In this document: one piece after another, positions 1-59,811 of the stretch
Layout of the letters: each line of letters starts with the position of its first letter
Numbering within the stretch: position 1 is the stretch's first letter
DNA from: Gelidibacter salicanalis
GTDB lineage: Bacteria; Bacteroidota; Bacteroidia; Flavobacteriales; Flavobacteriaceae
Direction: 5' to 3'
NCBI RefSeq assembly: GCF_016469035.1
Contig: NZ_JAEHJZ010000038.1
Location: 12,180-71,990 of the forward strand
Length of the DNA: 59,811 bases
Notes under the pieces: generated by a model
Database searches by the model: none
What the model was told of the DNA's origin: nothing
The model's input: the letters and a program-made list of their open reading frames with translations, nothing else
Position numbers and translations under genes: made by a program

Positions 1-127
1 GGAGCAGGGTTTTTACCTTTAACTGGATAATAAAATTATAACTACCACGAAATGAATGTTCTGTTTGCAGTTCAACTCTGTTTTCATATATTTGTTTGGA
101 CCAACAACCTTAATTACCAGCAAGCAC

Positions 128-937
128 ATGGCGCTTAAATTAAAACAGTTCCCCTTTTTAGCGCTTTTTTTAATAGGATTTTCAGCTGGTTATGCCCAAT
201 TAGGATTTTCTCATGAAATAGGCGTTATTGCAGGGCCTGTGGCATTTCAGTCAGATTTTGGCCAACGTTATAATTTTGAAACCAACTCAGGCAATACGGG
301 TATAGGGATAGGTCTAATCCATTATATAAATTTTTCTTATAGAGCAGATTGTTCGTGCTATACCACTGACACCTATTTTAATGATCACTTTAAAGTTAGA
401 AGTGAAATTTCTTGGAACCAAACCAAGCTGGAACATTTTGGAAAATGGGTTGAACCTATAAGAACGAGTGTTTGGGCCGATAAGTTAAGAGCGCATTCTG
501 GTGAAGCCACAAACTTTGATATTGGCAGCCAACTGGAGTATTTTCCATTGAGCATTAGAGCCTTTTCTGTAAGGGTTGGAGCGCTTGCTCCGTTTGTAAG
601 TTTAGGGGTTCATTTGACAAAATATTACCCCAAGGTGGCAACATCTTATGGCGATAAAGACCCCACTAATTTGACCAATTATTATGATCCTTGGTTTTAC
701 CCTGATGGAGTTAGGGATGATAAATTTATAAACGTTGATCCGGGAACCACACTATCTGTTGTGGGGAGTCTTGGTATGCGTTACAAATTATCCATATTGT
801 CAGATTTGATGCTAGATTTAAGATGGCAATATTATTTTAGGGACACTATTGATGGCCTAGATCATAAATTGCCATCCAACAAAGCAAATGATTATTTGGT
901 GTGGCTAAATTTTGGATATATCTATTATCTCGATTAA
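128..937 (+). CDS. Exported outer-membrane beta-barrel-like protein, flavobacterial family
   Basis: The start at 128 is preferred over an ATG at 56 because it puts a clean signal peptide at the N-terminus (charged MALKLK, a hydrophobic stretch, then a cut after GYAQ near residue 24). The mature part is about 245 residues, rich in aromatic residues and alternating strands, and ends in aromatic-rich GYIYYLD, which suits insertion in the outer membrane. A conserved-looking block near residues 30-70 (GVIAGPVAFQSDFGQRYNFE and GNTGIGIGL) and a CSC motif resemble a flavobacterial family that I recall as THC0290_0291; this is from memory. No enzymatic motif is visible. It is followed by the convergent cystathionine gamma-synthase gene. 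Function unknown; porin-like or structural roles are both possible. Confidence 0.7.
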   Translation: MALKLKQFPFLALFLIGFSAGYAQLGFSHEIGVIAGPVAFQSDFGQRYNFETNSGNTGIGIGLIHYINFSYRADCSCYTTDTYFNDHFKVRSEISWNQTKLEHFGKWVEPIRTSVWADKLRAHSGEATNFDIGSQLEYFPLSIRAFSVRVGALAPFVSLGVHLTKYYPKVATSYGDKDPTNLTNYYDPWFYPDGVRDDKFINVDPGTTLSVVGSLGMRYKLSILSDLMLDLRWQYYFRDTIDGLDHKLPSNKANDYLVWLNFGYIYYLD

Positions 938-988
938 AAAAAACCAAGTCTAAATCTGCTTTTTACTTTATCTATCCGGTAATTCATA

Positions 989-2128
989 CTATCCTATCGC
1001 CTGTTTTAAATCGGCAATTAAATCTTCTTCATCTTCAATACCTACGCTTAAACGAATTAGAGAATCTACCACACCGGTTTTTTCACGGGCTTCTTTAGGA
1101 ATGCTCGCATGCGTCATACTTGCTGGATGCCCGGCAAGAGATTCTACCCCGCCCAAGGATTCTGCCAAAGTGAAAATCTTTAGTTTTTCAACAATGTTGA
1201 TGGCTTCTGCATAGTTATTTCCTTTGGTCGTAAAAGAAACCATCCCTCCAAAATCTTTCATCTGTGCTTTTGCAATGTCATGATTAGGATGGTCTTCAAA
1301 CCCTGGCCAGTATACGGTTTCAATTTTAGGATGACGTCTTAAATATTCAGCAACAGCCTTTCCGTTTTCACAATGACGCTGCATCCTAATATGTAAGGTT
1401 TTGATGCCCCGTAGCACTAAAAAACTGTCTTGCGGACCACAAACTGCACCACTCGCATTTTGTATAAAGTATAGTCGATCTGCCAATCCTTTATCTTTTA
1501 CAACCAACGCTCCCATAACCACATCACTATGGCCACCCAAGTATTTGGTTGCAGAATGCATAACGATATCAGCACCGAGATCTAAAGGCTGTTGCAGATA
1601 AGGGGTTGCAAAGGTATTATCTACCGCTAATAAAATATTATGTTTATTGGCCACCAATGCAGCCGCTTTAATATCAATAATATTCATCATCGGATTGGTA
1701 GGGGTTTCCACCCAGATCAATTTTGTGTTTGTATTGATATACGCTTCAATGTTGGAAGCGTTTTCCATACCCACAAAATGAAACTTAATCCCAAAACCTT
1801 CAAATATTTTGGTGAATAAGCGGTACGTCCCACCATAAAGATCATTTGTTGAAATCACTTCATCACCAGATTTCAAAAGCTTTAACACGGCATCAATGGC
1901 CGCCAAACCAGAACCAAAAGCCATCGCGTGAGTACCGTTTTCAATACTTGCAAAGGCATTTTCTAACGCCGTACGTGTAGGATTGGCGCTTCTGGAATAT
2001 TCATAACCTTTATGACCCCCCGGAGTAGTTTGCGCATAGGTTGTAGTTTGATATATTGGAGGCATTACTGAACCATAAGCTTTATCAGGTTCTTGATTTC
2101 CGTGGATGGTTTTGGTGTTGAATTTCAT
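989..2128 (-). CDS. metB: Cystathionine gamma-synthase (trans-sulfuration PLP enzyme)
   Basis: A cytoplasmic pyridoxal-phosphate enzyme of the Cys/Met metabolism family, about 379 residues, the usual family length. It would join an activated homoserine and cysteine into cystathionine on the way to methionine. Visible motifs are YEYSRSANPTR in the N-terminal PLP region, the aspartate-bearing AVDNTFATPYLQ, the SATKYLGGHSD segment holding the Schiff-base lysine, and the late ESLGGVESLAGHPASMTH. The start at 2128 (MKFNTKTIHG) is chosen because a -7 element (TAAATTTG on the minus strand, 2150-2157) lies just upstream, leaving a leader of about 15 bases. The same fold includes cystathionine gamma-lyase and O-acetylhomoserine sulfhydrylase, so the exact reaction is inferred. 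Confidence 0.88.
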   Translation of the reverse strand: MKFNTKTIHGNQEPDKAYGSVMPPIYQTTTYAQTTPGGHKGYEYSRSANPTRTALENAFASIENGTHAMAFGSGLAAIDAVLKLLKSGDEVISTNDLYGGTYRLFTKIFEGFGIKFHFVGMENASNIEAYINTNTKLIWVETPTNPMMNIIDIKAAALVANKHNILLAVDNTFATPYLQQPLDLGADIVMHSATKYLGGHSDVVMGALVVKDKGLADRLYFIQNASGAVCGPQDSFLVLRGIKTLHIRMQRHCENGKAVAEYLRRHPKIETVYWPGFEDHPNHDIAKAQMKDFGGMVSFTTKGNNYAEAINIVEKLKIFTLAESLGGVESLAGHPASMTHASIPKEAREKTGVVDSLIRLSVGIEDEEDLIADLKQAIG

Positions 2129-2149
2129 AAAATATAATTTTGATGATAA

Positions 2150-2157
2150 CAAATTTA
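2150..2157 (-). promoter_or_regulatory. Flavobacterial -7 promoter element for metB
   Basis: Minus-strand TAAATTTG fits TAnnTTTG and lies 22 bases before the metB start codon. Confidence 0.5.
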
Positions 2158-2201
2158 ACCTTTAATTGGTTGGTTACGAAAGGATGTAATACCTTTATTG
2201 A

Positions 2202-2951
2202 ATGTTTAACAAAACCCCACTACCCTTGAAAAAAATAAGTTATTTTCTGTTGATTGCCTTAGTGATATCGGCGTGTAATGAAGATGTCAAATTAAATTTT
2301 GAGAACCAGCGTATCGAAACATCGGCAGATGCTGTAATTGTGATCAACTATCCTAAAGCCGTCGGGACAAAAGCAGTTGTTGAAAAAATCAATCAACAAA
2401 TTGAACATGTAATTGCCAATGACATGAATATGGCAGAAACTACAGAAAACAACATCTCAGTTAAAGAAGCGGTCGCACAGTTTGACGACGAATATAAATT
2501 GTTCAAAAAAGATTTTCAAGATACCAGTCAGAAATGGGAAGTAAAAGTGGATGGTAGCGTGTTATATGAGACTGCCGAAGTGGTTAGCATCAGTTTACGA
2601 TCGTATATAGATACTGGTGGTGCACACGGCAATAGCAGATTGACCTACTTAAATTTCAATCCTGAAACGGGGGCGCTTTTAGAGGAAAATGACATCATCA
2701 GTAACCAAAGCGAATTTAAAGTTATTGCCGAAAAAGCCTTTAAAGAACAAGCAACACCTGAAGACGAAGGCGAAACTATTGAAGATTTCTTCTTTGGGGA
2801 AGATTTTCAGTTGCCAGCCAATATTGGATTTACAAAAGAGGGGTTAGTCCTACTCTATAACAATTATGAAATTGCCGCCTATACGCAAGGCGCAACAAAA
2901 ATAGTATTGCCTTATGCCGATTTAAAAGGGGTGTTGAAAATAAATCCTTAA
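2202..2951 (+). CDS. Lipoprotein with DUF4163/DUF3298 (RsiV-like) domains
   Basis: About 249 residues. A lipoprotein signal is visible: KKISYFLLIALVISAC, with the lipobox cysteine near residue 25, so the product is probably anchored in the envelope facing the periplasm. The rest resembles the DUF4163 plus DUF3298 pair known from the C-terminal half of the Bacillus anti-sigma factor RsiV. Key stretches are VVSISLRSYIDTGGAHGNS and GFTKEGLVLLYNNYEIAAYTQG. There is no RsiV-type anti-sigma N-terminus here, so a regulatory role does not follow. The ATG at 2202 is given, but a TTG at 2226 (then KKISYF) would be equally good, since a near-match -7 element (TACCTTTA, 2190-2197) sits almost on top of the ATG. 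Confidence 0.75.
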   Translation: MFNKTPLPLKKISYFLLIALVISACNEDVKLNFENQRIETSADAVIVINYPKAVGTKAVVEKINQQIEHVIANDMNMAETTENNISVKEAVAQFDDEYKLFKKDFQDTSQKWEVKVDGSVLYETAEVVSISLRSYIDTGGAHGNSRLTYLNFNPETGALLEENDIISNQSEFKVIAEKAFKEQATPEDEGETIEDFFFGEDFQLPANIGFTKEGLVLLYNNYEIAAYTQGATKIVLPYADLKGVLKINP

Positions 2952-3046
2952 CCTCGTACCTAAGTTGAACTAGGTACATTTGTTAAGCTCAGAAAAAATA
3001 CAACGCAGATTTTTGACCGTTTCAATTGCACCACAAAATTTTTATT

Positions 3047-3403
3047 TTGAACAAGATTTACCATTTAAAAACCTGTAGTACCTGTGTCAGAATTATCAAA
3101 ACCTTGGATTTGCCTTCAGATGTCGTCCTTCAAGATATTAAAAGCGAACCCATAACACCGTCGCAATTGGAAGAGCTTCACAAGTTGGCTGGGAGCTATG
3201 AGGCTTTATTCAGCAAACGCGCGCAACGCTACAAGACGTTAGGATTAAAGGACAAAACGCTGACCGAAACGGATTATAAAAATTATATTTTAGAACACTA
3301 TACCTTTTTAAGCAGGCCAGTGGTGATATACAACAACCAAATTTTTATTGGTAATAGCGCCAAAACGGTTGAGGCCGCCCAAAAAGTAATTCATAAAGAT
3401 TAG
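3047..3403 (+). CDS. ArsC/Spx-family thioredoxin-fold protein
   Basis: A cytoplasmic protein of about 118 residues with the ArsC-like thioredoxin fold. The N-terminus reads NKIYHLKTCSTC, placing a CxxC where glutaredoxin-dependent arsenate reductases and Spx have their active cysteine. Later come a run typical of ArsC (ITPSQLEELHKLAG, ALFSKRAQRYK) and FLSRPVVIYNNQIFIG, the beta-strand segment with the cis-proline (RPV). No ATG is available. TTG at 3047 aligns best with the family N-terminus; TTG at 3026 would add seven residues. It ends 4 bases before the convergent thioesterase stop codon. There are no arsenic-resistance genes nearby, so a redox or regulatory role is as likely as arsenate reduction. 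Confidence 0.72.
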   Translation: MNKIYHLKTCSTCVRIIKTLDLPSDVVLQDIKSEPITPSQLEELHKLAGSYEALFSKRAQRYKTLGLKDKTLTETDYKNYILEHYTFLSRPVVIYNNQIFIGNSAKTVEAAQKVIHKD

Positions 3404-3407
3404 AAAA

Positions 3408-3893
3408 CTAGCTTAATTTAACTGGTTTTTTTCCGAATTTTCGAGTGTCTTCTTTCGTCAATGTTCTAAAATCAGCAGATTTTGGAAAGGTGTCCATTTC
3501 CTTCAAAAATTCCGCTGGTAAAGGTGTCAACTCACGCGTTTTTAAATTGATCCAAGCACCCATAAGCTCACAAGTTGCCAAATTTTCTCCTTTATCATTG
3601 TATATATTGTGTTCAATTTCAAAGAACATACCGTCTTCACTCAACCCTTTAACTTCAAGGCTCACTCTGATTGGGGTGCCCAAGAACGCTTCTTTAAAGT
3701 AGTAAATATGTTCGTAAAAAATAACGGGGCTGATCTGAAACTTCGCCAGATTAGACAATGAAAAGTTATGGTCCTCAAAAAATGCCACTCGTGTATGGCT
3801 CATAAAGTTTACATAAGCTGAATTGGCCAAATGTCTGTTGGCATCTACATCACTCCATCGTATTTCAAATTCCTTTAGGTACATTGTTTTCAT
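3408..3893 (-). CDS. Acyl-CoA thioesterase, 4HBT hotdog fold
   Basis: A protein of about 161 residues with the single hotdog domain of the 4-hydroxybenzoyl-CoA thioesterase/YbgC group. The family signature is seen near the N-terminus (FEIRWSDVDANRHLANSAYV), where the Asp of SDVDANRH is the usual catalytic residue. It presumably hydrolyses an acyl-CoA in the cytoplasm; the substrate cannot be read from the sequence. The start at 3893 (MKTMYLKEFEIRW) is chosen. Longer readings back to 3992 run over a clear -7 element (TAAATTTG, minus strand, 3990-3997), so they would begin before the transcript. Confidence 0.83.
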   Translation of the reverse strand: MKTMYLKEFEIRWSDVDANRHLANSAYVNFMSHTRVAFFEDHNFSLSNLAKFQISPVIFYEHIYYFKEAFLGTPIRVSLEVKGLSEDGMFFEIEHNIYNDKGENLATCELMGAWINLKTRELTPLPAEFLKEMDTFPKSADFRTLTKEDTRKFGKKPVKLS

Positions 3894-3989
3894 ATTATAA
3901 GTTTTAGTGAGCACACAGACTTTAATTCTAAAAATTAAAGCAACGCATCCTTTTAAAAGCATTTGTTCTTTTCTGACCATTAAAGCTTG

Positions 3990-3997
3990 CAAATTTA
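3990..3997 (-). promoter_or_regulatory. Flavobacterial -7 promoter element for the 4HBT thioesterase gene
   Basis: Minus-strand TAAATTTG matches TAnnTTTG. Transcription starting just downstream gives a leader of roughly 90 bases to the chosen ATG at 3893. Confidence 0.45.
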
Positions 3998-4063
3998 AAA
4001 TAATTTAAGTGTATGGCTACAATTCCGGTTATTTATTACCCTTTTAAACCTGATGATTTTCAT

Positions 4064-4071
4064 TACCTTTG
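4064..4071 (+). promoter_or_regulatory. Flavobacterial -7 promoter element for the yicC-gmk-nadD operon
   Basis: TACCTTTG matches TAnnTTTG and lies 21 bases upstream of the yicC ATG. No convincing -33 TTG is seen at the right distance. Confidence 0.6.
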
Positions 4072-4092
4072 TGCAACTTTTAAAATAAGTCC

Positions 4093-4950
4093 ATGATACA
4101 ATCCATGACAGGGTACGGAAAATCTGTATTACAGCTTCCGTCCAAAAAAATATCCATTGAAGTCAAATCACTGAACAGCAAAAACCTCGATTTGAATACA
4201 AGAATGCCCTCATTATACAGAGAAAAAGAACTGGGTATTCGTAAACTGATTGCTTCAAAATTGGAACGTGGCAAAGTGGATTTTTCCTTATATATGGAGA
4301 TTACTGGCGAAGAAACCTCAACACAAATCAATAAAACTGTCGTAAAACAGTACATCAAACAACTTAAAGCTGTTGTGGACGGGGACGAAACTGAATTGCT
4401 TAAAATGGCTATTCGTTTGCCAGATGCAGTCACAACGGAGCGTGATGAGATGGATGAAGACGAATGGGATGACATTGCCGCAGAGATCAATACTGCATTG
4501 GATAAAATTCTGCAGTACCGCTTGGATGAAGGTAAAAGCCTAGAGTCTGAGTTTTTTGATCGCGTCAAAAATATTTCAGATTTATTAGACGCCGTTATCG
4601 CTATGGACCCTGAACGTATTGAAGGTGTCAGAGAACGTTTGCTAAAAGGTGTTGCCGAGTTGAAAGAAAAAGTGGATGAAAACAGATTTGAGCAAGAATT
4701 GGTATTTTACATTGAAAAATTTGACATCACGGAAGAAAAAGTACGCTTAAAAAATCATTTGGATTATTTTATGTCAGCACTTAATAGTGACGACTCCAAC
4801 GGTAAAAAATTAGGATTTATCAGTCAAGAAATGGGTCGTGAAATCAACACTATCGGTTCTAAAAGCAATTATGCCCCTATGCAAAAATTGGTCGTTCAAA
4901 TGAAGGACGAACTGGAAAAGATAAAAGAACAATTATTGAATGTACTTTAG
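4093..4950 (+). CDS. yicC: YicC family endoribonuclease-like protein
   Basis: A cytoplasmic protein of 285 residues, the normal family length, opening with the diagnostic MIQSMTGYGKS. The N-terminal YicC_N region carries VEVKSLNSKNLDLNTRMPS (here with I for the first V) and the C-terminal DUF1732 region carries FISQEMGREINTIGSKSN. YicC of E. coli has been reported as an endoribonuclease that takes part in small-RNA turnover; whether this protein acts likewise is inferred. It is the first gene of an operon with gmk (37 bases on) and nadD, a linkage of yicC with gmk that is common in bacteria. Confidence 0.92.
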   Translation: MIQSMTGYGKSVLQLPSKKISIEVKSLNSKNLDLNTRMPSLYREKELGIRKLIASKLERGKVDFSLYMEITGEETSTQINKTVVKQYIKQLKAVVDGDETELLKMAIRLPDAVTTERDEMDEDEWDDIAAEINTALDKILQYRLDEGKSLESEFFDRVKNISDLLDAVIAMDPERIEGVRERLLKGVAELKEKVDENRFEQELVFYIEKFDITEEKVRLKNHLDYFMSALNSDDSNGKKLGFISQEMGREINTIGSKSNYAPMQKLVVQMKDELEKIKEQLLNVL

Positions 4951-4987
4951 AAAATAGAGTATATAGAATTATATTAAAATAGCATTT

Positions 4988-5590
4988 GTGACCAAAATTA
5001 AAGACATCACCCCCCAAGGAAAACTCATCGTATTTTCAGCCCCTTCTGGCTCTGGCAAAACCACCTTGGTAAGACATTTACTGCAACAGGAAGAATTAAA
5101 TTTGGAGTTCTCCATTTCTGCCACTTCTAGAGAGAAAAGAGATAACGAAACTGATGGTAAGGATTACTACTTTTTAGATGCGCAAGCCTTTAAAAACCGA
5201 ATTAAAAATGATGAGTTTTTAGAGTGGGAAGAAGTGTATCGGGATAACTTTTACGGGACTTTAAAAACCGAAGTAAAGCGTATTTGGGCAAAAGGCAAGA
5301 ATGTCATTTTTGATATTGATGTATCGGGTGGACTACGTATCAAACGAAAATTTCCAGATCAGACCATTGCAATTTTTGTAAAGCCACCTAGTATTGACGA
5401 ATTAAAGATTCGCTTAAAAAAACGTCAAACAGAAAGTAACGACAAAATCAATATGCGCATTGCTAAAGCTTCAGCAGAACTTGCTACCGCTCCGCTATTT
5501 GACGTCATTGTCATAAATGATGATCTTGACAAAGCTATTCAGGAATCTTACACATTAGTATCAGATTTTATAAATACGCCTGAAGATTAA
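4988..5590 (+). CDS. gmk: Guanylate kinase
   Basis: Phosphorylates GMP (and dGMP) with ATP to give GDP, an essential step of guanine nucleotide synthesis, in the cytoplasm. About 200 residues, the family norm. The P-loop is plain (FSAPSGSGKTTLVRHLL, residues about 16-32). The GMP-binding region follows (SATSREKRDNETDGKDYYF), then the acidic VIFDIDVSGG and the lid arginines of KIRLKKRQTES. It starts with GTG at 4988, which I keep because no ATG lies before the P-loop. Second gene of the yicC-gmk-nadD operon. Confidence 0.95.
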   Translation: MTKIKDITPQGKLIVFSAPSGSGKTTLVRHLLQQEELNLEFSISATSREKRDNETDGKDYYFLDAQAFKNRIKNDEFLEWEEVYRDNFYGTLKTEVKRIWAKGKNVIFDIDVSGGLRIKRKFPDQTIAIFVKPPSIDELKIRLKKRQTESNDKINMRIAKASAELATAPLFDVIVINDDLDKAIQESYTLVSDFINTPED

Positions 5591-5636
5591 TAAAAGGAAA
5601 TTAACATCTGACCATAACACACAATAAACGATAATT

Positions 5637-6215
5637 ATGAAGATCGGACTCTACTTTGGCACGTTTAATCCTATTCATATTGGCCATTTAATTATTGCCA
5701 ATCATATGGCAGAACATAGTGATCTGGATCAAATTTGGTTTGTGGTCACCCCTCAAAGTCCCTTTAAAGTAAAAACGAGCATGCTTAATAATCACGATCG
5801 TCTGGAAATGGTGTACCGTGCTACAGAAGGTTACGATAAATTACGCCCCAGTGCTATTGAATTTGGCTTGCCACAGCCTAATTACACCATCAATACCCTT
5901 ACCTATTTACAAGAGAAGTATCCCAAATACGAATTTGCCTTAATTATGGGCGAAGACAATCTTAAAAGTCTCCACAAGTGGAAAAACTACGAATTGATTT
6001 TAGAAAATCATCACCTTTATGTGTATCCGCGACTTTCAGAGGGTGTAGTTGAGACACAGTTTGATCAGCACCCAAAAATTCACCATGTGGCGGCACCCAT
6101 TATGGAAATTTCCTCCACATTTATAAGAAAATCCATCAAAAAGGGCAAAAACGTCCAACCTATGTTGCCTGCTTCTGTTTGGAATTATATAGATGAGATG
6201 CATTTTTACAGATAA
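5637..6215 (+). CDS. nadD: Nicotinate-nucleotide adenylyltransferase
   Basis: Transfers AMP from ATP to nicotinate mononucleotide in NAD synthesis; cytoplasmic. The 192-residue product has the nucleotidyltransferase motif GTFNPIHIGH (residues about 8-17) with the HxGH pair, the substrate-loop region VTPQSPFK, a GEDNL segment near residue 103, and the C-terminal ISSTFIRKSIKKGK signature (family ISSTxIR). The ATG at 5637 follows gmk by 46 bases, so both are probably one transcript with yicC. Confidence 0.95.
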   Translation: MKIGLYFGTFNPIHIGHLIIANHMAEHSDLDQIWFVVTPQSPFKVKTSMLNNHDRLEMVYRATEGYDKLRPSAIEFGLPQPNYTINTLTYLQEKYPKYEFALIMGEDNLKSLHKWKNYELILENHHLYVYPRLSEGVVETQFDQHPKIHHVAAPIMEISSTFIRKSIKKGKNVQPMLPASVWNYIDEMHFYR

Positions 6216-6279
6216 GAAATGCACACATAAATCCCAAGCGGTTACAAAACGGAATACTTTAAGACTATAACTATCTATT

Positions 6280-6306
6280 GGATGGTCACTAAATTCAAAA
6301 CCATCC
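6280..6306. other. Inverted repeat downstream of nadD
   Basis: A 7-bp perfect stem (GGATGGT and ACCATCC) with a 13-base loop lies between nadD and the convergent TIM-barrel gene. No T-tract follows on either strand, so a role in termination or RNA stability is only possible. Confidence 0.25.
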
Positions 6307-6391
6307 CATTAAAAACAACCTTTCCTATATTTAGACCAAGGCGGCCCTAAGCCCGAAAAGAGCTTTAAGATGAAAAAATTAGTATAAAATT

Positions 6392-8179
6392 TTAAAGTTT
6401 AGGAATTTCAATAGTATGGATCTCCTTTTCATAGATTAAAATGTCCGCCTGAATTCTAGTGCTAGTGTCTGCAAAGAGGTGCTGGTAGTAAGCAATCCCA
6501 TCTAACAAATTACTTTTAAATGCCGTCCACTTCTTTACGTTCTTGGTAGATAGTTCATCTGTAAACGTCGCAATATCATTCTTTAAATACTCAACATACA
6601 TCTTTAATTCCTTAACAAACATATTGGGTCTATAGGTTTCTGGAAGTACAGTTATTTTTCCGTAAATATGTCTTACCATTTCAGACAATGACACTTCTTT
6701 GTCAAAATACGCCATATTTGGCCCAGGACAAATCACCACACCCTGCTGTTGTCCTTTAATTGGAATGTCATTTTCAAGATAAGAAGCATTTGCCAATCCA
6801 ACACAAAGACAGGATTTTTCAGTGATCTTGTTTTTTGCCGTGTCATAGTTAGTTGTGGTCATTGTTTCCTTTCTGGCATCAAGCGCCTCCAACTTGACAT
6901 CCTGATATTTTTTTGAGGCTGTACAAATTCCCTCAGGACCAAATTCCTTACTTAAGGCTAAAAACTTTTTAGGACAAGAACTGCCAGCTTTATTTTTTTC
7001 AATCCGATTCTGTTTATAAAATTCATTAGAAGATCCTTTTATGGTATTGAATGGCACACCTAAGGGAGAAATATCACTCAAATACAAATCTGACTCCTTG
7101 GCTTCCGCCAACAGTTTTCGGGTGTCAACATCTACAGAGGTCGCTTCAGGAACCAGCAAAAACGGACTCCCCCAACCTACAGAATCTACATGATAATTAG
7201 TAATTAAAAATTCATGTTCAGCTGCAGTCCCCACACCACCTTGTACCGTGATTTTGATATCTAAGGGTGCATTAGGAATTTCTATCTGTTTATCAGCCAA
7301 TGCTTTTATAAAAACAGTATGTGTATCTTGCTGTAATTCTTCTTTTTTGGTTTTAAACTCTTCTAAAATCGGTCCGAGTAAAAATCCTTCAGTAGCAAAG
7401 GCGTGTCCGCCACAATTTAAACCGGATTCAACGCGATATTCTGAAACCCACAATCCTTTTTTGGCCAGAAATTTACCTTGGATCAGCGCTGAACGGAAAT
7501 CACTTACCTTTAAAATTATTTTCTTTTTTAATCGGTTTTGGCTATTGGGGTAGAAATCCTCGAAATTCTCAAAGTAACTATACAATCTGGGATTCATTCC
7601 TGCCGAAAGCACCACGGAAGATTCCAAGTTACTATTGGCAAACCCACGAAGGGACGCATGTGCATCATTAAATTCTATAGGTAATTGCTCAGAACCCTTA
7701 AAATTATCTTTATCAATTTTGGTCATGATGTTCACATCAATTTCACCAACATTTAAATGTTCATCAATATAGCTTTTAATAGTATCCTTGAGGACCACAC
7801 CTTCTTCCATCATTTTTGAAAGTCCTTCTTTTATGCTCGATTTATTAGGAAGCATGTCCAGAAAGTTTTCTAAAGCTGATTTGCTTTCTGATAATTCTTC
7901 CTTAAATTTTCCAAATTTATCTTTAACAATGGTATCTACCAAATTTAAATATGCTGTGATACGCTTGGCGCGATAGTCATCAACTTTTTGAGAAATTTCT
8001 TGGTAGGGCAAACTGAATTTCTGACTATAAAAGGCATTCATTTTTTCCAAAAGGTCATCGTCAATAATTGAAATGACGGACGAGATGCCGTATTGGGCAA
8101 CTCGAATGGGACTATCTATAGTATAAGCTAAACCCATCACAGGAATATGAAAACTATGGGCTTGTTTGTAGGCTGTCAT
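6392..8179 (-). CDS. Uncharacterised TIM-barrel-like protein, possibly nitronate monooxygenase-related
   Basis: A soluble protein of about 595 residues that I cannot name. Two stretches recall FMN-binding TIM barrels of the nitronate monooxygenase/PfaD type: the opening FHIPVMGLAYTIDSPIRVA (residues about 10-28) and, near residues 310-345, VQGGVGTAAEHEFL followed by HVDSVGWGSPF. Between them, near residue 255, is SGLNCGGHAFATEGF, where these enzymes bind the flavin phosphate or substrate. The last third carries several cysteines (SSCPKKF near 398, SCLCVG near 455, VICPGPN near 478) that could form a metal or disulfide site. The region from about 30 to 200 is helical and charged with no family resemblance. 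The start at 8179 is supported by a -7 element at 8210-8217. Flavin use and catalysis are inference. Confidence 0.6.
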   Translation of the reverse strand: MTAYKQAHSFHIPVMGLAYTIDSPIRVAQYGISSVISIIDDDLLEKMNAFYSQKFSLPYQEISQKVDDYRAKRITAYLNLVDTIVKDKFGKFKEELSESKSALENFLDMLPNKSSIKEGLSKMMEEGVVLKDTIKSYIDEHLNVGEIDVNIMTKIDKDNFKGSEQLPIEFNDAHASLRGFANSNLESSVVLSAGMNPRLYSYFENFEDFYPNSQNRLKKKIILKVSDFRSALIQGKFLAKKGLWVSEYRVESGLNCGGHAFATEGFLLGPILEEFKTKKEELQQDTHTVFIKALADKQIEIPNAPLDIKITVQGGVGTAAEHEFLITNYHVDSVGWGSPFLLVPEATSVDVDTRKLLAEAKESDLYLSDISPLGVPFNTIKGSSNEFYKQNRIEKNKAGSSCPKKFLALSKEFGPEGICTASKKYQDVKLEALDARKETMTTTNYDTAKNKITEKSCLCVGLANASYLENDIPIKGQQQGVVICPGPNMAYFDKEVSLSEMVRHIYGKITVLPETYRPNMFVKELKMYVEYLKNDIATFTDELSTKNVKKWTAFKSNLLDGIAYYQHLFADTSTRIQADILIYEKEIHTIEIPKL

Positions 8180-8209
8180 AACGGCAATTTCTAAAAAATA
8201 ATTAAGCGC

Positions 8210-8217
8210 CAAATATA
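8210..8217 (-). promoter_or_regulatory. Flavobacterial -7 promoter element for the TIM-barrel-like gene
   Basis: Minus-strand TATATTTG matches TAnnTTTG and lies 31 bases upstream of the ATG at 8179, which decides against a longer reading from 8227. Confidence 0.5.
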
Positions 8218-8227
8218 AAACAGTCAA

Positions 8228-8599
8228 TCCGTTTAAAAGATGACAATTGTCATGCCTTATTACATATTATTCCATTATATTGAAAAATTTAACCTGTTTA
8301 GAGTTCCAGTTGTTTTAGGCCTTATAGATTATTTCGTCATGCCATTACTATTTTAAAAGATCAGCTGTAAGTAATTGTTTAAGGATACTTGGCGCAACAA
8401 TTTTATGTGAAGTCAAACCTCCTCAACAGCAATTACTGCTCAGAAATTGATGCCTTTTCTGCCCTAAAAAATAGAAGAATTAGGTGTATCGCTAAATTTA
8501 CAACTACATACCTTAAATAATCCCATCCCATTACAAGGGCGGATGCTCTGGATCTAGAGATGATGCTGACCCTATCTTTTTATGAAATTCCCATTTTAA
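8228..8599. other. Intergenic stretch without a recognisable gene
   Basis: About 370 bases between yraN and the TIM-barrel-like gene. On the plus strand a short reading frame from 8253 would encode 34 residues, MPYYILFHYIEKFNLFRVPV followed by a hydrophobic tail, and another stop-bounded stretch follows in a different frame around 8395-8517. Neither resembles a family I know. The pieces could be a decayed gene, but I see no proof. No tRNA-like cloverleaf or clear terminator is seen. Confidence 0.3.
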
Positions 8600-8959
8600 T
8601 TAGAAATGATAAAACGCATTTTCATAATGCGTTACTTCTTCTCTGCTCTTGTTTTTTAAAACGGCAATAATATCGAAACGTGATTCTAGCTCAATTTCAT
8701 TCTCAATAATAAAAGCGTCCATGGCTTTGACCAATAATTTGATTTTACTGGGCGTTACAAAATCTTGAGGATCTCCAAAAAAGTCTGAGTTTCGGGTTTT
8801 GACTTCCACACAAACCATCATATGTTCATGCTTTGCAATGATATCAATCTCCGCTTTTTGATAGAAATAGTTTTTGCATACAATCTCGTAACCCTTGGAG
8901 AGTAGGTAGTTTACGGCAAGTTTTTCGCCTATTTTACCGAGTTCGTTATGGTGCGCCAT
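8600..8959 (-). CDS. yraN: YraN/UPF0102 family endonuclease-like protein
   Basis: About 119 residues, the normal family length. The Holliday-junction-resolvase-like, restriction-endonuclease-fold signature is seen in order: GKIGEKLAVNYLLSKGYEI, then KAEIDIIAKH (the ExD part), then VCVEVKTRNSD (the ExK part). The biological role of YraN is not settled; recombination or DNA repair is inferred from the fold. The ATG at 8959 (MAHHNELGK) is used in place of a TTG two codons earlier. The 5' side borders a low-complexity repeat tract. Confidence 0.9.
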   Translation of the reverse strand: MAHHNELGKIGEKLAVNYLLSKGYEIVCKNYFYQKAEIDIIAKHEHMMVCVEVKTRNSDFFGDPQDFVTPSKIKLLVKAMDAFIIENEIELESRFDIIAVLKNKSREEVTHYENAFYHF

Positions 8960-8965
8960 TGGCAA

Positions 8966-9100
8966 TGTTTAGTTGGTAGTCTTCAGTTGGCAGTTTTCAG
9001 TCTTCAGTATTCAGTTGGCAATTTTCAGTTGGTCTTCTCTCTTCTCTCTTCTCTATTCTCTATTCTCTATTCTCTATTCAGTATTCAGTATTCAATTGCG
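8966..9100. repeat. Low-complexity intergenic tract of CAGTTGGCA / CAGTATT / TCTATTC repeats
   Basis: Two kinds of short degenerate repeats lie between yraN and the S66 peptidase gene. From about 8968 to 9032 variants of TTCAGTTGGCAGTTTTCAG and TTCAGTATTCAGT recur; from about 9033 to 9078 CTCTTCTCT and CTATTCTCTATT units repeat in tandem; then CAGTATTCAGTATTCA closes the tract. There is no coding signal. Such tracts occur between flavobacterial genes in my experience and probably spread by slippage or recombination; function unknown. Confidence 0.8.
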
Positions 9101-9120
9101 GTTGCCCTATGAAACCGAGC

Positions 9121-10140
9121 CTAGTTTTTAAATTTTACCGTACTGGCTTCCTTACCTACAGAAAGTTCAACAGTGCGCCCAAAAATCAGTGCTCTATTAT
9201 CATCTTCATGACCTGCTGGCATTTTAAAAGCAATTGGAAAATTATATTCTGACAAGGCATCTAAAATCAGTTGTTCCATAGAAGTCCCCCAAGGGGTTGT
9301 GTTTTTTCTGACTTTAGAAAAATCGCCTACAATCACCCCTTTACAATTATCAAAATATCCAGCACGTTTCAAACTTTGTAACATGCGGTCTACACTGTAA
9401 GCATATTCTCCAACTTCTTCAATAAATAAAATACTTCCTGAGATGTCAATGCTCGTTTTAGACCCTAGCATACTGTATAATAAACTCAAATTCCCACCAA
9501 CCAACGGTCCGGTAACAGTGCCTATTTTGTTATAGGTGGAGCTTTCTAAGCTATAGGCTAAAGGTTTTCCAAAAAGCGCATCTTTCAAAGTTTGCACAGT
9601 TTCTTTGATGTCTTCTAAATTTTCAGTCACACTAACGGCCATCATGGCGTGCATAGACTCAAAGCCTTCTACATTCAGTTGGCTGTGCAATGCGGTGATG
9701 TCAGAATAGCCAATGACCCATTTCGGATTTTTTCTGAATTTGGTATAATCTAATTTGTCAATAATTCTAATCGTACCGTAACCACCCCGAGCAGCCCATA
9801 TGGCACTAATAGTCGGGTCATCCATAGCCTCTTGAAAATCGGCACAACGCTCCGCATCCGTACCTGCAAAATGGTTTCCATCAGCAAACAAATGGGTACC
9901 CAAAACGGTGTGCAATCCCCAACTGCTCAGCAAATCCTGCGCACGTTTTATTTCCGCCGTTCGGTTTTTTAAAATCCCAGAAGGGGCCACAATGGCTACC
10001 GTGTCTCCCACCTTTAAATACGGCGGACGCACAAGGGTATGCTGTTTTATAATTGACGATTTTTCTTGTGCAGAGAACTCCTGTGCTCCTAACAGCACGA
10101 ATAAGCAAGTTATTACGACGGTAAATGTGATTTTCGACAT
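9121..10140 (-). CDS. LD-carboxypeptidase, peptidase family S66, exported
   Basis: Serine peptidase of the LdcA/MccF family that trims the terminal D-alanine from murein tetrapeptides or acts on related peptides. The protein is about 339 residues, with an N-terminal signal peptide (TFTVVITCLFVLLGAQEFSA) that points to the periplasm; LdcA of E. coli is cytoplasmic, so this is a variant. S66 motifs are visible: ARGGYGTIRIIDKLDY, VIGYSDITALHSQL with the nucleophile Ser near residue 145, FIEEVGEYAYSVDRML with the Glu near 238, and MPAGHEDDN with the His near 309. The start at 10140 is chosen because it directly begins the signal peptide. Confidence 0.88.
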   Translation of the reverse strand: MSKITFTVVITCLFVLLGAQEFSAQEKSSIIKQHTLVRPPYLKVGDTVAIVAPSGILKNRTAEIKRAQDLLSSWGLHTVLGTHLFADGNHFAGTDAERCADFQEAMDDPTISAIWAARGGYGTIRIIDKLDYTKFRKNPKWVIGYSDITALHSQLNVEGFESMHAMMAVSVTENLEDIKETVQTLKDALFGKPLAYSLESSTYNKIGTVTGPLVGGNLSLLYSMLGSKTSIDISGSILFIEEVGEYAYSVDRMLQSLKRAGYFDNCKGVIVGDFSKVRKNTTPWGTSMEQLILDALSEYNFPIAFKMPAGHEDDNRALIFGRTVELSVGKEASTVKFKN

Positions 10141-10183
10141 AATGTAAAAATACATTTTTTTTCTAAATCGAGGTCAAAATGTG

Positions 10184-10191
10184 TACTTTTG
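10184..10191 (+). promoter_or_regulatory. Flavobacterial -7 promoter element for metG
   Basis: TACTTTTG matches TAnnTTTG. Its position shows that the long open frame before 10301 is leader, not protein. Confidence 0.6.
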
Positions 10192-10211
10192 TGGCCTCTT
10201 TGAGGAGACTG

Positions 10212-10285
10212 ATGTCAGGTTGAGCGCAGTCGAAACCTTTAAAGATTTAAAATTAACTAACACCTCTCGACTTCGCTCGAGGTTA
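10212..10285. repeat. Pair of REP-like palindromes in the metG leader
   Basis: Two related imperfect palindromes lie about 35 bases apart. The first, near 10216-10237, is AGGTTGAGCGCAGTCGAAAC plus CT. The second, near 10263-10283, holds CTCGACTTCGCTCGAG, a 5-bp stem with a 6-base loop. The cores (GAGCGCAGTCGA and TCGACTTCGCTC) are related as near reverse complements, so the pair may fold on itself. This type of element is scattered between flavobacterial genes; here it is inside the transcribed leader. Confidence 0.6.
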
Positions 10286-10300
10286 CAGATTTCACAAACA

Positions 10301-12394
10301 ATGAACCATCCAAAACGCTATACCATTACCGCCGCATTACCTTACACTAATGGACCCATCCACATTGGCCATTTGGCTGGGGTGTATGTACCTGCAGATA
10401 TTTATGCCCGTTATTTAAGACTTATTGGAAAGGATGTCGCATTTATCTGCGGAAGCGATGAACACGGTGTGCCTATTACTATAAAAGCAAAAAAAGAAGG
10501 CGTCACCCCTCAAGATATTGTGGATAAATACCACGCCATCATCAAAACATCTTTTGAGGATTTTGGAATCAGTTTTGACAACTATTCACGCACTTCTGCA
10601 AAAATCCATCATGACACGGCCCAAGAATTTTTCAAAACCTTGTACAACAAAGGTGAATTTATTGAGGAAGTTACCGAACAACTCTATGATGCTGAAGCCG
10701 ATCAGTTTTTAGCCGATCGTTTTGTAACGGGAACCTGTCCTAAATGCGGAAATGAAGAAGCCTATGGCGACCAATGTGAAAAATGTGGAAGCAGTTTGAA
10801 TGCTACGGATTTGATCAATCCAAAATCGGCAATTACCGGCAACGTTCCCACTTTAAAACAAACCAAGCACTGGTTTTTGCCTTTAGACAAGCACGAAGCG
10901 TTTTTAAAAGAATGGATTTTAGAAGGTCATAAAAAGGATTGGAAACCCAATGTTTACGGACAAGTCAAATCTTGGATTGACGATGGCTTACGCCCAAGGG
11001 CAGTCACTAGAGATTTGGATTGGGGGATTCCTGTACCAATTGAAGGCGCTGATGGAAAAGTGTTGTATGTGTGGTTTGATGCGCCTATTGGCTACATCTC
11101 CTCTACCAAGGAATGGGCCGATCGGGTTGGCAAAGATTGGGAACCCTATTGGAAAGACAAAGACACCAAGTTGGTGCATTTTATAGGGAAAGACAATATT
11201 GTATTTCACTGTATTATTTTTCCAGCCATGTTAAAAGCAGAAGGTTCTTATATTTTACCAGATAATGTACCTGCCAACGAGTTCTTGAATTTAGAAGGCA
11301 ACAAATTGTCTACCTCAAAAAACTGGGCGGTTTGGTTGCCGGAATATTTAGAGGAATTTCCAAATCAGCAGGATGTATTGCGCTATGCCTTAACGGCAAA
11401 TGCGCCTGAAACTAAGGATAATGATTTTACTTGGAAAGATTTCCAAGCCCGAAATAATAACGAGTTGGTGGCCATTTTTGGCAATTTCATCAATCGCGTG
11501 GTAGTGTTGACCGACAAATACTATGGTGGTGTAGTTCCTGAAGCTTCAGAATTTAGCGACGTAGATCAGGACACCTTAGCGGCTTTAAAGGCCTACCCAG
11601 ACGTGATTGCCAGTTCTATTGAACGCTACAGATTTAGGGAAGCGAGTCAGGAATTGCTAAACTTAGCTCGAATGGGCAATAAATATTTGGCCGATGAAGA
11701 ACCGTGGAAATTGGTAAAAACAGATGAAGTCCGTACCAAAACCATCATGTTTGTTGCCCTTCAAATAGCTTCTGCCTTAGCAACCTTAAGTGAACCGTTT
11801 TTACCATTTACGTCTGATAAATTAAAATCAATCCTCGGGATCAACTCAAGTGATGCAATTCAGGAAAATCTTATGAATAATTCATGGAATGATATTTCAT
11901 CAAAAGATGTATTGCTTCCTACCGGACATCAAATTGGAAAAGCAGAATTGTTATTTTCAAAAATTGAAGACGACACCATTCAACAACAATTAGACAAACT
12001 GGTGGCCAGCAAAAAAGCAAACGAAGTGGCGAATAGAAAAGTAGAACCTCAAAAAGAAACCATCACCTTTGAAGATTTTTCAAAATTGGATATGCGTGTG
12101 GGGACCATTATTGAGGCAGAAAAAATGCCAAAAGCGAATAAGTTATTGGTATTAAAAGTGGACACAGGTATTGATGTACGCACCATTGTTTCAGGAATTG
12201 CAGAAAGTTTTACCGCGGAAGAAGTGATTGGAAAACGCGTAACGGTGCTGGTCAATTTGGCACCAAGAGCCTTGAGAGGCGTTGAAAGTGAAGGCATGAT
12301 TTTAATGACAGAAGCTGAAGACGGGAAACTGGTATTTGTAAATCCTGATACCACAACAGGCGCAAAAGTGCCTAACGGATTGCAAATAAGTTAA
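10301..12394 (+). CDS. metG: Methionyl-tRNA synthetase
   Basis: Charges tRNA-Met with methionine. The product is 697 residues. The class I signature HIGH is at residues 21-24, the zinc knuckle ([18 protein letters not shown]) near residues 145-162, and the KMSKS equivalent is KLSTSK near 335-340. The C-terminal 110 residues form the Trbp111-like OB-fold tRNA-binding domain ([20 protein letters not shown]), which marks the homodimeric type. The ATG at 10301 ([19 protein letters not shown]) is chosen because the in-frame sequence before it is promoter and repeat. A roughly 100-base leader carries two palindromes that could affect expression. Confidence 0.97.
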
Positions 12395-12435
12395 AAACGC
12401 ATTTTTCTTTTTTAACATAACTTGAAACAGTTCTG

Positions 12436-12443
12436 TATCTTTG
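12436..12443 (+). promoter_or_regulatory. Flavobacterial -7 element for the META lipoprotein gene
   Basis: TATCTTTG matches TAnnTTTG exactly, 29 bases upstream of the ATG at 12473. Confidence 0.55.
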
Positions 12444-12472
12444 AGTAACACAACCCTATAACTTTATACACC

Positions 12473-12940
12473 ATGAAATACGTTTTAAGTTTATCACTAC
12501 TTTGTTGCCTGATTCTTTTTAGTTGCAAAACTCAAGAAGCCCCACAAACAAAAACTGAAACTCCTGATACTAAAGCTGAAGCACAACTTGTGGGCTCCAA
12601 ATGGGTATTGACCAAACTCAATGGGGACATTTTAAACCTTAGCAATACAGAGCTAGAACAACCATTTATAAAGCTGACTGCAAAAGATCGTGGCGTTGGT
12701 GGCAATGGTGGCTGTAACGCCTTTGGAGGCACCTTTAGGTTAAAAGATAATCAGAATATTGAGTTTTCTCAAATGCTGGCAACAATGAAGTACTGTGATG
12801 ATAACGGCATTGAAAGTGTTTTTATGGGCAATATACATAAAGCAGCCAGTTACATCATTGTCAATAATGAATTGACTTTTAAAGACGAAAATGGCTATGT
12901 TTTAGCCACGTTTGAAATCGCTGTAGAAAACAAAAAGTAA
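12473..12940 (+). CDS. META/HslJ-domain lipoprotein
   Basis: 155 residues. A lipobox (LCCLILFSC) near residue 18 marks a lipoprotein. The remainder is one META domain as in E. coli HslJ: GSKWVLTKLNG, then GGNGGCNAFGGTF (family GxxGCNxxxG) and MATMKYC-like LATMKYCDDN with a second conserved cysteine. HslJ-type domains are linked to heat or novobiocin resistance, but the biochemical function is not known. The next gene encodes a second META-domain lipoprotein, so the two may be duplicates by descent. Confidence 0.83.
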   Translation: MKYVLSLSLLCCLILFSCKTQEAPQTKTETPDTKAEAQLVGSKWVLTKLNGDILNLSNTELEQPFIKLTAKDRGVGGNGGCNAFGGTFRLKDNQNIEFSQMLATMKYCDDNGIESVFMGNIHKAASYIIVNNELTFKDENGYVLATFEIAVENKK

Positions 12941-13025
12941 CCAAAACTTCATGTTAAGATTCCTTTAAAATTTTTTTGGGGTCATCGTATTTCGATAAAT
13001 TCCCTAAAATCAAAATCTAAAAACA

Positions 13026-13811
13026 ATGAAAAGCACACTTATAAACAGTTTAGGTCTTACTTTATTATTGGTAGTTTGGAGTTGCAATTCCGGAACTAAA
13101 AAAGAAACACAACCTATGGACCCGTCTCAGATGGAGGCGAAGGCAGATAACAGTCAAAACTCCTTAGATTGGGCGGGAACTTATGAAGGCGTAGTGCCGT
13201 GTGCTTCCTGTGAAGGCATTAAAACCGTTGTAACCATCAATGACGATAATACCTATTTGGTAAAAGAAACCTATTTAGGAAATGAGCCAACCTCATTCGA
13301 ATCTAAAGGTACTTTTAAATGGGATGATCAGGGTCAAAAATTACTTTTATCAGACTCAGATAGACACCCCTATTTTGTGGGAGAAAACACCTTAACGTTG
13401 TTGGATGCCGACGGTAATAGACCTACTGGAGAATTAAAATCTGCCTATGTTTTAAAGAAAGTTACGGACCAATTGGTAGGTGAAAAATGGCATTTGGTTG
13501 CTTTTAGAGGCGATGAAATTCAGCTTAAGGAAGCCAAAGGAGGCCATCCATTTGTGGAATTTAATGATGATTTCACCATACATGGCAATACTGGTTGTAA
13601 TGATTTACAGGGCGCCTACGAGGTTGGGGATGCGTTGAAACTTAAATTCTCCAAGTTGATCAACACACTTAAATCATGTCCGGAAATGGAAACTGAAAAT
13701 GAATTTATAAAAACCATGAATGCCACCAGGTCTTATGCCTTTGAAAAGCGCGCTTTGGTTATGTATGATGAAAATCATCAAAAATTGGCCACCTTTAAGG
13801 CAGCTAATTAA
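13026..13811 (+). CDS. Lipoprotein with NlpE-like and META domains
   Basis: 261 residues in three parts. A lipoprotein signal (LLLVVWSC) comes first. Residues about 45-145 match the N-terminal domain of NlpE (copper homeostasis and adhesion lipoprotein), with WAGTYEGVVPCASCEGIKT, whose CxxC can form a disulfide or bind copper. Residues about 150-260 are a META/HslJ domain (GEKWHLVAFRGDE, GNTGCNDLQGAYE, and a cysteine in LKSCPEME). The domain order NlpE then META is recurrent in Bacteroidota lipoproteins. In E. coli NlpE activates the Cpx envelope-stress system; no Cpx pair is visible here, so a stress role is inference. A strong terminator follows. Confidence 0.85.
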   Translation: MKSTLINSLGLTLLLVVWSCNSGTKKETQPMDPSQMEAKADNSQNSLDWAGTYEGVVPCASCEGIKTVVTINDDNTYLVKETYLGNEPTSFESKGTFKWDDQGQKLLLSDSDRHPYFVGENTLTLLDADGNRPTGELKSAYVLKKVTDQLVGEKWHLVAFRGDEIQLKEAKGGHPFVEFNDDFTIHGNTGCNDLQGAYEVGDALKLKFSKLINTLKSCPEMETENEFIKTMNATRSYAFEKRALVMYDENHQKLATFKAAN

Positions 13812-13838
13812 GCTAAACTTTTATAGTCATAGAGCTCA

Positions 13839-13868
13839 AAACTGTTTGAAACCTCAAACAGTTTTTTT
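13839..13868 (+). terminator. Rho-independent terminator after the NlpE/META gene
   Basis: A 10-bp stem (AAACTGTTTG and CAAACAGTTT) with a 6-base loop runs into seven T residues. Confidence 0.8.
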
Positions 13869-13875
13869 ATCTTCC

Positions 13876-13883
13876 TATCTTTG
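13876..13883 (+). promoter_or_regulatory. Flavobacterial -7 promoter element for tex
   Basis: TATCTTTG matches TAnnTTTG, 23 bases upstream of the ATG and just after the previous terminator. Confidence 0.65.
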
Positions 13884-13906
13884 CAACCTATCTTTAAAAC
13901 GCAGCC

Positions 13907-16054
13907 ATGCAGTTGATTTCTTATATCATTTCCCAGACAAAACTTCCAGTATCTTCCGTTAAAAACACAGTTGAATTGTTGAACGAGGATGCCACAATTC
14001 CATTTATATCCAGATACAGAAAGGAACGCACGGGTAATCTTGATGAAGTGCAAATTGGCGATATTGTAAAATTTAAGGAACAATTTGAAGCCCTTGAAAA
14101 ACGAAAAACAGCGGTCTTAAAAGCAATTGAAGAACAAGAGGCTTTGACACCTGAATTACGTCAAAAAATTGAGAGTGTTCAAGACCTGACTACACTAGAA
14201 GATTTATACCTCCCCTTTAAAAAAAGCAGAAAAACTAAAGCCGACACGGCGCGACAAAACGGACTGGAACCCTTGGCTAAAATGATTATGAGTCAAAACG
14301 CTTCAAATCTGGAGGCACTTGCTTATAAATATGTTAAAGGAGATGTCGCTTCCGCAGATGACGCGTTGGAAGGCGCACGCCACATTATTGCCGAATGGAT
14401 TAATGAACGCACCGATGTTAGAACCAACATTCGTCAACAATTGGAGCGCTTTGCCATGATTTCAACAAAAGTCGTGAAGGCAAAAGCTGATGATACTTCG
14501 GCTGCGCTCAGCACAAGTGAAAACGCACAGAAATTTCGTGATTATTTTGATTGGGAAGAATCCTTAAGCCGTATCCCATCCCACAGATTATTGGCCATAT
14601 TACGCGCCGAAAGTGAAGGATTTATCAAATTTAAGATAGCCATTGATGATGCCAAAGCACTTTCCAAAATTGAAGATCGCATTGTACGCTCCAATAACGA
14701 GTGTGCAGATCAAATTAAAATCGCTAGTCAAGATGCCTACAAAAGATTATTGCTACCGTCCCTTTCCAATGAAGCCCTGCAAAATGCAAAACTAAAGGCG
14801 GATGAGGCAGCCATTTCAGTCTTCGCTAAAAATTTAAAACAATTACTGCTTGGCTCTCCATTGGGAGAAAAACGTATTCTCGCCATCGATCCCGGGTTCA
14901 GATCCGGATGCAAAGTGGTCTGTTTGGACGCTCAAGGCGGGTTACTTTATAACGAAACCATTTATCCGCATCCCCCAAAAAACGACACGATTGATGCTAT
15001 GAAAAAAATAAGTTCGTTGAGTGAAGCCTATCAAATTGAAGCAATTGCCATTGGCAACGGCACGGCATCAAGAGAGACGGAGGCTTTTATCAGAAAAATC
15101 AGATTTAAAGACGACATTCAAGTATTCGTGGTCAGTGAAGCTGGGGCCAGTATTTATTCGGCATCAAAAATAGCCCGAGATGAATTTCCAAATTATGACG
15201 TTACCGTTCGGGGTTCTGTATCCATCGGGAGACGTCTTCAAGATCCTTTGGCGGAACTTGTTAAGATTGATGCGAAATCTATCGGGGTTGGGCAATACCA
15301 ACACGATGTTGATCAGACCAAACTCAAAAAAGAATTGGATGTCGTAGTTGAAAGCTGTGTCAACGCCGTAGGTGTGAATCTGAATACGGCCAGCACGAGT
15401 TTATTGAGCTATGTGTCGGGAATCGGTCCAAAATTAGCTGAAAATATCGTGAATTATCGTGAAGAACACGGTGCTTTTAAGTCCCGAAAAGCCATTAAAA
15501 AAGTGCCCCGATTAGGTGGTAAAGCGTTTGAACAGGGTGCGGGATTTTTAAGAGTCAAATCGGCTAAAAATCCGTTGGACGATTCTGCAGTGCATCCTGA
15601 AAGCTATTCTATTGTAGAACAAATGGCTAAGGATTTAGGGAAAAATATATCAGACTTGATTGGTAACAAAACAGAACTCCAAAAATTAAATTTAAACACG
15701 TATTGCACGGAAACCATTGGACTTCCAACACTGCAAGACATCATCAAAGAATTGGAAAAACCGGGGTTGGATATTCGTGAGCAGGCTAAAGTGTTTACAT
15801 TTAATCAACTTATTAAAACCATCAATGATGTGGAAGCAGGACAATTGCTCCCGGGCATTATTAACAATGTCACGAATTTCGGAGCCTTTGTGGATATCGG
15901 CATCAAAGAAAGCGGCTTAATCCATGTATCCAATTTGTCCGATACGTTTGTTAGTGATGTGAATGCACATGTGTCCTTACACCAACAGGTTATTGTGAAG
16001 GTATTGGATGTGGATATTCCGCGAAAGCGCATTCAACTTAAACTGCACAAATGA
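13907..16054 (+). CDS. tex: Tex family RNA-binding transcription accessory protein
   Basis: 715 residues, cytoplasmic. The Tex layout is visible: an N-terminal helical region with FISRYRKERTGNLDE near residue 28, a YqgF/RNase H-like domain from about 320 (RILAIDPGFRSGCKVVCLD), tandem helix-hairpin-helix motifs near 490-560 (LSYVSGIGPKLAENIVNYRE), and a C-terminal S1 RNA-binding domain from about 645 (LLPGIINNVTNFGAFVDIGI). Tex proteins influence toxin expression and transcription in other bacteria; the precise role is unclear. The stop lies 4 bases from the convergent antiporter stop, leaving no room for a separate terminator. Confidence 0.95.
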   Translation: MQLISYIISQTKLPVSSVKNTVELLNEDATIPFISRYRKERTGNLDEVQIGDIVKFKEQFEALEKRKTAVLKAIEEQEALTPELRQKIESVQDLTTLEDLYLPFKKSRKTKADTARQNGLEPLAKMIMSQNASNLEALAYKYVKGDVASADDALEGARHIIAEWINERTDVRTNIRQQLERFAMISTKVVKAKADDTSAALSTSENAQKFRDYFDWEESLSRIPSHRLLAILRAESEGFIKFKIAIDDAKALSKIEDRIVRSNNECADQIKIASQDAYKRLLLPSLSNEALQNAKLKADEAAISVFAKNLKQLLLGSPLGEKRILAIDPGFRSGCKVVCLDAQGGLLYNETIYPHPPKNDTIDAMKKISSLSEAYQIEAIAIGNGTASRETEAFIRKIRFKDDIQVFVVSEAGASIYSASKIARDEFPNYDVTVRGSVSIGRRLQDPLAELVKIDAKSIGVGQYQHDVDQTKLKKELDVVVESCVNAVGVNLNTASTSLLSYVSGIGPKLAENIVNYREEHGAFKSRKAIKKVPRLGGKAFEQGAGFLRVKSAKNPLDDSAVHPESYSIVEQMAKDLGKNISDLIGNKTELQKLNLNTYCTETIGLPTLQDIIKELEKPGLDIREQAKVFTFNQLIKTINDVEAGQLLPGIINNVTNFGAFVDIGIKESGLIHVSNLSDTFVSDVNAHVSLHQQVIVKVLDVDIPRKRIQLKLHK

Positions 16055-16058
16055 TAAT

Positions 16059-17015
16059 CTATTGCAATTCCTGAACTACAAGATACGTGGTATAGCCCAT
16101 AAAGACCGCCAGTAATACCCCAGATTCCCATCGGTCTAAAGTCTTTCGTTTACCGGTAAACATGGCCATAAACAAAAATAAAGTTCCTCCTAAGAGAAAA
16201 TAGAGGTCTCTATTAAACACGGGGCTGAATTCAATTGGTCGCACCAAAGAACTCACCGAAAGAATAAGGAAAATATTAAAAATATTAGAGCCAATAATAT
16301 TCCCAATGGCAATATCGCTGTTCTTTTTAAGGGCAGCTACCACGCTCGTCATTAATTCTGGTAAGGACGTTCCAGCCGCAATAATGGTGAGACCGATAAT
16401 TTTTTCACTCACCCCTAAATTGCTGGCAATGGCCACCGCATTATCTACAATCAATTTCCCTCCAATGACCAAACCAATTAATCCCAGCACAATAAATCCC
16501 CAGATTTTATAGTTGGAAGCGGCAATCACAACCTCTTCAGTGGTTGAGACATCACTTTTCATCTGTTTATAAATATAAAACAGGAAGGAAAAAAACAAGA
16601 TGAGTAAGATAATTCCATCAATTCTTGAGATTCCTATATCTCCAATAATATAGCCATTAGCCAGTACCAAAAACACCAAGGCTGCCACTAAGGAAATGGG
16701 AATTTCTTTCCAAACGGTTGAGGATTGGACGACAATAGGAAAAATTAGACCTACAATACCCAAAATCATAAACAAGTTGAAATTGTTGCTACCAATAATG
16801 TTGCCCAAAACGATATCCGAATGGTTTTCAAATGACGCTACCGTATTGACCACCAATTCGGGCGCTGAAGTCCCGAAGGCCACAATAGTCAACCCGATGG
16901 CTAAATCTGGTATTTTATTCTTTTTGGCCAAAAGCGTAGAACCATTAACCATCCAATCGGCACCCTTAATAAGGAATACAAAACCTAAAACAACCAGAAA
17001 ACCAGAAATTAACAT
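16059..17015 (-). CDS. Calcium/sodium antiporter of the CaCA (YrbG) family
   Basis: Inner-membrane exchanger of 318 residues with about ten transmembrane helices. The two inverted alpha-repeats are visible: GLTIVAFGTSAPELVVN near residue 41 and GLTIIAAGTSLPELMTS near 197, each followed by GNIIGSN with ion-binding residues. The internal repeat and length match E. coli YrbG and Methanocaldococcus NCX. A short loop between the halves is rich in charged residues (KQMKSDVSTTEE). Ion specificity cannot be read from the sequence. Confidence 0.92.
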   Translation of the reverse strand: MLISGFLVVLGFVFLIKGADWMVNGSTLLAKKNKIPDLAIGLTIVAFGTSAPELVVNTVASFENHSDIVLGNIIGSNNFNLFMILGIVGLIFPIVVQSSTVWKEIPISLVAALVFLVLANGYIIGDIGISRIDGIILLILFFSFLFYIYKQMKSDVSTTEEVVIAASNYKIWGFIVLGLIGLVIGGKLIVDNAVAIASNLGVSEKIIGLTIIAAGTSLPELMTSVVAALKKNSDIAIGNIIGSNIFNIFLILSVSSLVRPIEFSPVFNRDLYFLLGGTLFLFMAMFTGKRKTLDRWESGVLLAVFMGYTTYLVVQELQ

Positions 17016-17082
17016 ACAGCGCTTTTATTAGTAAATGTAGCAGTTTAATTGACACAAAAATGCTCTGTAAATTATTTTATAG

Positions 17083-17148
17083 AAAAAAACCACCTCTGTT
17101 TTTCTGCTCCTTTGAAGACTTCCAAAGGATATAAGAGATGGCTTTTTT
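17083..17148 (-). terminator. Terminator-like structure downstream of the 167-residue membrane-anchored protein
   Basis: Read on the minus strand, an inner hairpin (TCCTTTG and CAAAGGA) sits within an outer imperfect pairing (GCCATCTCT with AGAGGTGG) and ends in seven T residues at about 17083-17089. Confidence 0.55.
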
Positions 17149-17163
17149 ATGTCTTTGTGCAGC

Positions 17164-17667
17164 TTACGCTGCCACGATGCTATTCTTATTGGATCTCTGT
17201 TTTTCAATTAGTGCCAACCATTTCTCAGCACGCGCAACTTCCTGATTTTGCGAGAAGTCATCCTCACCATTATATAAAGTAATTGCTACCGGATTGGTAT
17301 TTGACAGAAAGCTAAACTCCAAATCGAGCCGTGATAGTTCAGAATAGTGTTTATCACCATTATTGTAATCTTTGTTGATTTTATTAATAACACACTTTCT
17401 GACCTCATCCAGGTTTATTTTTTGGACTTTAGGCTCCGAATTTTGTGTATTGATATACATCAATAGGTTTCCTTGCTCTTGATAACCCAAGCAGGTATTA
17501 TTCCAAATTTCTATAGATGTAAATTGGACATTATTTGCTTTGGCTATAGCATCAAAAGCCTTCTTCTTTTTTGAAATGCCACTTTTTTCGGCTATGACAA
17601 ACCAAACTACAGGCACTATTACGAATAATGATACGAGTATCATCACCAAATTCATTGATAAATTCAT
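17164..17667 (-). CDS. Hypothetical membrane-anchored protein, 167 residues
   Basis: I do not recognise the family. One transmembrane helix lies near the N-terminus (MILVSLFVIVPVVWFVIAE, residues about 9-27) followed by a basic stretch (KSGISKKKKAFD), which would keep the remaining 135 residues in the cytoplasm. The soluble part has a mixed alpha/beta look with a conserved-looking LDLEFSFLSNTNPVAITLYNG. The gene stands alone between the antiporter and a second small membrane protein, with a terminator after it. Function unknown. Confidence 0.65.
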   Translation of the reverse strand: MNLSMNLVMILVSLFVIVPVVWFVIAEKSGISKKKKAFDAIAKANNVQFTSIEIWNNTCLGYQEQGNLLMYINTQNSEPKVQKINLDEVRKCVINKINKDYNNGDKHYSELSRLDLEFSFLSNTNPVAITLYNGEDDFSQNQEVARAEKWLALIEKQRSNKNSIVAA

Positions 17668-17748
17668 TGTTTTATATTTTAATTATAGATAGACTTATAG
17701 GGGTGTCGTGCAACACCTCATGGATTATTTCTCAAATTAAATAAGCGT

Positions 17749-18093
17749 CTATGTAAACCAATGAAATGGAAAAATAATGGCTTTTGTGGTAAGATTGACC
17801 ATGATTTGCTGGCCAATAGTATAATATGAAAGTTGATAATTTAAAGGCGCTACAGTGTTCTCGCTTAGCTTAAATGGCCGCGGAAACGTTTTCCCACTTG
17901 GCGTCTCGTAAGTAAACGATTGGTTGACATCAAGAACCGCATCATACGAGAACGGTACATGCTCTTGATCTTTTGACGCCACAATCTTGTCCACCGGATT
18001 ATAAGATGCCGTTGGCAATGCTGTCAGATCAGAAGATCCGAGCATCATCATCCACCCAAAGATGTAAAGTATGGCGCCTTGTAATATGAACAT
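17749..18093 (-). CDS. Hypothetical small membrane-associated protein, 114 residues
   Basis: I do not recognise it. The N-terminus is one hydrophobic helix (FILQGAILYIFGWMMML) that could be an uncleaved anchor; the rest is a polar domain with many beta-branched residues, ending in another hydrophobic patch (TKAIIFPFHWFT). The gene lies upstream of the 167-residue membrane protein on the same strand, 80 bases away, so the two may be cotranscribed. No motif suggests a reaction. Confidence 0.5.
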   Translation of the reverse strand: MFILQGAILYIFGWMMMLGSSDLTALPTASYNPVDKIVASKDQEHVPFSYDAVLDVNQSFTYETPSGKTFPRPFKLSENTVAPLNYQLSYYTIGQQIMVNLTTKAIIFPFHWFT

Positions 18094-18173
18094 TAGGTCA
18101 TTTTAAAACACAAAGGTATATCAATGTGATGTTAAAATAATCCAAAATACAGTTATTTTATCTCGATAAATAG

Positions 18174-18440
18174 GATACTAACCACATCAGATCAGCCACC
18201 ATCATCGATCTTATTTATGGTATATTCCTGTTGGTTTTTGGAAACCTCAACACCATCCCCATGAGTACGACTTGGGTCTTTATTGGCATTTTGGCAGGTA
18301 GAGAACTGGCGATGACCTACTTACTGAACAAGAAAAAAATAAAATACACCTATATCATTATCGCGAAAGACTTAGGCAAGGTGAACATCGGGTTAATGGT
18401 CAGCGTGGTTATTGCTTTTATAATCCAATATCTAAAATAG
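18174..18440 (+). pseudogene. C-terminal remnant of a PiT (PHO4) phosphate transporter
   Basis: An open stretch of about 88 codons without a suitable ATG at its front encodes HIRSATIIDLIYG, then IPMSTTWVFIGILAGRELAM, and near the end DLGKVNIGLMVSVVIAF. These match the last part of PiT/PHO4 inorganic phosphate transporters, in which PMSTTWVFxGxLAGRE is highly conserved in Bacteroidota. The rest of the transporter (several hundred residues) is absent: a stop lies directly upstream and then the divergent gene begins. It is therefore a deletion relic. A short translated product from TTG 18231 cannot be excluded but would have only two helices. Confidence 0.72.
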
Positions 18441-18509
18441 ATTTTATAATTTGCACACCTACAGTTTTCAAAACTGTATAACTTAAACACTTTCGCAAGT
18501 TATTGACTT

Positions 18510-19412
18510 ATGCTTAAAATAGCATTTCACCCTATTTACAAACACCCACTACCAGCAGGACATCGCTTCCCGATGCTCAAATATGAATTGTTGCCCGAAC
18601 AATTAGTTTATGAAGGTACCTGTACGGAAGCTAATTTTTTTGAACCGGAAGTTCCGGACGATACTCCTATTTTGAGAGTTCATACGGCCGACTATTATAA
18701 CCATCTAAAAAACTTAACCCTCGATGCCAAAGCTATTCGTAAAATCGGGTTTCCGTTAAGCGAAATTCTGGTAAAACGTGAAGTGATGATTGCAGATGGC
18801 ACCATGAAAGCCAGCAAATATGCACTAAAACATGGTGTTGCGATGAATATTGCTGGAGGCACCCACCACGCTTATTCTAACAGCGGAGAAGGATTTTGCC
18901 TGTTAAACGATCAAGCCATTGGCGCACGTTACTTACAAGATCAAGGTTTAGCAAAGAAAATACTTATGGTCGATTTGGACGTCCACCAAGGCAATGGTAC
19001 CGCTGAAATTTTTCAGAAAGATTCCTCAGTATTCACCTTTTCCATGCACGGGAAGGGCAACTATCCTTTTAAAAAAGAAGAAAGCGATTTAGACATTGCA
19101 CTCGAAAATGGCTGTGATGATGATACCTATCTTTCCATTTTAAAAGACATCTTACCAAAATTGATCGCTGCCCAACAGCCCGACTTTATTTATTATTTGT
19201 GCGGTGTAGATGTGATTGCTTCAGATAAATTGGGAAAATTAAACCTGTCCATTGAAGGTTGCAAGGCACGCGACCGTTTTGTGTTACAAACCTGCAAAGA
19301 CCACAACATTCCTGTCATGTGTAGTATGGGCGGTGGCTATTCGCCAGACATCAAAACCATTATTGAAGCACATGCCAATACATTTCGATTGGCCCAGGAA
19401 CTCTTTTTTTAA
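18510..19412 (+). CDS. Histone-deacetylase-superfamily amidohydrolase
   Basis: Zinc hydrolase of about 300 residues in the arginase/deacetylase fold; bacterial members remove acetyl groups from small amines or lysines. Catalytic features are all present: GGTHHAY with the His pair (near residue 119), VDLDVHQGNG with zinc-binding Asp and His (near 155), CGVDVIASDKLG with the third zinc ligand, and GGGYSP with the transition-state Tyr. No signal peptide, so cytoplasmic. The substrate is unknown. It stands alone downstream of the phosphate-transporter relic. Confidence 0.9.
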   Translation: MLKIAFHPIYKHPLPAGHRFPMLKYELLPEQLVYEGTCTEANFFEPEVPDDTPILRVHTADYYNHLKNLTLDAKAIRKIGFPLSEILVKREVMIADGTMKASKYALKHGVAMNIAGGTHHAYSNSGEGFCLLNDQAIGARYLQDQGLAKKILMVDLDVHQGNGTAEIFQKDSSVFTFSMHGKGNYPFKKEESDLDIALENGCDDDTYLSILKDILPKLIAAQQPDFIYYLCGVDVIASDKLGKLNLSIEGCKARDRFVLQTCKDHNIPVMCSMGGGYSPDIKTIIEAHANTFRLAQELFF

Positions 19413-19506
19413 TGTGCAAATAAAATAATCCTCATGTGAAAGTTGCGGAATTTAATAAATTCTAGAATTGATTTTTTTTACTCTGATACTGCTTGATAAT
19501 TTTGGA

Positions 19507-20403
19507 TTATCTCCAGAGATCTTCAGATTCCCAATTACTCGGAAAGCCCATTGCTGCCGTATCGATGTTAGGATATTCGGCTAATAATTCTTTAAACCTA
19601 AAAACTAAACTATTCTGCGGATTTATTGTTTGCATCAAAAATAACATCATTGACAATATGAAAAAGACTTTTTTATTACTTACTTGAGAATCATCTATCC
19701 AACATTTTGATGTGTTTTGAGGTTTAATAGGCTGTATACTCATTGTTCGATTCCACAATCTGGAATGATGAGCACAAACATTTCTCAAATAAACTATACT
19801 GTGCATCCAAGAAGCAAATGTCTTATCATTCAAACCGAAATGATTTGAAATCATTCTCTTTGTTCTTCCGCCCTTCAAATTACTATATAAAAAAGACATG
19901 GTTCCAAATGATGTTATTTCTAACATCATCCAACTTGGTGGTAATGCATTTGAATATTTCATTTGAAAAGCTTCAATAAATTCCTCATCACTTCGCTGAT
20001 ATTCATTTTGCAAACTTCCAAGAGTTTTACTATGTCTAATGTGGTTTTTAAAAAGATTGGAATCTTGATACCAAAAAGCCCCATATTCATGAGACAGAAT
20101 ATAAATCATTTTAGCCCTTAATGAAACCTCGATTTTCTCGAGTTCTCTTAAGATTAAAATTCTAAGTTTTCTATCAAAACAATATATATCAAATGCATTT
20201 TGAAAGGTAGAACCTTCTTTAAAGAAATGATTTGATTTATCTATCAGCATAGGGTACCAATAGCCACTTAATCTATAATAACTTATACTTTCTAATAAGT
20301 GATGTGCTCTTGGAATATTTGTAATAATTAATCCTCGATCTTGTAATTGAGAGATTTGTTGTGAATAAGTTAGGGCAGGTTTATTATATGAAGATAATGA
20401 CAT
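19507..20403 (-). CDS. Abi_2 family (AbiD/AbiF) HEPN abortive-infection protein
   Basis: 298 residues with the Abi_2 hallmarks: N-terminal KPALTYSQQISQLQDRGLII, the SISYYRLSGYWYPM block near residue 41, YCFDRKLRILILRELEKIE near 74, and the C-terminal RNVCAHHSRLWNR near residue 208. The last is the R-x4-6-H motif of HEPN ribonucleases, so the protein is predicted to cut RNA. AbiD and AbiF of Lactococcus abort phage infection; related Abi_2 proteins have been described as toxins held by a neighbouring structured RNA and as relatives of the ancestors of Cas13 (from memory). The leader here fits that scheme: its own promoter, a short hairpin RNA and a U-tract end immediately at the ATG. The gene is isolated among housekeeping genes, with lower GC than they have, which suggests acquisition. 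Confidence 0.9.
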   Translation of the reverse strand: MSLSSYNKPALTYSQQISQLQDRGLIITNIPRAHHLLESISYYRLSGYWYPMLIDKSNHFFKEGSTFQNAFDIYCFDRKLRILILRELEKIEVSLRAKMIYILSHEYGAFWYQDSNLFKNHIRHSKTLGSLQNEYQRSDEEFIEAFQMKYSNALPPSWMMLEITSFGTMSFLYSNLKGGRTKRMISNHFGLNDKTFASWMHSIVYLRNVCAHHSRLWNRTMSIQPIKPQNTSKCWIDDSQVSNKKVFFILSMMLFLMQTINPQNSLVFRFKELLAEYPNIDTAAMGFPSNWESEDLWR

Positions 20404-20463
20404 AAAAAGTAAAAAGCTTACCCTGAGCGCGCTGATCTAAACGGGAAGCGGGGTAAGCATGTT
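20404..20463 (-). ncRNA. Candidate abiF-type small RNA (possible RNA antitoxin)
   Basis: Transcribed on the minus strand just before the Abi_2 gene. A perfect 8-bp stem pairs GCTTACCC (20458-20451) with GGGTAAGC (20423-20416). The 27-base interior can form an inner stem (CGCT with AGCG) and leaves CCCG and GCGCTC segments free for tertiary pairing. The stem is followed directly by a T-rich tract (TTTTTACTTTTT) typical of an intrinsic terminator, and then the ATG at 20403. With the promoter at 20468-20495 it would be a transcript of about 50-60 nucleotides. Position and shape agree with the abiF RNA motif described next to Abi_2 genes; I recall that motif but could not compare it. Confidence 0.65.
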
Positions 20464-20467
20464 AAGA

Positions 20468-20495
20468 CAAAAATACAAAATATTTTTAATATCAA
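20468..20495 (-). promoter_or_regulatory. Flavobacterial promoter driving the small RNA/Abi_2 unit
   Basis: On the minus strand a TTG (20495-20493), 17 bases, then TATTTTTG (20475-20468), a full match to TTG-N17-23-TAnnTTTG. A start a few bases on falls right before the hairpin. Confidence 0.7.
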
Positions 20496-20586
20496 CAATT
20501 GTTCTGTCTACAAACTGTGCATCAATATGATGAAAACAATAGACTAAATTCATATTAATAGATAAATTAGTGAGCCATAGTTAGAA

Positions 20587-20632
20587 AATAAATCCCAAAA
20601 CTCCAATCGGTTAAAATTGGGATTTGGGATTA
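20587..20632 (-). terminator. Terminator downstream of ssb
   Basis: On the minus strand AATCCCAAA pairs with TTTTGGGATT, enclosing a second hairpin (CCAAT with ATTGG), followed by TTTATTTT. Confidence 0.65.
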
Positions 20633-20652
20633 TTAGTATTTGGGAGTTTTGG

Positions 20653-20988
20653 CTATTTGCTACCTAACATCATCAATTCATTACAGACAATCTCTGTGAT
20701 ATAGCGTTTTTCACCTTCTTTGGTTTCATAGCTACGGGAGGTTAATTTCCCTTCTATGGCTACTTCTTTCCCTTTGGTCAAATAACTTTCAACGATTTTC
20801 GCGGTGGCTCCCCAGGCCACAACATTGTGCCATTGGGTGTCCGTTACTTTTTCGCCTTTGGCATTCTTGTAATTCTCATTCGTAGCGATGGAGAATTTCG
20901 CCAATGTTTTTCCTGATTCAAGATTGATGATTTCAGGGTCGTTTCCTAGATTACCAATCAACTGTACTTTGTTTCTTAATGTGCTCAT
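20653..20988 (-). CDS. ssb: Short single-stranded DNA-binding protein
   Basis: A single OB-fold of 111 residues: NKVQLIGNLGNDPEI at the start, then FSIATNENY, TQWHNVVAWGATAKI and YLTKGKEVAIEGKLTSRSY, all typical of bacterial SSB. It ends at NELMMLGSK and so lacks the glycine-rich linker and acidic tip (DDDIPF) by which the main SSB recruits repair and replication proteins. It is thus probably a second, accessory SSB for recombination or natural DNA uptake, with the full-length SSB elsewhere. It is followed by a terminator and diverges from the methyltransferase gene. Confidence 0.92.
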   Translation of the reverse strand: MSTLRNKVQLIGNLGNDPEIINLESGKTLAKFSIATNENYKNAKGEKVTDTQWHNVVAWGATAKIVESYLTKGKEVAIEGKLTSRSYETKEGEKRYITEIVCNELMMLGSK

Positions 20989-21100
20989 GATTTCTAATTT
21001 TTTACGTTAAACAGTTAATACTATTGAATATCGTTCGGTCAATTCAACATTGCAAAGATGTATCAGGAGCTTTATGTTAGTCGGTAGTTAACTATTTAAA

Positions 21101-21130
21101 ATCGTTTGTAAATGTTTGTAGTCGTTTGTA
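21101..21130. repeat. Three tandem copies of a 10-bp repeat
   Basis: The units are ATCGTTTGTA, AATGTTTGTA and GTCGTTTGTA, directly adjacent, in the divergent gap between ssb and the methyltransferase gene. A period of 10 bp places copies on one face of the helix, as for a protein-binding site. Confidence 0.6.
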
Positions 21131-21158
21131 AACGGGTAATTCAGATGCTTAAAAACAC

Positions 21159-21166
21159 TATATTTG
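21159..21166 (+). promoter_or_regulatory. Flavobacterial -7 element close to the methyltransferase start
   Basis: TATATTTG matches TAnnTTTG and ends only 4 bases before the ATG at 21171, so the transcript would be leaderless or nearly so. Confidence 0.45.
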
Positions 21167-21170
21167 AGCT

Positions 21171-21815
21171 ATGGCAAAGCTTTTAAGTTATTTCTACCCT
21201 CTTACAAAAAAAGTACACTCGGACTATAGTGGGACTTTAGAAATTACTTGGTACAACGGCATAAAACATCTCGACAGCGCAAACGCCAATTATTCTTATG
21301 GCTCCCTACAAAGGATTTTAAAATTTGGCCTAGAAAAAATCAATCTAAAACAAGTGAATTCCGTTCTGCTTTTAGGACTTGGTGGCGGTAGCGTTGTTGA
21401 AACTTTACGCAACGATTTCTCTTATTTGAAAACCATTACAGCGGTGGATATTGATCCGACTGTGATTGACCTTGCCAAAAATGAATTCAACCTTAAAGAA
21501 GACGACCAATTACAAATTATCTGCGAGGATGCATTCCTATTTATGCAAGTCCATAAAAATCAATATGATTTGATCATCGTCGATTTATTTATTGATACTG
21601 AAGTACCAAAGGCTTTTTTATCCCTTCCATTTTGGAAACAGATTGTTGATGCGTCCACCAGCAATGGCGTCATTTTATTTAACGCCTCCTTAGAAAAGAC
21701 AAAAAGCAACGCCCTTAATGAGGTAATTGAATTTTTAAAATCCCATAAATATCATACTGACGTCTTTGAAAAAGTAAACAACACCAATACGCTGATTCTT
21801 TCAAAAGGATTGTAA
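21171..21815 (+). CDS. Spermidine-synthase-like class I SAM methyltransferase
   Basis: 214 residues, cytoplasmic. The Rossmann core is visible: VLLLGLGGGSVVETLR (motif I, near residue 65), ITAVDIDPTVIDLAKNEF (acidic motif II) and YDLIIVDLFIDTEVP (near 125, where spermidine synthases have the catalytic Asp). The N-terminal half domain of true spermidine synthases is short here, so it may be a methyltransferase or an aminopropyltransferase relative; the substrate is unknown. It is followed after about 60 bases by the small zinc-finger-like protein. Confidence 0.8.
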   Translation: MAKLLSYFYPLTKKVHSDYSGTLEITWYNGIKHLDSANANYSYGSLQRILKFGLEKINLKQVNSVLLLGLGGGSVVETLRNDFSYLKTITAVDIDPTVIDLAKNEFNLKEDDQLQIICEDAFLFMQVHKNQYDLIIVDLFIDTEVPKAFLSLPFWKQIVDASTSNGVILFNASLEKTKSNALNEVIEFLKSHKYHTDVFEKVNNTNTLILSKGL

Positions 21816-21875
21816 TTATGAATTCAGGAAGAAAGCATATCTTTAATGACACAAGAAGACCTCAAAACGCATAAA

Positions 21876-22226
21876 ATGAGCAAAGAATGTTTAGAATGTG
21901 GCGACAAAATTATCGGGAGAACCGATAAAAAATTCTGCAGTGATGCCTGTAGAAATTCCTATAACAACACCATCAATAAGGACAGTAAAAATCTGATCAG
22001 AAACACCAATAATAGGCTGCGGAAAAATTATCGGATTTTGGAAAGTTTAAATCCCGAGCAAAAAACAAAAGTCTCCCGAGGGAAACTTATTGAAAAAGGT
22101 TTTGATTTTAATTATTTTACAAGTATTTACACCACAAAAGTAGGAACGGTGTATTACTTTGTGTATGATCAAGGTTATTTACCCATTGAAGGCGATTTTT
22201 ATGCATTGGTGAAGCGGGAAAGTTAA
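21876..22226 (+). CDS. Small protein with N-terminal zinc ribbon
   Basis: 116 residues from the chosen ATG at 21876 (MSKECLECGDKI); an in-frame ATG at 21846 would add ten. Four cysteines, CLECG and FCSDACRN within the first 25 residues, form a plausible treble-clef or zinc-ribbon site of the kind found in DUF2116-like proteins. A basic linker follows (NRLRKNYRILESL) and a C-terminal beta-rich part (YTTKVGTVYYFVYDQGYLPI). Nucleic-acid binding is a reasonable guess. It ends 1 base before the convergent CBS-protein stop. Confidence 0.7.
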   Translation: MSKECLECGDKIIGRTDKKFCSDACRNSYNNTINKDSKNLIRNTNNRLRKNYRILESLNPEQKTKVSRGKLIEKGFDFNYFTSIYTTKVGTVYYFVYDQGYLPIEGDFYALVKRES

Positions 22227-22718
22227 TCAGGAATTGTTAGTTCTGATGGTCGAATTCCAATTGTCGCCTTTCATCTCCAAGGCGGCCATTAAAATATCTT
22301 TTTGACTGATTTGACCCACTAATTTACCATTTTCCAGAATCGGGAAGCGTCGGTGTTTGGATTCTAAAAAGACATTGGCGGCATCAAAAACATTCATGTT
22401 ACCGTCTAAAGTATCCACGTTTTTAACCATGCGTTGCTCTACCGTATCATCTTCCATGGGCATATTGTAATACCTACTTTCGCTAATTTGTTTTAAACAA
22501 TCGCCTTCAGAAATTATTCCCACCAATTCATTCTTTTCATTGACCACAGGACCACCTGAAATTTTGTTCTTTATAAGGATTTCTACCACCTCGATGACTT
22601 TCTGATCTGTTCTAAATGTAATCAGATCTCTCGACATATAATCGCACACTCTACAAGGCAACTGTGTTGTGCCTTTTTGCTGCTGCTTTCGTGCGCCTTG
22701 AAAACTCTTTATCGCCAT
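22227..22718 (-). CDS. Tandem CBS-domain protein
   Basis: 163 residues with two CBS domains and nothing else. The first spans residues about 25-85 (CDYMSRDLITFRTDQKV, GGPVVNEKNELVGIISEGD) and the second about 95-155 (MVKNVDTLDGNMNVFDAA, RRFPILENGKLVGQISQKDIL). CBS pairs bind adenosine nucleotides and sense energy state; stand-alone pairs regulate partners that are not evident here. Cytoplasmic. Tail to tail with the zinc-ribbon gene. Confidence 0.9.
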   Translation of the reverse strand: MAIKSFQGARKQQQKGTTQLPCRVCDYMSRDLITFRTDQKVIEVVEILIKNKISGGPVVNEKNELVGIISEGDCLKQISESRYYNMPMEDDTVEQRMVKNVDTLDGNMNVFDAANVFLESKHRRFPILENGKLVGQISQKDILMAALEMKGDNWNSTIRTNNS

Positions 22719-22790
22719 AACTTATTAATTTAGTGAACTTTAAATTTAACTAAAATTCCCCATTTAACCTAATAGCCCTTTACACCAAAT

Positions 22791-22798
22791 TATTTTTG
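22791..22798 (+). promoter_or_regulatory. Flavobacterial -7 promoter element for the M28 peptidase gene
   Basis: TATTTTTG matches TAnnTTTG, 32 bases upstream of the ATG. Confidence 0.5.
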
Positions 22799-22830
22799 TA
22801 GATTTAACCTACCAACCAATCCTCGTTTTT

Positions 22831-25131
22831 ATGTTAAAAAAAGCTATCGCACTTGCCCTTATTATTTTGGCCATTTATTGGAGCTTTTTTGCTTTAATGC
22901 CCATCCATATTTCTGATCTGAACACAAAATCAACTGCGTTCTCTTCTGAACGCGCTTTAATACATCTCAAAAACATCACTAAAAAACCACATTATGTAGG
23001 TTCACCCGAACATGAAGTGGTCAAAAATTATTTGATCAAAGCCTTAAATGACCTTGGCCTAGAAATCCAAGTGCAAGAGGTCTACAGTCATAATAAAAAA
23101 TGGGGAAGCATTGTAAAACCCAAGAATATTTTAGCGCGCATCAAAGGCCATGATAATTCTAAAGCCCTACTTCTGCTCTCGCATTACGACAGTAAATCCC
23201 ATGCTTCTTTTGGTGCTAGTGATGCCGGTTCTGGAGTGGTGACGATTTTGGAAGGCATCCGTGCTTATTTAAGCGAAGGCAAAACGCCTAGAAATGATAT
23301 TATTATTCTGTTTTCTGATGCGGAAGAATTAGGATTGAATGGCGCTGACATTTTTGTAAATCAGCACCCTTGGGCAAAAGACATCGGACTTGTTTTAAAT
23401 TTTGAAGCCCGTGGCAGCGGTGGTCCTAGTTATATGCTCATAGAAACCAACGGTGGCAATCAGAATTTAATCAAAGGGTTTAAGGAAGCCAATCCAGACT
23501 ATCCCGTTGCAAATTCTTTGGCCTACAGCATTTATAAAATGCTTCCCAATGATACTGATTTGACCTATTTCAGGGAAGATGGCGATATTGATGGCCTAAA
23601 CTTCGCTTTTATTGATGACCATTATGATTACCATACCGCCTTAGATTCCTATGAGCGTCTGGACCGAAATACTTTAGAACATCAAGGCAGTTATTTGATG
23701 CCCTTGCTCAGCTATTTTTCAGAAGCCAACCTCAACAACTTGAAGAGTACAGAGGATTCCGTTTATTTTAACGTGCCACTTTTTAAAATGGTCAGTTATC
23801 CAAATTCATGGATTCTACCGATGCTCGTTTTAGCTATTCTTATCTTTTGTGCCTTGGTGTTTTACGGAATTAATAAAAGAAGTTTAAACGCCAAACATAT
23901 GGCTATAGGCTTCCTTCCGGGGATTGGTGCACTGCTCATTAACGGGATAGTTGGATATTTTGGATGGAAACTATTATTAGCAATGTATCCTCATTATGGC
24001 GAAATTTTGCACGGTTTTCCGTACAATGGACATTTATATATTTGGGTGTTTGCCTTGTTTTCTACAGCTGTATGCATGTGGCTTTATAACAAGGTTTATA
24101 AGCCCGAAAACACTGCAAGTTTAGCCGTTCCGCCATTATTACTATGGTTAATTATTTGTGGCGTCGTAGCATTTAAGCTCAAAGGTGCCAGCTTCTTTAT
24201 CATCCCTGTGTATTTCGGGTTGCTCAGTCTTTTTGTATTGGTGAGACAAAAACGTCCGGACATTATTTTAATGACCTTCCTGCTCTTCCCATTATTGCTG
24301 ATCATGTCGCCATTTATTAAGATGTTTCCGGTAGGGCTTGGACTAAAAACGATTGTTGCCACAACGCTGTTAGTATCGCTCATGTTTTCGTTGTGTATTA
24401 CCGTTTTCGGATTTTCGCGCTATAAAAATCGATGGGCCTTCTTATTGTTCTTTGCTGCTTTTGGATGTTTTGTCGCGGCTCATTTCCAATCTGATTTTAA
24501 TGAAGAACGTCCAAAACCAAACAGTTTGGTCTATTTGTATGATGCTGATACAGATGCGGCGCATTGGGCAACTTATGACAAAATTTTGGACGATTGGACC
24601 CAAGCGTACCTTACTGAAGACCCTGACGCCTTTGACGCGTCTTCTATCAACTTTGAAAGTAAATATGGCACGCAGCTATCTTATAGCAAGAAAACAGTAA
24701 TTAAGCCGCTTAAAACACCTTATGTTGACACTCAAAAAGATACGGTTATTGGAGATGTCAGGCATCTCCAAGTGTTTATTTCCCCGCAACGCACTGTCAA
24801 TACTTTAGAATTTTATGCTGACGATACGAATACATTCCTGTCTTTTAATATCAACGGACTGGAAATAGATAAAAGTACAACGGAAGACCAGGTATTTACA
24901 TATCGTTTCAAAAATAGACTATTCAGTTATATGGTGACGGACCATAAATCAGTAGAGTTGAATTTCACTGTTCCGGCAGCTCAAAAAACCTCTTTTCAAA
25001 TTTTTGAGGTTTCGTTTGACTTGTTAGAGAATGAATTATTCCGAGTCGCGAAACGTCCCAACACAATGATTCCGAAACCATTTGTATTAAACGACGCTAT
25101 CATCATAAAAAAAACCATTTCATTTGAATAA
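22831..25131 (+). CDS. Membrane-bound M28 family aminopeptidase
   Basis: 766 residues. One N-terminal helix (AIALALIILAIYWSFFAL) precedes an M28 zinc peptidase domain of about 280 residues with the metal ligands in order: LSHYDS (His near 118), FGASDAGSG (Asp near 131), DAEELG (Glu pair near 165), NFEARG and DDHYDYHTALDS (final His). About eight transmembrane helices follow between residues 325 and 560, then a C-terminal beta-rich domain of about 200 residues. The layout resembles ERMP1/vacuolar membrane peptidases. The peptidase domain probably lies in the periplasm. It overlaps the next gene by 8 bases, so both are translated from one mRNA. Confidence 0.88.
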   Translation: MLKKAIALALIILAIYWSFFALMPIHISDLNTKSTAFSSERALIHLKNITKKPHYVGSPEHEVVKNYLIKALNDLGLEIQVQEVYSHNKKWGSIVKPKNILARIKGHDNSKALLLLSHYDSKSHASFGASDAGSGVVTILEGIRAYLSEGKTPRNDIIILFSDAEELGLNGADIFVNQHPWAKDIGLVLNFEARGSGGPSYMLIETNGGNQNLIKGFKEANPDYPVANSLAYSIYKMLPNDTDLTYFREDGDIDGLNFAFIDDHYDYHTALDSYERLDRNTLEHQGSYLMPLLSYFSEANLNNLKSTEDSVYFNVPLFKMVSYPNSWILPMLVLAILIFCALVFYGINKRSLNAKHMAIGFLPGIGALLINGIVGYFGWKLLLAMYPHYGEILHGFPYNGHLYIWVFALFSTAVCMWLYNKVYKPENTASLAVPPLLLWLIICGVVAFKLKGASFFIIPVYFGLLSLFVLVRQKRPDIILMTFLLFPLLLIMSPFIKMFPVGLGLKTIVATTLLVSLMFSLCITVFGFSRYKNRWAFLLFFAAFGCFVAAHFQSDFNEERPKPNSLVYLYDADTDAAHWATYDKILDDWTQAYLTEDPDAFDASSINFESKYGTQLSYSKKTVIKPLKTPYVDTQKDTVIGDVRHLQVFISPQRTVNTLEFYADDTNTFLSFNINGLEIDKSTTEDQVFTYRFKNRLFSYMVTDHKSVELNFTVPAAQKTSFQIFEVSFDLLENELFRVAKRPNTMIPKPFVLNDAIIIKKTISFE

Positions 25132-25933
25132 ACGCATTAGTATTATTGGTTGTGGTTGGTTAGGCTTACCACTGGCTGCAGAATTGGTCATAAACGGTCA
25201 TAGTGTAAAGGGTTCCACCACTTCCGCGGACAAGTTGGACCTTCTAAAAGCCGCAGGAATAGATCCGTTTGAGGTAAAGATTTTTGAAGACAAGATTGAC
25301 GGAAACATCCATGATTGTTTAAAAGATTCTGAGATTCTGATTATTAATATTCCGCCAGGACTGCGAAAACATCCAAACTCTGACTTTACTGAAAAAATGG
25401 CGTTGCTTTGTGAGCACATTGAACATTCAGAAATAGAAAAAGTACTTTATGTGAGTTCCACTTCGGTTTACGAAGAGTCCTCAGATATGCCGATCATTAC
25501 AGAAGAAAGCACTCCCAACGCACAATCAGAAACCGCCAAACAACTCATTGCTACAGAACAGCTTTTTAAGACCAATCAAAATTTTCAAACTACCATCGTC
25601 AGGTTTGGTGGCTTGATTGGTGATGATCGGGATCCTTCCAAATTCCTTTCGGGAAAGAAGGAAGTTAAAGACCCCCTTGGCCCCGTTAATTTAATTCATC
25701 AGCACGATTGCATTGGCATTATCAAGGCTATTCTTAAGAATGAACACTGGCAAACTGAATTCAACGCTGCGGCACCGCAACATCCTACTAAAGAAGTATA
25801 CTATACTACCGTTTGTGATGCCAAGAATTTGCCTCGCCCTCAATTTGACCACTCTTCATTAAGTAATGGAAAATTTATTTCGAGTAAAAAAGTGGAACAG
25901 ATATTAAAGTATGTGTTTCTTCATACGCTCTAA
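25124..25933 (+). CDS. NAD(P)-binding SDR-type epimerase, YeeZ-like
   Basis: 269 residues from a TTG start that overlaps the previous stop by 8 bases. A Rossmann motif opens the protein (ISIIGCGWLGLPLAAEL), later LYVSSTSVYEESS and VRFGGLIGDDRDP as in extended short-chain dehydrogenases of the YeeZ group. The tyrosine of the usual YxxxK is not in its standard setting (the sequence here is SETAKQLIATEQLF), which is also the case in YeeZ-like proteins and suggests a function other than classic epimerisation. Substrate unknown. Confidence 0.82.
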   Translation: MNKRISIIGCGWLGLPLAAELVINGHSVKGSTTSADKLDLLKAAGIDPFEVKIFEDKIDGNIHDCLKDSEILIINIPPGLRKHPNSDFTEKMALLCEHIEHSEIEKVLYVSSTSVYEESSDMPIITEESTPNAQSETAKQLIATEQLFKTNQNFQTTIVRFGGLIGDDRDPSKFLSGKKEVKDPLGPVNLIHQHDCIGIIKAILKNEHWQTEFNAAAPQHPTKEVYYTTVCDAKNLPRPQFDHSSLSNGKFISSKKVEQILKYVFLHTL

Positions 25934-25973
25934 CAATTAGCACGTTTTTAAGGGTTTGTTTTATTAATTTTTA

Positions 25974-25981
25974 TAGATTTG
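25974..25981 (+). promoter_or_regulatory. Flavobacterial -7 element for the TPR-like exported protein gene
   Basis: TAGATTTG matches TAnnTTTG and lies 55 bases before the ATG at 26037. Confidence 0.5.
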
Positions 25982-26036
25982 GCGCAATCAATCTAATTAC
26001 GTCCTGATTTAAAGACACTGAATATCTAATTAAAAC

Positions 26037-26726
26037 ATGAAAAAACTAATCCTATTGGTGGTTGTGATGAGCTCATTGAGCATCACTGCCCAAACAAAAA
26101 CAGAACTTCAAAAGCATTTTGAGGGGTATTACAAACAAATGAAAAAGCAAGGTGATATTCAAGGTGTTATCAATGCCATGACTCACCTAGACGTGATTGC
26201 ACCAACCCAGGCCAGAAAAGATACTTTAGCGTATATCTATGTTTCTGAAGGCAGAAATATGGAAGCCTTAAATACCATTGGAATTGAAAAGAGTGGTACG
26301 GATTCTGACTTGAATACAGAAATCAAAGCTATTGCCTTGAATGCCTTGGGTGAACGCGCGCGTGCTTTAGAATTCTACAAGGTGCTATATGCCAAGAAGC
26401 CAACACCTAGCATTGCCTATGAAATTGCAGATTTAATGTTGCAAACTGGCGATTTAGCGGGTGCTAAAGAAAAAGTAGAGTATGGTTTGGCTAATGTCAC
26501 GGATGAAATGAGACGTACCTATTACGAAACACAACAGCCTTACCAAACCTCTTTAAAGGCGGGGTTGCTATACCTTAAGGCAATTGTGACCTATAGCGAA
26601 GATAAAGACGCCAATCAAGAAATTGCGTTAGCCACCTTAAATAGAGCTTTGGCGATTGATCCGAATTTCAATATGGCCAAAATAAGTAAAGAAGCTTTAT
26701 TGACTCGTAAGAAAGGGACTGATTAA
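26037..26726 (+). CDS. Exported TPR-like protein
   Basis: 229 residues with a signal peptide (KKLILLVVVMSSLSITAQ) and an all-helical mature part. Helix pairs with TPR character are visible, such as AIALNALGERARALEFYKVL and IADLMLQTGDLAGAKEKVEYG, then LATLNRALAIDPNFNMA near the end. TPR proteins scaffold protein complexes; this one would act in the periplasm. Partner unknown. A bidirectional terminator separates it from the convergent M13 peptidase gene. Confidence 0.78.
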   Translation: MKKLILLVVVMSSLSITAQTKTELQKHFEGYYKQMKKQGDIQGVINAMTHLDVIAPTQARKDTLAYIYVSEGRNMEALNTIGIEKSGTDSDLNTEIKAIALNALGERARALEFYKVLYAKKPTPSIAYEIADLMLQTGDLAGAKEKVEYGLANVTDEMRRTYYETQQPYQTSLKAGLLYLKAIVTYSEDKDANQEIALATLNRALAIDPNFNMAKISKEALLTRKKGTD

Positions 26727-26815
26727 GTGGATAGAATTAAGATCGCTTCGCTATTAGAATTAAGTACTGAGAGATTCTTATATTGTAAATAGCGGTCAGA
26801 TATAACATTGATAGT

Positions 26816-26855
26816 AAAAAAAAAGCAGTCTATTTTAAAATAGACTGCTTTTTTT
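26816..26855. terminator. Bidirectional terminator between convergent genes
   Basis: A perfect 12-bp palindromic stem (GCAGTCTATTTT with AAAATAGACTGC) is flanked by an A-run and a T-run, so it can end transcripts from both sides. Confidence 0.9.
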
Positions 26856-26876
26856 ATATCTCATAGTGTTAGAGGA

Positions 26877-28943
26877 CTACCAAATTCTCACACGCTTTTC
26901 AGGTGCCAAATACATTGGATCGCCTTCCTTAATGTCAAAGGCCTCATAGAATGCATCCACATTTTTTAAAGGTTGTGTCGCTCTATAAATACCTGGAGAA
27001 TGCGGATCTGTTTTAATCTGCGTTCTTAAAGCATCTTCTCGGGTTAGGGTTCTCCACACGGTTGCCCAACTCATAAAGAAACGTTGCTCTGGCGTATATC
27101 CGTCAATATTTTCAGGACGTCCGTGTTTCTCAAAATGTAATTGCAAACCGTCATAAGCACCTAATATACCACCAAGATCTCCAATATTTTCACCTAAGGT
27201 AAACTTACCGTTGATAAACACACTGTCCATTACTTCAATACCACTGTATTGTTCTGCCAAGGCATCACCACGCTTGGTGAATTCTTCCAAATCTTTTTCA
27301 GTCCACCAGTTTTTTAAGTTTCCGTCGCCGTCAAAACGCGCACCAGAATCATCAAAAGCATGAGAGATTTCATGGCCAATTACTGCACCAATACCGCCAT
27401 AATTAACCGCTGCATCAGCCGTGTAGTTATAGAACGGTGGTTGTAAAATGGCCGCTGGGAATACAATCTCGTTGTTACGAGGATTGAAATAAGCGTTTAC
27501 GGTTTGTGGCGCCATGCCCCATTCTTTCTTGTCTACTGGCTCATTGATTTCAGAGAAATTCTTTTCTCTTGCCCATGTACTCACAGCCAACATGTTTTCA
27601 GCATAACTGTTTCCTTCTTTAATTTGAAGCTTTGAATAGTCTTCCCATTCGTCAGGATACGCAATCTTAACCGTGAATTTATCTAATTTTTCAACCGCTT
27701 TTTTCTTAGTTTCTTCAGTCATCCAATCAGATTTCATGATTCTATTTTGAAACGCTTCAATAACGTCCGCAATCATTTCTTCAGCCTTCGCTTTAGCTTC
27801 TGGCGGGAATTTAGCTTCCACATACAATTTACCAATAGCCTCACCAACTGCACCGTCAACAGTACCTAACGCACGTTCTTCAGCTGGACGTTGTTTTTGG
27901 GCCCCGTTTAATGTTTTAGCGTAAAAATCCCAATTGGCTTTCTCTATTTCAGTAGATAGATAATTAGCTGAATTATCAAGCGTGTTCCAGACCATTAATG
28001 TTTTTACGTCTTCAATAGGCGTTTGCTTTAAAAAGCTTTGCAAGGATGACATATATTTTGGTTGCATCACATTGACCGTTTCAATGGTTTTGTCAATACC
28101 TAAATCATCCACCATTTTTTGCCAGTTGAAAGCCGGTGTCATTTTTTGTAGATCTGCAAACGCTACTGGATTGTTATAGTTGCGCGCATCTCTCATCGCA
28201 ACTTTATCCAATCTTGGCTCAGCCAATTTGGTTTCCATAGCTAATATTTTCTTGGCTGCTGCCGTTGCTTTGGCTTCATCGTAATCGATAAACTGAAGCA
28301 TTTTTGCAATGTGAGCCACATATTTTTGCCTGATTTCTTTTGATTTAGCATCCTGATCTAAATAATAATCTCTTTGTAAGCCAAGACCTCCAGGAAATAC
28401 CCAAGTCATGTTCATACTGCTATCATTAAGATTTGGTGAGGCGGCGATACCAGTAAAAGGTGAACTTACACCATCTACAGTGGCCACAACAGTTTGCACA
28501 TCATTAAGGTTTTTTATGCCCTGAATAGCGCTCAACGCTGGTTTAATTGGCTCAATCCCGGCAGTGTTTCTTGCCACAGTGTCCAATTCACTTTCAAAAA
28601 GCATTAATGCTTTCTTCTGGTCTGTACCATCTTCATAGGTTCCCAACTCTTTGGACGTTTTTACAATGTCTAAAACATCTTGACGGGTAGCTTTTCGCAA
28701 AACGCCAAATCCGCCCCAACGGGTTTCATCGTCCGGAATAGTGTTGTTTTTCTCCCAGTTTCCATTGACGAATTTGTAAAAATCATCCTTCGGACTTACT
28801 AAAGTGTCCATATTTTCTAGGACAATTCCAGGAATTTTTTCTTCTCTCATGGCGGTGTCCTTTTTGGGTTCTTCCTTACAACCTACCAGGGTCGTAACGG
28901 TCAAACCGGTAATTGCAAGCGCATACTTAAGATTGATGTTCAT
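26877..28943 (-). CDS. M13 family (PepO/neprilysin-like) metallopeptidase lipoprotein
   Basis: 688 residues. The N-terminus has a lipobox (GLTVTTLVGC, Cys near 22), so the enzyme is anchored in the envelope. The catalytic domain shows the M13 features: NAYFNPRNNEIVFPAAILQP, the zinc motif HEISH followed by FDDSGARFDGDGN (near residue 524), and ENIGDLGG with the third zinc ligand (near 585). The C-terminus ends in RVRIW, where family members have a CxxW. It should cleave small peptides. Its lone position between terminators points to independent expression. Confidence 0.94.
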   Translation of the reverse strand: MNINLKYALAITGLTVTTLVGCKEEPKKDTAMREEKIPGIVLENMDTLVSPKDDFYKFVNGNWEKNNTIPDDETRWGGFGVLRKATRQDVLDIVKTSKELGTYEDGTDQKKALMLFESELDTVARNTAGIEPIKPALSAIQGIKNLNDVQTVVATVDGVSSPFTGIAASPNLNDSSMNMTWVFPGGLGLQRDYYLDQDAKSKEIRQKYVAHIAKMLQFIDYDEAKATAAAKKILAMETKLAEPRLDKVAMRDARNYNNPVAFADLQKMTPAFNWQKMVDDLGIDKTIETVNVMQPKYMSSLQSFLKQTPIEDVKTLMVWNTLDNSANYLSTEIEKANWDFYAKTLNGAQKQRPAEERALGTVDGAVGEAIGKLYVEAKFPPEAKAKAEEMIADVIEAFQNRIMKSDWMTEETKKKAVEKLDKFTVKIAYPDEWEDYSKLQIKEGNSYAENMLAVSTWAREKNFSEINEPVDKKEWGMAPQTVNAYFNPRNNEIVFPAAILQPPFYNYTADAAVNYGGIGAVIGHEISHAFDDSGARFDGDGNLKNWWTEKDLEEFTKRGDALAEQYSGIEVMDSVFINGKFTLGENIGDLGGILGAYDGLQLHFEKHGRPENIDGYTPEQRFFMSWATVWRTLTREDALRTQIKTDPHSPGIYRATQPLKNVDAFYEAFDIKEGDPMYLAPEKRVRIW

Positions 28944-29100
28944 AGTGTTTAAAAGATTTTAATTTGCCTAATTTAGTTATTAATAAGAAGCTTCCTCAGT
29001 GGATTTGTTACATCTTAACACAATATTAAGATAATTTACAAGTGATAACAGTGCTGTATTTTTGAATCCAAGACACTGATTATCATTGCTATTAGAGCAG

Positions 29101-29625
29101 TTATTCTTGCTGCTTTACAGGAAGTTGAATTTGCTGCGCTTCCTTTTCGAACTTTTTATTCATTTGAAGTTTCAAATTTGCATCGGCAATAAGCAATTCT
29201 TTAATGGCTTCCAATAGGTCTCCTTTTTTGATATTATCCAGATTGGAAAGATCTTGCAACCTGAGGAGATTGGTTTCTAAAACGGTCATTCTCGATTTTA
29301 TAGCGGGGGTTATGACCACCGGTGGTTGCTGTATTTTCAATTCGACTATAAACTCCTTCATAATGTCTTTTTCTACTCTAAAGAATGACAAATTGCCGCT
29401 TTTTAAAAGTTCAATATGCCCTTGTAAATCCTGGAAGAGTTGCCAATCTAAAATGGCGGCTGAGCTTTCTGGGCTCAACACATAATCCGTATACTTCAGT
29501 TTTTCAATGTCTTCTGCTTTTATGGTATACATATTTTCTTGAGCATCCGTAGGGCCTGCAACAGGTTCAGGTTCAGATTTACAGCTGAAAAAAATCAGGA
29601 CACATAATAATACTAACTGTTTCAT
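29101..29625 (-). CDS. Hypothetical lipoprotein, 174 residues
   Basis: A lipobox (LLCVLIFFSC, Cys near 15) marks a lipoprotein. The rest is helical, with a leucine-rich coiled-coil-like region (VLETNLLRLQDLSNLDNI, then LLEAIKELLIADANLKLQMN). No known family is evident. A -7 element (TACCTTTG, minus strand, 29660-29667) lies 35 bases upstream. The gene is isolated. Function unknown. Confidence 0.65.
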   Translation of the reverse strand: MKQLVLLCVLIFFSCKSEPEPVAGPTDAQENMYTIKAEDIEKLKYTDYVLSPESSAAILDWQLFQDLQGHIELLKSGNLSFFRVEKDIMKEFIVELKIQQPPVVITPAIKSRMTVLETNLLRLQDLSNLDNIKKGDLLEAIKELLIADANLKLQMNKKFEKEAQQIQLPVKQQE

Positions 29626-29659
29626 AGATTCAGGACATTGGTGATGGTCAATTAAGTTT

Positions 29660-29667
29660 CAAAGGTA
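29660..29667 (-). promoter_or_regulatory. Flavobacterial -7 element for the 174-residue lipoprotein gene
   Basis: Minus-strand TACCTTTG matches TAnnTTTG. Confidence 0.5.
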
Positions 29668-29856
29668 AATAAAAAAATTATTGAAATTAGAGCTCCTTTA
29701 GAGGGAGACGAGATCTGTAAATTATAGCGTTTTATCAACACTTCCCGTTTTAAATAACCTGTGCTTCTGACCAATTTTTATTTTGAGATAAAAAATATTT
29801 GATATCGTACCAATCACACACATTTTTTATCTTGCTTTGCCATTACAACGGTAATC

Positions 29857-32295
29857 ATGAAAGCATCCAATAGAAAAATAACGTTTAAGGTCCTTTTTGG
29901 CTATATCGCGCTCGGTATTTTAGCGGCAATTTCAGGATGGCTTGTGGTTTCAGAACTGAGAAATTTTACAGCATCACAAACTGACGATTTAAAAGACCGG
30001 GATAAGCTGATCAGAATAAGCGGATTGGTGGCAGATATTTATGAAAACGAAAGTTTATCAAGGGCGGCGGTACAGCTCAATACAGATACGCAGTTTAACG
30101 CTTATCTCCTACAAAACGACAGTCTCCTGTCTACCATTGATACACTCACCAATTTAGTAAACAATGAGTATCAAAAAGCATTATTGGATAGTGTGAAGGT
30201 CATTTTTGATAAGAAGCAACGTGATCTGAATGAATTACGGCGCCTAAAGGAAAATAACAGTTCTGAAAAATCTATCGAACAGACCATCAATAAACTGAAA
30301 AGTATTGATCCCATTTTGGGCAAATTGACTTTAGAGGATTATGTGGAAAACCCAAAAGCGATAGACCCCAAAACGAAAGAAGTCCTTGAAGGGTTTATTC
30401 AATTTTCCAATGATTTAAAGGCGAAAGATTCGGTAAGTAAAGTCGATCAGAAGCAAATTGATTCCATTGTGACCATCTCGCGGAACATGCTCAATAAAAT
30501 TCAGAAAGATGCCGCGTCACAAAAACAATCCTTAATGTTGAAAGAGCGCGAATTGGTTGAGAATGACCTCATCACTTCGCGCCAGCTACGGAACCTACTG
30601 CGCACCTTAGAACGCGAAATGGTAGCCTCTTCTCAAAGCATCATGGCGCAACGCCAAAAAGCCTTGGACAGAAGTACCGGAATCATTTATTTGGCGGCAT
30701 TGGTAAGTTTTATTCTGGTAGTGATATTCTCTATCGTCATTTTAAATGATTTTTGGAAGAGTCAACAATACCGTGAAAAATTGGAGAAATCGAACGCCTA
30801 TACCAATTCGTTATTAAAAAGTAGGGAGCAATTGATCAATATGGTCAGTCATGATTTAAGATCGCCTTTGAGTACCATTTCTGGGTATAGTGAATTACTT
30901 CAAAAAACTGCACAAGGCACTAAAGAAGGCAATTATTTAGACCATATTAAAAATGCGTCAAGCTATATGAGCCAATTGGTAGATGACCTTTTAGAATTCT
31001 CCAAATTGGAAGACGGCCATATTACTGTAGAAAGCATTCCTTTTAATCTTCGTACCATAGTAGATGAGACCAGTTCTAATATTAAAGCTATTTATGCGGA
31101 TAAACCAATTGAACTTTATATTAAACACGCTCCAGAACTCGACCGAACCCTAGTGTCTGACCCTTTCAGAATTAAGCAGGTGCTTTATAATTTGATTGGA
31201 AACGCCTATAAATTTACAGACCATGGCAGCATTACAATAAGCACCCAATTACATTCCAAAAACAATATAGATACGGTAAGCATTACTGTTTCAGACACGG
31301 GTATCGGCATTAGTCGAGAGAAACAGGAAGATATTTTTAACGCGTTTACCCAAGTGGATCAAACCAAAGATTCCAAACACTCCGGCTTTGGATTGGGCTT
31401 AGCCATTTCTAAAAAATTGGTGCAAATCTTAAAAGGAAAATTGACCTTGGACAGCACACCTGGACGCGGCAGTAAATTTATCATTACATTCCCCGTAAAA
31501 CTTTCAGACGTGGTATTAGAAACGACACCTACCGTTTCAGAGACTTCCCATTTTAAACTAAAAGCGGTTATTATAGATGATGATGCTTCGTTACGTCAAT
31601 TACTTACGGATGTCTTAGGACAACACAACATTACTACTTATACTTTTGAAGACGCTAAAGCCGCACTTGCTGCTATGGGAAATCTGAAATTTGATGTGGT
31701 TATCACAGACATCCAATTACCCAAGATGAACGGTTTTCATTTTCTGGAAACTTTGAAAAAAATGCCGTTTTATAAGCAACAACCCCTTATTGCGATGACC
31801 GGTAGAACGGATATTGCTACAGAAAATTATATTGAAAGTGGCTTTTCGAAAGTTGTTTTCAAGCCATTTTCATCACATATTTGGTTTGACATATTAAGTG
31901 AACTATTTCCGGAGCGGATTACCAAACCAGAAGAAAGCAAAAAGATAAAATCCTACAGTTGTGACTATTTTGACACCAATTCTATAGCAGGTTTTTTAAA
32001 TTATGATGAAGACGCACTAAAATCACTTCTAGAGATATTTTTGAAAGACACCAAAAAACACATGGCAGAATTGAAAACGGCCCAAGCGCAAAAAGATCTA
32101 ACAACCATAACTGATTTGAGCCATAGAATGCTCACAATGTTCAAACAATTAGGAGCACACACCATAGTGCCGCATTTGGCAAAATTAGAACATACCAAAG
32201 TTGTAGATAATGAAATTTTGCAGGCTTTAGATGTAGAACTCGAACCATTTTGCAAGGCAATGGAAGACTATATCAGTCCAGATTATACTCCTTAA
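29857..32295 (+). CDS. Hybrid histidine kinase with receiver and Hpt domains
   Basis: 812 residues, inner membrane. Two transmembrane helices (about 11-30 and 272-296) enclose a periplasmic helical sensor of about 240 residues with coiled-coil character. Then come HisKA (MVSHDLRSPLSTISGYSELL, phospho-His at 332), HATPase_c (NLIGNAYKF, DTGIGIS, GFGLGLAISKKL), a receiver domain with the phospho-Asp at about 618 (VVITDIQLPKMNG), and a C-terminal Hpt-like bundle in which His near 756 (DLSHRMLTMFKQLGA) is the probable phosphate carrier. A complete relay within one chain would deliver phosphate to a separate receiver, most likely the NtrC-type regulator encoded tail to tail with a 23-base overlap. 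The sensed signal is unknown. Confidence 0.92.
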   Translation: MKASNRKITFKVLFGYIALGILAAISGWLVVSELRNFTASQTDDLKDRDKLIRISGLVADIYENESLSRAAVQLNTDTQFNAYLLQNDSLLSTIDTLTNLVNNEYQKALLDSVKVIFDKKQRDLNELRRLKENNSSEKSIEQTINKLKSIDPILGKLTLEDYVENPKAIDPKTKEVLEGFIQFSNDLKAKDSVSKVDQKQIDSIVTISRNMLNKIQKDAASQKQSLMLKERELVENDLITSRQLRNLLRTLEREMVASSQSIMAQRQKALDRSTGIIYLAALVSFILVVIFSIVILNDFWKSQQYREKLEKSNAYTNSLLKSREQLINMVSHDLRSPLSTISGYSELLQKTAQGTKEGNYLDHIKNASSYMSQLVDDLLEFSKLEDGHITVESIPFNLRTIVDETSSNIKAIYADKPIELYIKHAPELDRTLVSDPFRIKQVLYNLIGNAYKFTDHGSITISTQLHSKNNIDTVSITVSDTGIGISREKQEDIFNAFTQVDQTKDSKHSGFGLGLAISKKLVQILKGKLTLDSTPGRGSKFIITFPVKLSDVVLETTPTVSETSHFKLKAVIIDDDASLRQLLTDVLGQHNITTYTFEDAKAALAAMGNLKFDVVITDIQLPKMNGFHFLETLKKMPFYKQQPLIAMTGRTDIATENYIESGFSKVVFKPFSSHIWFDILSELFPERITKPEESKKIKSYSCDYFDTNSIAGFLNYDEDALKSLLEIFLKDTKKHMAELKTAQAQKDLTTITDLSHRMLTMFKQLGAHTIVPHLAKLEHTKVVDNEILQALDVELEPFCKAMEDYISPDYTP

Positions 32296-33616
32296 GCTTG
32301 TTGTAAAGGGTTTTTCGTGAAAAATTAAGCAGTTTTGCAGCCCTCGTTTTGTTATTATTGACCTCTTGAAGCGCTTTTACGATCAATTCCTTTTCATTAT
32401 CCTTAGTCGAAAAAGAGCGTGTGACCGCTTCTTTATGAGGGGATGACAACTCTTGGGGCAGTACCTCCGGTTGAATCACCTCACCGCTAGTCAATAGGGT
32501 GGCGCGCTTAATGACGTTAGACAATTCACGTAAATTTCCAGGCCAAGAATAATTTTGGAAAATTTTAAGTACTTCAGAAGAAAACCCGATAATAGACTTG
32601 TTCAATTGCTGATTGGCATTGTCTAAAAAGAATTCGGCGTATAGAATTAAATCATCGCGGCGTTCCTGTAAATTGGGCACTTTAATTGAAAATTCATTTA
32701 ATCGGTGGTAGAGATCTTCCCTAAAATCGCCTTGTTCCACAGCATTCAATAAATCTTCATTGGTGGCGGTCAACAGTCTTATATCTACTTCAATCTCTTC
32801 ATTGCTTCCAATGGGTTTGATACGTCGTTCTTGAAGTGCTCTTAACAGCTGGATTTGATTCTCATAGGTTAAATTACCAACTTCATCCAAAAACAGAGTG
32901 CCATGATTAGCAGCTTCAAAGTGGCCCTTTTTATCATTGATAGCCCCAGTAAAAGATCCTTTTTTATGACCGAAAAATTCACTGGCCGCAATCTCTTTTG
33001 GAATGGCACCACAATCTACGGCAATAAAAGGCTGAAGTTTTCTTGAACTGCTCAAATGAATGGCTTTGGCAACTACCTCTTTTCCTGTACCGCTTTCGCC
33101 AGAAATCAACACAGACATATCTGTGGGAGCCACAAGATTAATGTGGTCATATAACACTTTGCTAGCGCCACTAATCCCTTTAACCAAACTGGAAGTCGCT
33201 TTAGAAGACTCCGCAAAAATAGGCATTATTGGCTTAGCTGGTTTGGCATCAGGAGTAGGTTTCTGAAGGGCGTTTTTAACCACTTGTAACACTTCTTCAG
33301 GATTGAATGGTTTTGAAATATAATCAAAAGCGCCGTCCTTCATGGCTTTTACAGCGGTGGACACCTCAGCGTACCCAGTCATCAATACCACCGGAATGGA
33401 GACATCTTTATTTTTAATATGATTTAATAGTGCAATTCCATCGCCATCAGGAAGCCTGAGATCCGCAAAAACCAAATCGAAAGTAGTATCCTTCACCTTT
33501 AGTTTCGCATCTTCGAGTGTATAAGACAAGATAACAGAATGGTGGTGACGTTCTAAAAAACGTTTTAACATTTCAGAAAAGCTAACATCATCTTCAACCA
33601 AAAGAATGGTACTCAT
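32273..33616 (-). CDS. NtrC-family sigma-54-dependent response regulator
   Basis: 447 residues. Receiver domain 1-115 with phospho-Asp at 52 (LVFADLRLPDGDG) and the KPF lysine (DYISKPFNPEE). The AAA+ domain has GESGTGKEVVAKAIH (Walker A), KKGSFTGAINDKKGHFEAA (the GAFTGA loop that contacts sigma-54, here GSFTGA) and GTLFLDEVGNL (Walker B). A Fis-type helix-turn-helix ends the protein (NNNKTRAAKLLNFSRKTLYNKL). It activates transcription by RNA polymerase with sigma-54. The 3' end overlaps the hybrid kinase gene by 23 bases. A -7 element lies at 33633-33640. Confidence 0.95.
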   Translation of the reverse strand: MSTILLVEDDVSFSEMLKRFLERHHHSVILSYTLEDAKLKVKDTTFDLVFADLRLPDGDGIALLNHIKNKDVSIPVVLMTGYAEVSTAVKAMKDGAFDYISKPFNPEEVLQVVKNALQKPTPDAKPAKPIMPIFAESSKATSSLVKGISGASKVLYDHINLVAPTDMSVLISGESGTGKEVVAKAIHLSSSRKLQPFIAVDCGAIPKEIAASEFFGHKKGSFTGAINDKKGHFEAANHGTLFLDEVGNLTYENQIQLLRALQERRIKPIGSNEEIEVDIRLLTATNEDLLNAVEQGDFREDLYHRLNEFSIKVPNLQERRDDLILYAEFFLDNANQQLNKSIIGFSSEVLKIFQNYSWPGNLRELSNVIKRATLLTSGEVIQPEVLPQELSSPHKEAVTRSFSTKDNEKELIVKALQEVNNNKTRAAKLLNFSRKTLYNKLKEYNLD

Positions 33617-33632
33617 GGATTCCTCATTTTTA

Positions 33633-33640
33633 CAAAAATA
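33633..33640 (-). promoter_or_regulatory. Flavobacterial -7 element for the NtrC-type regulator gene
   Basis: Minus-strand TATTTTTG matches TAnnTTTG, 17 bases before the start codon. Confidence 0.55.
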
Positions 33641-33678
33641 TCAAGTTAATTTCAGTAAACCCTTTAAAAAAAACATAA

Positions 33679-33710
33679 AAAAAGGACGTTTTAAAAAAAC
33701 GTCCTTTTTC
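33679..33710 (-). terminator. Terminator after the twin small exported protein genes
   Basis: A stem of AAAAGGACGTTTT with AAACGTCCTTTTT, followed by T residues on the minus strand. Confidence 0.8.
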
Positions 33711-33727
33711 TGCTCTAAAGTGGAAGC

Positions 33728-34030
33728 TTATTCTTTCTCGATCCAGTTTCCATCTTTGTCAGCATATACTGTTGATGCCGCTCCATCAACTGTAATTTCC
33801 AACTTATATTCATGCTCAGCATTTACGTAAGCTTTATCTAGAGTGGCGGTCTGAAAATCGGCAGCTAAAACATCTTTTACTGCTTGTGGAAGCTCTTCTG
33901 CTTTAATCTCTTTATATTCTTCTTGGGCAGTCATTACAAGTTCATCAATTTGATTGGCTGTAATTGCAGGGGCTGCAAATGATGACAATCCTCCCAATAC
34001 TATCGCTGCTGATAAAATTACTTTTTTCAT
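33728..34030 (-). CDS. Small exported protein, PepSY/DUF2874-like (copy 2)
   Basis: 100 residues with a signal peptide (KKVILSAAIVLGGLSSFAAP). The mature part (AEELPQAVKDVLAADFQTA, AYVNAEHEYKLEITVDGA, STVYADKDGNWIEKE) resembles the small periplasmic PepSY-like proteins of Bacteroidota (the beta-lactamase-inhibitor-like putative PepSY fold), which bind unknown partners. It is nearly identical to the neighbouring gene over the first 43 residues and differs in the middle. It is the second gene of the pair and is followed by a terminator. Confidence 0.8.
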   Translation of the reverse strand: MKKVILSAAIVLGGLSSFAAPAITANQIDELVMTAQEEYKEIKAEELPQAVKDVLAADFQTATLDKAYVNAEHEYKLEITVDGAASTVYADKDGNWIEKE

Positions 34031-34094
34031 AATATTTTATTTTTAATTATATGTGTATTACTTATTTACTATGTTATTTTATAAGAATGGATCT

Positions 34095-34397
34095 TTATTC
34101 TTTCTCAATCCAGTTTCCATCTTTATCAGCATATACCGTGGATGCTGATTCTTCAATAGTAAGTTCTAATTTATATTCGAACTTCTCATTTACGTAAGCT
34201 TTGTCTAAAGTTGCATTTTGAAAATCGGCAGCTAAAGCATCTTTTACGGCTTGTGGAAGGTCTTCTGCTTTGATCTCTTTATATTCTTCTTGGGCAGTCA
34301 TTACAAGTTCATCAATTTGATTGGCTGTAATTGCAGGGGCTGCAAATGATGACAATCCTCCTAATACTATCGCTGCTGATAAAATTACTTTTTTCAT
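34095..34397 (-). CDS. Small exported protein, PepSY/DUF2874-like (copy 1)
   Basis: 100 residues, paralogue of the next gene downstream, with the same signal peptide and an almost identical first 43 residues at the DNA level too. The middle differs (EKFEYKLELTIEESA against AEHEYKLEITVDGA), so the two may have separate ligands or be under gene conversion. The stretch of about 13 bases before each ATG is the same, which shows that the duplication included the leader. A possible sigma-54 promoter lies upstream, and the neighbouring regulator is a sigma-54 activator, which suggests that the pair is its target. Confidence 0.8.
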   Translation of the reverse strand: MKKVILSAAIVLGGLSSFAAPAITANQIDELVMTAQEEYKEIKAEDLPQAVKDALAADFQNATLDKAYVNEKFEYKLELTIEESASTVYADKDGNWIEKE

Positions 34398-34455
34398 AAT
34401 ATTTTATTTTTTAAAGTTTAAATGATATTTATTATGTGTTGCTACTAGTCTAATA

Positions 34456-34471
34456 AGAAATAAACATGCCA
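34456..34471 (-). promoter_or_regulatory. Possible sigma-54 promoter for the twin small genes
   Basis: Minus strand TGGCATGTTTATTTCT compared with TGGCACGNNNNTTGCW: 10 of 12 fixed positions match, with GG at -24 and correct spacing. The -12 GC reads TC, which weakens the call. The leader would be about 50 bases. Confidence 0.35.
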
Positions 34472-34700
34472 TGACCTTTTTATAAAAACCTAAAAACATC
34501 AATTACCTTATAATCAATAGTTTGTGCATTTTAGAAATCAGAAGTCGGACTGATAAAGTGTATAAACTTCACAATTTGGCGAATCTGTTCGTGTAAATTT
34601 TACCCAATGTTCACTTCTTAGAGGATTTTGAATATCACCATCTTATAACATTGACCCAATTCATTCCCTGGAATTCCATTTCCTTCATAAAAAAACTTTG

Positions 34701-34708
34701 TATTTTTG
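34701..34708 (+). promoter_or_regulatory. Flavobacterial -7 promoter element for the threonine dehydrogenase gene
   Basis: TATTTTTG matches TAnnTTTG, 18 bases before the ATG at 34727, excluding a TTG start at 34706. Confidence 0.6.
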
Positions 34709-34726
34709 CATTTAAATCGAACAACA

Positions 34727-35689
34727 ATGACGGAAAAGATTCTAATTATTGGTGCATGTGGTCAAATTGGCTCAGAATTGACCTATAAACTACGTAGTAT
34801 ACATGGTGATGACAACGTGATTGCTTCTGACATTAATTATAGCAATTTAGAGGTTGTCAATTCCGGTCTTTTTGAAATTGTTGATGCACAAGATTATGGC
34901 TCGATCCTTCTTTGTGTTGAAAAGCACAACATAGACACCATTTATTTAATGGCTGCCATGTTGAGCGCAACTGGAGAGAAATATCCTATGAAAGCGTGGG
35001 ATTTGAATATGAGTTCTCTTTTTCATGTATTAAACCTGGCCAAGGCAAAATTTATAAGTAAGGTATTCTGGCCATCAAGCATTGCAGTGTACGGTCCGAC
35101 AACTCCAAAGGACCATACCCCACAACACACCATTATGGAACCTAGTACGGTATATGGAATTACCAAACAGGTTGGCGAACGTTGGTGCGAATATTACTTT
35201 GATAAATATGGTGTGGATGTACGCAGTATGCGCTATCCAGGAATCATCAGTTGGAAAACCTTGCCGGGCGGTGGTACTACAGATTATGCGGTGGAAATCT
35301 ACCATAAGGCCATTACGGATGGACAGTATGAAAGTTTCCTTTCAGAAGATACTGAATTACCAATGATGTTTATGGATGATGCTATTGATGCTACCATTCA
35401 AATTATGGAGGCACCGGCTGAGCAATTATCCATACGTTCCTCCTATAACTTAGCTGCCATTAGTTTTACACCTAAAGATATTGCTGATGAAATTCAGAAG
35501 TATATAAAGGATTTCAAAATTACTTACAAACCTGATTTCAGACAGGATATTGCGGATACATGGCCAAGATCTATAGATGATAGTGTGGCTCAAACAGATT
35601 GGAACTGGAGTCCTAAATTTGACCTCAAAAAGATGAGTAAAGAAATGTTAACCCAACTTGGCAAGAAATACGCTGCCGCAGAAAAATAA
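34727..35689 (+). CDS. L-threonine 3-dehydrogenase, short-chain (SDR) type
   Basis: 320 residues, cytoplasmic. Rossmann motif at the start (ILIIGACGQIGSELTYKLR), conserved SSIAVYGPTTP near residue 120, and the catalytic YxxxK (Tyr 143, Lys 147 in STVYGITKQVGERWCEYY). The segment RYPGIISWKTLPGGGTTDYA is characteristic of the SDR-type threonine dehydrogenases known from Flavobacterium and trypanosomes. It oxidises L-threonine to 2-amino-3-oxobutyrate with NAD. The glycine-forming partner lyase is not in the window. A terminator follows. Confidence 0.9.
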   Translation: MTEKILIIGACGQIGSELTYKLRSIHGDDNVIASDINYSNLEVVNSGLFEIVDAQDYGSILLCVEKHNIDTIYLMAAMLSATGEKYPMKAWDLNMSSLFHVLNLAKAKFISKVFWPSSIAVYGPTTPKDHTPQHTIMEPSTVYGITKQVGERWCEYYFDKYGVDVRSMRYPGIISWKTLPGGGTTDYAVEIYHKAITDGQYESFLSEDTELPMMFMDDAIDATIQIMEAPAEQLSIRSSYNLAAISFTPKDIADEIQKYIKDFKITYKPDFRQDIADTWPRSIDDSVAQTDWNWSPKFDLKKMSKEMLTQLGKKYAAAEK

Positions 35690-35710
35690 ATTAGAACACC
35701 TTATTATATA

Positions 35711-35753
35711 AAACAAAGCACTTTAAAGAAATTTGAAGTGCTTTGTTATTTTA
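35711..35753 (+). terminator. Terminator after the threonine dehydrogenase gene
   Basis: A stem of AACAAAGCACTT with AAGTGCTTTGTT, followed by ATTTT. Confidence 0.75.
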
Positions 35754-35956
35754 GAGACACCAAAAAATCTCTAAATTCTTTCGATGATTGTGCGACCACT
35801 TAAAAATCCACCCCATTTTAGTGACGATTAAAGCCCTCATTAACATTCTTTAAGAGAATTGAATGTAAAAGTTAATCCTGTCCTAAATAAGATTTCTTTA
35901 AGAATTTTAGCGCTAATTATTTGTAATTTAGTAATCAACTTTAAAAAACAAATATT

Positions 35957-36433
35957 ATGAAAACCTCAATAGAAGAAGCTAGAGAACAATCACATAAAGA
36001 CACCGTTAACGTTTTACAAGGTATCATAGAAAAAAATTACGATGCTGAAAAGGGCTACAAAAAAGCCATGCAGGATGCTAAAACTCCAGCATTAAAAAAC
36101 TTTTTAAAAGAGCAAGCCGTTCAGCGCAGTCATTTTGCTACTGCTATAGATAAAGAATTACGTCAATTGGGAGCAAAACCAAAAGAGAGTGGCAGTGTTA
36201 CCGGAACATTGCACCGGGCATGGATTGATATTAAAAGTTCAGTTGCAGGTAATGATGATGAAGCAGTTCTTGAAGAAGTGATACGTGGTGAAAAGGCAAG
36301 TGTTGATGAATATGAAGATGTGATGAAAAAATATACACTAGCACCTAACGTAAATAATCTATTACAATCTCAATTAAGAGACATACAAGGTACATTAAAT
36401 CGTGTAAAAACTTTAGAAGATATTCAAGGTTAA
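35957..36433 (+). CDS. PA2169 family four-helix-bundle protein (DUF2383)
   Basis: 158 residues, all helical, no signal peptide. The family pattern is seen in VLQGIIEKNYDAEKGYKKAM, FLKEQAVQRSHFATAIDKEL and a second pair with VLEEVIRGEKASVDEYEDVM. Glutamates and histidines (EQ, RSH, GE) lie where ferritin-like bundles carry metal, but binding is not proven. Members are stress-associated in other bacteria. It stands alone and is followed by a terminator at 36462. Confidence 0.88.
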   Translation: MKTSIEEAREQSHKDTVNVLQGIIEKNYDAEKGYKKAMQDAKTPALKNFLKEQAVQRSHFATAIDKELRQLGAKPKESGSVTGTLHRAWIDIKSSVAGNDDEAVLEEVIRGEKASVDEYEDVMKKYTLAPNVNNLLQSQLRDIQGTLNRVKTLEDIQG

Positions 36434-36461
36434 GAATTGTAAATTAACAACCTTATAAAAT

Positions 36462-36492
36462 AAATCCCCGGCATTATCAATGCGGGGGTTTT
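36462..36492 (+). terminator. Terminator after the PA2169-family gene
   Basis: A stem of CCCCGGCATT with AATGCGGGG followed by TTTTATATTT. Confidence 0.75.
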
Positions 36493-36743
36493 ATATTTAT
36501 GCCAGCTTAAAACTTACTCCTATTGCCTATGCTGAAAATGCTACCTTATCAAATAATGAACCAAAATCTCTATAAAACACCAACTATTAGCTATTAAGTC
36601 AATAATAAAATTTAAGAGATAATAATAATAATAATAATAGACATTCAAGTTGCTAAAAAAATGTATTTTTAACAACTTGCATTTTTTTTATGGAAAAAGA
36701 CATACCTCCATGGTATTTCATAAAATAGCATCGAAATACGCAT
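36493..36743. other. AT-rich gap with a trinucleotide repeat
   Basis: It holds an (ATA)n tract of about 20 bases near 36619-36639 and a weak inverted pair (AAAAATG with CATTTTTTTT) near 36656-36691. No gene or clear promoter is visible. Confidence 0.4.
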
Positions 36744-37202
36744 ATGAAATATAAAATGGAAAAACCAAAACTACACTTGTTACTTGCTGATGATGATATA
36801 GATGACTGTGATTTTTTCAAGGAAGCAACAGATGAAATATCTGACGCGTGTAACCTATCCATTGTACATAATGGTGTCGAGCTGATGAATTTTTTATCAT
36901 CAGAAAATGCTGACCTTCCAAATTTGATTTTTCTAGATCTTAATATGCCTCGAAAATCTGGTATGGAATGTCTGGCGGAGATCAAATCTTCAGATCAACT
37001 ATCCCAGATCCCAATTATTATCTATTCTACTTCGTTAGACCATACTGTGGTGAGTGAACTGTATCAAATGGGCGCACTTCATTACATTCAAAAACCGGCT
37101 GAATTTTCAAGTATAAAAACAGTTATTGAAAAAGCATTATTATTATTCAATGCCAATGTAACACCTACTTGTTCAAGAGAACATTTTATTATTCAACCTT
37201 AG
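36744..37202 (+). CDS. Single-domain response regulator
   Basis: 152 residues with one receiver domain and no output domain. Acidic pocket ADDDIDD near residue 16, phospho-Asp in LIFLDLNMPRKSGMECL near 61, the switch residue in IIYSTS and the lysine in IQKPAE. This is the type found with phytochrome-like kinases (Rcp1 group). It lies 7 bases before the large PAS histidine kinase gene, and the ATG at 36744 or 36756 could serve as start. The output must come through another protein or phosphotransfer. Confidence 0.92.
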   Translation: MKYKMEKPKLHLLLADDDIDDCDFFKEATDEISDACNLSIVHNGVELMNFLSSENADLPNLIFLDLNMPRKSGMECLAEIKSSDQLSQIPIIIYSTSLDHTVVSELYQMGALHYIQKPAEFSSIKTVIEKALLLFNANVTPTCSREHFIIQP

Positions 37203-37209
37203 TTAATAC

Positions 37210-40200
37210 ATGGGTATCAACAAAACCACACCTATTTTTTTAGAAGGCGGCGGCAAAATGGGCAAACTCATGAGAGCCAAAGATTGGGGCAAAACGCCAT
37301 TAGGCGACCCTAAAAATTGGCCACAGCCTCTACAAACCATGGTTAAGGTAATGCTGGATAACCCTTTTTTTGGCTGTTCTATAGTTTGGGGCAAAGACTA
37401 CGCTCAGTTCTACAATGACGCCTATCTTCCAATTTTATGCAGCAAACATCCACATGCTTTAGGAGCAAGCGCTCAAGACACCTTTTCTGAAATCTGGCAC
37501 ATTACCGGCCCCTTAATAGAAGAAGCGATGAATGGACAAGCTGTTGGTTTTTCAGATTTTATGTTACCTCTTAACCGTAATGGAAGTGTGGAAACCTGTT
37601 ATTTTGATTTTGCTTATAGTCCTATTAGATTGGCTTCTGGAGAGGTTGGCGGCGTCTTAATTACACTTATAGAAACCACTACTAAAAAGAAAGATGAACT
37701 TGCTTTAATAGAAAGCAAAAATGAAATGGAGTTTGTCATAGAAAACACGCAATTAGGCACCTTTGATTACAACCCCTTAAATAATATGTTCTCTTGCAAT
37801 GCGCGACTTAAAAAATGGTTTGGCCTACCTTTACAGGAACATATGCAACTTAGCCACGCCATTGATGTCATAGTAAAAGACGATAAGGAGCGAGTTCTTA
37901 GGGCTATTAACAGGGTATTGCAATACGCTTCTGAGAACAGCTACGATATAGAATATACCATAGAAAATCCTATTTCAGAGAAACCAATTATTGTTCACGC
38001 CAAAGGCCGCGCATGGTTTAATGAAAATAATGAAGCTTACAGATTAACGGGCACATTAGAAGACGTTACCGAAAGGGTATTGTCCAGAAAAAAGATAGAA
38101 GAAAGTGAACGAAACCTTCGACTGATGGTGCTCCAGGCTCCCGTAGCTATAGCCATTATGAGGGGTGCCGACTACCGCGTGGAAATTGCCAACAAATTGG
38201 CCCTCCAAATTTGGGGAAGAACAGAACAACAGGTATTGAACATCCCTTTGTTTGAAGCCCTTCCTGAACTGGTATCGCAAGGAATAAAAGGATATGTAGA
38301 CGATGTAGCCAAAACAGGAAAACGGTTTGCTACACCTGAAATGCCGGTAAAGTTCTCAGCAAACGGAGAACCCGTAATACTATATCTCAACTTTTCATTT
38401 GAAGCGCTTTATGACGCTGAAGGCTCTATTAACGGCGTCATGGCAGTTGGCATTGATGTCACACCACAAGTTGAGGCGAGAAAAAAAATAGAAGAAAGTG
38501 AGCAACATATGCGCGCTTTAGTAGAGAGCGCTCCTTTTCCAATTGCAGTCTATGTGGGAGAAGAAATGAGAATATCTCTTGCCAATCAAACTATGATGAC
38601 GGCTTGGGGAAAAGGAAATGATGTGGTAGGCAAATTATATACTGAGATATTGCCAGAATTAGGAAATCAATCCGTATTTGATCAAATTAGAACCGTGCTT
38701 CATACTGGTATTCCGTTTCATGCAAAAAACCAAAGGATCGATCTTTTTAATAATGACCATATAAGTACTTTTTATTTTAATTATAGCTTTACCCCTTTAT
38801 TGGACAGTGATGGCAATGTACACTCCGTAATGAACACCGCCGCGGATGTCACTGAGCTTCATGAGGCCAAACAGCAAGTAGAGGATAGCGAAAAAAAGTT
38901 CCGCGATTCTGTCATGCAGGCCCCACTTGGTATTGTTATTTTTAGAGGGTCTGAGAATAGGATTGAAATGGCAAACGAAAATTATCTGCAGCTTATAAAT
39001 CAGACAAGAAGTCAATTTGTAGGCAAGCCTCTTTTTGAAGCATTACCTGAGGTCAAAGATACTATGGTTTCAATAATTTCAGACGTTTATGAAACTGGTA
39101 ATGCTTTTTACGGTTACGAATTTCCAATTAACTTAAACCTTAATAATAAATCTGAAACAGGGTATTTCAATTTTGTATACCATCCCTTAAAAGAAAACAA
39201 TATTATTACCGGTATTATGGTGGTTACCACTGATGTTACCGCTACTGTACAGGCTAAAAATAGTATTGAAGAAAACGAAGAGAAGTTAGAGCTTATTATA
39301 GAAGCTAGTGATTTGGGTATTTTTGATGTCGATTTAAAAACGGGAGAAATTCACGCTTCTGATCGCTGTTACCAAATTTTAGGATTTCCTGATCAAAGAG
39401 AATTATCCCATCACGACCTCGTTGCCAATATTCATCCAGAAGATTTTCCTACTCGGAAAAGAGAATTTAAACGCGCATTTATCAATGGCACCCTTCATTA
39501 CCAGTCTAGAGTTATCCATACCGATCAAACCATACATTGGATAGACGCAAAGGGCAAAGTCTATTATGACGATAACAACAAACCAGAACGCATGCTAGGA
39601 ACTGTGAGGGATATTACGGAAGAGCGGACTTTTCAACAGCAATTATTGGAGCGGGAAGAAAAATTTAGACTCTTGGCAGACTCTATGCCACAACACGTAT
39701 GGACCTCTGACCCCCAAGGTAATATGAATTATTTTAACCAATCTGTTTTTGATTATTCAGGATTGACTCTGGATCAAATTAATGCAGACGGATGGATACA
39801 AATAGTGCATCCGGATGAACGTGAAGAAAACCTTAAGCAGTGGACGGAAGCCATCAATTCAGGCAATGATTTCTTGATTGAACACCGTTTTCGTAAACAT
39901 GACGGTGAGTATCGTTGGCAATTAAGTCTGGCCATTCCACAAAGAGACAAAGACGGCACTATAAAAATGTGGGTAGGCAGCAGTACCGACATTCAAGAAC
40001 AAAAAATGTTTACTACGGAGTTAGAGAATAAAGTACAACTGCGAACAAGCGAGTTGCAACAAAAAAATATAGACTTAGAGAAAATGAATAAGGAATTGCA
40101 ATCCTTTGTATATATCTCAAGTCATGATTTGCAGGAACCTTTACGTAAAATACAAACGTTCTCATCGCGTATTTTAGAAACGGAGTACAATCATTTATCG

Positions 40201-40794
40201 GACAATGCCAAGAGACATTTTTCGCGCATGCAGAATTCAGCACATAGGATGCAAAATTTAATTCAAGATTTAATTGCTTACTCTAGGACCACTATTCAGG
40301 AATCAAAATTTGAAAATGTAGACCTGTTAGAAGTTATTGATGATATTAAGGAAACCCTGAGTGAGGAGTTGGAACAGAATGAGGTGACCTTAAACCTACA
40401 TAATATTTGCGAGGTTAATATTATCCCTGTACAGTTTAAACAAGTATTTCACAACTTGATAAGCAACTCCATAAAATTTGCTAAGACAGACCATCCGCTA
40501 GTGATCGAAATTAATTGTGATGAAGTAGATGGACAATCAACCGGCATGCCCTCATTATCTAAAAACAAACGCTATTGCCACATAAAATTTACAGATAATG
40601 GGATTGGCTTTGAACCACAATACAATGAAAAAATATTTGAAGTATTTCAGCGCCTTCACAGTAAGGACGACTATACAGGAACGGGCATCGGACTTGCTAT
40701 AGTAAAGCGGATTTTAGAAAATCACGAAGGACATATTGTAGCAAACGGAAATTTAAACGAAGGCTCCGTATTTGACATTTACATTCCTGTCTGA
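37210..40794 (+). CDS. Large multi-PAS soluble sensor histidine kinase
   Basis: 1194 residues, no transmembrane helix, so cytoplasmic. The N-terminus is the PAS-like module that begins GGGKMGKLMRAKDWGKTPLG with WGKDYAQFYNDAY, then about six PAS/PAC repeats between residues 170 and 950, with repeated linkers of the form ARKKIEESEQHMRALVESAP. A coiled coil near 955 leads to HisKA with phospho-His at 972 (SSHDLQEPLRKIQTFSSRIL) and HATPase_c (HNLISNSIKFAK, DNGIGFEP, TGTGIGLAIVKRI). The HisKA type is that of bacteriophytochromes, but no bilin-binding GAF domain is seen, so the signal may be oxygen, redox or a small ligand. Partner: the single-domain receiver just upstream. Confidence 0.93.
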   Translation: MGINKTTPIFLEGGGKMGKLMRAKDWGKTPLGDPKNWPQPLQTMVKVMLDNPFFGCSIVWGKDYAQFYNDAYLPILCSKHPHALGASAQDTFSEIWHITGPLIEEAMNGQAVGFSDFMLPLNRNGSVETCYFDFAYSPIRLASGEVGGVLITLIETTTKKKDELALIESKNEMEFVIENTQLGTFDYNPLNNMFSCNARLKKWFGLPLQEHMQLSHAIDVIVKDDKERVLRAINRVLQYASENSYDIEYTIENPISEKPIIVHAKGRAWFNENNEAYRLTGTLEDVTERVLSRKKIEESERNLRLMVLQAPVAIAIMRGADYRVEIANKLALQIWGRTEQQVLNIPLFEALPELVSQGIKGYVDDVAKTGKRFATPEMPVKFSANGEPVILYLNFSFEALYDAEGSINGVMAVGIDVTPQVEARKKIEESEQHMRALVESAPFPIAVYVGEEMRISLANQTMMTAWGKGNDVVGKLYTEILPELGNQSVFDQIRTVLHTGIPFHAKNQRIDLFNNDHISTFYFNYSFTPLLDSDGNVHSVMNTAADVTELHEAKQQVEDSEKKFRDSVMQAPLGIVIFRGSENRIEMANENYLQLINQTRSQFVGKPLFEALPEVKDTMVSIISDVYETGNAFYGYEFPINLNLNNKSETGYFNFVYHPLKENNIITGIMVVTTDVTATVQAKNSIEENEEKLELIIEASDLGIFDVDLKTGEIHASDRCYQILGFPDQRELSHHDLVANIHPEDFPTRKREFKRAFINGTLHYQSRVIHTDQTIHWIDAKGKVYYDDNNKPERMLGTVRDITEERTFQQQLLEREEKFRLLADSMPQHVWTSDPQGNMNYFNQSVFDYSGLTLDQINADGWIQIVHPDEREENLKQWTEAINSGNDFLIEHRFRKHDGEYRWQLSLAIPQRDKDGTIKMWVGSSTDIQEQKMFTTELENKVQLRTSELQQKNIDLEKMNKELQSFVYISSHDLQEPLRKIQTFSSRILETEYNHLSDNAKRHFSRMQNSAHRMQNLIQDLIAYSRTTIQESKFENVDLLEVIDDIKETLSEELEQNEVTLNLHNICEVNIIPVQFKQVFHNLISNSIKFAKTDHPLVIEINCDEVDGQSTGMPSLSKNKRYCHIKFTDNGIGFEPQYNEKIFEVFQRLHSKDDYTGTGIGLAIVKRILENHEGHIVANGNLNEGSVFDIYIPV

Positions 40795-40927
40795 CAAATT
40801 AGGATGTAAAAGCAAGAAAATATAGGTTTGTATTTATAAGGCCAGACAATTACCCAATAACGCTATACATTGACCATTTTAACCCTATTGAAATAATTAT
40901 ATACATTAGTCATCATTTAATTACACT

Positions 40928-41491
40928 ATGAAAATCTTTATTAAATTCGATTTTACGCAATTCTGTTCGACAATACTCGACGAGAAATTGGATGAACTTA
41001 ACATTAAATACAGGATGTTAAATTTTGGGGAAATTGAATTTTTAGAACCTGTTCCGCCAGATAAGTTGAAGGCATTTGACGCTATCCTTGACACCTATGG
41101 CATTGAAAAAATAGAGAATCAGAAGGTTATTTTAGTGCAGAAAATAAAAGACACTTTAATTGATATGGTATTTAACACCAATGACGCTATTAACGTAAAA
41201 AGCTCCGTGTATCTGTCGGACAAATTGGGGCACAGCTATGGCTATTTGTCAAATCTATTTTCTGAGGTTACCTACACCTCAATTGAAAACTTTATCATCT
41301 TACAACGTATAGAGTACGCTAAATCACTTATAACAAATACAGGTTTATCATTAACAGAGATTGCGTTTCGATTGCAATACTCTAGTGTAGCGCACTTAAG
41401 CACACAATTTAAAAACACCACAGGCATTACCCCTACCGCCTTTCAGCGCATTATTGCAAAAAGGAGAGAATTAAAAAACAATAAAGACTAA
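40928..41491 (+). CDS. AraC-family regulator with N-terminal HMA-like domain
   Basis: 187 residues. Residues 1-75 form a small alpha/beta domain (KIFIKFDFTQFCSTILDEKL, then FGEIEFLEPVPPDK) of a type often fused to AraC DNA-binding domains in Bacteroidota; it resembles heavy-metal-associated folds but no CxxC metal motif is present. The C-terminal half is a double helix-turn-helix (YGYLSNLFSEVTYTSIENFI, SLTEIAFRLQYSSVAHLSTQ and FKNTTGITPTAFQRI). It sits between the two kinase cassettes, 11 bases before the next receiver gene, so it probably belongs to that operon. Confidence 0.88.
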   Translation: MKIFIKFDFTQFCSTILDEKLDELNIKYRMLNFGEIEFLEPVPPDKLKAFDAILDTYGIEKIENQKVILVQKIKDTLIDMVFNTNDAINVKSSVYLSDKLGHSYGYLSNLFSEVTYTSIENFIILQRIEYAKSLITNTGLSLTEIAFRLQYSSVAHLSTQFKNTTGITPTAFQRIIAKRRELKNNKD

Positions 41492-41502
41492 AAAGTAAGA
41501 AA

Positions 41503-41949
41503 ATGCAAGAAGATTACACCTATGTTGTATTGGCCGATGATGATGAAGATGACCGACTGTTTTTTGTAGAGGCTTTTGAAGAGCTCAAAATACAGACCAG
41601 AGTAGACATCTATAAAGATGGGGTGGCGCTTATGGACGCTTTAAATGTTCCCGATTCGGTTTTGCCCAATATTCTTTTTTTGGATTTGAATATGCCAAAA
41701 AAATCAGGATTGGAATGTTTAATTGAAATTAAAAGCAACAACAGATTTAAAGACATTGCCATTGCCATATACTCTACTTCAGCATCAGAAGAAGATATAG
41801 AAAACACCTTTGTACAGGGTGCCAATATTTATATCAAAAAACCTAGCGATTTCAAAATCCTTAAAAAGATCCTATCAGATGTGGTCACCATAAATTGGCA
41901 ATATCACACTAACGGATTGGACAAAGACAATTTTTTATTACGTTTATAA
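41503..41949 (+). CDS. Single-domain response regulator
   Basis: 148 residues, one receiver domain: ADDDEDDRLFFVEAFEE near residue 11, phospho-Asp in ILFLDLNMPKKSGLECLIEIK near 60, IAIYSTSASEE and YIKKPSDF. It is clearly a paralogue of the receiver at 36744. The stop codon overlaps the next start by one base (TAATG), which implies translational coupling with the CHASE3 kinase. Confidence 0.93.
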   Translation: MQEDYTYVVLADDDEDDRLFFVEAFEELKIQTRVDIYKDGVALMDALNVPDSVLPNILFLDLNMPKKSGLECLIEIKSNNRFKDIAIAIYSTSASEEDIENTFVQGANIYIKKPSDFKILKKILSDVVTINWQYHTNGLDKDNFLLRL

Positions 41950-43739
41950 TGATGCCTTTTAAATCAATTTACTATTCTGAACGCTTCCTGAAAATCATCT
42001 TTGGTTTTAGCCTATTTATGGTATTAGTCATGGGAGGTATCGCCTATAAACACATAAGACAACTTTCTCGGTCTACGGCTGATGTCCAACACAATTACGA
42101 AGTACATCTTGAATTAGAAAAATTATTATCAGCTCTTAAAGATGCCGAAAGCGGAAAAAGAGGATTTATTATTTCGAGAGATTCTACCTTTTTGGAACCG
42201 CTGTTATTGAGCAGTTTGGAGTTGGACAAGAATATGGAACACTTAAAGTTTCTCACTAAGGACAACCCTGAACAACAAAAGAATATTGCTGAATTAAAAG
42301 CCAAAATTGTTAAGAGTTTGGATATTTTCAAAAAGACGCTTGATCTTGCCGCAACTGATAATCTAAATTCTCCCGAGTTTATTGCAGGTTTTAGAGAGGG
42401 AAGACAAACTATGAACAGTGTACGTTTCAAAATCATTGAAATGACTACACATGAAAGTGATGTGCTTGGCACTTCAAAAGAAAAAAGTTCAAAAAATATT
42501 TCCAACACACCCATGTTGCTGTATTATGTGCTCATCTTATCTCTTCTAATTTTATTATTGACCTACCTTCAAAATAGTAAGAACTTAAAAGTTTTAAAAG
42601 AAAAGAATGAACTCTTGGAAACCTTTAAAAAATCCACTACGCAATCTGAAATTATCAGCAAACATGGCAATTGGATTTGGCATATAGAAGAGAATACATT
42701 TGAGTATTCTGACAATCTATACCGATTACTCGGCGAGGAACCACAGTCATTTGAAGCCAATCTGGCCAATTACATGGATTTTGTCCATCCTGACGATGTG
42801 GATAAACTAACAGAACAAGTCAACAAAATGATGGAAAATGAAGATTTGCCGTTTATCCATTATAGAATCATTCAAAAAAACGGGAGCATTAAACACTTTA
42901 AAGCCTATGGCAAACTTTTAATCGATTCAGATGGCCATAAAAAGATATTAGGAACCACGGCTGATATTACAGATGAGATTGAAAATTACCGATTAATTGA
43001 AAAGAGAAACCTTGAGTTGGAACGGAGCAATAAGGAATTGTCATCATTTAACTATGTTGCCAGTCACGATCTACAAGAACCTTTACGAAAGATTCAAACT
43101 TTTTTATCACGACTTGAAGAGAAAGAACAGGACCATTTATCTAATAATGGCAAAGTATATATAGAGCGTATAAAATCATCTTCAACAAGGATGCGCTCCT
43201 TAATAGATGATTTGCTTCAATTTTCTAGAACAAACAGATCAGAAGAAGCCTTAGAAGATTCCAACATCAACATCTTATTAGAAACGGCCAAGCACGATCT
43301 TGTCGAAATCATCTCTGACAAAAGAGCCAGGATTTCATCGGATTTTATACCCTCAATGAAGGTCATTCCTTTTCAAATAAAGCAATTGTTCTTAAATCTG
43401 ATGAGTAACTCGTTAAAATACAGTCGAGAACTTACAGCTCCTGTCATTACCATTACCTATTCTCAAACCAAGGCCAGTGATTTACCAAAGATTAAATATT
43501 CTAAACACAACCTCTACCATACCATTACTGTAAAAGATAATGGTATTGGTTTTGACCAAGATTACGCAGAGAAGATTTTTATTCTATTTAACAGACTCCA
43601 CAACAAAAACGAATATTCTGGAACTGGCATCGGTCTTTCAATTTGTAAAAAAATTGTTGAAAATCACAATGGTTATATTACCGCAGAAGGCGATATTAAC
43701 AACGGTTCAATTTTCACGATTTATCTTCCACTGAGTTAA
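41949..43739 (+). CDS. CHASE3-PAS sensor histidine kinase
   Basis: 596 residues, inner membrane. Two transmembrane helices (about 12-32 and 180-198) enclose a CHASE3-type helical periplasmic sensor (LEKLLSALKDAESGKRGFII, residues 57-76, is a good match to the conserved core). A PAS_3 domain lies around 225-345 (NWIWHIEENTFEYSDNLYRL, MDFVHPDDVDKL). HisKA has phospho-His at 373 (VASHDLQEPLRKIQTFLSRL), followed by HATPase_c (LNLMSNSLKYSR, DNGIGFDQDYAEKIF, GTGIGLSICKKI). The kinase core is closely similar to that of the upstream multi-PAS kinase, as if one cassette was duplicated. Confidence 0.94.
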   Translation: MMPFKSIYYSERFLKIIFGFSLFMVLVMGGIAYKHIRQLSRSTADVQHNYEVHLELEKLLSALKDAESGKRGFIISRDSTFLEPLLLSSLELDKNMEHLKFLTKDNPEQQKNIAELKAKIVKSLDIFKKTLDLAATDNLNSPEFIAGFREGRQTMNSVRFKIIEMTTHESDVLGTSKEKSSKNISNTPMLLYYVLILSLLILLLTYLQNSKNLKVLKEKNELLETFKKSTTQSEIISKHGNWIWHIEENTFEYSDNLYRLLGEEPQSFEANLANYMDFVHPDDVDKLTEQVNKMMENEDLPFIHYRIIQKNGSIKHFKAYGKLLIDSDGHKKILGTTADITDEIENYRLIEKRNLELERSNKELSSFNYVASHDLQEPLRKIQTFLSRLEEKEQDHLSNNGKVYIERIKSSSTRMRSLIDDLLQFSRTNRSEEALEDSNINILLETAKHDLVEIISDKRARISSDFIPSMKVIPFQIKQLFLNLMSNSLKYSRELTAPVITITYSQTKASDLPKIKYSKHNLYHTITVKDNGIGFDQDYAEKIFILFNRLHNKNEYSGTGIGLSICKKIVENHNGYITAEGDINNGSIFTIYLPLS

Positions 43740-43760
43740 TTTCACATACACAATCTTTAG

Positions 43761-43797
43761 AAACCACCCCATTTGTAACGTATAGGGTGGTTTTTTT
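43761..43797 (+). terminator. Terminator of the receiver/CHASE3 kinase operon
   Basis: A stem of AAACCACCC with GGGTGGTTT and a run of seven T residues. Confidence 0.85.
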
Positions 43798-43914
43798 ATG
43801 GGTTTATGGGAATTCTATAACCAATTCTGAAAATACTGTAAAGGACAAGGTGTACTATTGAAGCATCTTTGTAGGGTACCCGATAAGCAACAATAAATGC
43901 ACGAGGATTTTAAA

Positions 43915-44061
43915 ATGAAAACGTTCTTTTACACTGTTTCCGTTCTCATGATAGTTATATGGGCACTAAGCTATTTTGTATATGCTTTAAAACCTTCAAT
44001 TCATCTTTTATTGCTTTTGGCTGTTTTAGTAGGACTTATAGGAATGAATAAAAAGGAGTAA
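43915..44061 (+). CDS. Small lmo0937-like membrane protein, 48 residues
   Basis: A 48-codon gene from ATG 43915 to TAA 44059-44061. The product is two short hydrophobic helices with a tight turn (FFYTVSVLMIVIWALSYFVY and HLLLLLAVLVGLIG) and a charged tail (NKKE). This is the layout of the lmo0937 family of small membrane proteins widespread in Bacteroidota, in which the first helix carries a conserved Trp-Ala pair, as here. Function unknown; members are often near stress genes. Confidence 0.6.
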   Translation: MKTFFYTVSVLMIVIWALSYFVYALKPSIHLLLLLAVLVGLIGMNKKE

Positions 44062-44136
44062 TAATGAATCGTACAATTGCGAAAAGACCCAATAGCTAAA
44101 AAATCAATATTAGAAATTTACATTATATAAACACTT

Positions 44137-44262
44137 ATGAAGACTAACCAAGACCCACAACTTAAACAATACGCCAGAGTAGCGCGGGTGCTGCCAAAAA
44201 ATGTTTCCAATGCCTCAAATGCTAGAATTAGGGTTTTAGCCACAGCGAAGCCTCAAATTTAA
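44137..44262 (+). CDS. Possible small protein, 41 residues
   Basis: A basic reading frame from ATG 44137 (MKTNQDPQLKQYARVARVLP, then a short basic tail) between the lmo0937-like gene and the AraC regulator. Codon use is ordinary, but I recognise no family, so it may be chance. Confidence 0.3.
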   Translation: MKTNQDPQLKQYARVARVLPKNVSNASNARIRVLATAKPQI

Positions 44263-44310
44263 AATTTGACCCATTAACATTTCTATAATTTACCAAAAAC
44301 CATACACGCC

Positions 44311-45324
44311 ATGATAACAATTGCATCTAAAGTTAACGATTTTAATTCCTTTTTCGAAACGCTCAAAAGTGAAATTGGTGGCACCTTAGCCCAAAACACC
44401 ACTGAGTACAAGCTTGAAATTGATAATGATATAGCCCGAGGCAGTATTCGCTCGATCGCTCTAGAAGATGGATTGGCCGTCTTGGAGTTTAATCTCACAG
44501 CATACCAGAATATTCAGATCACCATTGATGCCCTTTTAAAAGGACACGTCAATTTTATGTATTGCTCAAAAGGAAAACTGACTCATTCTTTCGACCGAGA
44601 AAGTCCAACTAACACCATCGATGCTTTTCAGACCAGCATTGTGGCCAATATAATATCTGGACAAAATATCATTCTTTTAGAAAAAGATATTGAAACCGTT
44701 GCTACTCTCATTACTGTCAATACGTCTCATGAAGAAAACAAGAGTTCTCAATGGAGCAGCAGTTTAAGAGAGGCTTTTATTTCTAATAAAACAGAAGACT
44801 ATTTTTACGTGGGTTCTTACAACCTTAAAATAGCCGAAAACATTAAACAGCTCCAATGTATCAAGCAAGACGGATTAGTGCGTCAATTGCTGACCAAAGG
44901 GATTGTAAACGTCATCTTAGCGCTTGAAATTGACCATCATAATAAGGATGTTCAGAATTTAGAAATGGAACCAACGTCTTTAAACAGAGTAGAGATTGGG
45001 TTAATTTCAAAACTAACTGAATATATTAATGAGTACCCTGATTTAGACCATAAGGTTGAAAATTTAAGTGATCGAGTTGGCTTATCAGCCGCTAAATTGC
45101 AAGAAGGCTTTAAGTTTCAACACGGGTTAACCATTTGCGAATATATTCGATCCGTGCGATTGACAAAATCAGAGGAGCTCATCATCAATACAGATTTAAA
45201 CATTTCAGAAATTGTTTACAGTGTTGGGTTTACCAGCAGAAGCTATTTCTCAAAAATATTTAAAGAACGTTATGATTGCACACCAAGTGATTACAAAAAA
45301 AATAAGGTAGCTGTATCAGCATAA
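44311..45324 (+). CDS. AraC-family transcriptional regulator
   Basis: 337 residues. The C-terminal 105 residues are an AraC double helix-turn-helix (DLDHKVENLSDRVGLSAAKL, RLTKSEELIINTDLNISEIV and VGFTSRSYFSKIFKERYDC). The N-terminal 220 residues hold a ligand-sensing part not related to cupin types that I can recognise. The ATG at 44311 fits the start of a structured region (MITIASKVNDFNSFF). It is a stand-alone gene followed by a terminator; target genes are unknown. Confidence 0.88.
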   Translation: MITIASKVNDFNSFFETLKSEIGGTLAQNTTEYKLEIDNDIARGSIRSIALEDGLAVLEFNLTAYQNIQITIDALLKGHVNFMYCSKGKLTHSFDRESPTNTIDAFQTSIVANIISGQNIILLEKDIETVATLITVNTSHEENKSSQWSSSLREAFISNKTEDYFYVGSYNLKIAENIKQLQCIKQDGLVRQLLTKGIVNVILALEIDHHNKDVQNLEMEPTSLNRVEIGLISKLTEYINEYPDLDHKVENLSDRVGLSAAKLQEGFKFQHGLTICEYIRSVRLTKSEELIINTDLNISEIVYSVGFTSRSYFSKIFKERYDCTPSDYKKNKVAVSA

Positions 45325-45366
45325 TATATATAGGTACTTGAAGATATTTAAGTACCAATTAATTTG

Positions 45367-45398
45367 AAAAAGCTCTAATTAACATTAGAGCTTTTTTT
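45367..45398 (+). terminator. Terminator after the AraC-family gene
   Basis: A stem of AAAAAGCTCTAAT with ATTAGAGCTTTTTTT and a 4-base loop. Confidence 0.9.
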
Positions 45399-45453
45399 GT
45401 GTTATATCCACAAAAGAACTTCAGTAACATTTCGCGCTGCTATTGTAAAGGTC

Positions 45454-45903
45454 TTAATAACGAAATTGCGTATCATAGGGTTCTGACCATTTTGAAATCC
45501 GACCGAATGCGGGTGTCGCCGTAGCAAACACTTCCAACCTGCGCGTATAATAGGTAGACCTACTATCAATTGAACCTAGCTTTAAAGCCATTGGCGTTTT
45601 AATGGTTAATAGCTCTTTATCCGCTTTAAAAATAACGGAGGCCTTTCCTAAATAATCATCTCGTCGGTCTAAGGATGTTTCGATAGATACAATGGAGCTT
45701 TCATCCCAATTGGACACAATTAATAGGGGGTCAATATTTCCATGCACATCATAAACAAACAGATGCAGACAGTATTCTATTTTCCCAAGAATATCCAATT
45801 CATGAAATTCTATGGTGGTCACCACCGTAACATCTGTATCGTTATCTCCTACGTTTATTTTTTCTGGAACTTCAAGAAATCTTACGGATATAATTTTTGC
45901 CAT
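45454..45903 (-). CDS. Hypothetical protein, 149 residues
   Basis: I do not recognise this family. From the ATG at 45903 (MAKIISVRFLEVPEKINVGD) the product is beta-rich, with no signal peptide or membrane helix, so cytoplasmic or released without a classic signal. Segments such as VVTTIEFHELDILGKIEYCL and KASVIFKADKELLTIKTPMA look like an all-beta sandwich. A longer reading to 45945 is possible, but its start is less good. A stem-loop lies about 50 bases upstream. Function unknown. Confidence 0.6.
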   Translation of the reverse strand: MAKIISVRFLEVPEKINVGDNDTDVTVVTTIEFHELDILGKIEYCLHLFVYDVHGNIDPLLIVSNWDESSIVSIETSLDRRDDYLGKASVIFKADKELLTIKTPMALKLGSIDSRSTYYTRRLEVFATATPAFGRISKWSEPYDTQFRY

Positions 45904-45951
45904 AATGGTAGTCTTTAAAAGGCAGAATAGCTCCTGTAATTGCAATTAAAC

Positions 45952-45997
45952 ACCCCAAATACTAACTGTCAATAATAACTATTGACTGGGGGCGTTT
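45952..45997. other. Stem-loop in the gap before the PUL
   Basis: GTCAATA pairs with TATTGAC (5-base loop), with outer CCCC and GGGG, and GCGTTTTTA follows on the plus strand. It looks like a terminator but no plus-strand gene ends here. The rest of the 45.9-46.3 kb gap shows only a possible -7 element (TATATTTG, 46059-46066) and no gene. Confidence 0.3.
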
Positions 45998-46289
45998 TTA
46001 TGCTCCTATTATTTATTTAGAAATTATGCAATTGAGTGTAATAGTTCCAATGACATACTATATTTGGTTGCTATATGTAATGACAGGAACTACTGATTAC
46101 AAATAAATTATACACCTAATATAGTGAATTAATCATCTATTTCATTGCCAAACTAAAATTGAATTATAGAATTGTTCAGAAATGAAAATTAGGATTTTTT
46201 GTTGTGTCAAATTATATCTAAAGATTCGTATTTATAAAAGCAGAAATGGAGTAATCATGATTTCTAAATAAAGTCAAGACTTTTAATAA

Positions 46290-46850
46290 GTGCAAAAGAA
46301 AGTTATAGAAGGTTTAAAAAAGGGAGACGAACTTGCCTACAAACGCCTATATAAACTATACTATTTTGAACTCTGCACCTACCTCAACACCCTATGTGGC
46401 AGTAAAGACATATCAAAAGATTTGTCTCAACAAGCATTTATTAAGGTATGGAAAAAGAAAGATTCATTATCTATAAAGTATTCCTTAAAAAAATACATTC
46501 TTAAAATTGGCTATAATCTGTATCAAGACCTTCAGAGAAAAAACAAAAAAGACGGTCATCTTATTGAGCAATTAAAATATGAGGCTATAAATGAACTAAT
46601 AGAAATTTCTGATGATGAACTAGATAAAAATATTGCTCTTGTCATTTCTGAAGTCAATAAACTGCCAGAGAAATGTAAAAATGTTTTTTTATTGGCAAAA
46701 AAAGATGGTCTTAAATATTCTGAAATTTCCGAGGAACTAAATATCTCAATTAAAACTGTAGAAAGGCACATGACTAAAGCGCTAAAACAACTCAGAAAGA
46801 GCTTAAAGAATAATATAAATTCATGTATATTATTCTATTTCCTTCACTAA
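46290..46850 (+). CDS. ECF sigma factor (RNA polymerase sigma-70 family)
   Basis: 186 residues from a GTG start. Region 2 is seen in GDELAYKRLYKLYYFELCTY and DLSQQAFIKVWKKKDSL, and region 4 in LPEKCKNVFLLAKKDGLKYS followed by EELNISIKTVERHMTKALKQL, whose helix-turn-helix reads the -35 site. This is the FecI-like type that pairs with FecR anti-sigma factors in Bacteroidota PULs. It should direct transcription of the SusCD operon that follows when the receptor is loaded. Confidence 0.93.
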   Translation: MQKKVIEGLKKGDELAYKRLYKLYYFELCTYLNTLCGSKDISKDLSQQAFIKVWKKKDSLSIKYSLKKYILKIGYNLYQDLQRKNKKDGHLIEQLKYEAINELIEISDDELDKNIALVISEVNKLPEKCKNVFLLAKKDGLKYSEISEELNISIKTVERHMTKALKQLRKSLKNNINSCILFYFLH

Positions 46851-46964
46851 TTACCATGTTTTTTGCATCATTGATGTCAAATAGTTAAAATTTTATTAAT
46901 AAAAGTGAGGGTATTTTAAAATATTCCCGTCTTCTATGTAAGCATAATCCTGTTTACGTTAAAT

Positions 46965-48124
46965 ATGAAGAAATTTAATGCCAAAAAAATCATTGTCAAA
47001 TATTTGGCGAATGAAGCAACACCTCTCGAAGAAGAGCAACTCCTTAATTGGGTTAATTCAGAAAAAAACCAGAGAATATTTAAGGAGTTTGTAAAAGCCC
47101 AACAACTTATTGATATAGCATATAATAACACTATTGATCAACAAACTGATTTTAATGAGTTTTTAGAGCAGATTCATCATCTGGATGTCAAATCAAGAAA
47201 GTTCCAAAATCTCCTTCCTTACATAAAATATGCAGCGGTTCTTATAGGTGTGTTTTTAGCTTCACAGTACTATCTAAATAAACAACACGATACAACTCCA
47301 TTTGTGGATTTCAAAAATGAGATTTCCTTGCAAATTATGAATGGTGATACTGAATATTTCAGTATAGACACAGATAAAACCATAATCTCCAAAAATGGTG
47401 ATGCCCTTGCTGATGTGAGTAATGGGGTTTTAAAGTATTTACCAAGTAATAGCAAAATCTCCGATGTTCAAATATACTAACTGTTCCTTATGGAAAAACA
47501 TTTAAAGTTATTTTATCAGATGGATCATCTGTCCACTTGAATTCCGGCTCTATACTCAAATTTCCTGGTGCTTTTAAAAAAGATCAACCAAGAGAGGTTT
47601 TCTTAGAAGGCGAAGGCTTCTTCAGGGTGTCTAAAATTAATAGCACTTCATTTATCGTAAACTCTAAAACAACTAGCACTAAGGTTCTAGGTACAGAGTT
47701 TAACGTGTCTAGCTACACAGATAGCGACAAGACAGAAATTGTTTTAGTTGAAGGATCTGTAGGGGTTAAAATAAAAGAAGAAGACACATACACGCTTATT
47801 ACGCCATCACAAAAAGCTTCAACATCTCATAAAATAAAAGATTTAACGATTACAAATGTAAATATTGAAAAATATATTGCTTGGAAAGAGGGCAGTATAG
47901 TTTTTCAAAATGACCAATTTAAAACTATTAAGAAAATTCTTGAACGCCATTATAATGTTAAAATCGTTAATAATTTTATGGAACTTGAGAAGTTCAGATA
48001 CAATGGCAATTTTAAAAATGATAGTATTGAAAAAATATTAAACACTATAAAACTACATACTAACTTCTCATTCATAAGAAAAGGAGATACAATTTCAATT
48101 AATAAACCTAATAAAAACAGATGA
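46965..48124 (+). pseudogene. FecR-family anti-sigma factor interrupted by a frameshift
   Basis: Two consecutive reading frames together make one FecR protein of about 385 residues. The first (46965-47480) holds the N-terminal sigma-binding helices (KKFNAKKIIVKYLANEATPL) and the transmembrane helix (YIKYAAVLIGVFLASQYYL), then stops after KISDVQIY. The second frame resumes as NILTVPYGKTFKVILSDGSS, the highly conserved FecR signature that lies just before the first ATG-like codon, and continues to the C-terminal DUF4974 domain (VFQNDQFKTIKKILERHYNV). The frame changes at about 47466-47478. Loss of the periplasmic part would uncouple sigma from SusC. A sequence error is also possible, because each half has intact codon use. 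Confidence 0.85.
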
Positions 48125-48179
48125 AGGGAATGAATTAAATATGAATTGCTCGTAAACTAATTAACCAAACTCAAAATTT

Positions 48180-51100
48180 ATGAAAAGTATGATCAAAAAA
48201 CACAAAAAACATAGACTAAAAACTTTGACAAGAACCATTTTTTTCTTGTTACTACCTTTTTGTACCAATGTAGAGGCTTACGGTGTAGCTGAACAGAATG
48301 ACGTTTTGTCTGTTAACATTAAAAATGAACCTCTAAAAGAGATTTTTAAAACTATAACAAACTCTTCAGGATATAAGTTTTTCTATGAAACGTCAGAAAT
48401 TGATCTTAACAAACAAGTTAACCTAGTAACTAATAAAGTTCATTTATCAGAATTATTAAAAGAACTTTCAGCCTCCTCTGATTTGAATTATAAAATTACT
48501 TCTGATCAAATAGTAGTGACAAAAAAAATAGTGAGTAAAAACGTCATAGAAACCATAAATCTTAGGTCTACAGCTCAAATTCAAAATTTGCTCAAGGGCA
48601 CCATTGTGGACGAATCAGGAATGCCTTTGCCAGGAGCAACTGTACAGGTAAAGGGAACAAATATAGGAGTAGTCACCAATTTTGATGGCAAGTTTGAAGT
48701 GGACCTAGCCAATAATGTAGAAATTATAGTTTCTTATGTTGGATATAAAACTCAAAACGTTAACGTTGAGGGAAAAACAACAATAACAATAAACATGGTT
48801 CCAGATGCTGCGGCATTAGATGAAATTGTAGTGGTAGGTTATGGAACGCTATCCAAGAAAAGAGTAACCGGTGCTGTTTCATCTATATCGGCACAAACAA
48901 TTGTCAATATTCCTGTGATCAGTGCAGAGAATGCAATAATTGGTCAAGTTGCAGGTGTACAAGTGCAAGAAACGTCTGGGGAACCAGGTTCTAGCCCTAA
49001 CATACGCGTTCGTGGTTCTGGTTCAATATCAGCTGGTAATGATCCGTTGTTCGTTGTAGATGGTATACCCATTTCAAAGAATTTAACAACATTAGGAATT
49101 CAGGGAGATTTGGCCAGACGCGGCGGGAATTTTCAAGCGCCTCCTGTAAATCCACTAGCCACGATCAATCCAAACGACATTGCGTCAATTGAAATACTAA
49201 AAGATGCTTCTGCAGCAGCAATATATGGTTCTAGAGGTGGTAACGGGGTTGTTTTAATAACCACTAAAAGCGGAGTAGCCTCAGATAAAGGTGTTTTTTC
49301 TTTTGATACTTTTTACAGCACTCAAAGTGTTGCTAACAAAATTGATCTAATGAACGCTGAAGAGTTAATAGATTACACACGTGACGCTAGAAACAACGCT
49401 TATTTACAAGATGTACAGGGAGCGTCAGTAAACGATCCTATTGGTCCAGGCGATAGAGGAAACGCAAATTATGAACTGCCACTTTCTTTTATCAATTGGG
49501 ATGGAACTGATACAGATTGGCAAGATTTAATATTTAAAACGGGGTATTCCAAGAGTTACAACCTGTCTTATGCTTCTCCCTTGATAAATAAGACCAGCTA
49601 CCATGCTTCTGCAGGTTATTTTAAACAAGAAGGAATCATTCCTCAATCTCATTTTGAGAGGTATAATTTAATGCTTAATTTGAACTCTCAACTAAGCGAG
49701 AAACTTAATTTAGATTTAAGAGTTGCGCCAACAATTACCGAAAACCAAAGACAGCCAGGATCTGCACCCTATTTTGCAACCCCTCCAGGAATAGTTTATT
49801 CAGCATTGGTTCATTCACCAACAGTAAAACCTTATAATACTGATGGTACATTTAACCAAACAGATAACCAATCTCATTTAGGTGGCGGTACCACTTCTGC
49901 AAGTAATCCGCTAGCAATTATTGATGCTGTTGATGATAAATTATTTCAGTTTCAAACAAGAGCATCTTTAGGATTATCATATAAAATACTTCCTGAATTA
50001 ACATTCAAGACCTTTGGTGGCACATACGTGAATGTATATAATCGGGATTTTTATAGAGCCAACTCCCTCCTGTTTAGAGAAGCGACGGAAGGTGTGTCTT
50101 ACGCACAAGCCTCATCTTCAACAGAAGTTAATTGGCTTTGGGAGAACACTCTAAATTGGGAGAAAGAATTTGATGTTCACTATTTCAATGCCATTGCAGG
50201 TTACACAGCCCAAAAAGACAATATTGGAATTAAACAAGTGCAAGCTGACAATTTCCCAGATGATTTAGTTACAACCATTAGTGGTGGACAAGTATTTGCT
50301 GGAAATTCAGTAAGAGAGCAATGGTCTCTAGTTTCTGCCTTATTCAGATTGAATTATAGTTATGATGATAAATACTTATTTACAGGAACTTTTCGATCAG
50401 ATAAGTCTTCTAGATTCGGAAAGAATAATCAAACTGGCTATTTTCCATCTTTTTCTTTAGGATGGAGAATAAATGAAGAAGATTTTATGAAATCAATAGA
50501 ATCCATTTCTGAATTAAAATTGAGATTTAGTTGGGGAGAAACAGGAAATTTTGAAATCCCTAATTATGGCGCAATCGGTTTACTCTCACCAAATAATTAC
50601 AACTTCAACGGAAATGAAATTAATGGATTAATACAATCAACTATACCTAATCCAGAATTAACTTGGGAAAAATCTCAGCAAACAAACATCGGAGTAGAAG
50701 TAGGTTTATTAAGTAACAGGATTTTCTTATTAGCAGATTATTACAATACAATTACTTCTGATCTGCTTCTCAATGTTGGTATCTCTGGAGTTTCAGGTTT
50801 TCAAACAACGCTACAAAATATTGGCGAGGTAAAGAATGAAGGATTTGAAATAGCTCTAAAAAGTAGAAACCTTGTTGGTGACTTTACTTGGGAAACTGAT
50901 ATTAACTTCTCTACAAATAAGAACGAAGTATTGTCTCTCAACTCAAAAGGTGAACCTATTTTCTCTTCAGGTCAAGCGGGTATCAGACATATCACTCGTA
51001 TAGGAGATCCAATAGGAAGCTATTATGGATACGTGGTTGATGGCATTTACCAAAACCAACAGGACATATCAAACGCTCCGGTAGACACGCAAGCACCGAA

Positions 51101-51695
51101 GCCGGCTCCAGGAGATCTTAAGTTTAAAGACATCAATGGCGATGGAAAAATCACCCCAGCTGATAGAACTGTAACTGGTAGTTATTTTCCAGATTATACT
51201 TGGGGGATAACAAATAGATTTGGCTACAAAGGAATTGATTTCAGCTTTTTGGTACAAGGAGTACAAGGCAACGAAATTTTAAACTTAACTAGCAGACATC
51301 TAAAAAATGGAGAAGCAAACTTTAATTCATATGCGGTATTCAATGATAGATGGAGATCTGAAGCTGACCCAGGCAATGGAAAATTTCCCAGAGCTGACAG
51401 GTTATCGGGAAATCATGGAAATAATGCTAGACCTTCATCCTTTCAGGTAGAAGATGGTTCGTTTGTTAGATTAAGAAATATGACTCTTGGTTACACATTA
51501 CCAGCTAATGAAGCATTAGGTATTGAAAAATTACGAATTTATATAACAGGAACAAACTTGTTTACTAAGACTGATTATTTAGGATACAACCCTGAAGTAA
51601 GTGCTAGCCCAAATAGCAGTTTAACACCAGGCGAAGATTATGGAGCTTACCCATTAACAAAGTCATTTACAGTAGGATTAAATCTTAATTTCTAA
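48180..51695 (+). CDS. SusC-family TonB-dependent receptor with STN domain
   Basis: 1171 residues, outer membrane. After a signal peptide (IFFLLLPFCTNVEAYG) comes an STN/secretin domain (SVNIKNEPLKEIFKTI to residue about 115) that signals to FecR, then a carboxypeptidase-regulatory-like domain (GTIVDESGMPLPGATVQVKG, near 140-215), the plug with VVVGYGTLSKKRVTGAVSSI and LKDASAAAIYGSRGGNGVVL, and a large beta-barrel ending in SFTVGLNLNF. It imports oligosaccharide with energy from TonB. The STN domain indicates trans-envelope regulation by the upstream sigma/anti-sigma pair. SusD follows 17 bases on. Confidence 0.96.
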   Translation: MKSMIKKHKKHRLKTLTRTIFFLLLPFCTNVEAYGVAEQNDVLSVNIKNEPLKEIFKTITNSSGYKFFYETSEIDLNKQVNLVTNKVHLSELLKELSASSDLNYKITSDQIVVTKKIVSKNVIETINLRSTAQIQNLLKGTIVDESGMPLPGATVQVKGTNIGVVTNFDGKFEVDLANNVEIIVSYVGYKTQNVNVEGKTTITINMVPDAAALDEIVVVGYGTLSKKRVTGAVSSISAQTIVNIPVISAENAIIGQVAGVQVQETSGEPGSSPNIRVRGSGSISAGNDPLFVVDGIPISKNLTTLGIQGDLARRGGNFQAPPVNPLATINPNDIASIEILKDASAAAIYGSRGGNGVVLITTKSGVASDKGVFSFDTFYSTQSVANKIDLMNAEELIDYTRDARNNAYLQDVQGASVNDPIGPGDRGNANYELPLSFINWDGTDTDWQDLIFKTGYSKSYNLSYASPLINKTSYHASAGYFKQEGIIPQSHFERYNLMLNLNSQLSEKLNLDLRVAPTITENQRQPGSAPYFATPPGIVYSALVHSPTVKPYNTDGTFNQTDNQSHLGGGTTSASNPLAIIDAVDDKLFQFQTRASLGLSYKILPELTFKTFGGTYVNVYNRDFYRANSLLFREATEGVSYAQASSSTEVNWLWENTLNWEKEFDVHYFNAIAGYTAQKDNIGIKQVQADNFPDDLVTTISGGQVFAGNSVREQWSLVSALFRLNYSYDDKYLFTGTFRSDKSSRFGKNNQTGYFPSFSLGWRINEEDFMKSIESISELKLRFSWGETGNFEIPNYGAIGLLSPNNYNFNGNEINGLIQSTIPNPELTWEKSQQTNIGVEVGLLSNRIFLLADYYNTITSDLLLNVGISGVSGFQTTLQNIGEVKNEGFEIALKSRNLVGDFTWETDINFSTNKNEVLSLNSKGEPIFSSGQAGIRHITRIGDPIGSYYGYVVDGIYQNQQDISNAPVDTQAPKPAPGDLKFKDINGDGKITPADRTVTGSYFPDYTWGITNRFGYKGIDFSFLVQGVQGNEILNLTSRHLKNGEANFNSYAVFNDRWRSEADPGNGKFPRADRLSGNHGNNARPSSFQVEDGSFVRLRNMTLGYTLPANEALGIEKLRIYITGTNLFTKTDYLGYNPEVSASPNSSLTPGEDYGAYPLTKSFTVGLNLNF

Positions 51696-51712
51696 TTTTA
51701 AAACGAATCAAA

Positions 51713-53107
51713 ATGAAAAATAAATTTATACTATTGATGTCCATTTTAGTCTTAGGCTCTTGCAGTAACGACTTTACTGATTTAGCCCCTATTTCTAATC
51801 GAAATGAGGCAGACTTTTATAATACCGAAAACGACTTCATTTCTGCAATCAATGCCAGTTATGCTGGGTTACAGAAAAAAGGAGTATATGGTCGTGGCTA
51901 TTGGACCATGTTTGAAATGAGAAGCGATAATACGGACCAAGGACCAGATGCTACTGGTTTGGCCAGAGTTTATACTGAAATCAATGCATTCACGGAAGAT
52001 CCTTTAAATGAGCAGATCACTGCTGCATGGACAGACTCTTATTCAATAATTGCCAATTGCAACGTTATTCTAGAAAGAATTGATAACGTAACAATGAACA
52101 CTGATGTTAAACAAAGAATTATTGGGGAAGCATTATTTCTAAGATCCTTAATGTACTATCACTTAGCAATTGCCTATGCGAATATCCCCTTACAATTAAC
52201 TCCATTTAGTGTTGGTGATGAATTAACTCAAGTGGATGCTAACACTGTTTTAACTCAAATAAGTGGAGATTTAGAAATGGCTGAAGACAACCTCGCAGTT
52301 TCCTATTCAGGTGGCGATAAAGGAAGAGCCACTAAGGGCGCAGCTGCAACGTTAATGGCTAAAGTTTTATTAACTCTCAATAAAAAGTCTGAAGCAGAAG
52401 TAGTTTTAAGAAGAATTAAAAGTTCTTATGGTTATGGATTACTTAATGATTATGCAAACCTTTGGGGTGCTGCTAATGAAAATAACAAAGAATCTATCTT
52501 TGAAGTCGAATTTATAAGCGGCGGTATAGGTCAGGGAAGCTCATTTACCAATGATTTCTCTCCGAGCGCATTTTTACAAACTGGACAAGGTTTTGGCAGA
52601 AATAGGCCAACAGCATCCTTATCAAATGCCTATGAAAATGGCGATTTGAGGTTTGCCCCTTCTATGGGAACTACCTATCTAAACGCTGCTGGCGCTACAG
52701 TAGAAGCTAATTATATTAGAAAATATGAGAGTGATCCACCAACAGAAAACGATTCAGACATCAATTTTGTAGTGTTCAGATATGCAGATGTTCTTTTAAT
52801 GCTTGCAGAAGCAATAGGCGAATCTAATGAAGCTTATGATTTGATTAATGAAGTACGGGACAGAGCGGGTTTAGCTCCTATTGATGCATCAACCTCTAGT
52901 ACTTTTGAAGACAAACTACTTAAGGAAAGGCGCGTAGAATTAGCTTTTGAAAATCACAGATGGCCAGATTTAAAAAGATTTGGTGTGGCTGCAACAAAAG
53001 TAAACGAGGCAGAATCATTTATTCCTCAATCTTCAGTAAGAAGTCTATTTTATATACCACAAAGAGAAATGGATCTTAACACAAAATTTGTTCAAAACAC
53101 AAATTAA
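51713..53107 (+). CDS. SusD/RagB-family glycan-binding lipoprotein
   Basis: 464 residues. A lipobox (LMSILVLGSC) near residue 16 anchors it on the outer-membrane surface, where it caps the SusC barrel. The SusD signatures are present: NRNEADFYNTENDFISAIN, AYAGL-type helix pairs (SYAGLQKKGVYGRGYW), EALFLRSLMYYHLAIAY, and the C-terminal VVFRYADVLLMLAEAIGES with RRVELAFENHRWPDLKRFG. Ligand not predictable. Confidence 0.95.
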   Translation: MKNKFILLMSILVLGSCSNDFTDLAPISNRNEADFYNTENDFISAINASYAGLQKKGVYGRGYWTMFEMRSDNTDQGPDATGLARVYTEINAFTEDPLNEQITAAWTDSYSIIANCNVILERIDNVTMNTDVKQRIIGEALFLRSLMYYHLAIAYANIPLQLTPFSVGDELTQVDANTVLTQISGDLEMAEDNLAVSYSGGDKGRATKGAAATLMAKVLLTLNKKSEAEVVLRRIKSSYGYGLLNDYANLWGAANENNKESIFEVEFISGGIGQGSSFTNDFSPSAFLQTGQGFGRNRPTASLSNAYENGDLRFAPSMGTTYLNAAGATVEANYIRKYESDPPTENDSDINFVVFRYADVLLMLAEAIGESNEAYDLINEVRDRAGLAPIDASTSSTFEDKLLKERRVELAFENHRWPDLKRFGVAATKVNEAESFIPQSSVRSLFYIPQREMDLNTKFVQNTN

Positions 53108-53115
53108 CATCACTG

Positions 53116-53152
53116 TTAATTGGTCACACATTACTACCGTGTGACCAATTAA
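53116..53152 (+). other. 14-bp perfect stem-loop after susD
   Basis: TTAATTGGTCACAC pairs exactly with GTGTGACCAATTAA, loop ATTACTACC. There is no T-run, so it could be a processing or stability element between susD and the enzyme genes, not a simple terminator. Confidence 0.7.
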
Positions 53153-53188
53153 AAGTAATTTTTAAAAAACCTTCTAAAAAATTTCGAT

Positions 53189-54082
53189 TTGAAAAATATA
53201 ATTATTCAAACGATGGTTACATTTTGTTTGATATGTAGCTTATCAGGTATTAATGCGCAAGAAAAAGTAAAAGAGCCACTAAATGTTATAGTTTTTGGGG
53301 CTCATCCAGATGATTCCGATAATAAAATGGGAGGCACAGCGGCATTATTTGCCCAAATGGGCCACCGTGTCAAGTTTGTTTCCGTAATAAATGGCGATGC
53401 AGGTCATTACGAAAAAGGCGGGGGACACCTTGCCAAAATCAGAAGGAAAGAAGCACAAGAAGCTGGAAAAAGATTAGGTATTGAATATACCGTTCTCGAC
53501 AATCATGATGGAGAATTATTTCCAACCATTGAAGTAAGACATCAAGTCATCAGGGAAATAAGGAAATGGGATGCAGACATTGTGCTTACACATAGACCTG
53601 TAGATTACCATCCCGATCACAGATATACAGGCGTCTTGGTACAGGATGCAGCCTACTTAGTAATCGTTCCTAATGTCACACCGGATACACCACCATTAAA
53701 AAAAAATCCTGTTTTTCTCTACCTACAGGATCATTTTCAAAAACCAAATGAATTTAAAGCAGACATAACTGTAGATATTACTAGTGTTTTTGATAAGAAA
53801 ATGGATGCCCTGGATGCGCATACGTCTCAGTTTTACGAATGGCTCCCTTGGACGGCCGGAAAGTTGCTTGATGTCCCAAAAACGGAAAAGGAGAAAAGAG
53901 AATTTCTGAACAAAGGTTGGAGCAGGCCCATTTCTGACAAAACAAGAGCCTCATTAACAAAGTGGTATGGCTCACAAAAAGCAATGAAAGCAAAACACGC
54001 CGAATCCTTCGAAATTTGCGAATATGGCAAACAACCCACTGATGAAGAAATTAGAGAACTTTTTCCAATGTTAAATAACTAA
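53189..54082 (+). CDS. Exported PIG-L family deacetylase (copy 1)
   Basis: 297 residues from a TTG start, with a signal peptide (QTMVTFCLICSLSGINAQ). The metal motif GAHPDDSDNKMGG is at residues 37-49, where His and two Asp bind zinc and act in catalysis, and the late zinc ligand is in YHPDHRYTG. The family (LmbE/MshB/PIG-L) removes acetyl groups from N-acetylglucosamine-type amides. In this PUL it would deacetylate an N-acetylated sugar in the periplasm. It has a paralogue 10 bases downstream. Confidence 0.93.
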   Translation: MKNIIIQTMVTFCLICSLSGINAQEKVKEPLNVIVFGAHPDDSDNKMGGTAALFAQMGHRVKFVSVINGDAGHYEKGGGHLAKIRRKEAQEAGKRLGIEYTVLDNHDGELFPTIEVRHQVIREIRKWDADIVLTHRPVDYHPDHRYTGVLVQDAAYLVIVPNVTPDTPPLKKNPVFLYLQDHFQKPNEFKADITVDITSVFDKKMDALDAHTSQFYEWLPWTAGKLLDVPKTEKEKREFLNKGWSRPISDKTRASLTKWYGSQKAMKAKHAESFEICEYGKQPTDEEIRELFPMLNN

Positions 54083-54092
54083 ATAATATAAA

Positions 54093-54980
54093 ATGAAAAA
54101 ACTAACATTTTTACTACTCACCGTATTCATGGGCTTTAATATTTCTGCTCAAGTTAAAGCAAATGAGCCATTAAGAATTATTGCCATAGGTGCTCACCCA
54201 GATGATTGTGATGCAAAGTTTGGAGGAACCGCTGCCCTTTATGCAAAATTAGGCCATAAAGTTAAATTTCTTGCGCTTACCAACGGAGATGCCGGCCATC
54301 AAGATATGGGAGGCGGCGTATTAGGAAAAAGAAGAAGGGCTGAAGCTAAAAGAGCAGGAGAACTATTAGGTGTTGAATATGATGTTCTGGACAATCATGA
54401 TGCCGAACTGATCCCAACTTTAGCAGTGAGACATCAGGTCATAAGAAAAATCAGAGATTGGGATGCCGATATTGTTCTTGGGTTACGCCCTAATGACTAT
54501 CATCCAGATCATAGAAATGCAGGGATTGTAGTTCAAGATGCTGCTTATTTAGTAATTGTTCCAAATGTAACCCCAGATACACCGCCCTTAAAGAAGAATC
54601 CGATTTTTCTATATATGCAAGATGGTTTTCAAAAACCCTATCCTTTTTCAAAAGACATTGCTGTTGTTATAGATGAGGTTATGGATCTAAAACAAAGAGC
54701 TTTTGCCGCACATGAATCTCAAGTATTCGAATGGATGCCATGGGTCATGGGAATGGATATGAATGCTATTCCTAAGGGTGAGAAAGAACGCTTAGAATGG
54801 ATGAAAGACGTTTATTTAAAAGAAAAAGTATTGGACAAAAGCAGTTTAGATGCTTTAAAGAAATGGTATCCAAATACAGACGTTTCTAAAGTTAAAAATG
54901 TAGAGTTTTTTGAAATCTGTGAATATGGAAAACAGCCAACAGATGAAGAAATTAAATACTTTTTCCCAATGTTAAAATAA
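54093..54980 (+). CDS. Exported PIG-L family deacetylase (copy 2)
   Basis: 295 residues with a signal peptide (FLLLTVFMGFNISAQ). Zinc and catalytic motif GAHPDDCDAKFGG at residues 33-45 and YHPDHRNAG later. It shares much of its length with copy 1, including LVIVPNVTPDTPPLKKNP and the ending FEICEYGKQPTDEEI. The middle-to-late part differs more (WMPWVMGMDMNAIPKGEKER). A tandem pair suggests two N-acetyl positions or chain lengths in one glycan. Same operon. Confidence 0.93.
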   Translation: MKKLTFLLLTVFMGFNISAQVKANEPLRIIAIGAHPDDCDAKFGGTAALYAKLGHKVKFLALTNGDAGHQDMGGGVLGKRRRAEAKRAGELLGVEYDVLDNHDAELIPTLAVRHQVIRKIRDWDADIVLGLRPNDYHPDHRNAGIVVQDAAYLVIVPNVTPDTPPLKKNPIFLYMQDGFQKPYPFSKDIAVVIDEVMDLKQRAFAAHESQVFEWMPWVMGMDMNAIPKGEKERLEWMKDVYLKEKVLDKSSLDALKKWYPNTDVSKVKNVEFFEICEYGKQPTDEEIKYFFPMLK

Positions 54981-55031
54981 CAGAAATACATTACCGCTAA
55001 AATAACTATCTAACTAAACTAACTACAAAGC

Positions 55032-56294
55032 ATGACTTACCAAGATAAAGTGACAAAGAGGTTTTACCATATCATACTATTGGTAATGTTAATTTTCTTT
55101 GTGATATCATTTATAACAAATATTCTTAACTCTATAATCGTAGATGTAAAGCAGAGTTTTGATTTAAGCTTAACCTTAACTGGTTTACTCCCATTTTCGT
55201 TTTTTATCGCTTATGGCGTGATGTCCATTCCTGCAGGGTTTTTATCAGAAAAATATGGAAATAAAACTTTATTGGTGATATCCTTTTTGGTGATGTCGCT
55301 TGCTTCTTTTTTGTTTGCGATAAACCCTAGCTATATTACGTTCACTATAACCTTATTTACTCTGGGCTCATGTATGGCCATACTGCAAGTTGTTATTAAT
55401 CCCATGCTCAGGGTTGCTGGCGGCGAAGAACATTTTGCCTTCAATTCTGTCTTAGCACAATTGGTTTTTGGTTTAGCATCTTTTGCTAGTCCTTATTTAT
55501 ATAAGTATTTGGTTAGTGATGTAAGCTCCAATGCACAAAATGCTGCAAGTTTATTAAGAGAAATTGTTCCGGTAAACCTACCTTGGGTCTCCTTGTATTT
55601 TGTCTTTTCGTTTATTGCCTTAATCATGTTGATTGTTGTACTTTTTATTAACTACCCACAAGTTGAAAAAAATGAGGATGAAAAGGCGGGTGATAAAAGT
55701 TCTTATTTATCTCTTTTGAAAAACAAATGGACCTTACTTTATTTTTTCGGAATATTTTGTTACGTAGGTACTGAGCAAGGTATTGGGAGTTGGATCTCTC
55801 AATTCTTATTGGAATATCATAACGTTGATGCTCAAACAATTGGCGCGGATACGGTGTCTTATTTTTGGGCAATGCTCACGATAGGTTGTCTTTTAGGACT
55901 TTTGCTTTTAAAAGTTATGGATAGCAGAAAACTACTTATTTTGGCCACATTAGTTACGATAATAACAGTTATTGTAGCAATTACAGGCTCTTTAGAAACA
56001 GCGCTTATAGCCTTTCCTCTAATTGGCTTCTTCATCTCAGTAATGTGGTCCATTATTTTCTCTTTAGCCCTTAACTCCGTTAAAAGTCACCATGGATCAC
56101 TATCAGGAATTTTATGTACTGGTATAGCCGGGGGGGCCATTATTCCCTTTATAGTGGGTTGGTTAGGAGAGCTTATCAGTTTAAGAGCCGCGATGTTCTT
56201 TCTAATAATTCCTTTATTATTTATTCTGTCTATTGGTTTTTGGGCCAATCCATTAGTAAATAACAAAACTATAAGTTTAAAAAAAAACAACTAA
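55032..56294 (+). CDS. MFS sugar transporter
   Basis: 420 residues with about twelve transmembrane helices. The topology, the sequence GLLPFSFFIAYGVMSIPAGF and EKYGNKTLLVI loop after helix 2, and VINPMLRVAGGEEHFAFNSV near residue 125 match FucP/NagP-type H+ symporters of the MFS, which in Bacteroidota import monosaccharides released in the periplasm. The specific sugar is unknown; the neighbouring deacetylases and ROK kinase point to an amino sugar. It precedes the ROK kinase by 4 bases. Confidence 0.9.
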   Translation: MTYQDKVTKRFYHIILLVMLIFFVISFITNILNSIIVDVKQSFDLSLTLTGLLPFSFFIAYGVMSIPAGFLSEKYGNKTLLVISFLVMSLASFLFAINPSYITFTITLFTLGSCMAILQVVINPMLRVAGGEEHFAFNSVLAQLVFGLASFASPYLYKYLVSDVSSNAQNAASLLREIVPVNLPWVSLYFVFSFIALIMLIVVLFINYPQVEKNEDEKAGDKSSYLSLLKNKWTLLYFFGIFCYVGTEQGIGSWISQFLLEYHNVDAQTIGADTVSYFWAMLTIGCLLGLLLLKVMDSRKLLILATLVTIITVIVAITGSLETALIAFPLIGFFISVMWSIIFSLALNSVKSHHGSLSGILCTGIAGGAIIPFIVGWLGELISLRAAMFFLIIPLLFILSIGFWANPLVNNKTISLKKNN

Positions 56295-56298
56295 AACT

Positions 56299-57153
56299 AT
56301 GAATATAGAGGTTTTAGGTGTCGATATTGGAGGAACCACAATAAATGTAGGTTTGGTAGAGAATAACTCCATTAAAAATGAGTCCCAAATCGCTGTGGAC
56401 AGAGAGGCAGCGGCAGAGCTAACGATTCAAAGCTTGAAAAACATTATTCGTGACAATTTAACCGACAAGGTTACAGCTATAGGTGTTGGTGTTCCCGCTG
56501 TTGTAGATCCAATTAAAGGGATAGTTTATGATGTACAAAACATACCTGCATGGAAAAAAATCCCTTTAAAAGAAATCCTTGAAAGAGAGTTTCGTTTACC
56601 AGTGTTTATCAATAATGATGCTAATTGTTTTGCTCTTGGTGAAGCTACTTACGGAGAAGCCAAGAACTATAGCAATGTAATTGGTCTCTCTCTAGGGACG
56701 GGTATCGGGATGGGCATAATTATTAATAATGCGCTCTACAACGGCGTACTCTGTGGTGCTGGTGAGATAGGGATGTTACCATATAAAGAGAGTATCATAG
56801 AGGACTATGCAAGTAGCTTCTTCTTTTCCCAACACTATAATTCAACTGCCAAAAACATGGCTCTAAATGCAGAGAAAAGTGATTCAACCGCGTTAAAGGC
56901 GTTTAATGAATACGGAAACCACTTAGGCGAAGCTATTAAATCAATCTTATACTTATTAGCACCTGACGCCATTATTTTAGGCGGCTCTATAAGTAAAGCT
57001 TATCCTTATTTTAAAGATTCTATGTTTGAAAGCTTAAAATCTTTTGCCTATCAAAAACAAATTGAAAATTTAGTGATTCAAGTATCGAGCACCAAAGGAT
57101 CTGCAATATTAGGCGCTGCCGCTTTATGCATCCATAATAAAAACATTTTATAA
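56299..57153 (+). CDS. ROK family sugar kinase
   Basis: 284 residues, cytoplasmic. The ATP-binding phosphate loop GVDIGGTTINVGLV is at residues about 6-19; NNDANCFALGEATYG with the catalytic Asp near 108; SLGTGIGMGIIINN and AGEIGMLPY near 150. The Cys-rich zinc motif of most ROK proteins (CxCGxxGCxE) is missing, and the usual zinc-binding His in GAGEIGH is Met here, so this may be a zinc-free member. It would phosphorylate the imported hexose or amino sugar. Substrate unknown. Confidence 0.88.
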   Translation: MNIEVLGVDIGGTTINVGLVENNSIKNESQIAVDREAAAELTIQSLKNIIRDNLTDKVTAIGVGVPAVVDPIKGIVYDVQNIPAWKKIPLKEILEREFRLPVFINNDANCFALGEATYGEAKNYSNVIGLSLGTGIGMGIIINNALYNGVLCGAGEIGMLPYKESIIEDYASSFFFSQHYNSTAKNMALNAEKSDSTALKAFNEYGNHLGEAIKSILYLLAPDAIILGGSISKAYPYFKDSMFESLKSFAYQKQIENLVIQVSSTKGSAILGAAALCIHNKNIL

Positions 57154-57161
57154 ATTAAATT

Positions 57162-59553
57162 ATGAAAACTAAAATAATTCTGTTGTTAGCATTAATTGTT
57201 ACTATTAACATACATGCGGCAACACAAAAACAGCTCCCAATAAAAATTGAAAATAATCAATCAGGAGCACCTATAACATTAGGAATTCCATTTCCAAAAG
57301 GTGAATTGTTTTCTGTTGATAATGTCAGGATGCTCAATAGTAAAGGCAAGGAAATACTTTCTCAAACAACTGAGGTAACAACATGGGAGCCAGCTGACAG
57401 TAGCATCAAGTGGATCTGGGTGTTCTTTTTTGCGGATGAAGCGTCTGATTATACTTTAGAATATGGAGAAGACATTTATCCAATGGAACCAGAAAGCCGG
57501 ATTATCTCAGCAAACAACATGAGGCCAAGGGGAGGCATTACTGTAGATACAGGTGTTTTGAAGTTTAATATCAACAAAAAAGGTCACGGTTTTCTGGACG
57601 AAGTGTTCATCGATCTAAATAAAGATAAAAATTATTCAGAAGATGAACTAATAGCTTCCGCACCTGAAGATTATAGAGGCACTTTCTTAGATATTTTGGA
57701 TGATTCTGGCATCGATTTGTCCAAAGCTGTTGTAAACACCGTTTTTAGAGAGAAAGGGTCAGGGGCTTTACATACAATCTTTAGAGTTGAAGGTACTTAC
57801 AAATATAATGAGGAAGACAATAATAACGCTCCTTATTACTATAAGAATCCATGCCTATGCAGGTCAAAGTTATATTAAGATATTACATACCCTGACCTAT
57901 ACAGGCGTGCCAGATAAGCATAAAATACAAGAAGGCGAACACGCCAATATTGCTACTCAAAATAAAAAAATAATTTCAGAAGACACTGCTGATGATAAAG
58001 GTTGGACACAGCCAAATGATCAAATATCTGGAAGTGGTTTAACATTTAAATATCATTTAGATAAAGAAATTCAATTTAGCACATCTACAAATGTTGATAG
58101 AGATTTAAATACAAATAAAGAATTTGATTTGTACAGCACTGGGTTAGAAAATAAAAAAATGGGGGTTCTACAAACAGGACCTAAACAAAATAAATCCAAC
58201 CAAAAATCTACTTCAACTGAAAAAGAAAAAGGTTTTTCTGCAACAGTTTTTAATGATGGTGCCCAACTTGTCAAAGCAGAAAGAGCAAAGGGATGGATTA
58301 ATATTTCAGATAAATCTAAAGGCATCAGTGTAGGAATTAAAAACTTTCTTCAAGAATACCCTAAAGAATTAGAAGTGAACCCTAAAACAAATACTCTAAA
58401 TGCATATATATGGCCTGCCAGTGTTAACCCCATGAGTTTTGAAAGAGAAAACACAAAGTTGGATGGAGAAATGCTGGATAACTTTGCTCAAGGTATCACT
58501 AAAACGACAGAATTCATTTACTTTTTTCATACTGCCGAAAAAATAGAAGTAATTGAACATACAATGGATTATGTTTTAGATCCTCCAATTGCTCATACGA
58601 ACCCAGAATGGTATACCTCATCTAAAGTATATGGCAATATGGCCCCACATAGCACAAAATTTCCAGAATTTGAAAACGCGTTGCAGTATAAATACGATTG
58701 GATGGCTTTTAATCAAGAATGGGAATCCTGGTACAGTATTTTTGATTTTGGTGATGTTAAGACCTATTATTTTGATGATGAATGGCATATGTGGAATAAC
58801 AATGAACCTACGGTAGATTTTAGTTTATGGACAAATTTTATGAGAACAGGTAATCCTAAATATTACCATATGGCTCAAAACATGAGCAAACATAGCATGG
58901 ATGTTGATAATATTCATTGGCCTAAAAAAAGATCTTATGTGGGAGATATTAATGAAGCTGTTGACTTCTGGAATTATTTAGAAGAACCTGAATCCACCCC
59001 CTATTTAGGAATTGGACGAAGACACGGAAACGAACATTGGAGCGCATTACTGAGTGCCCATGTTTGGATACAAGGCTGGATAGCTTCATATTATATAACG
59101 GGGGACCAAAGAGCGTTAGAAGTTGCTGAAATGACTGGCGACACATATATTAAAAGAATTTGGGGAGACCACGACTTAAGAGGACGAAGATTATATTTAT
59201 CTGTTCTTAATTTAGTGGAGCTATATGATGCCACTAAGCTGGAAAAGTATAAAACTGAATTAGATGAAAGAATTGATATAATGTTAGAATTACAAGGTAA
59301 ACAAGGAGGCAACCTGGTATTAGACAGGTACGGTTATTCGCAAACCTATGTTGCCCAAGGTTTACATAAGTACTATCAACTAACAGGTAGCCCAGAGGTA
59401 AAAAAAGCGCTTATAGATCATGCGAGATGGGTTAAAAATGTACCACCTCTAAATCATAAGATGGAATCTTATTTAGCTACTATTTACCCATTGATTATTG
59501 GATATGAATTAAGTGGAAACAAATCCTATTTTGTAACTATTCAGCCTATCTAA
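57162..59553 (+). pseudogene. PcRGLX/YetA-like glycan-active protein, frameshifted
   Basis: Two frames together encode about 795 residues. The first (57162-57878) has a signal peptide (IILLLALIVTINIHAA) and the N-terminal RIFT-barrel type domain of PcRGLX/YetA proteins (ITLGIPFPKGELFSVDNVRM, WEPADSSIKWIWVFF). It leaves frame at about 57843. The second frame continues without loss as IRIHAYAGQSYIKILHTLTY, TGVPDKHKIQ and then the large middle and C-terminal domains with WESWYSIFDFGDVKTYYFDD and RRHGNEHWSALLSAHVWIQG. Removing a single A near 57843 restores one chain. PcRGLX is an exo-rhamnogalacturonan lyase (PL26); other members have unknown substrates. It should be the PUL's glycan-cleaving enzyme, if functional. 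Confidence 0.75.
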
Positions 59554-59560
59554 AGAAACT

Positions 59561-59643
59561 CATAGTTGTTAACAATTTAGATTTTACCTTTTGTAAAAAC
59601 AGCTGTGCTATTAACATTTGTTCGTTACTGCCTAACAACTATG
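59561..59643. repeat. 11-bp inverted repeat near the window end
   Basis: CATAGTTGTTA (59561-59571) and TAACAACTATG (59633-59643) are exact reverse complements separated by 61 bases, just after the YetA-like gene. It may mark an element boundary or fold in RNA. Confidence 0.45.
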
Positions 59644-59669
59644 CGTCTGGTTTTTAGCACCTTTGACCA

Positions 59670-59811
59670 ATGTGTGTTTACTTTGGGTCAAACACAAAGA
59701 ATTTGAACTCCGACAAAAATCGTATTGCAGAACTAGAGTCCAAAGTTATTCGATTGGAAGCGATAATTGAAAAATTACTTGATAAAATTGAAGACTTAAC
59801 ACATCGAAAAA
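59670..59811 (+). CDS. Partial coiled-coil gene, possibly IS66-type transposase
   Basis: An open frame runs off the window. From ATG 59670 (or TTG 59703) it encodes NSDKNRIAELESKVIRLEAI followed by IEKLLDKIEDLTHRK, a heptad coiled coil. IS66 TnpC transposases begin with just such a coiled coil before the NSSxPPS motif, which would lie beyond the end. The identification is tentative. Confidence 0.4.
   Translation, partial: MCVYFGSNTKNLNSDKNRIAELESKVIRLEAIIEKLLDKIEDLTHRK

Follow-up and report, generated by a model that had tools for sequence, protein, structure and literature searches.

An AbiF-type protein–RNA locus in Gelidibacter salicanalis, a candidate toxin–antitoxin unit, and stand-alone AbiF-family RNAs in phages

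Two described AbiF–RNA pairs are the closest points of comparison for the locus reported here. In C. difficile, the Abi_2 HEPN toxin AbiF_Cd is paired with RCd22, an upstream RNA that both attenuates toxin expression and neutralises the toxin (PMC12373285). RCd22 is produced in excess and the toxin mRNA arises by read-through (PMC12373285), while experiments described in the same source indicate that the RNA antitoxin acts in cis and in trans by direct binding (PMC12373285). The second pair, PbAbiF–AbiFr, is attributed to Zilberzwige-Tal et al. (cited in PMC12373285); a PbAbiF variant carrying R210A and H215A is inactive (PMC12373285), and structure 8VZ6 contains PbAbiF with its ncRNA (PMC12737573), in a source that describes AbiF as the root of Cas13 (PMC12737573).

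The window, meaning the whole analysed stretch of 59,811 nucleotides from G. salicanalis (NZ_JAEHJZ010000038.1, positions 12,180 to 71,990), carries a comparable unit on its minus strand. At its upstream end, TTG (20495-20493) is followed after 17 bases by TATTTTTG (20475-20468), and we take this arrangement (20468..20495) to be promoter-like by comparison with the Bacteroidota promoter consensus. Downstream is an AbiF-family leader RNA of subtype A, a putative antitoxin (20408..20465), delimited by the covariance model R1 and by covariation. Its outer stem, evident in the sequence and from covariation, pairs GCTTACCC (20451..20458) with GGGTAAGC (20416..20423) and encloses 27 bases. Within these, an upstream scan, the sequence and covariation identify an inner stem of CGCT (20447..20450) and AGCG (20430..20433), which closes an apical loop of 13 bases seen in the sequence and the alignment (TCCCGTTTAGATC, 20434..20446). 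Alignment to the model places the 3' internal loop CGCTCA (20424..20429) at the position equivalent to CAAAUC of Rfam family RF03085. A T-rich tract, TTTTTACTTTTT (20404..20415), leads directly into the ATG at 20403 of a gene for a 298-aa AbiF/Abi_2 HEPN protein (19507..20403), with the motif R207xxxxH212 (RNVCAH). The preliminary description of this DNA had located the promoter-like site, the 8-bp stem around 27 bases, the T-rich tract, the ATG, the 298-residue reading frame and RNVCAHH correctly on the minus strand; its account of the hairpin stands for the outer stem, but overlooked the inner stem CGCT/AGCG. Judged by eye, the outer stem and TTTTTACTTTTT probably form an intrinsic terminator or attenuator. 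The hairpin is missing from the output of a terminator scan because that scan accepts loops of 3-8 bases only and is therefore blind to one of 27.

Abi_2 is the sole Pfam family on the 298-aa reading frame, and residues 35-218 span the complete PF07751 profile (1-184/184) with 199.6 bits against a cut-off of 25.6 (E 7.4e-59). PADLOC calls the protein AbiD (1.3e-80), and an NCBIfam search of it returned no match. Among solved structures, 8vz6_A ('Abi family protein', E 1.6e-66) is alone in matching at E ≤ 1, with an alignment over the whole length (query 6-298 on chain 7-300) that sets RNVCAH (R207/H212), the one HEPN RxxxxH motif noted in the window protein, on RNSCCH of 8vz6_A. The Pfam and 8vz6_A matches bear out the earlier identification of an Abi_2/HEPN protein, which is intact and has a putative role as an RNase.

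Folding of the single sequence gives weak evidence for the hairpin (z -1.67, with 14/200 shuffles folding equally well). The two-stem form lies 0.7 kcal/mol above the MFE fold, whose inner part pairs otherwise, and inner-stem pairing probabilities are 0.31-0.34. The structure is therefore settled by comparison, through covarying stems and a match to R1, a covariance model built from 23 subtype B sequences (13 AbiF-adjacent and 10 from viral contigs) with the window sequence excluded. R1 matches 20408-20465 on the minus strand at 35.6 bits (E 4.7e-7, 465,562 bases searched). This is its one match in the window, so the tandem antitoxin repeats used as a criterion for type III systems are absent. 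An abiF covariance-model search, proposed in the preliminary description as a check, came back empty: RF03085 is absent from the whole window at the Rfam gathering threshold (37 bits), and from 20350-20660 (311 bases) even at E ≤ 10, where six other families appear weakly. The window RNA thus falls below the Rfam abiF threshold, yet has the same layout as RF03085, with an outer stem, one 5' unpaired base, a short inner stem and a 6-base 3' internal loop; it differs in its sub-gathering score and in the letters of the loop and internal loop. In the broader sense it is an AbiF-type leader RNA, having covarying outer and inner stems and a 3' internal loop upstream of an AbiF gene.

Searches with the window protein gave matches in 17 of 149 related genomes and in 49 of 395 genomes of its phylum (taken as Bacteroidota). 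Upstream regions were scanned for 42 of 46 fetched loci, omitting four with short or weak matches (L014, L016-L018), and a two-stem hairpin precedes the AbiF gene in 40 of the 42; L006, L011 and L030 are counted through R1 and not the scanner, and L044 is a loose case, the least clear. The two loci with no RNA upstream, L013 and L015, encode remote homologues (27-28% identity). A conserved stem before homologous genes, whose absence the preliminary description had named as grounds for rejection, is thus present and covaries. Sequence resembling TANNTTTG lies upstream of the RNA in a number of these loci. The outer arms change from GCTTACC/GGTAAGC in the window to ACACACC/GGTGTGT, ACTTGCC/GGCAAGT and ACCTGCC/GGCAGGT, whereas the inner stem, loop and 3' internal loop are nearly invariant inside each subtype. 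Elsewhere in the set, an additional hairpin or insert widens the loop in L006, L030 and L031 with both stems kept, L045 (822-877, 1402-1457) and L046 (832-887, 1402-1457) have two R1 RNAs 525-515 bases apart ahead of a single AbiF gene, and L023 holds two divergent AbiF units, the second truncated by the locus end.

An initial MAFFT alignment of all subtypes misplaced the 3' arms of the outer stem by one column between subtypes A and B, and R1 was for this reason built from subtype B alone and used to align the rest. In the resulting alignment of 72 R1 matches (62 distinct rows, aligned by fitting to the model, with five weak matches), each of the five covariation measures lies beyond every shuffle; there are 100 double-change cells against 28.7 in shuffled alignments (0/500 as high) and at most 13 in slid controls. 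Most of this covariation is in the outer stem, with little in the inner stem, where 2/4 pairs show a double change. A separate MAFFT alignment, A2 (13 AbiF-linked and 10 viral rows), gave 30 double-change cells against 9.3 (0/500), while its counts of pairs with a double change and of further pair types fell within the shuffles (388 and 43 of 500). Across the 395 genomes, 36 of 68 R1 RNAs lie directly upstream of an AbiF match (-11 to 111 nt), and 29 of 42 AbiF matches of at least 600 bases have an R1 RNA. Five of the remaining 13 were inspected, revealing subtype C in four and the looser hairpin of L044.

Three RNA subtypes can be told apart by their letters. The window's own subtype A reads CCGCTTCCC..AGAWCAGCG-CGCTCA, subtype B reads ACGCTWCCC..GAACAGCG-TNCCAG, and subtype C (CAAGCCTC..GCTCAAATC) is RF03085 of Rfam. 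Locus L012 bridges them, aligning to RF03085 on all 37 positions at 23.5 bits, under the cut-off of 37. A tree was made of 51 of the 100 AbiF proteins collected; placed on it, the labels A, B, C and none require 6 changes against 27.0 in shuffles, and the 13 subtype A rows make up one side of a branch. RNA subtype tracks the protein tree, which points to joint diversification of RNA and protein, as expected of partners. The RNA subtypes outside the reach of RF03085 extend the known AbiF protein–RNA family.

The source of PbAbiF was first sought in 65 genomes of one genus, where the best match had 43% identity; the locus is that of uncultured Prevotellaceae bacterium RUG178 (L158), at 100% over 294 aa. 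It runs from a promoter-like TATCTTTG through one RNA of subtype C (RF03085, 58.5 bits, one match) and a T-tract to the gene. PbAbiF and the window share full-length protein homology, the RxxxxH motif, a single RNA motif that separates the promoter-like site from the gene, and a two-stem RNA with a 3' internal loop. They differ in the RNA itself, which in the window is CCGCUUCCC..AGCG-CGCUCA and missed by RF03085, and in PbAbiF the canonical CAAGCCUC..GCUCAAAU. Since the PbAbiF locus likewise has one motif, the flavobacterial version is not special in being 'minimal', as had been supposed. The pair from C. difficile resembles the window in joining an Abi_2 HEPN protein to an upstream RNA, but in RCd22 there are two motifs and the terminator is a separate element (PMC12373285), whereas the window has one motif with its outer stem abutting the T-tract.

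Comparison within the genus shows that the unit is housed in a stretch of 1,240 bases (19413..20652) between an HDAC-like gene and ssb. This gap measures 70-83 bases in 5/9 other genomes of the genus and 290 and 320 in two, while in two more ssb was not seen in the stretch examined. Because the gap is short in most of these genomes, the AbiF unit resembles a cassette acquired at an otherwise empty site. The window ssb itself (20653-20988, minus strand) shares only 58-60% identity with its counterparts in eight related loci. Those eight are 87-99% identical to one another, and the window gene therefore looks to have been replaced; a relative's ssb searched against the window's genome finds the same gene as its best match (59%). 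In the relative L002, AbiF flanks an ssb on the opposite side.

AbiF-type RNAs also occur apart from AbiF genes. Of the 68 R1 RNAs in the 395 genomes, 32 have no AbiF match next to them, and the RNA is therefore not strictly tied to the gene. Some of these unlinked RNAs sit at contig ends or beside AbiF remnants (L085, L279), and gene-free RNA arises in bacteria too, perhaps by decay. A restriction, NACHT or DarT gene lies near 5 of the 10 unlinked bacterial loci checked; no shared downstream effector emerged among the unlinked loci inspected, whose neighbours are mixed, comprising HSDR (twice), NACHT, DarT, DNA methylase, AAA_14/DUF4143, HTH or proteins of no family. Seven R1 RNAs with no AbiF match nearby (L081, L086, L264, L275, L276, L281 and L283) lie near HigBA-like, metallo-protease-like, HSDR, NACHT, DNA methylase or DarT genes.

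When IMG/VR was scanned with exact patterns, 86 viral contigs were recovered (L047-L074, L093-L150), with subtype A in 4, B in 61 and C in 21. Abi_2 is encoded in 2/86 of the whole records (2/28, 0/50 and 0/8); a record may be a fragment, but ten Abi_2-free ones span 121-226 kb; viral contigs searched with the window protein gave nothing. Three contigs (L048, L049 and L050) carry the window's subtype A with no Abi_2. Twenty proteins were tried as indicators of phage nature, five of which had no family, and they revealed terminase genes in L050, L051, L059 and L068 and a DNA polymerase in L052. The closest named phages for which a host is recorded infect Flavobacterium (L051, L050), Nonlabens/Persicivirga (L066) or Cellulophaga (L048), at 24-48% identity, the terminase of L050 being 48% identical to that of Flavobacterium phages; for L051 and L048 the best matches are environmental phages with no host given. 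With near-identical contigs left unmerged, 30/84 orphan RNAs lie directly beside a same-strand tRNA gene, against 1.03 expected from tRNA density. Among the tRNA-adjacent orphans, 29 follow a tRNA gene (most commonly Thr-UGU, 14, and Met, 7) and two precede one, while L050, L059 and L103, among others, have a promoter-like TANNTTTG instead of a tRNA. The subtype B pattern leaves the outer stem free apart from one base, and pairing of this stem was examined in type B orphans at 60 loci, of which 59 are uncut and which comprise 38 distinct RNAs with 27 distinct arm pairs; 175/189 positions pair, against 129.8 (sd 4.0) with shuffled arms, and none of 10,000 shuffles reached this value.

Nineteen regions of named phages were inspected, 17 from blastn matches to subtype C or related queries, together with one Vibrio phage and S-CREM1, the latter by its published accession. 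RF03085 reaches its cut-off in nine (L236, L237, L239, L245-L249, L254): Acj61 (58.0 bits), S-SZBM1 (55.7), S-CREM1 (52.2), CRP-143 (50.8), T7-Ah (50.7), PZL-Ah8 (50.1), CGphi29 (50.1), S-SRM01 (49.3) and Baka (39.7). SNW-1 (33.3), phiSHEF4 (31.1), Pasto (30.3) and SBSphiJ (25.2) score below it. The family is unlisted at E ≤ 5 in P59, phiNIT1, phiAGATE, Lactobacillus P1, Mel-JY01 and Vibrio 1.118.A; a similar hairpin is visible by eye in the first four, and the last two, with no such RNA, were dismissed as chance blastn matches. Blastn of subtype B against named phages yielded none that was confirmed, one search being matchless; matches to six Vibrio phages were judged to be chance from the one inspected, and a further match, to faecal phage MT838967.1, was weak. 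In S-CREM1, S-SZBM1 and S-SRM01 the RNA ends 4-5 bases upstream of a tRNA gene, and the P59 hairpin lies inside a stretch of 15 tRNA genes; in the other six phages above the cut-off no tRNA gene directly adjoins the RNA. A search of 17 named records, the nine above the cut-off among them, found Abi_2 in none. The 'skipping-rope' RNA (RF02924) also occurs within phage tRNA arrays (L238 2427-2496, L240 2205-2275), in P59 just before the AbiF-like hairpin, and tRNA arrays may carry several non-coding passengers.

For the window locus, we favour an AbiF-type protein–RNA toxin–antitoxin unit of type III mechanism, in which the RNA would hold the HEPN RNase off, with a probability of roughly 0.8. 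One promoter would give an RNA of ~55-60 nt, most transcripts ending at the outer stem and U-tract to leave the RNA in excess, while occasional read-through would supply toxin mRNA with its ATG immediately downstream; the order of promoter-like site, single hairpin with T-tract and ATG suggests as much. Through its loop and 3' internal loop the RNA would bind AbiF and restrain the HEPN RNase, a mechanism we infer from homology and from the conservation of both loops. Phage infection, by halting host transcription or destroying the RNA, would then free AbiF to cut RNA and arrest the cell. The single window RNA is thus probably both attenuator and antitoxin. The preliminary description had proposed that the RNA neutralises or guides the protein: experiments on a relative (PMC12373285) and the description of PbAbiF (PMC12737573) lend weight to the former, and the guiding role found no support.

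A leader placed directly before the ATG and followed by a T-tract could also be just a cis regulator, working like that of AbiD1 as an attenuator or translation switch and not binding the protein, and AbiD1 mRNA is indeed controlled via its 5' region (PMC12373285). We consider this unlikely, as the letters of the loop and internal loop are conserved within a subtype beyond the needs of a plain attenuator, RNA subtype follows the protein, and the RNA persists in phage records with no Abi_2 gene. A role as guide or scaffold in Cas13-like RNA-guided cutting might be entertained given the description of AbiF as a Cas13 ancestor (PMC12737573), but is very improbable for an RNA of ~56 nt in which almost every part belongs to a conserved stem, loop or internal loop and no variable stretch is long enough to act as a guide. 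Least credible is a chance hairpin or generic terminator before an ordinary single-gene Abi: the single-sequence z of only -1.67 would fit, whereas covariation and model matches across loci contradict it.

For the phage-borne copies, we lean, by a small measure, towards the view that stand-alone AbiF antitoxin RNAs, often adjacent to tRNA genes, serve phages of several host phyla as RNA-based counter-defence. During infection the phage RNA would replace the decaying antitoxin of the host and so keep AbiF from aborting the infection, and tRNA-processing enzymes may help to excise tRNA-adjacent copies. Phage-borne defence RNAs with no defence protein have precedents in pseudo-ToxI of phage PhiTE, which established the principle for ToxIN (PMC3475682), and in Racr anti-CRISPRs, which did so for CRISPR (PMC10651486); the present case differs in its protein families and in that AbiF-type RNA occurs in many phages, partly within tRNA arrays, its role being putative. 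It is also possible, if rather doubtful, that the phage RNAs were left behind by AbiF genes since lost, or have some other phage function that leaves host AbiF untouched. Decay would agree with the AbiF remnants beside unlinked bacterial RNAs in L085 and L279, and with six subtype C viral copies (L131, L137, L139, L143, L144 and L149) that match RF03085 positions 3-34 alone, their outer stem being shortened. It is harder to reconcile with the pairing of type B orphan outer stems far above the shuffled value and with the lack of Abi_2 in 84/86 viral records; the orphans also retain a loop and internal loop of AbiF type, though the search patterns required them, so this is not independent. An earlier report notes a single abiF sRNA in the cyanophage S-CREM1 and counts three members from phages in Rfam, but proposes no mechanism (PMC9964418). 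Our literature search, whose coverage of subscription papers was thin, found no proposal of phage-borne AbiF RNAs as counter-defence, and such a remark may exist.

If the counter-defence reading is true, these RNAs would represent a counter-defence that is natural, widespread and made of RNA alone, directed at a HEPN abortive-infection toxin, and phage tRNA arrays would have a further use. What may surprise specialists is the orphan RNAs of phages, partly tied to tRNA genes. The scattered remark of an 'abiF RNA' in a phage would become a testable rule, namely that the antitoxin RNA of a host suicide system may be found in phage genomes, often next to their tRNA genes.
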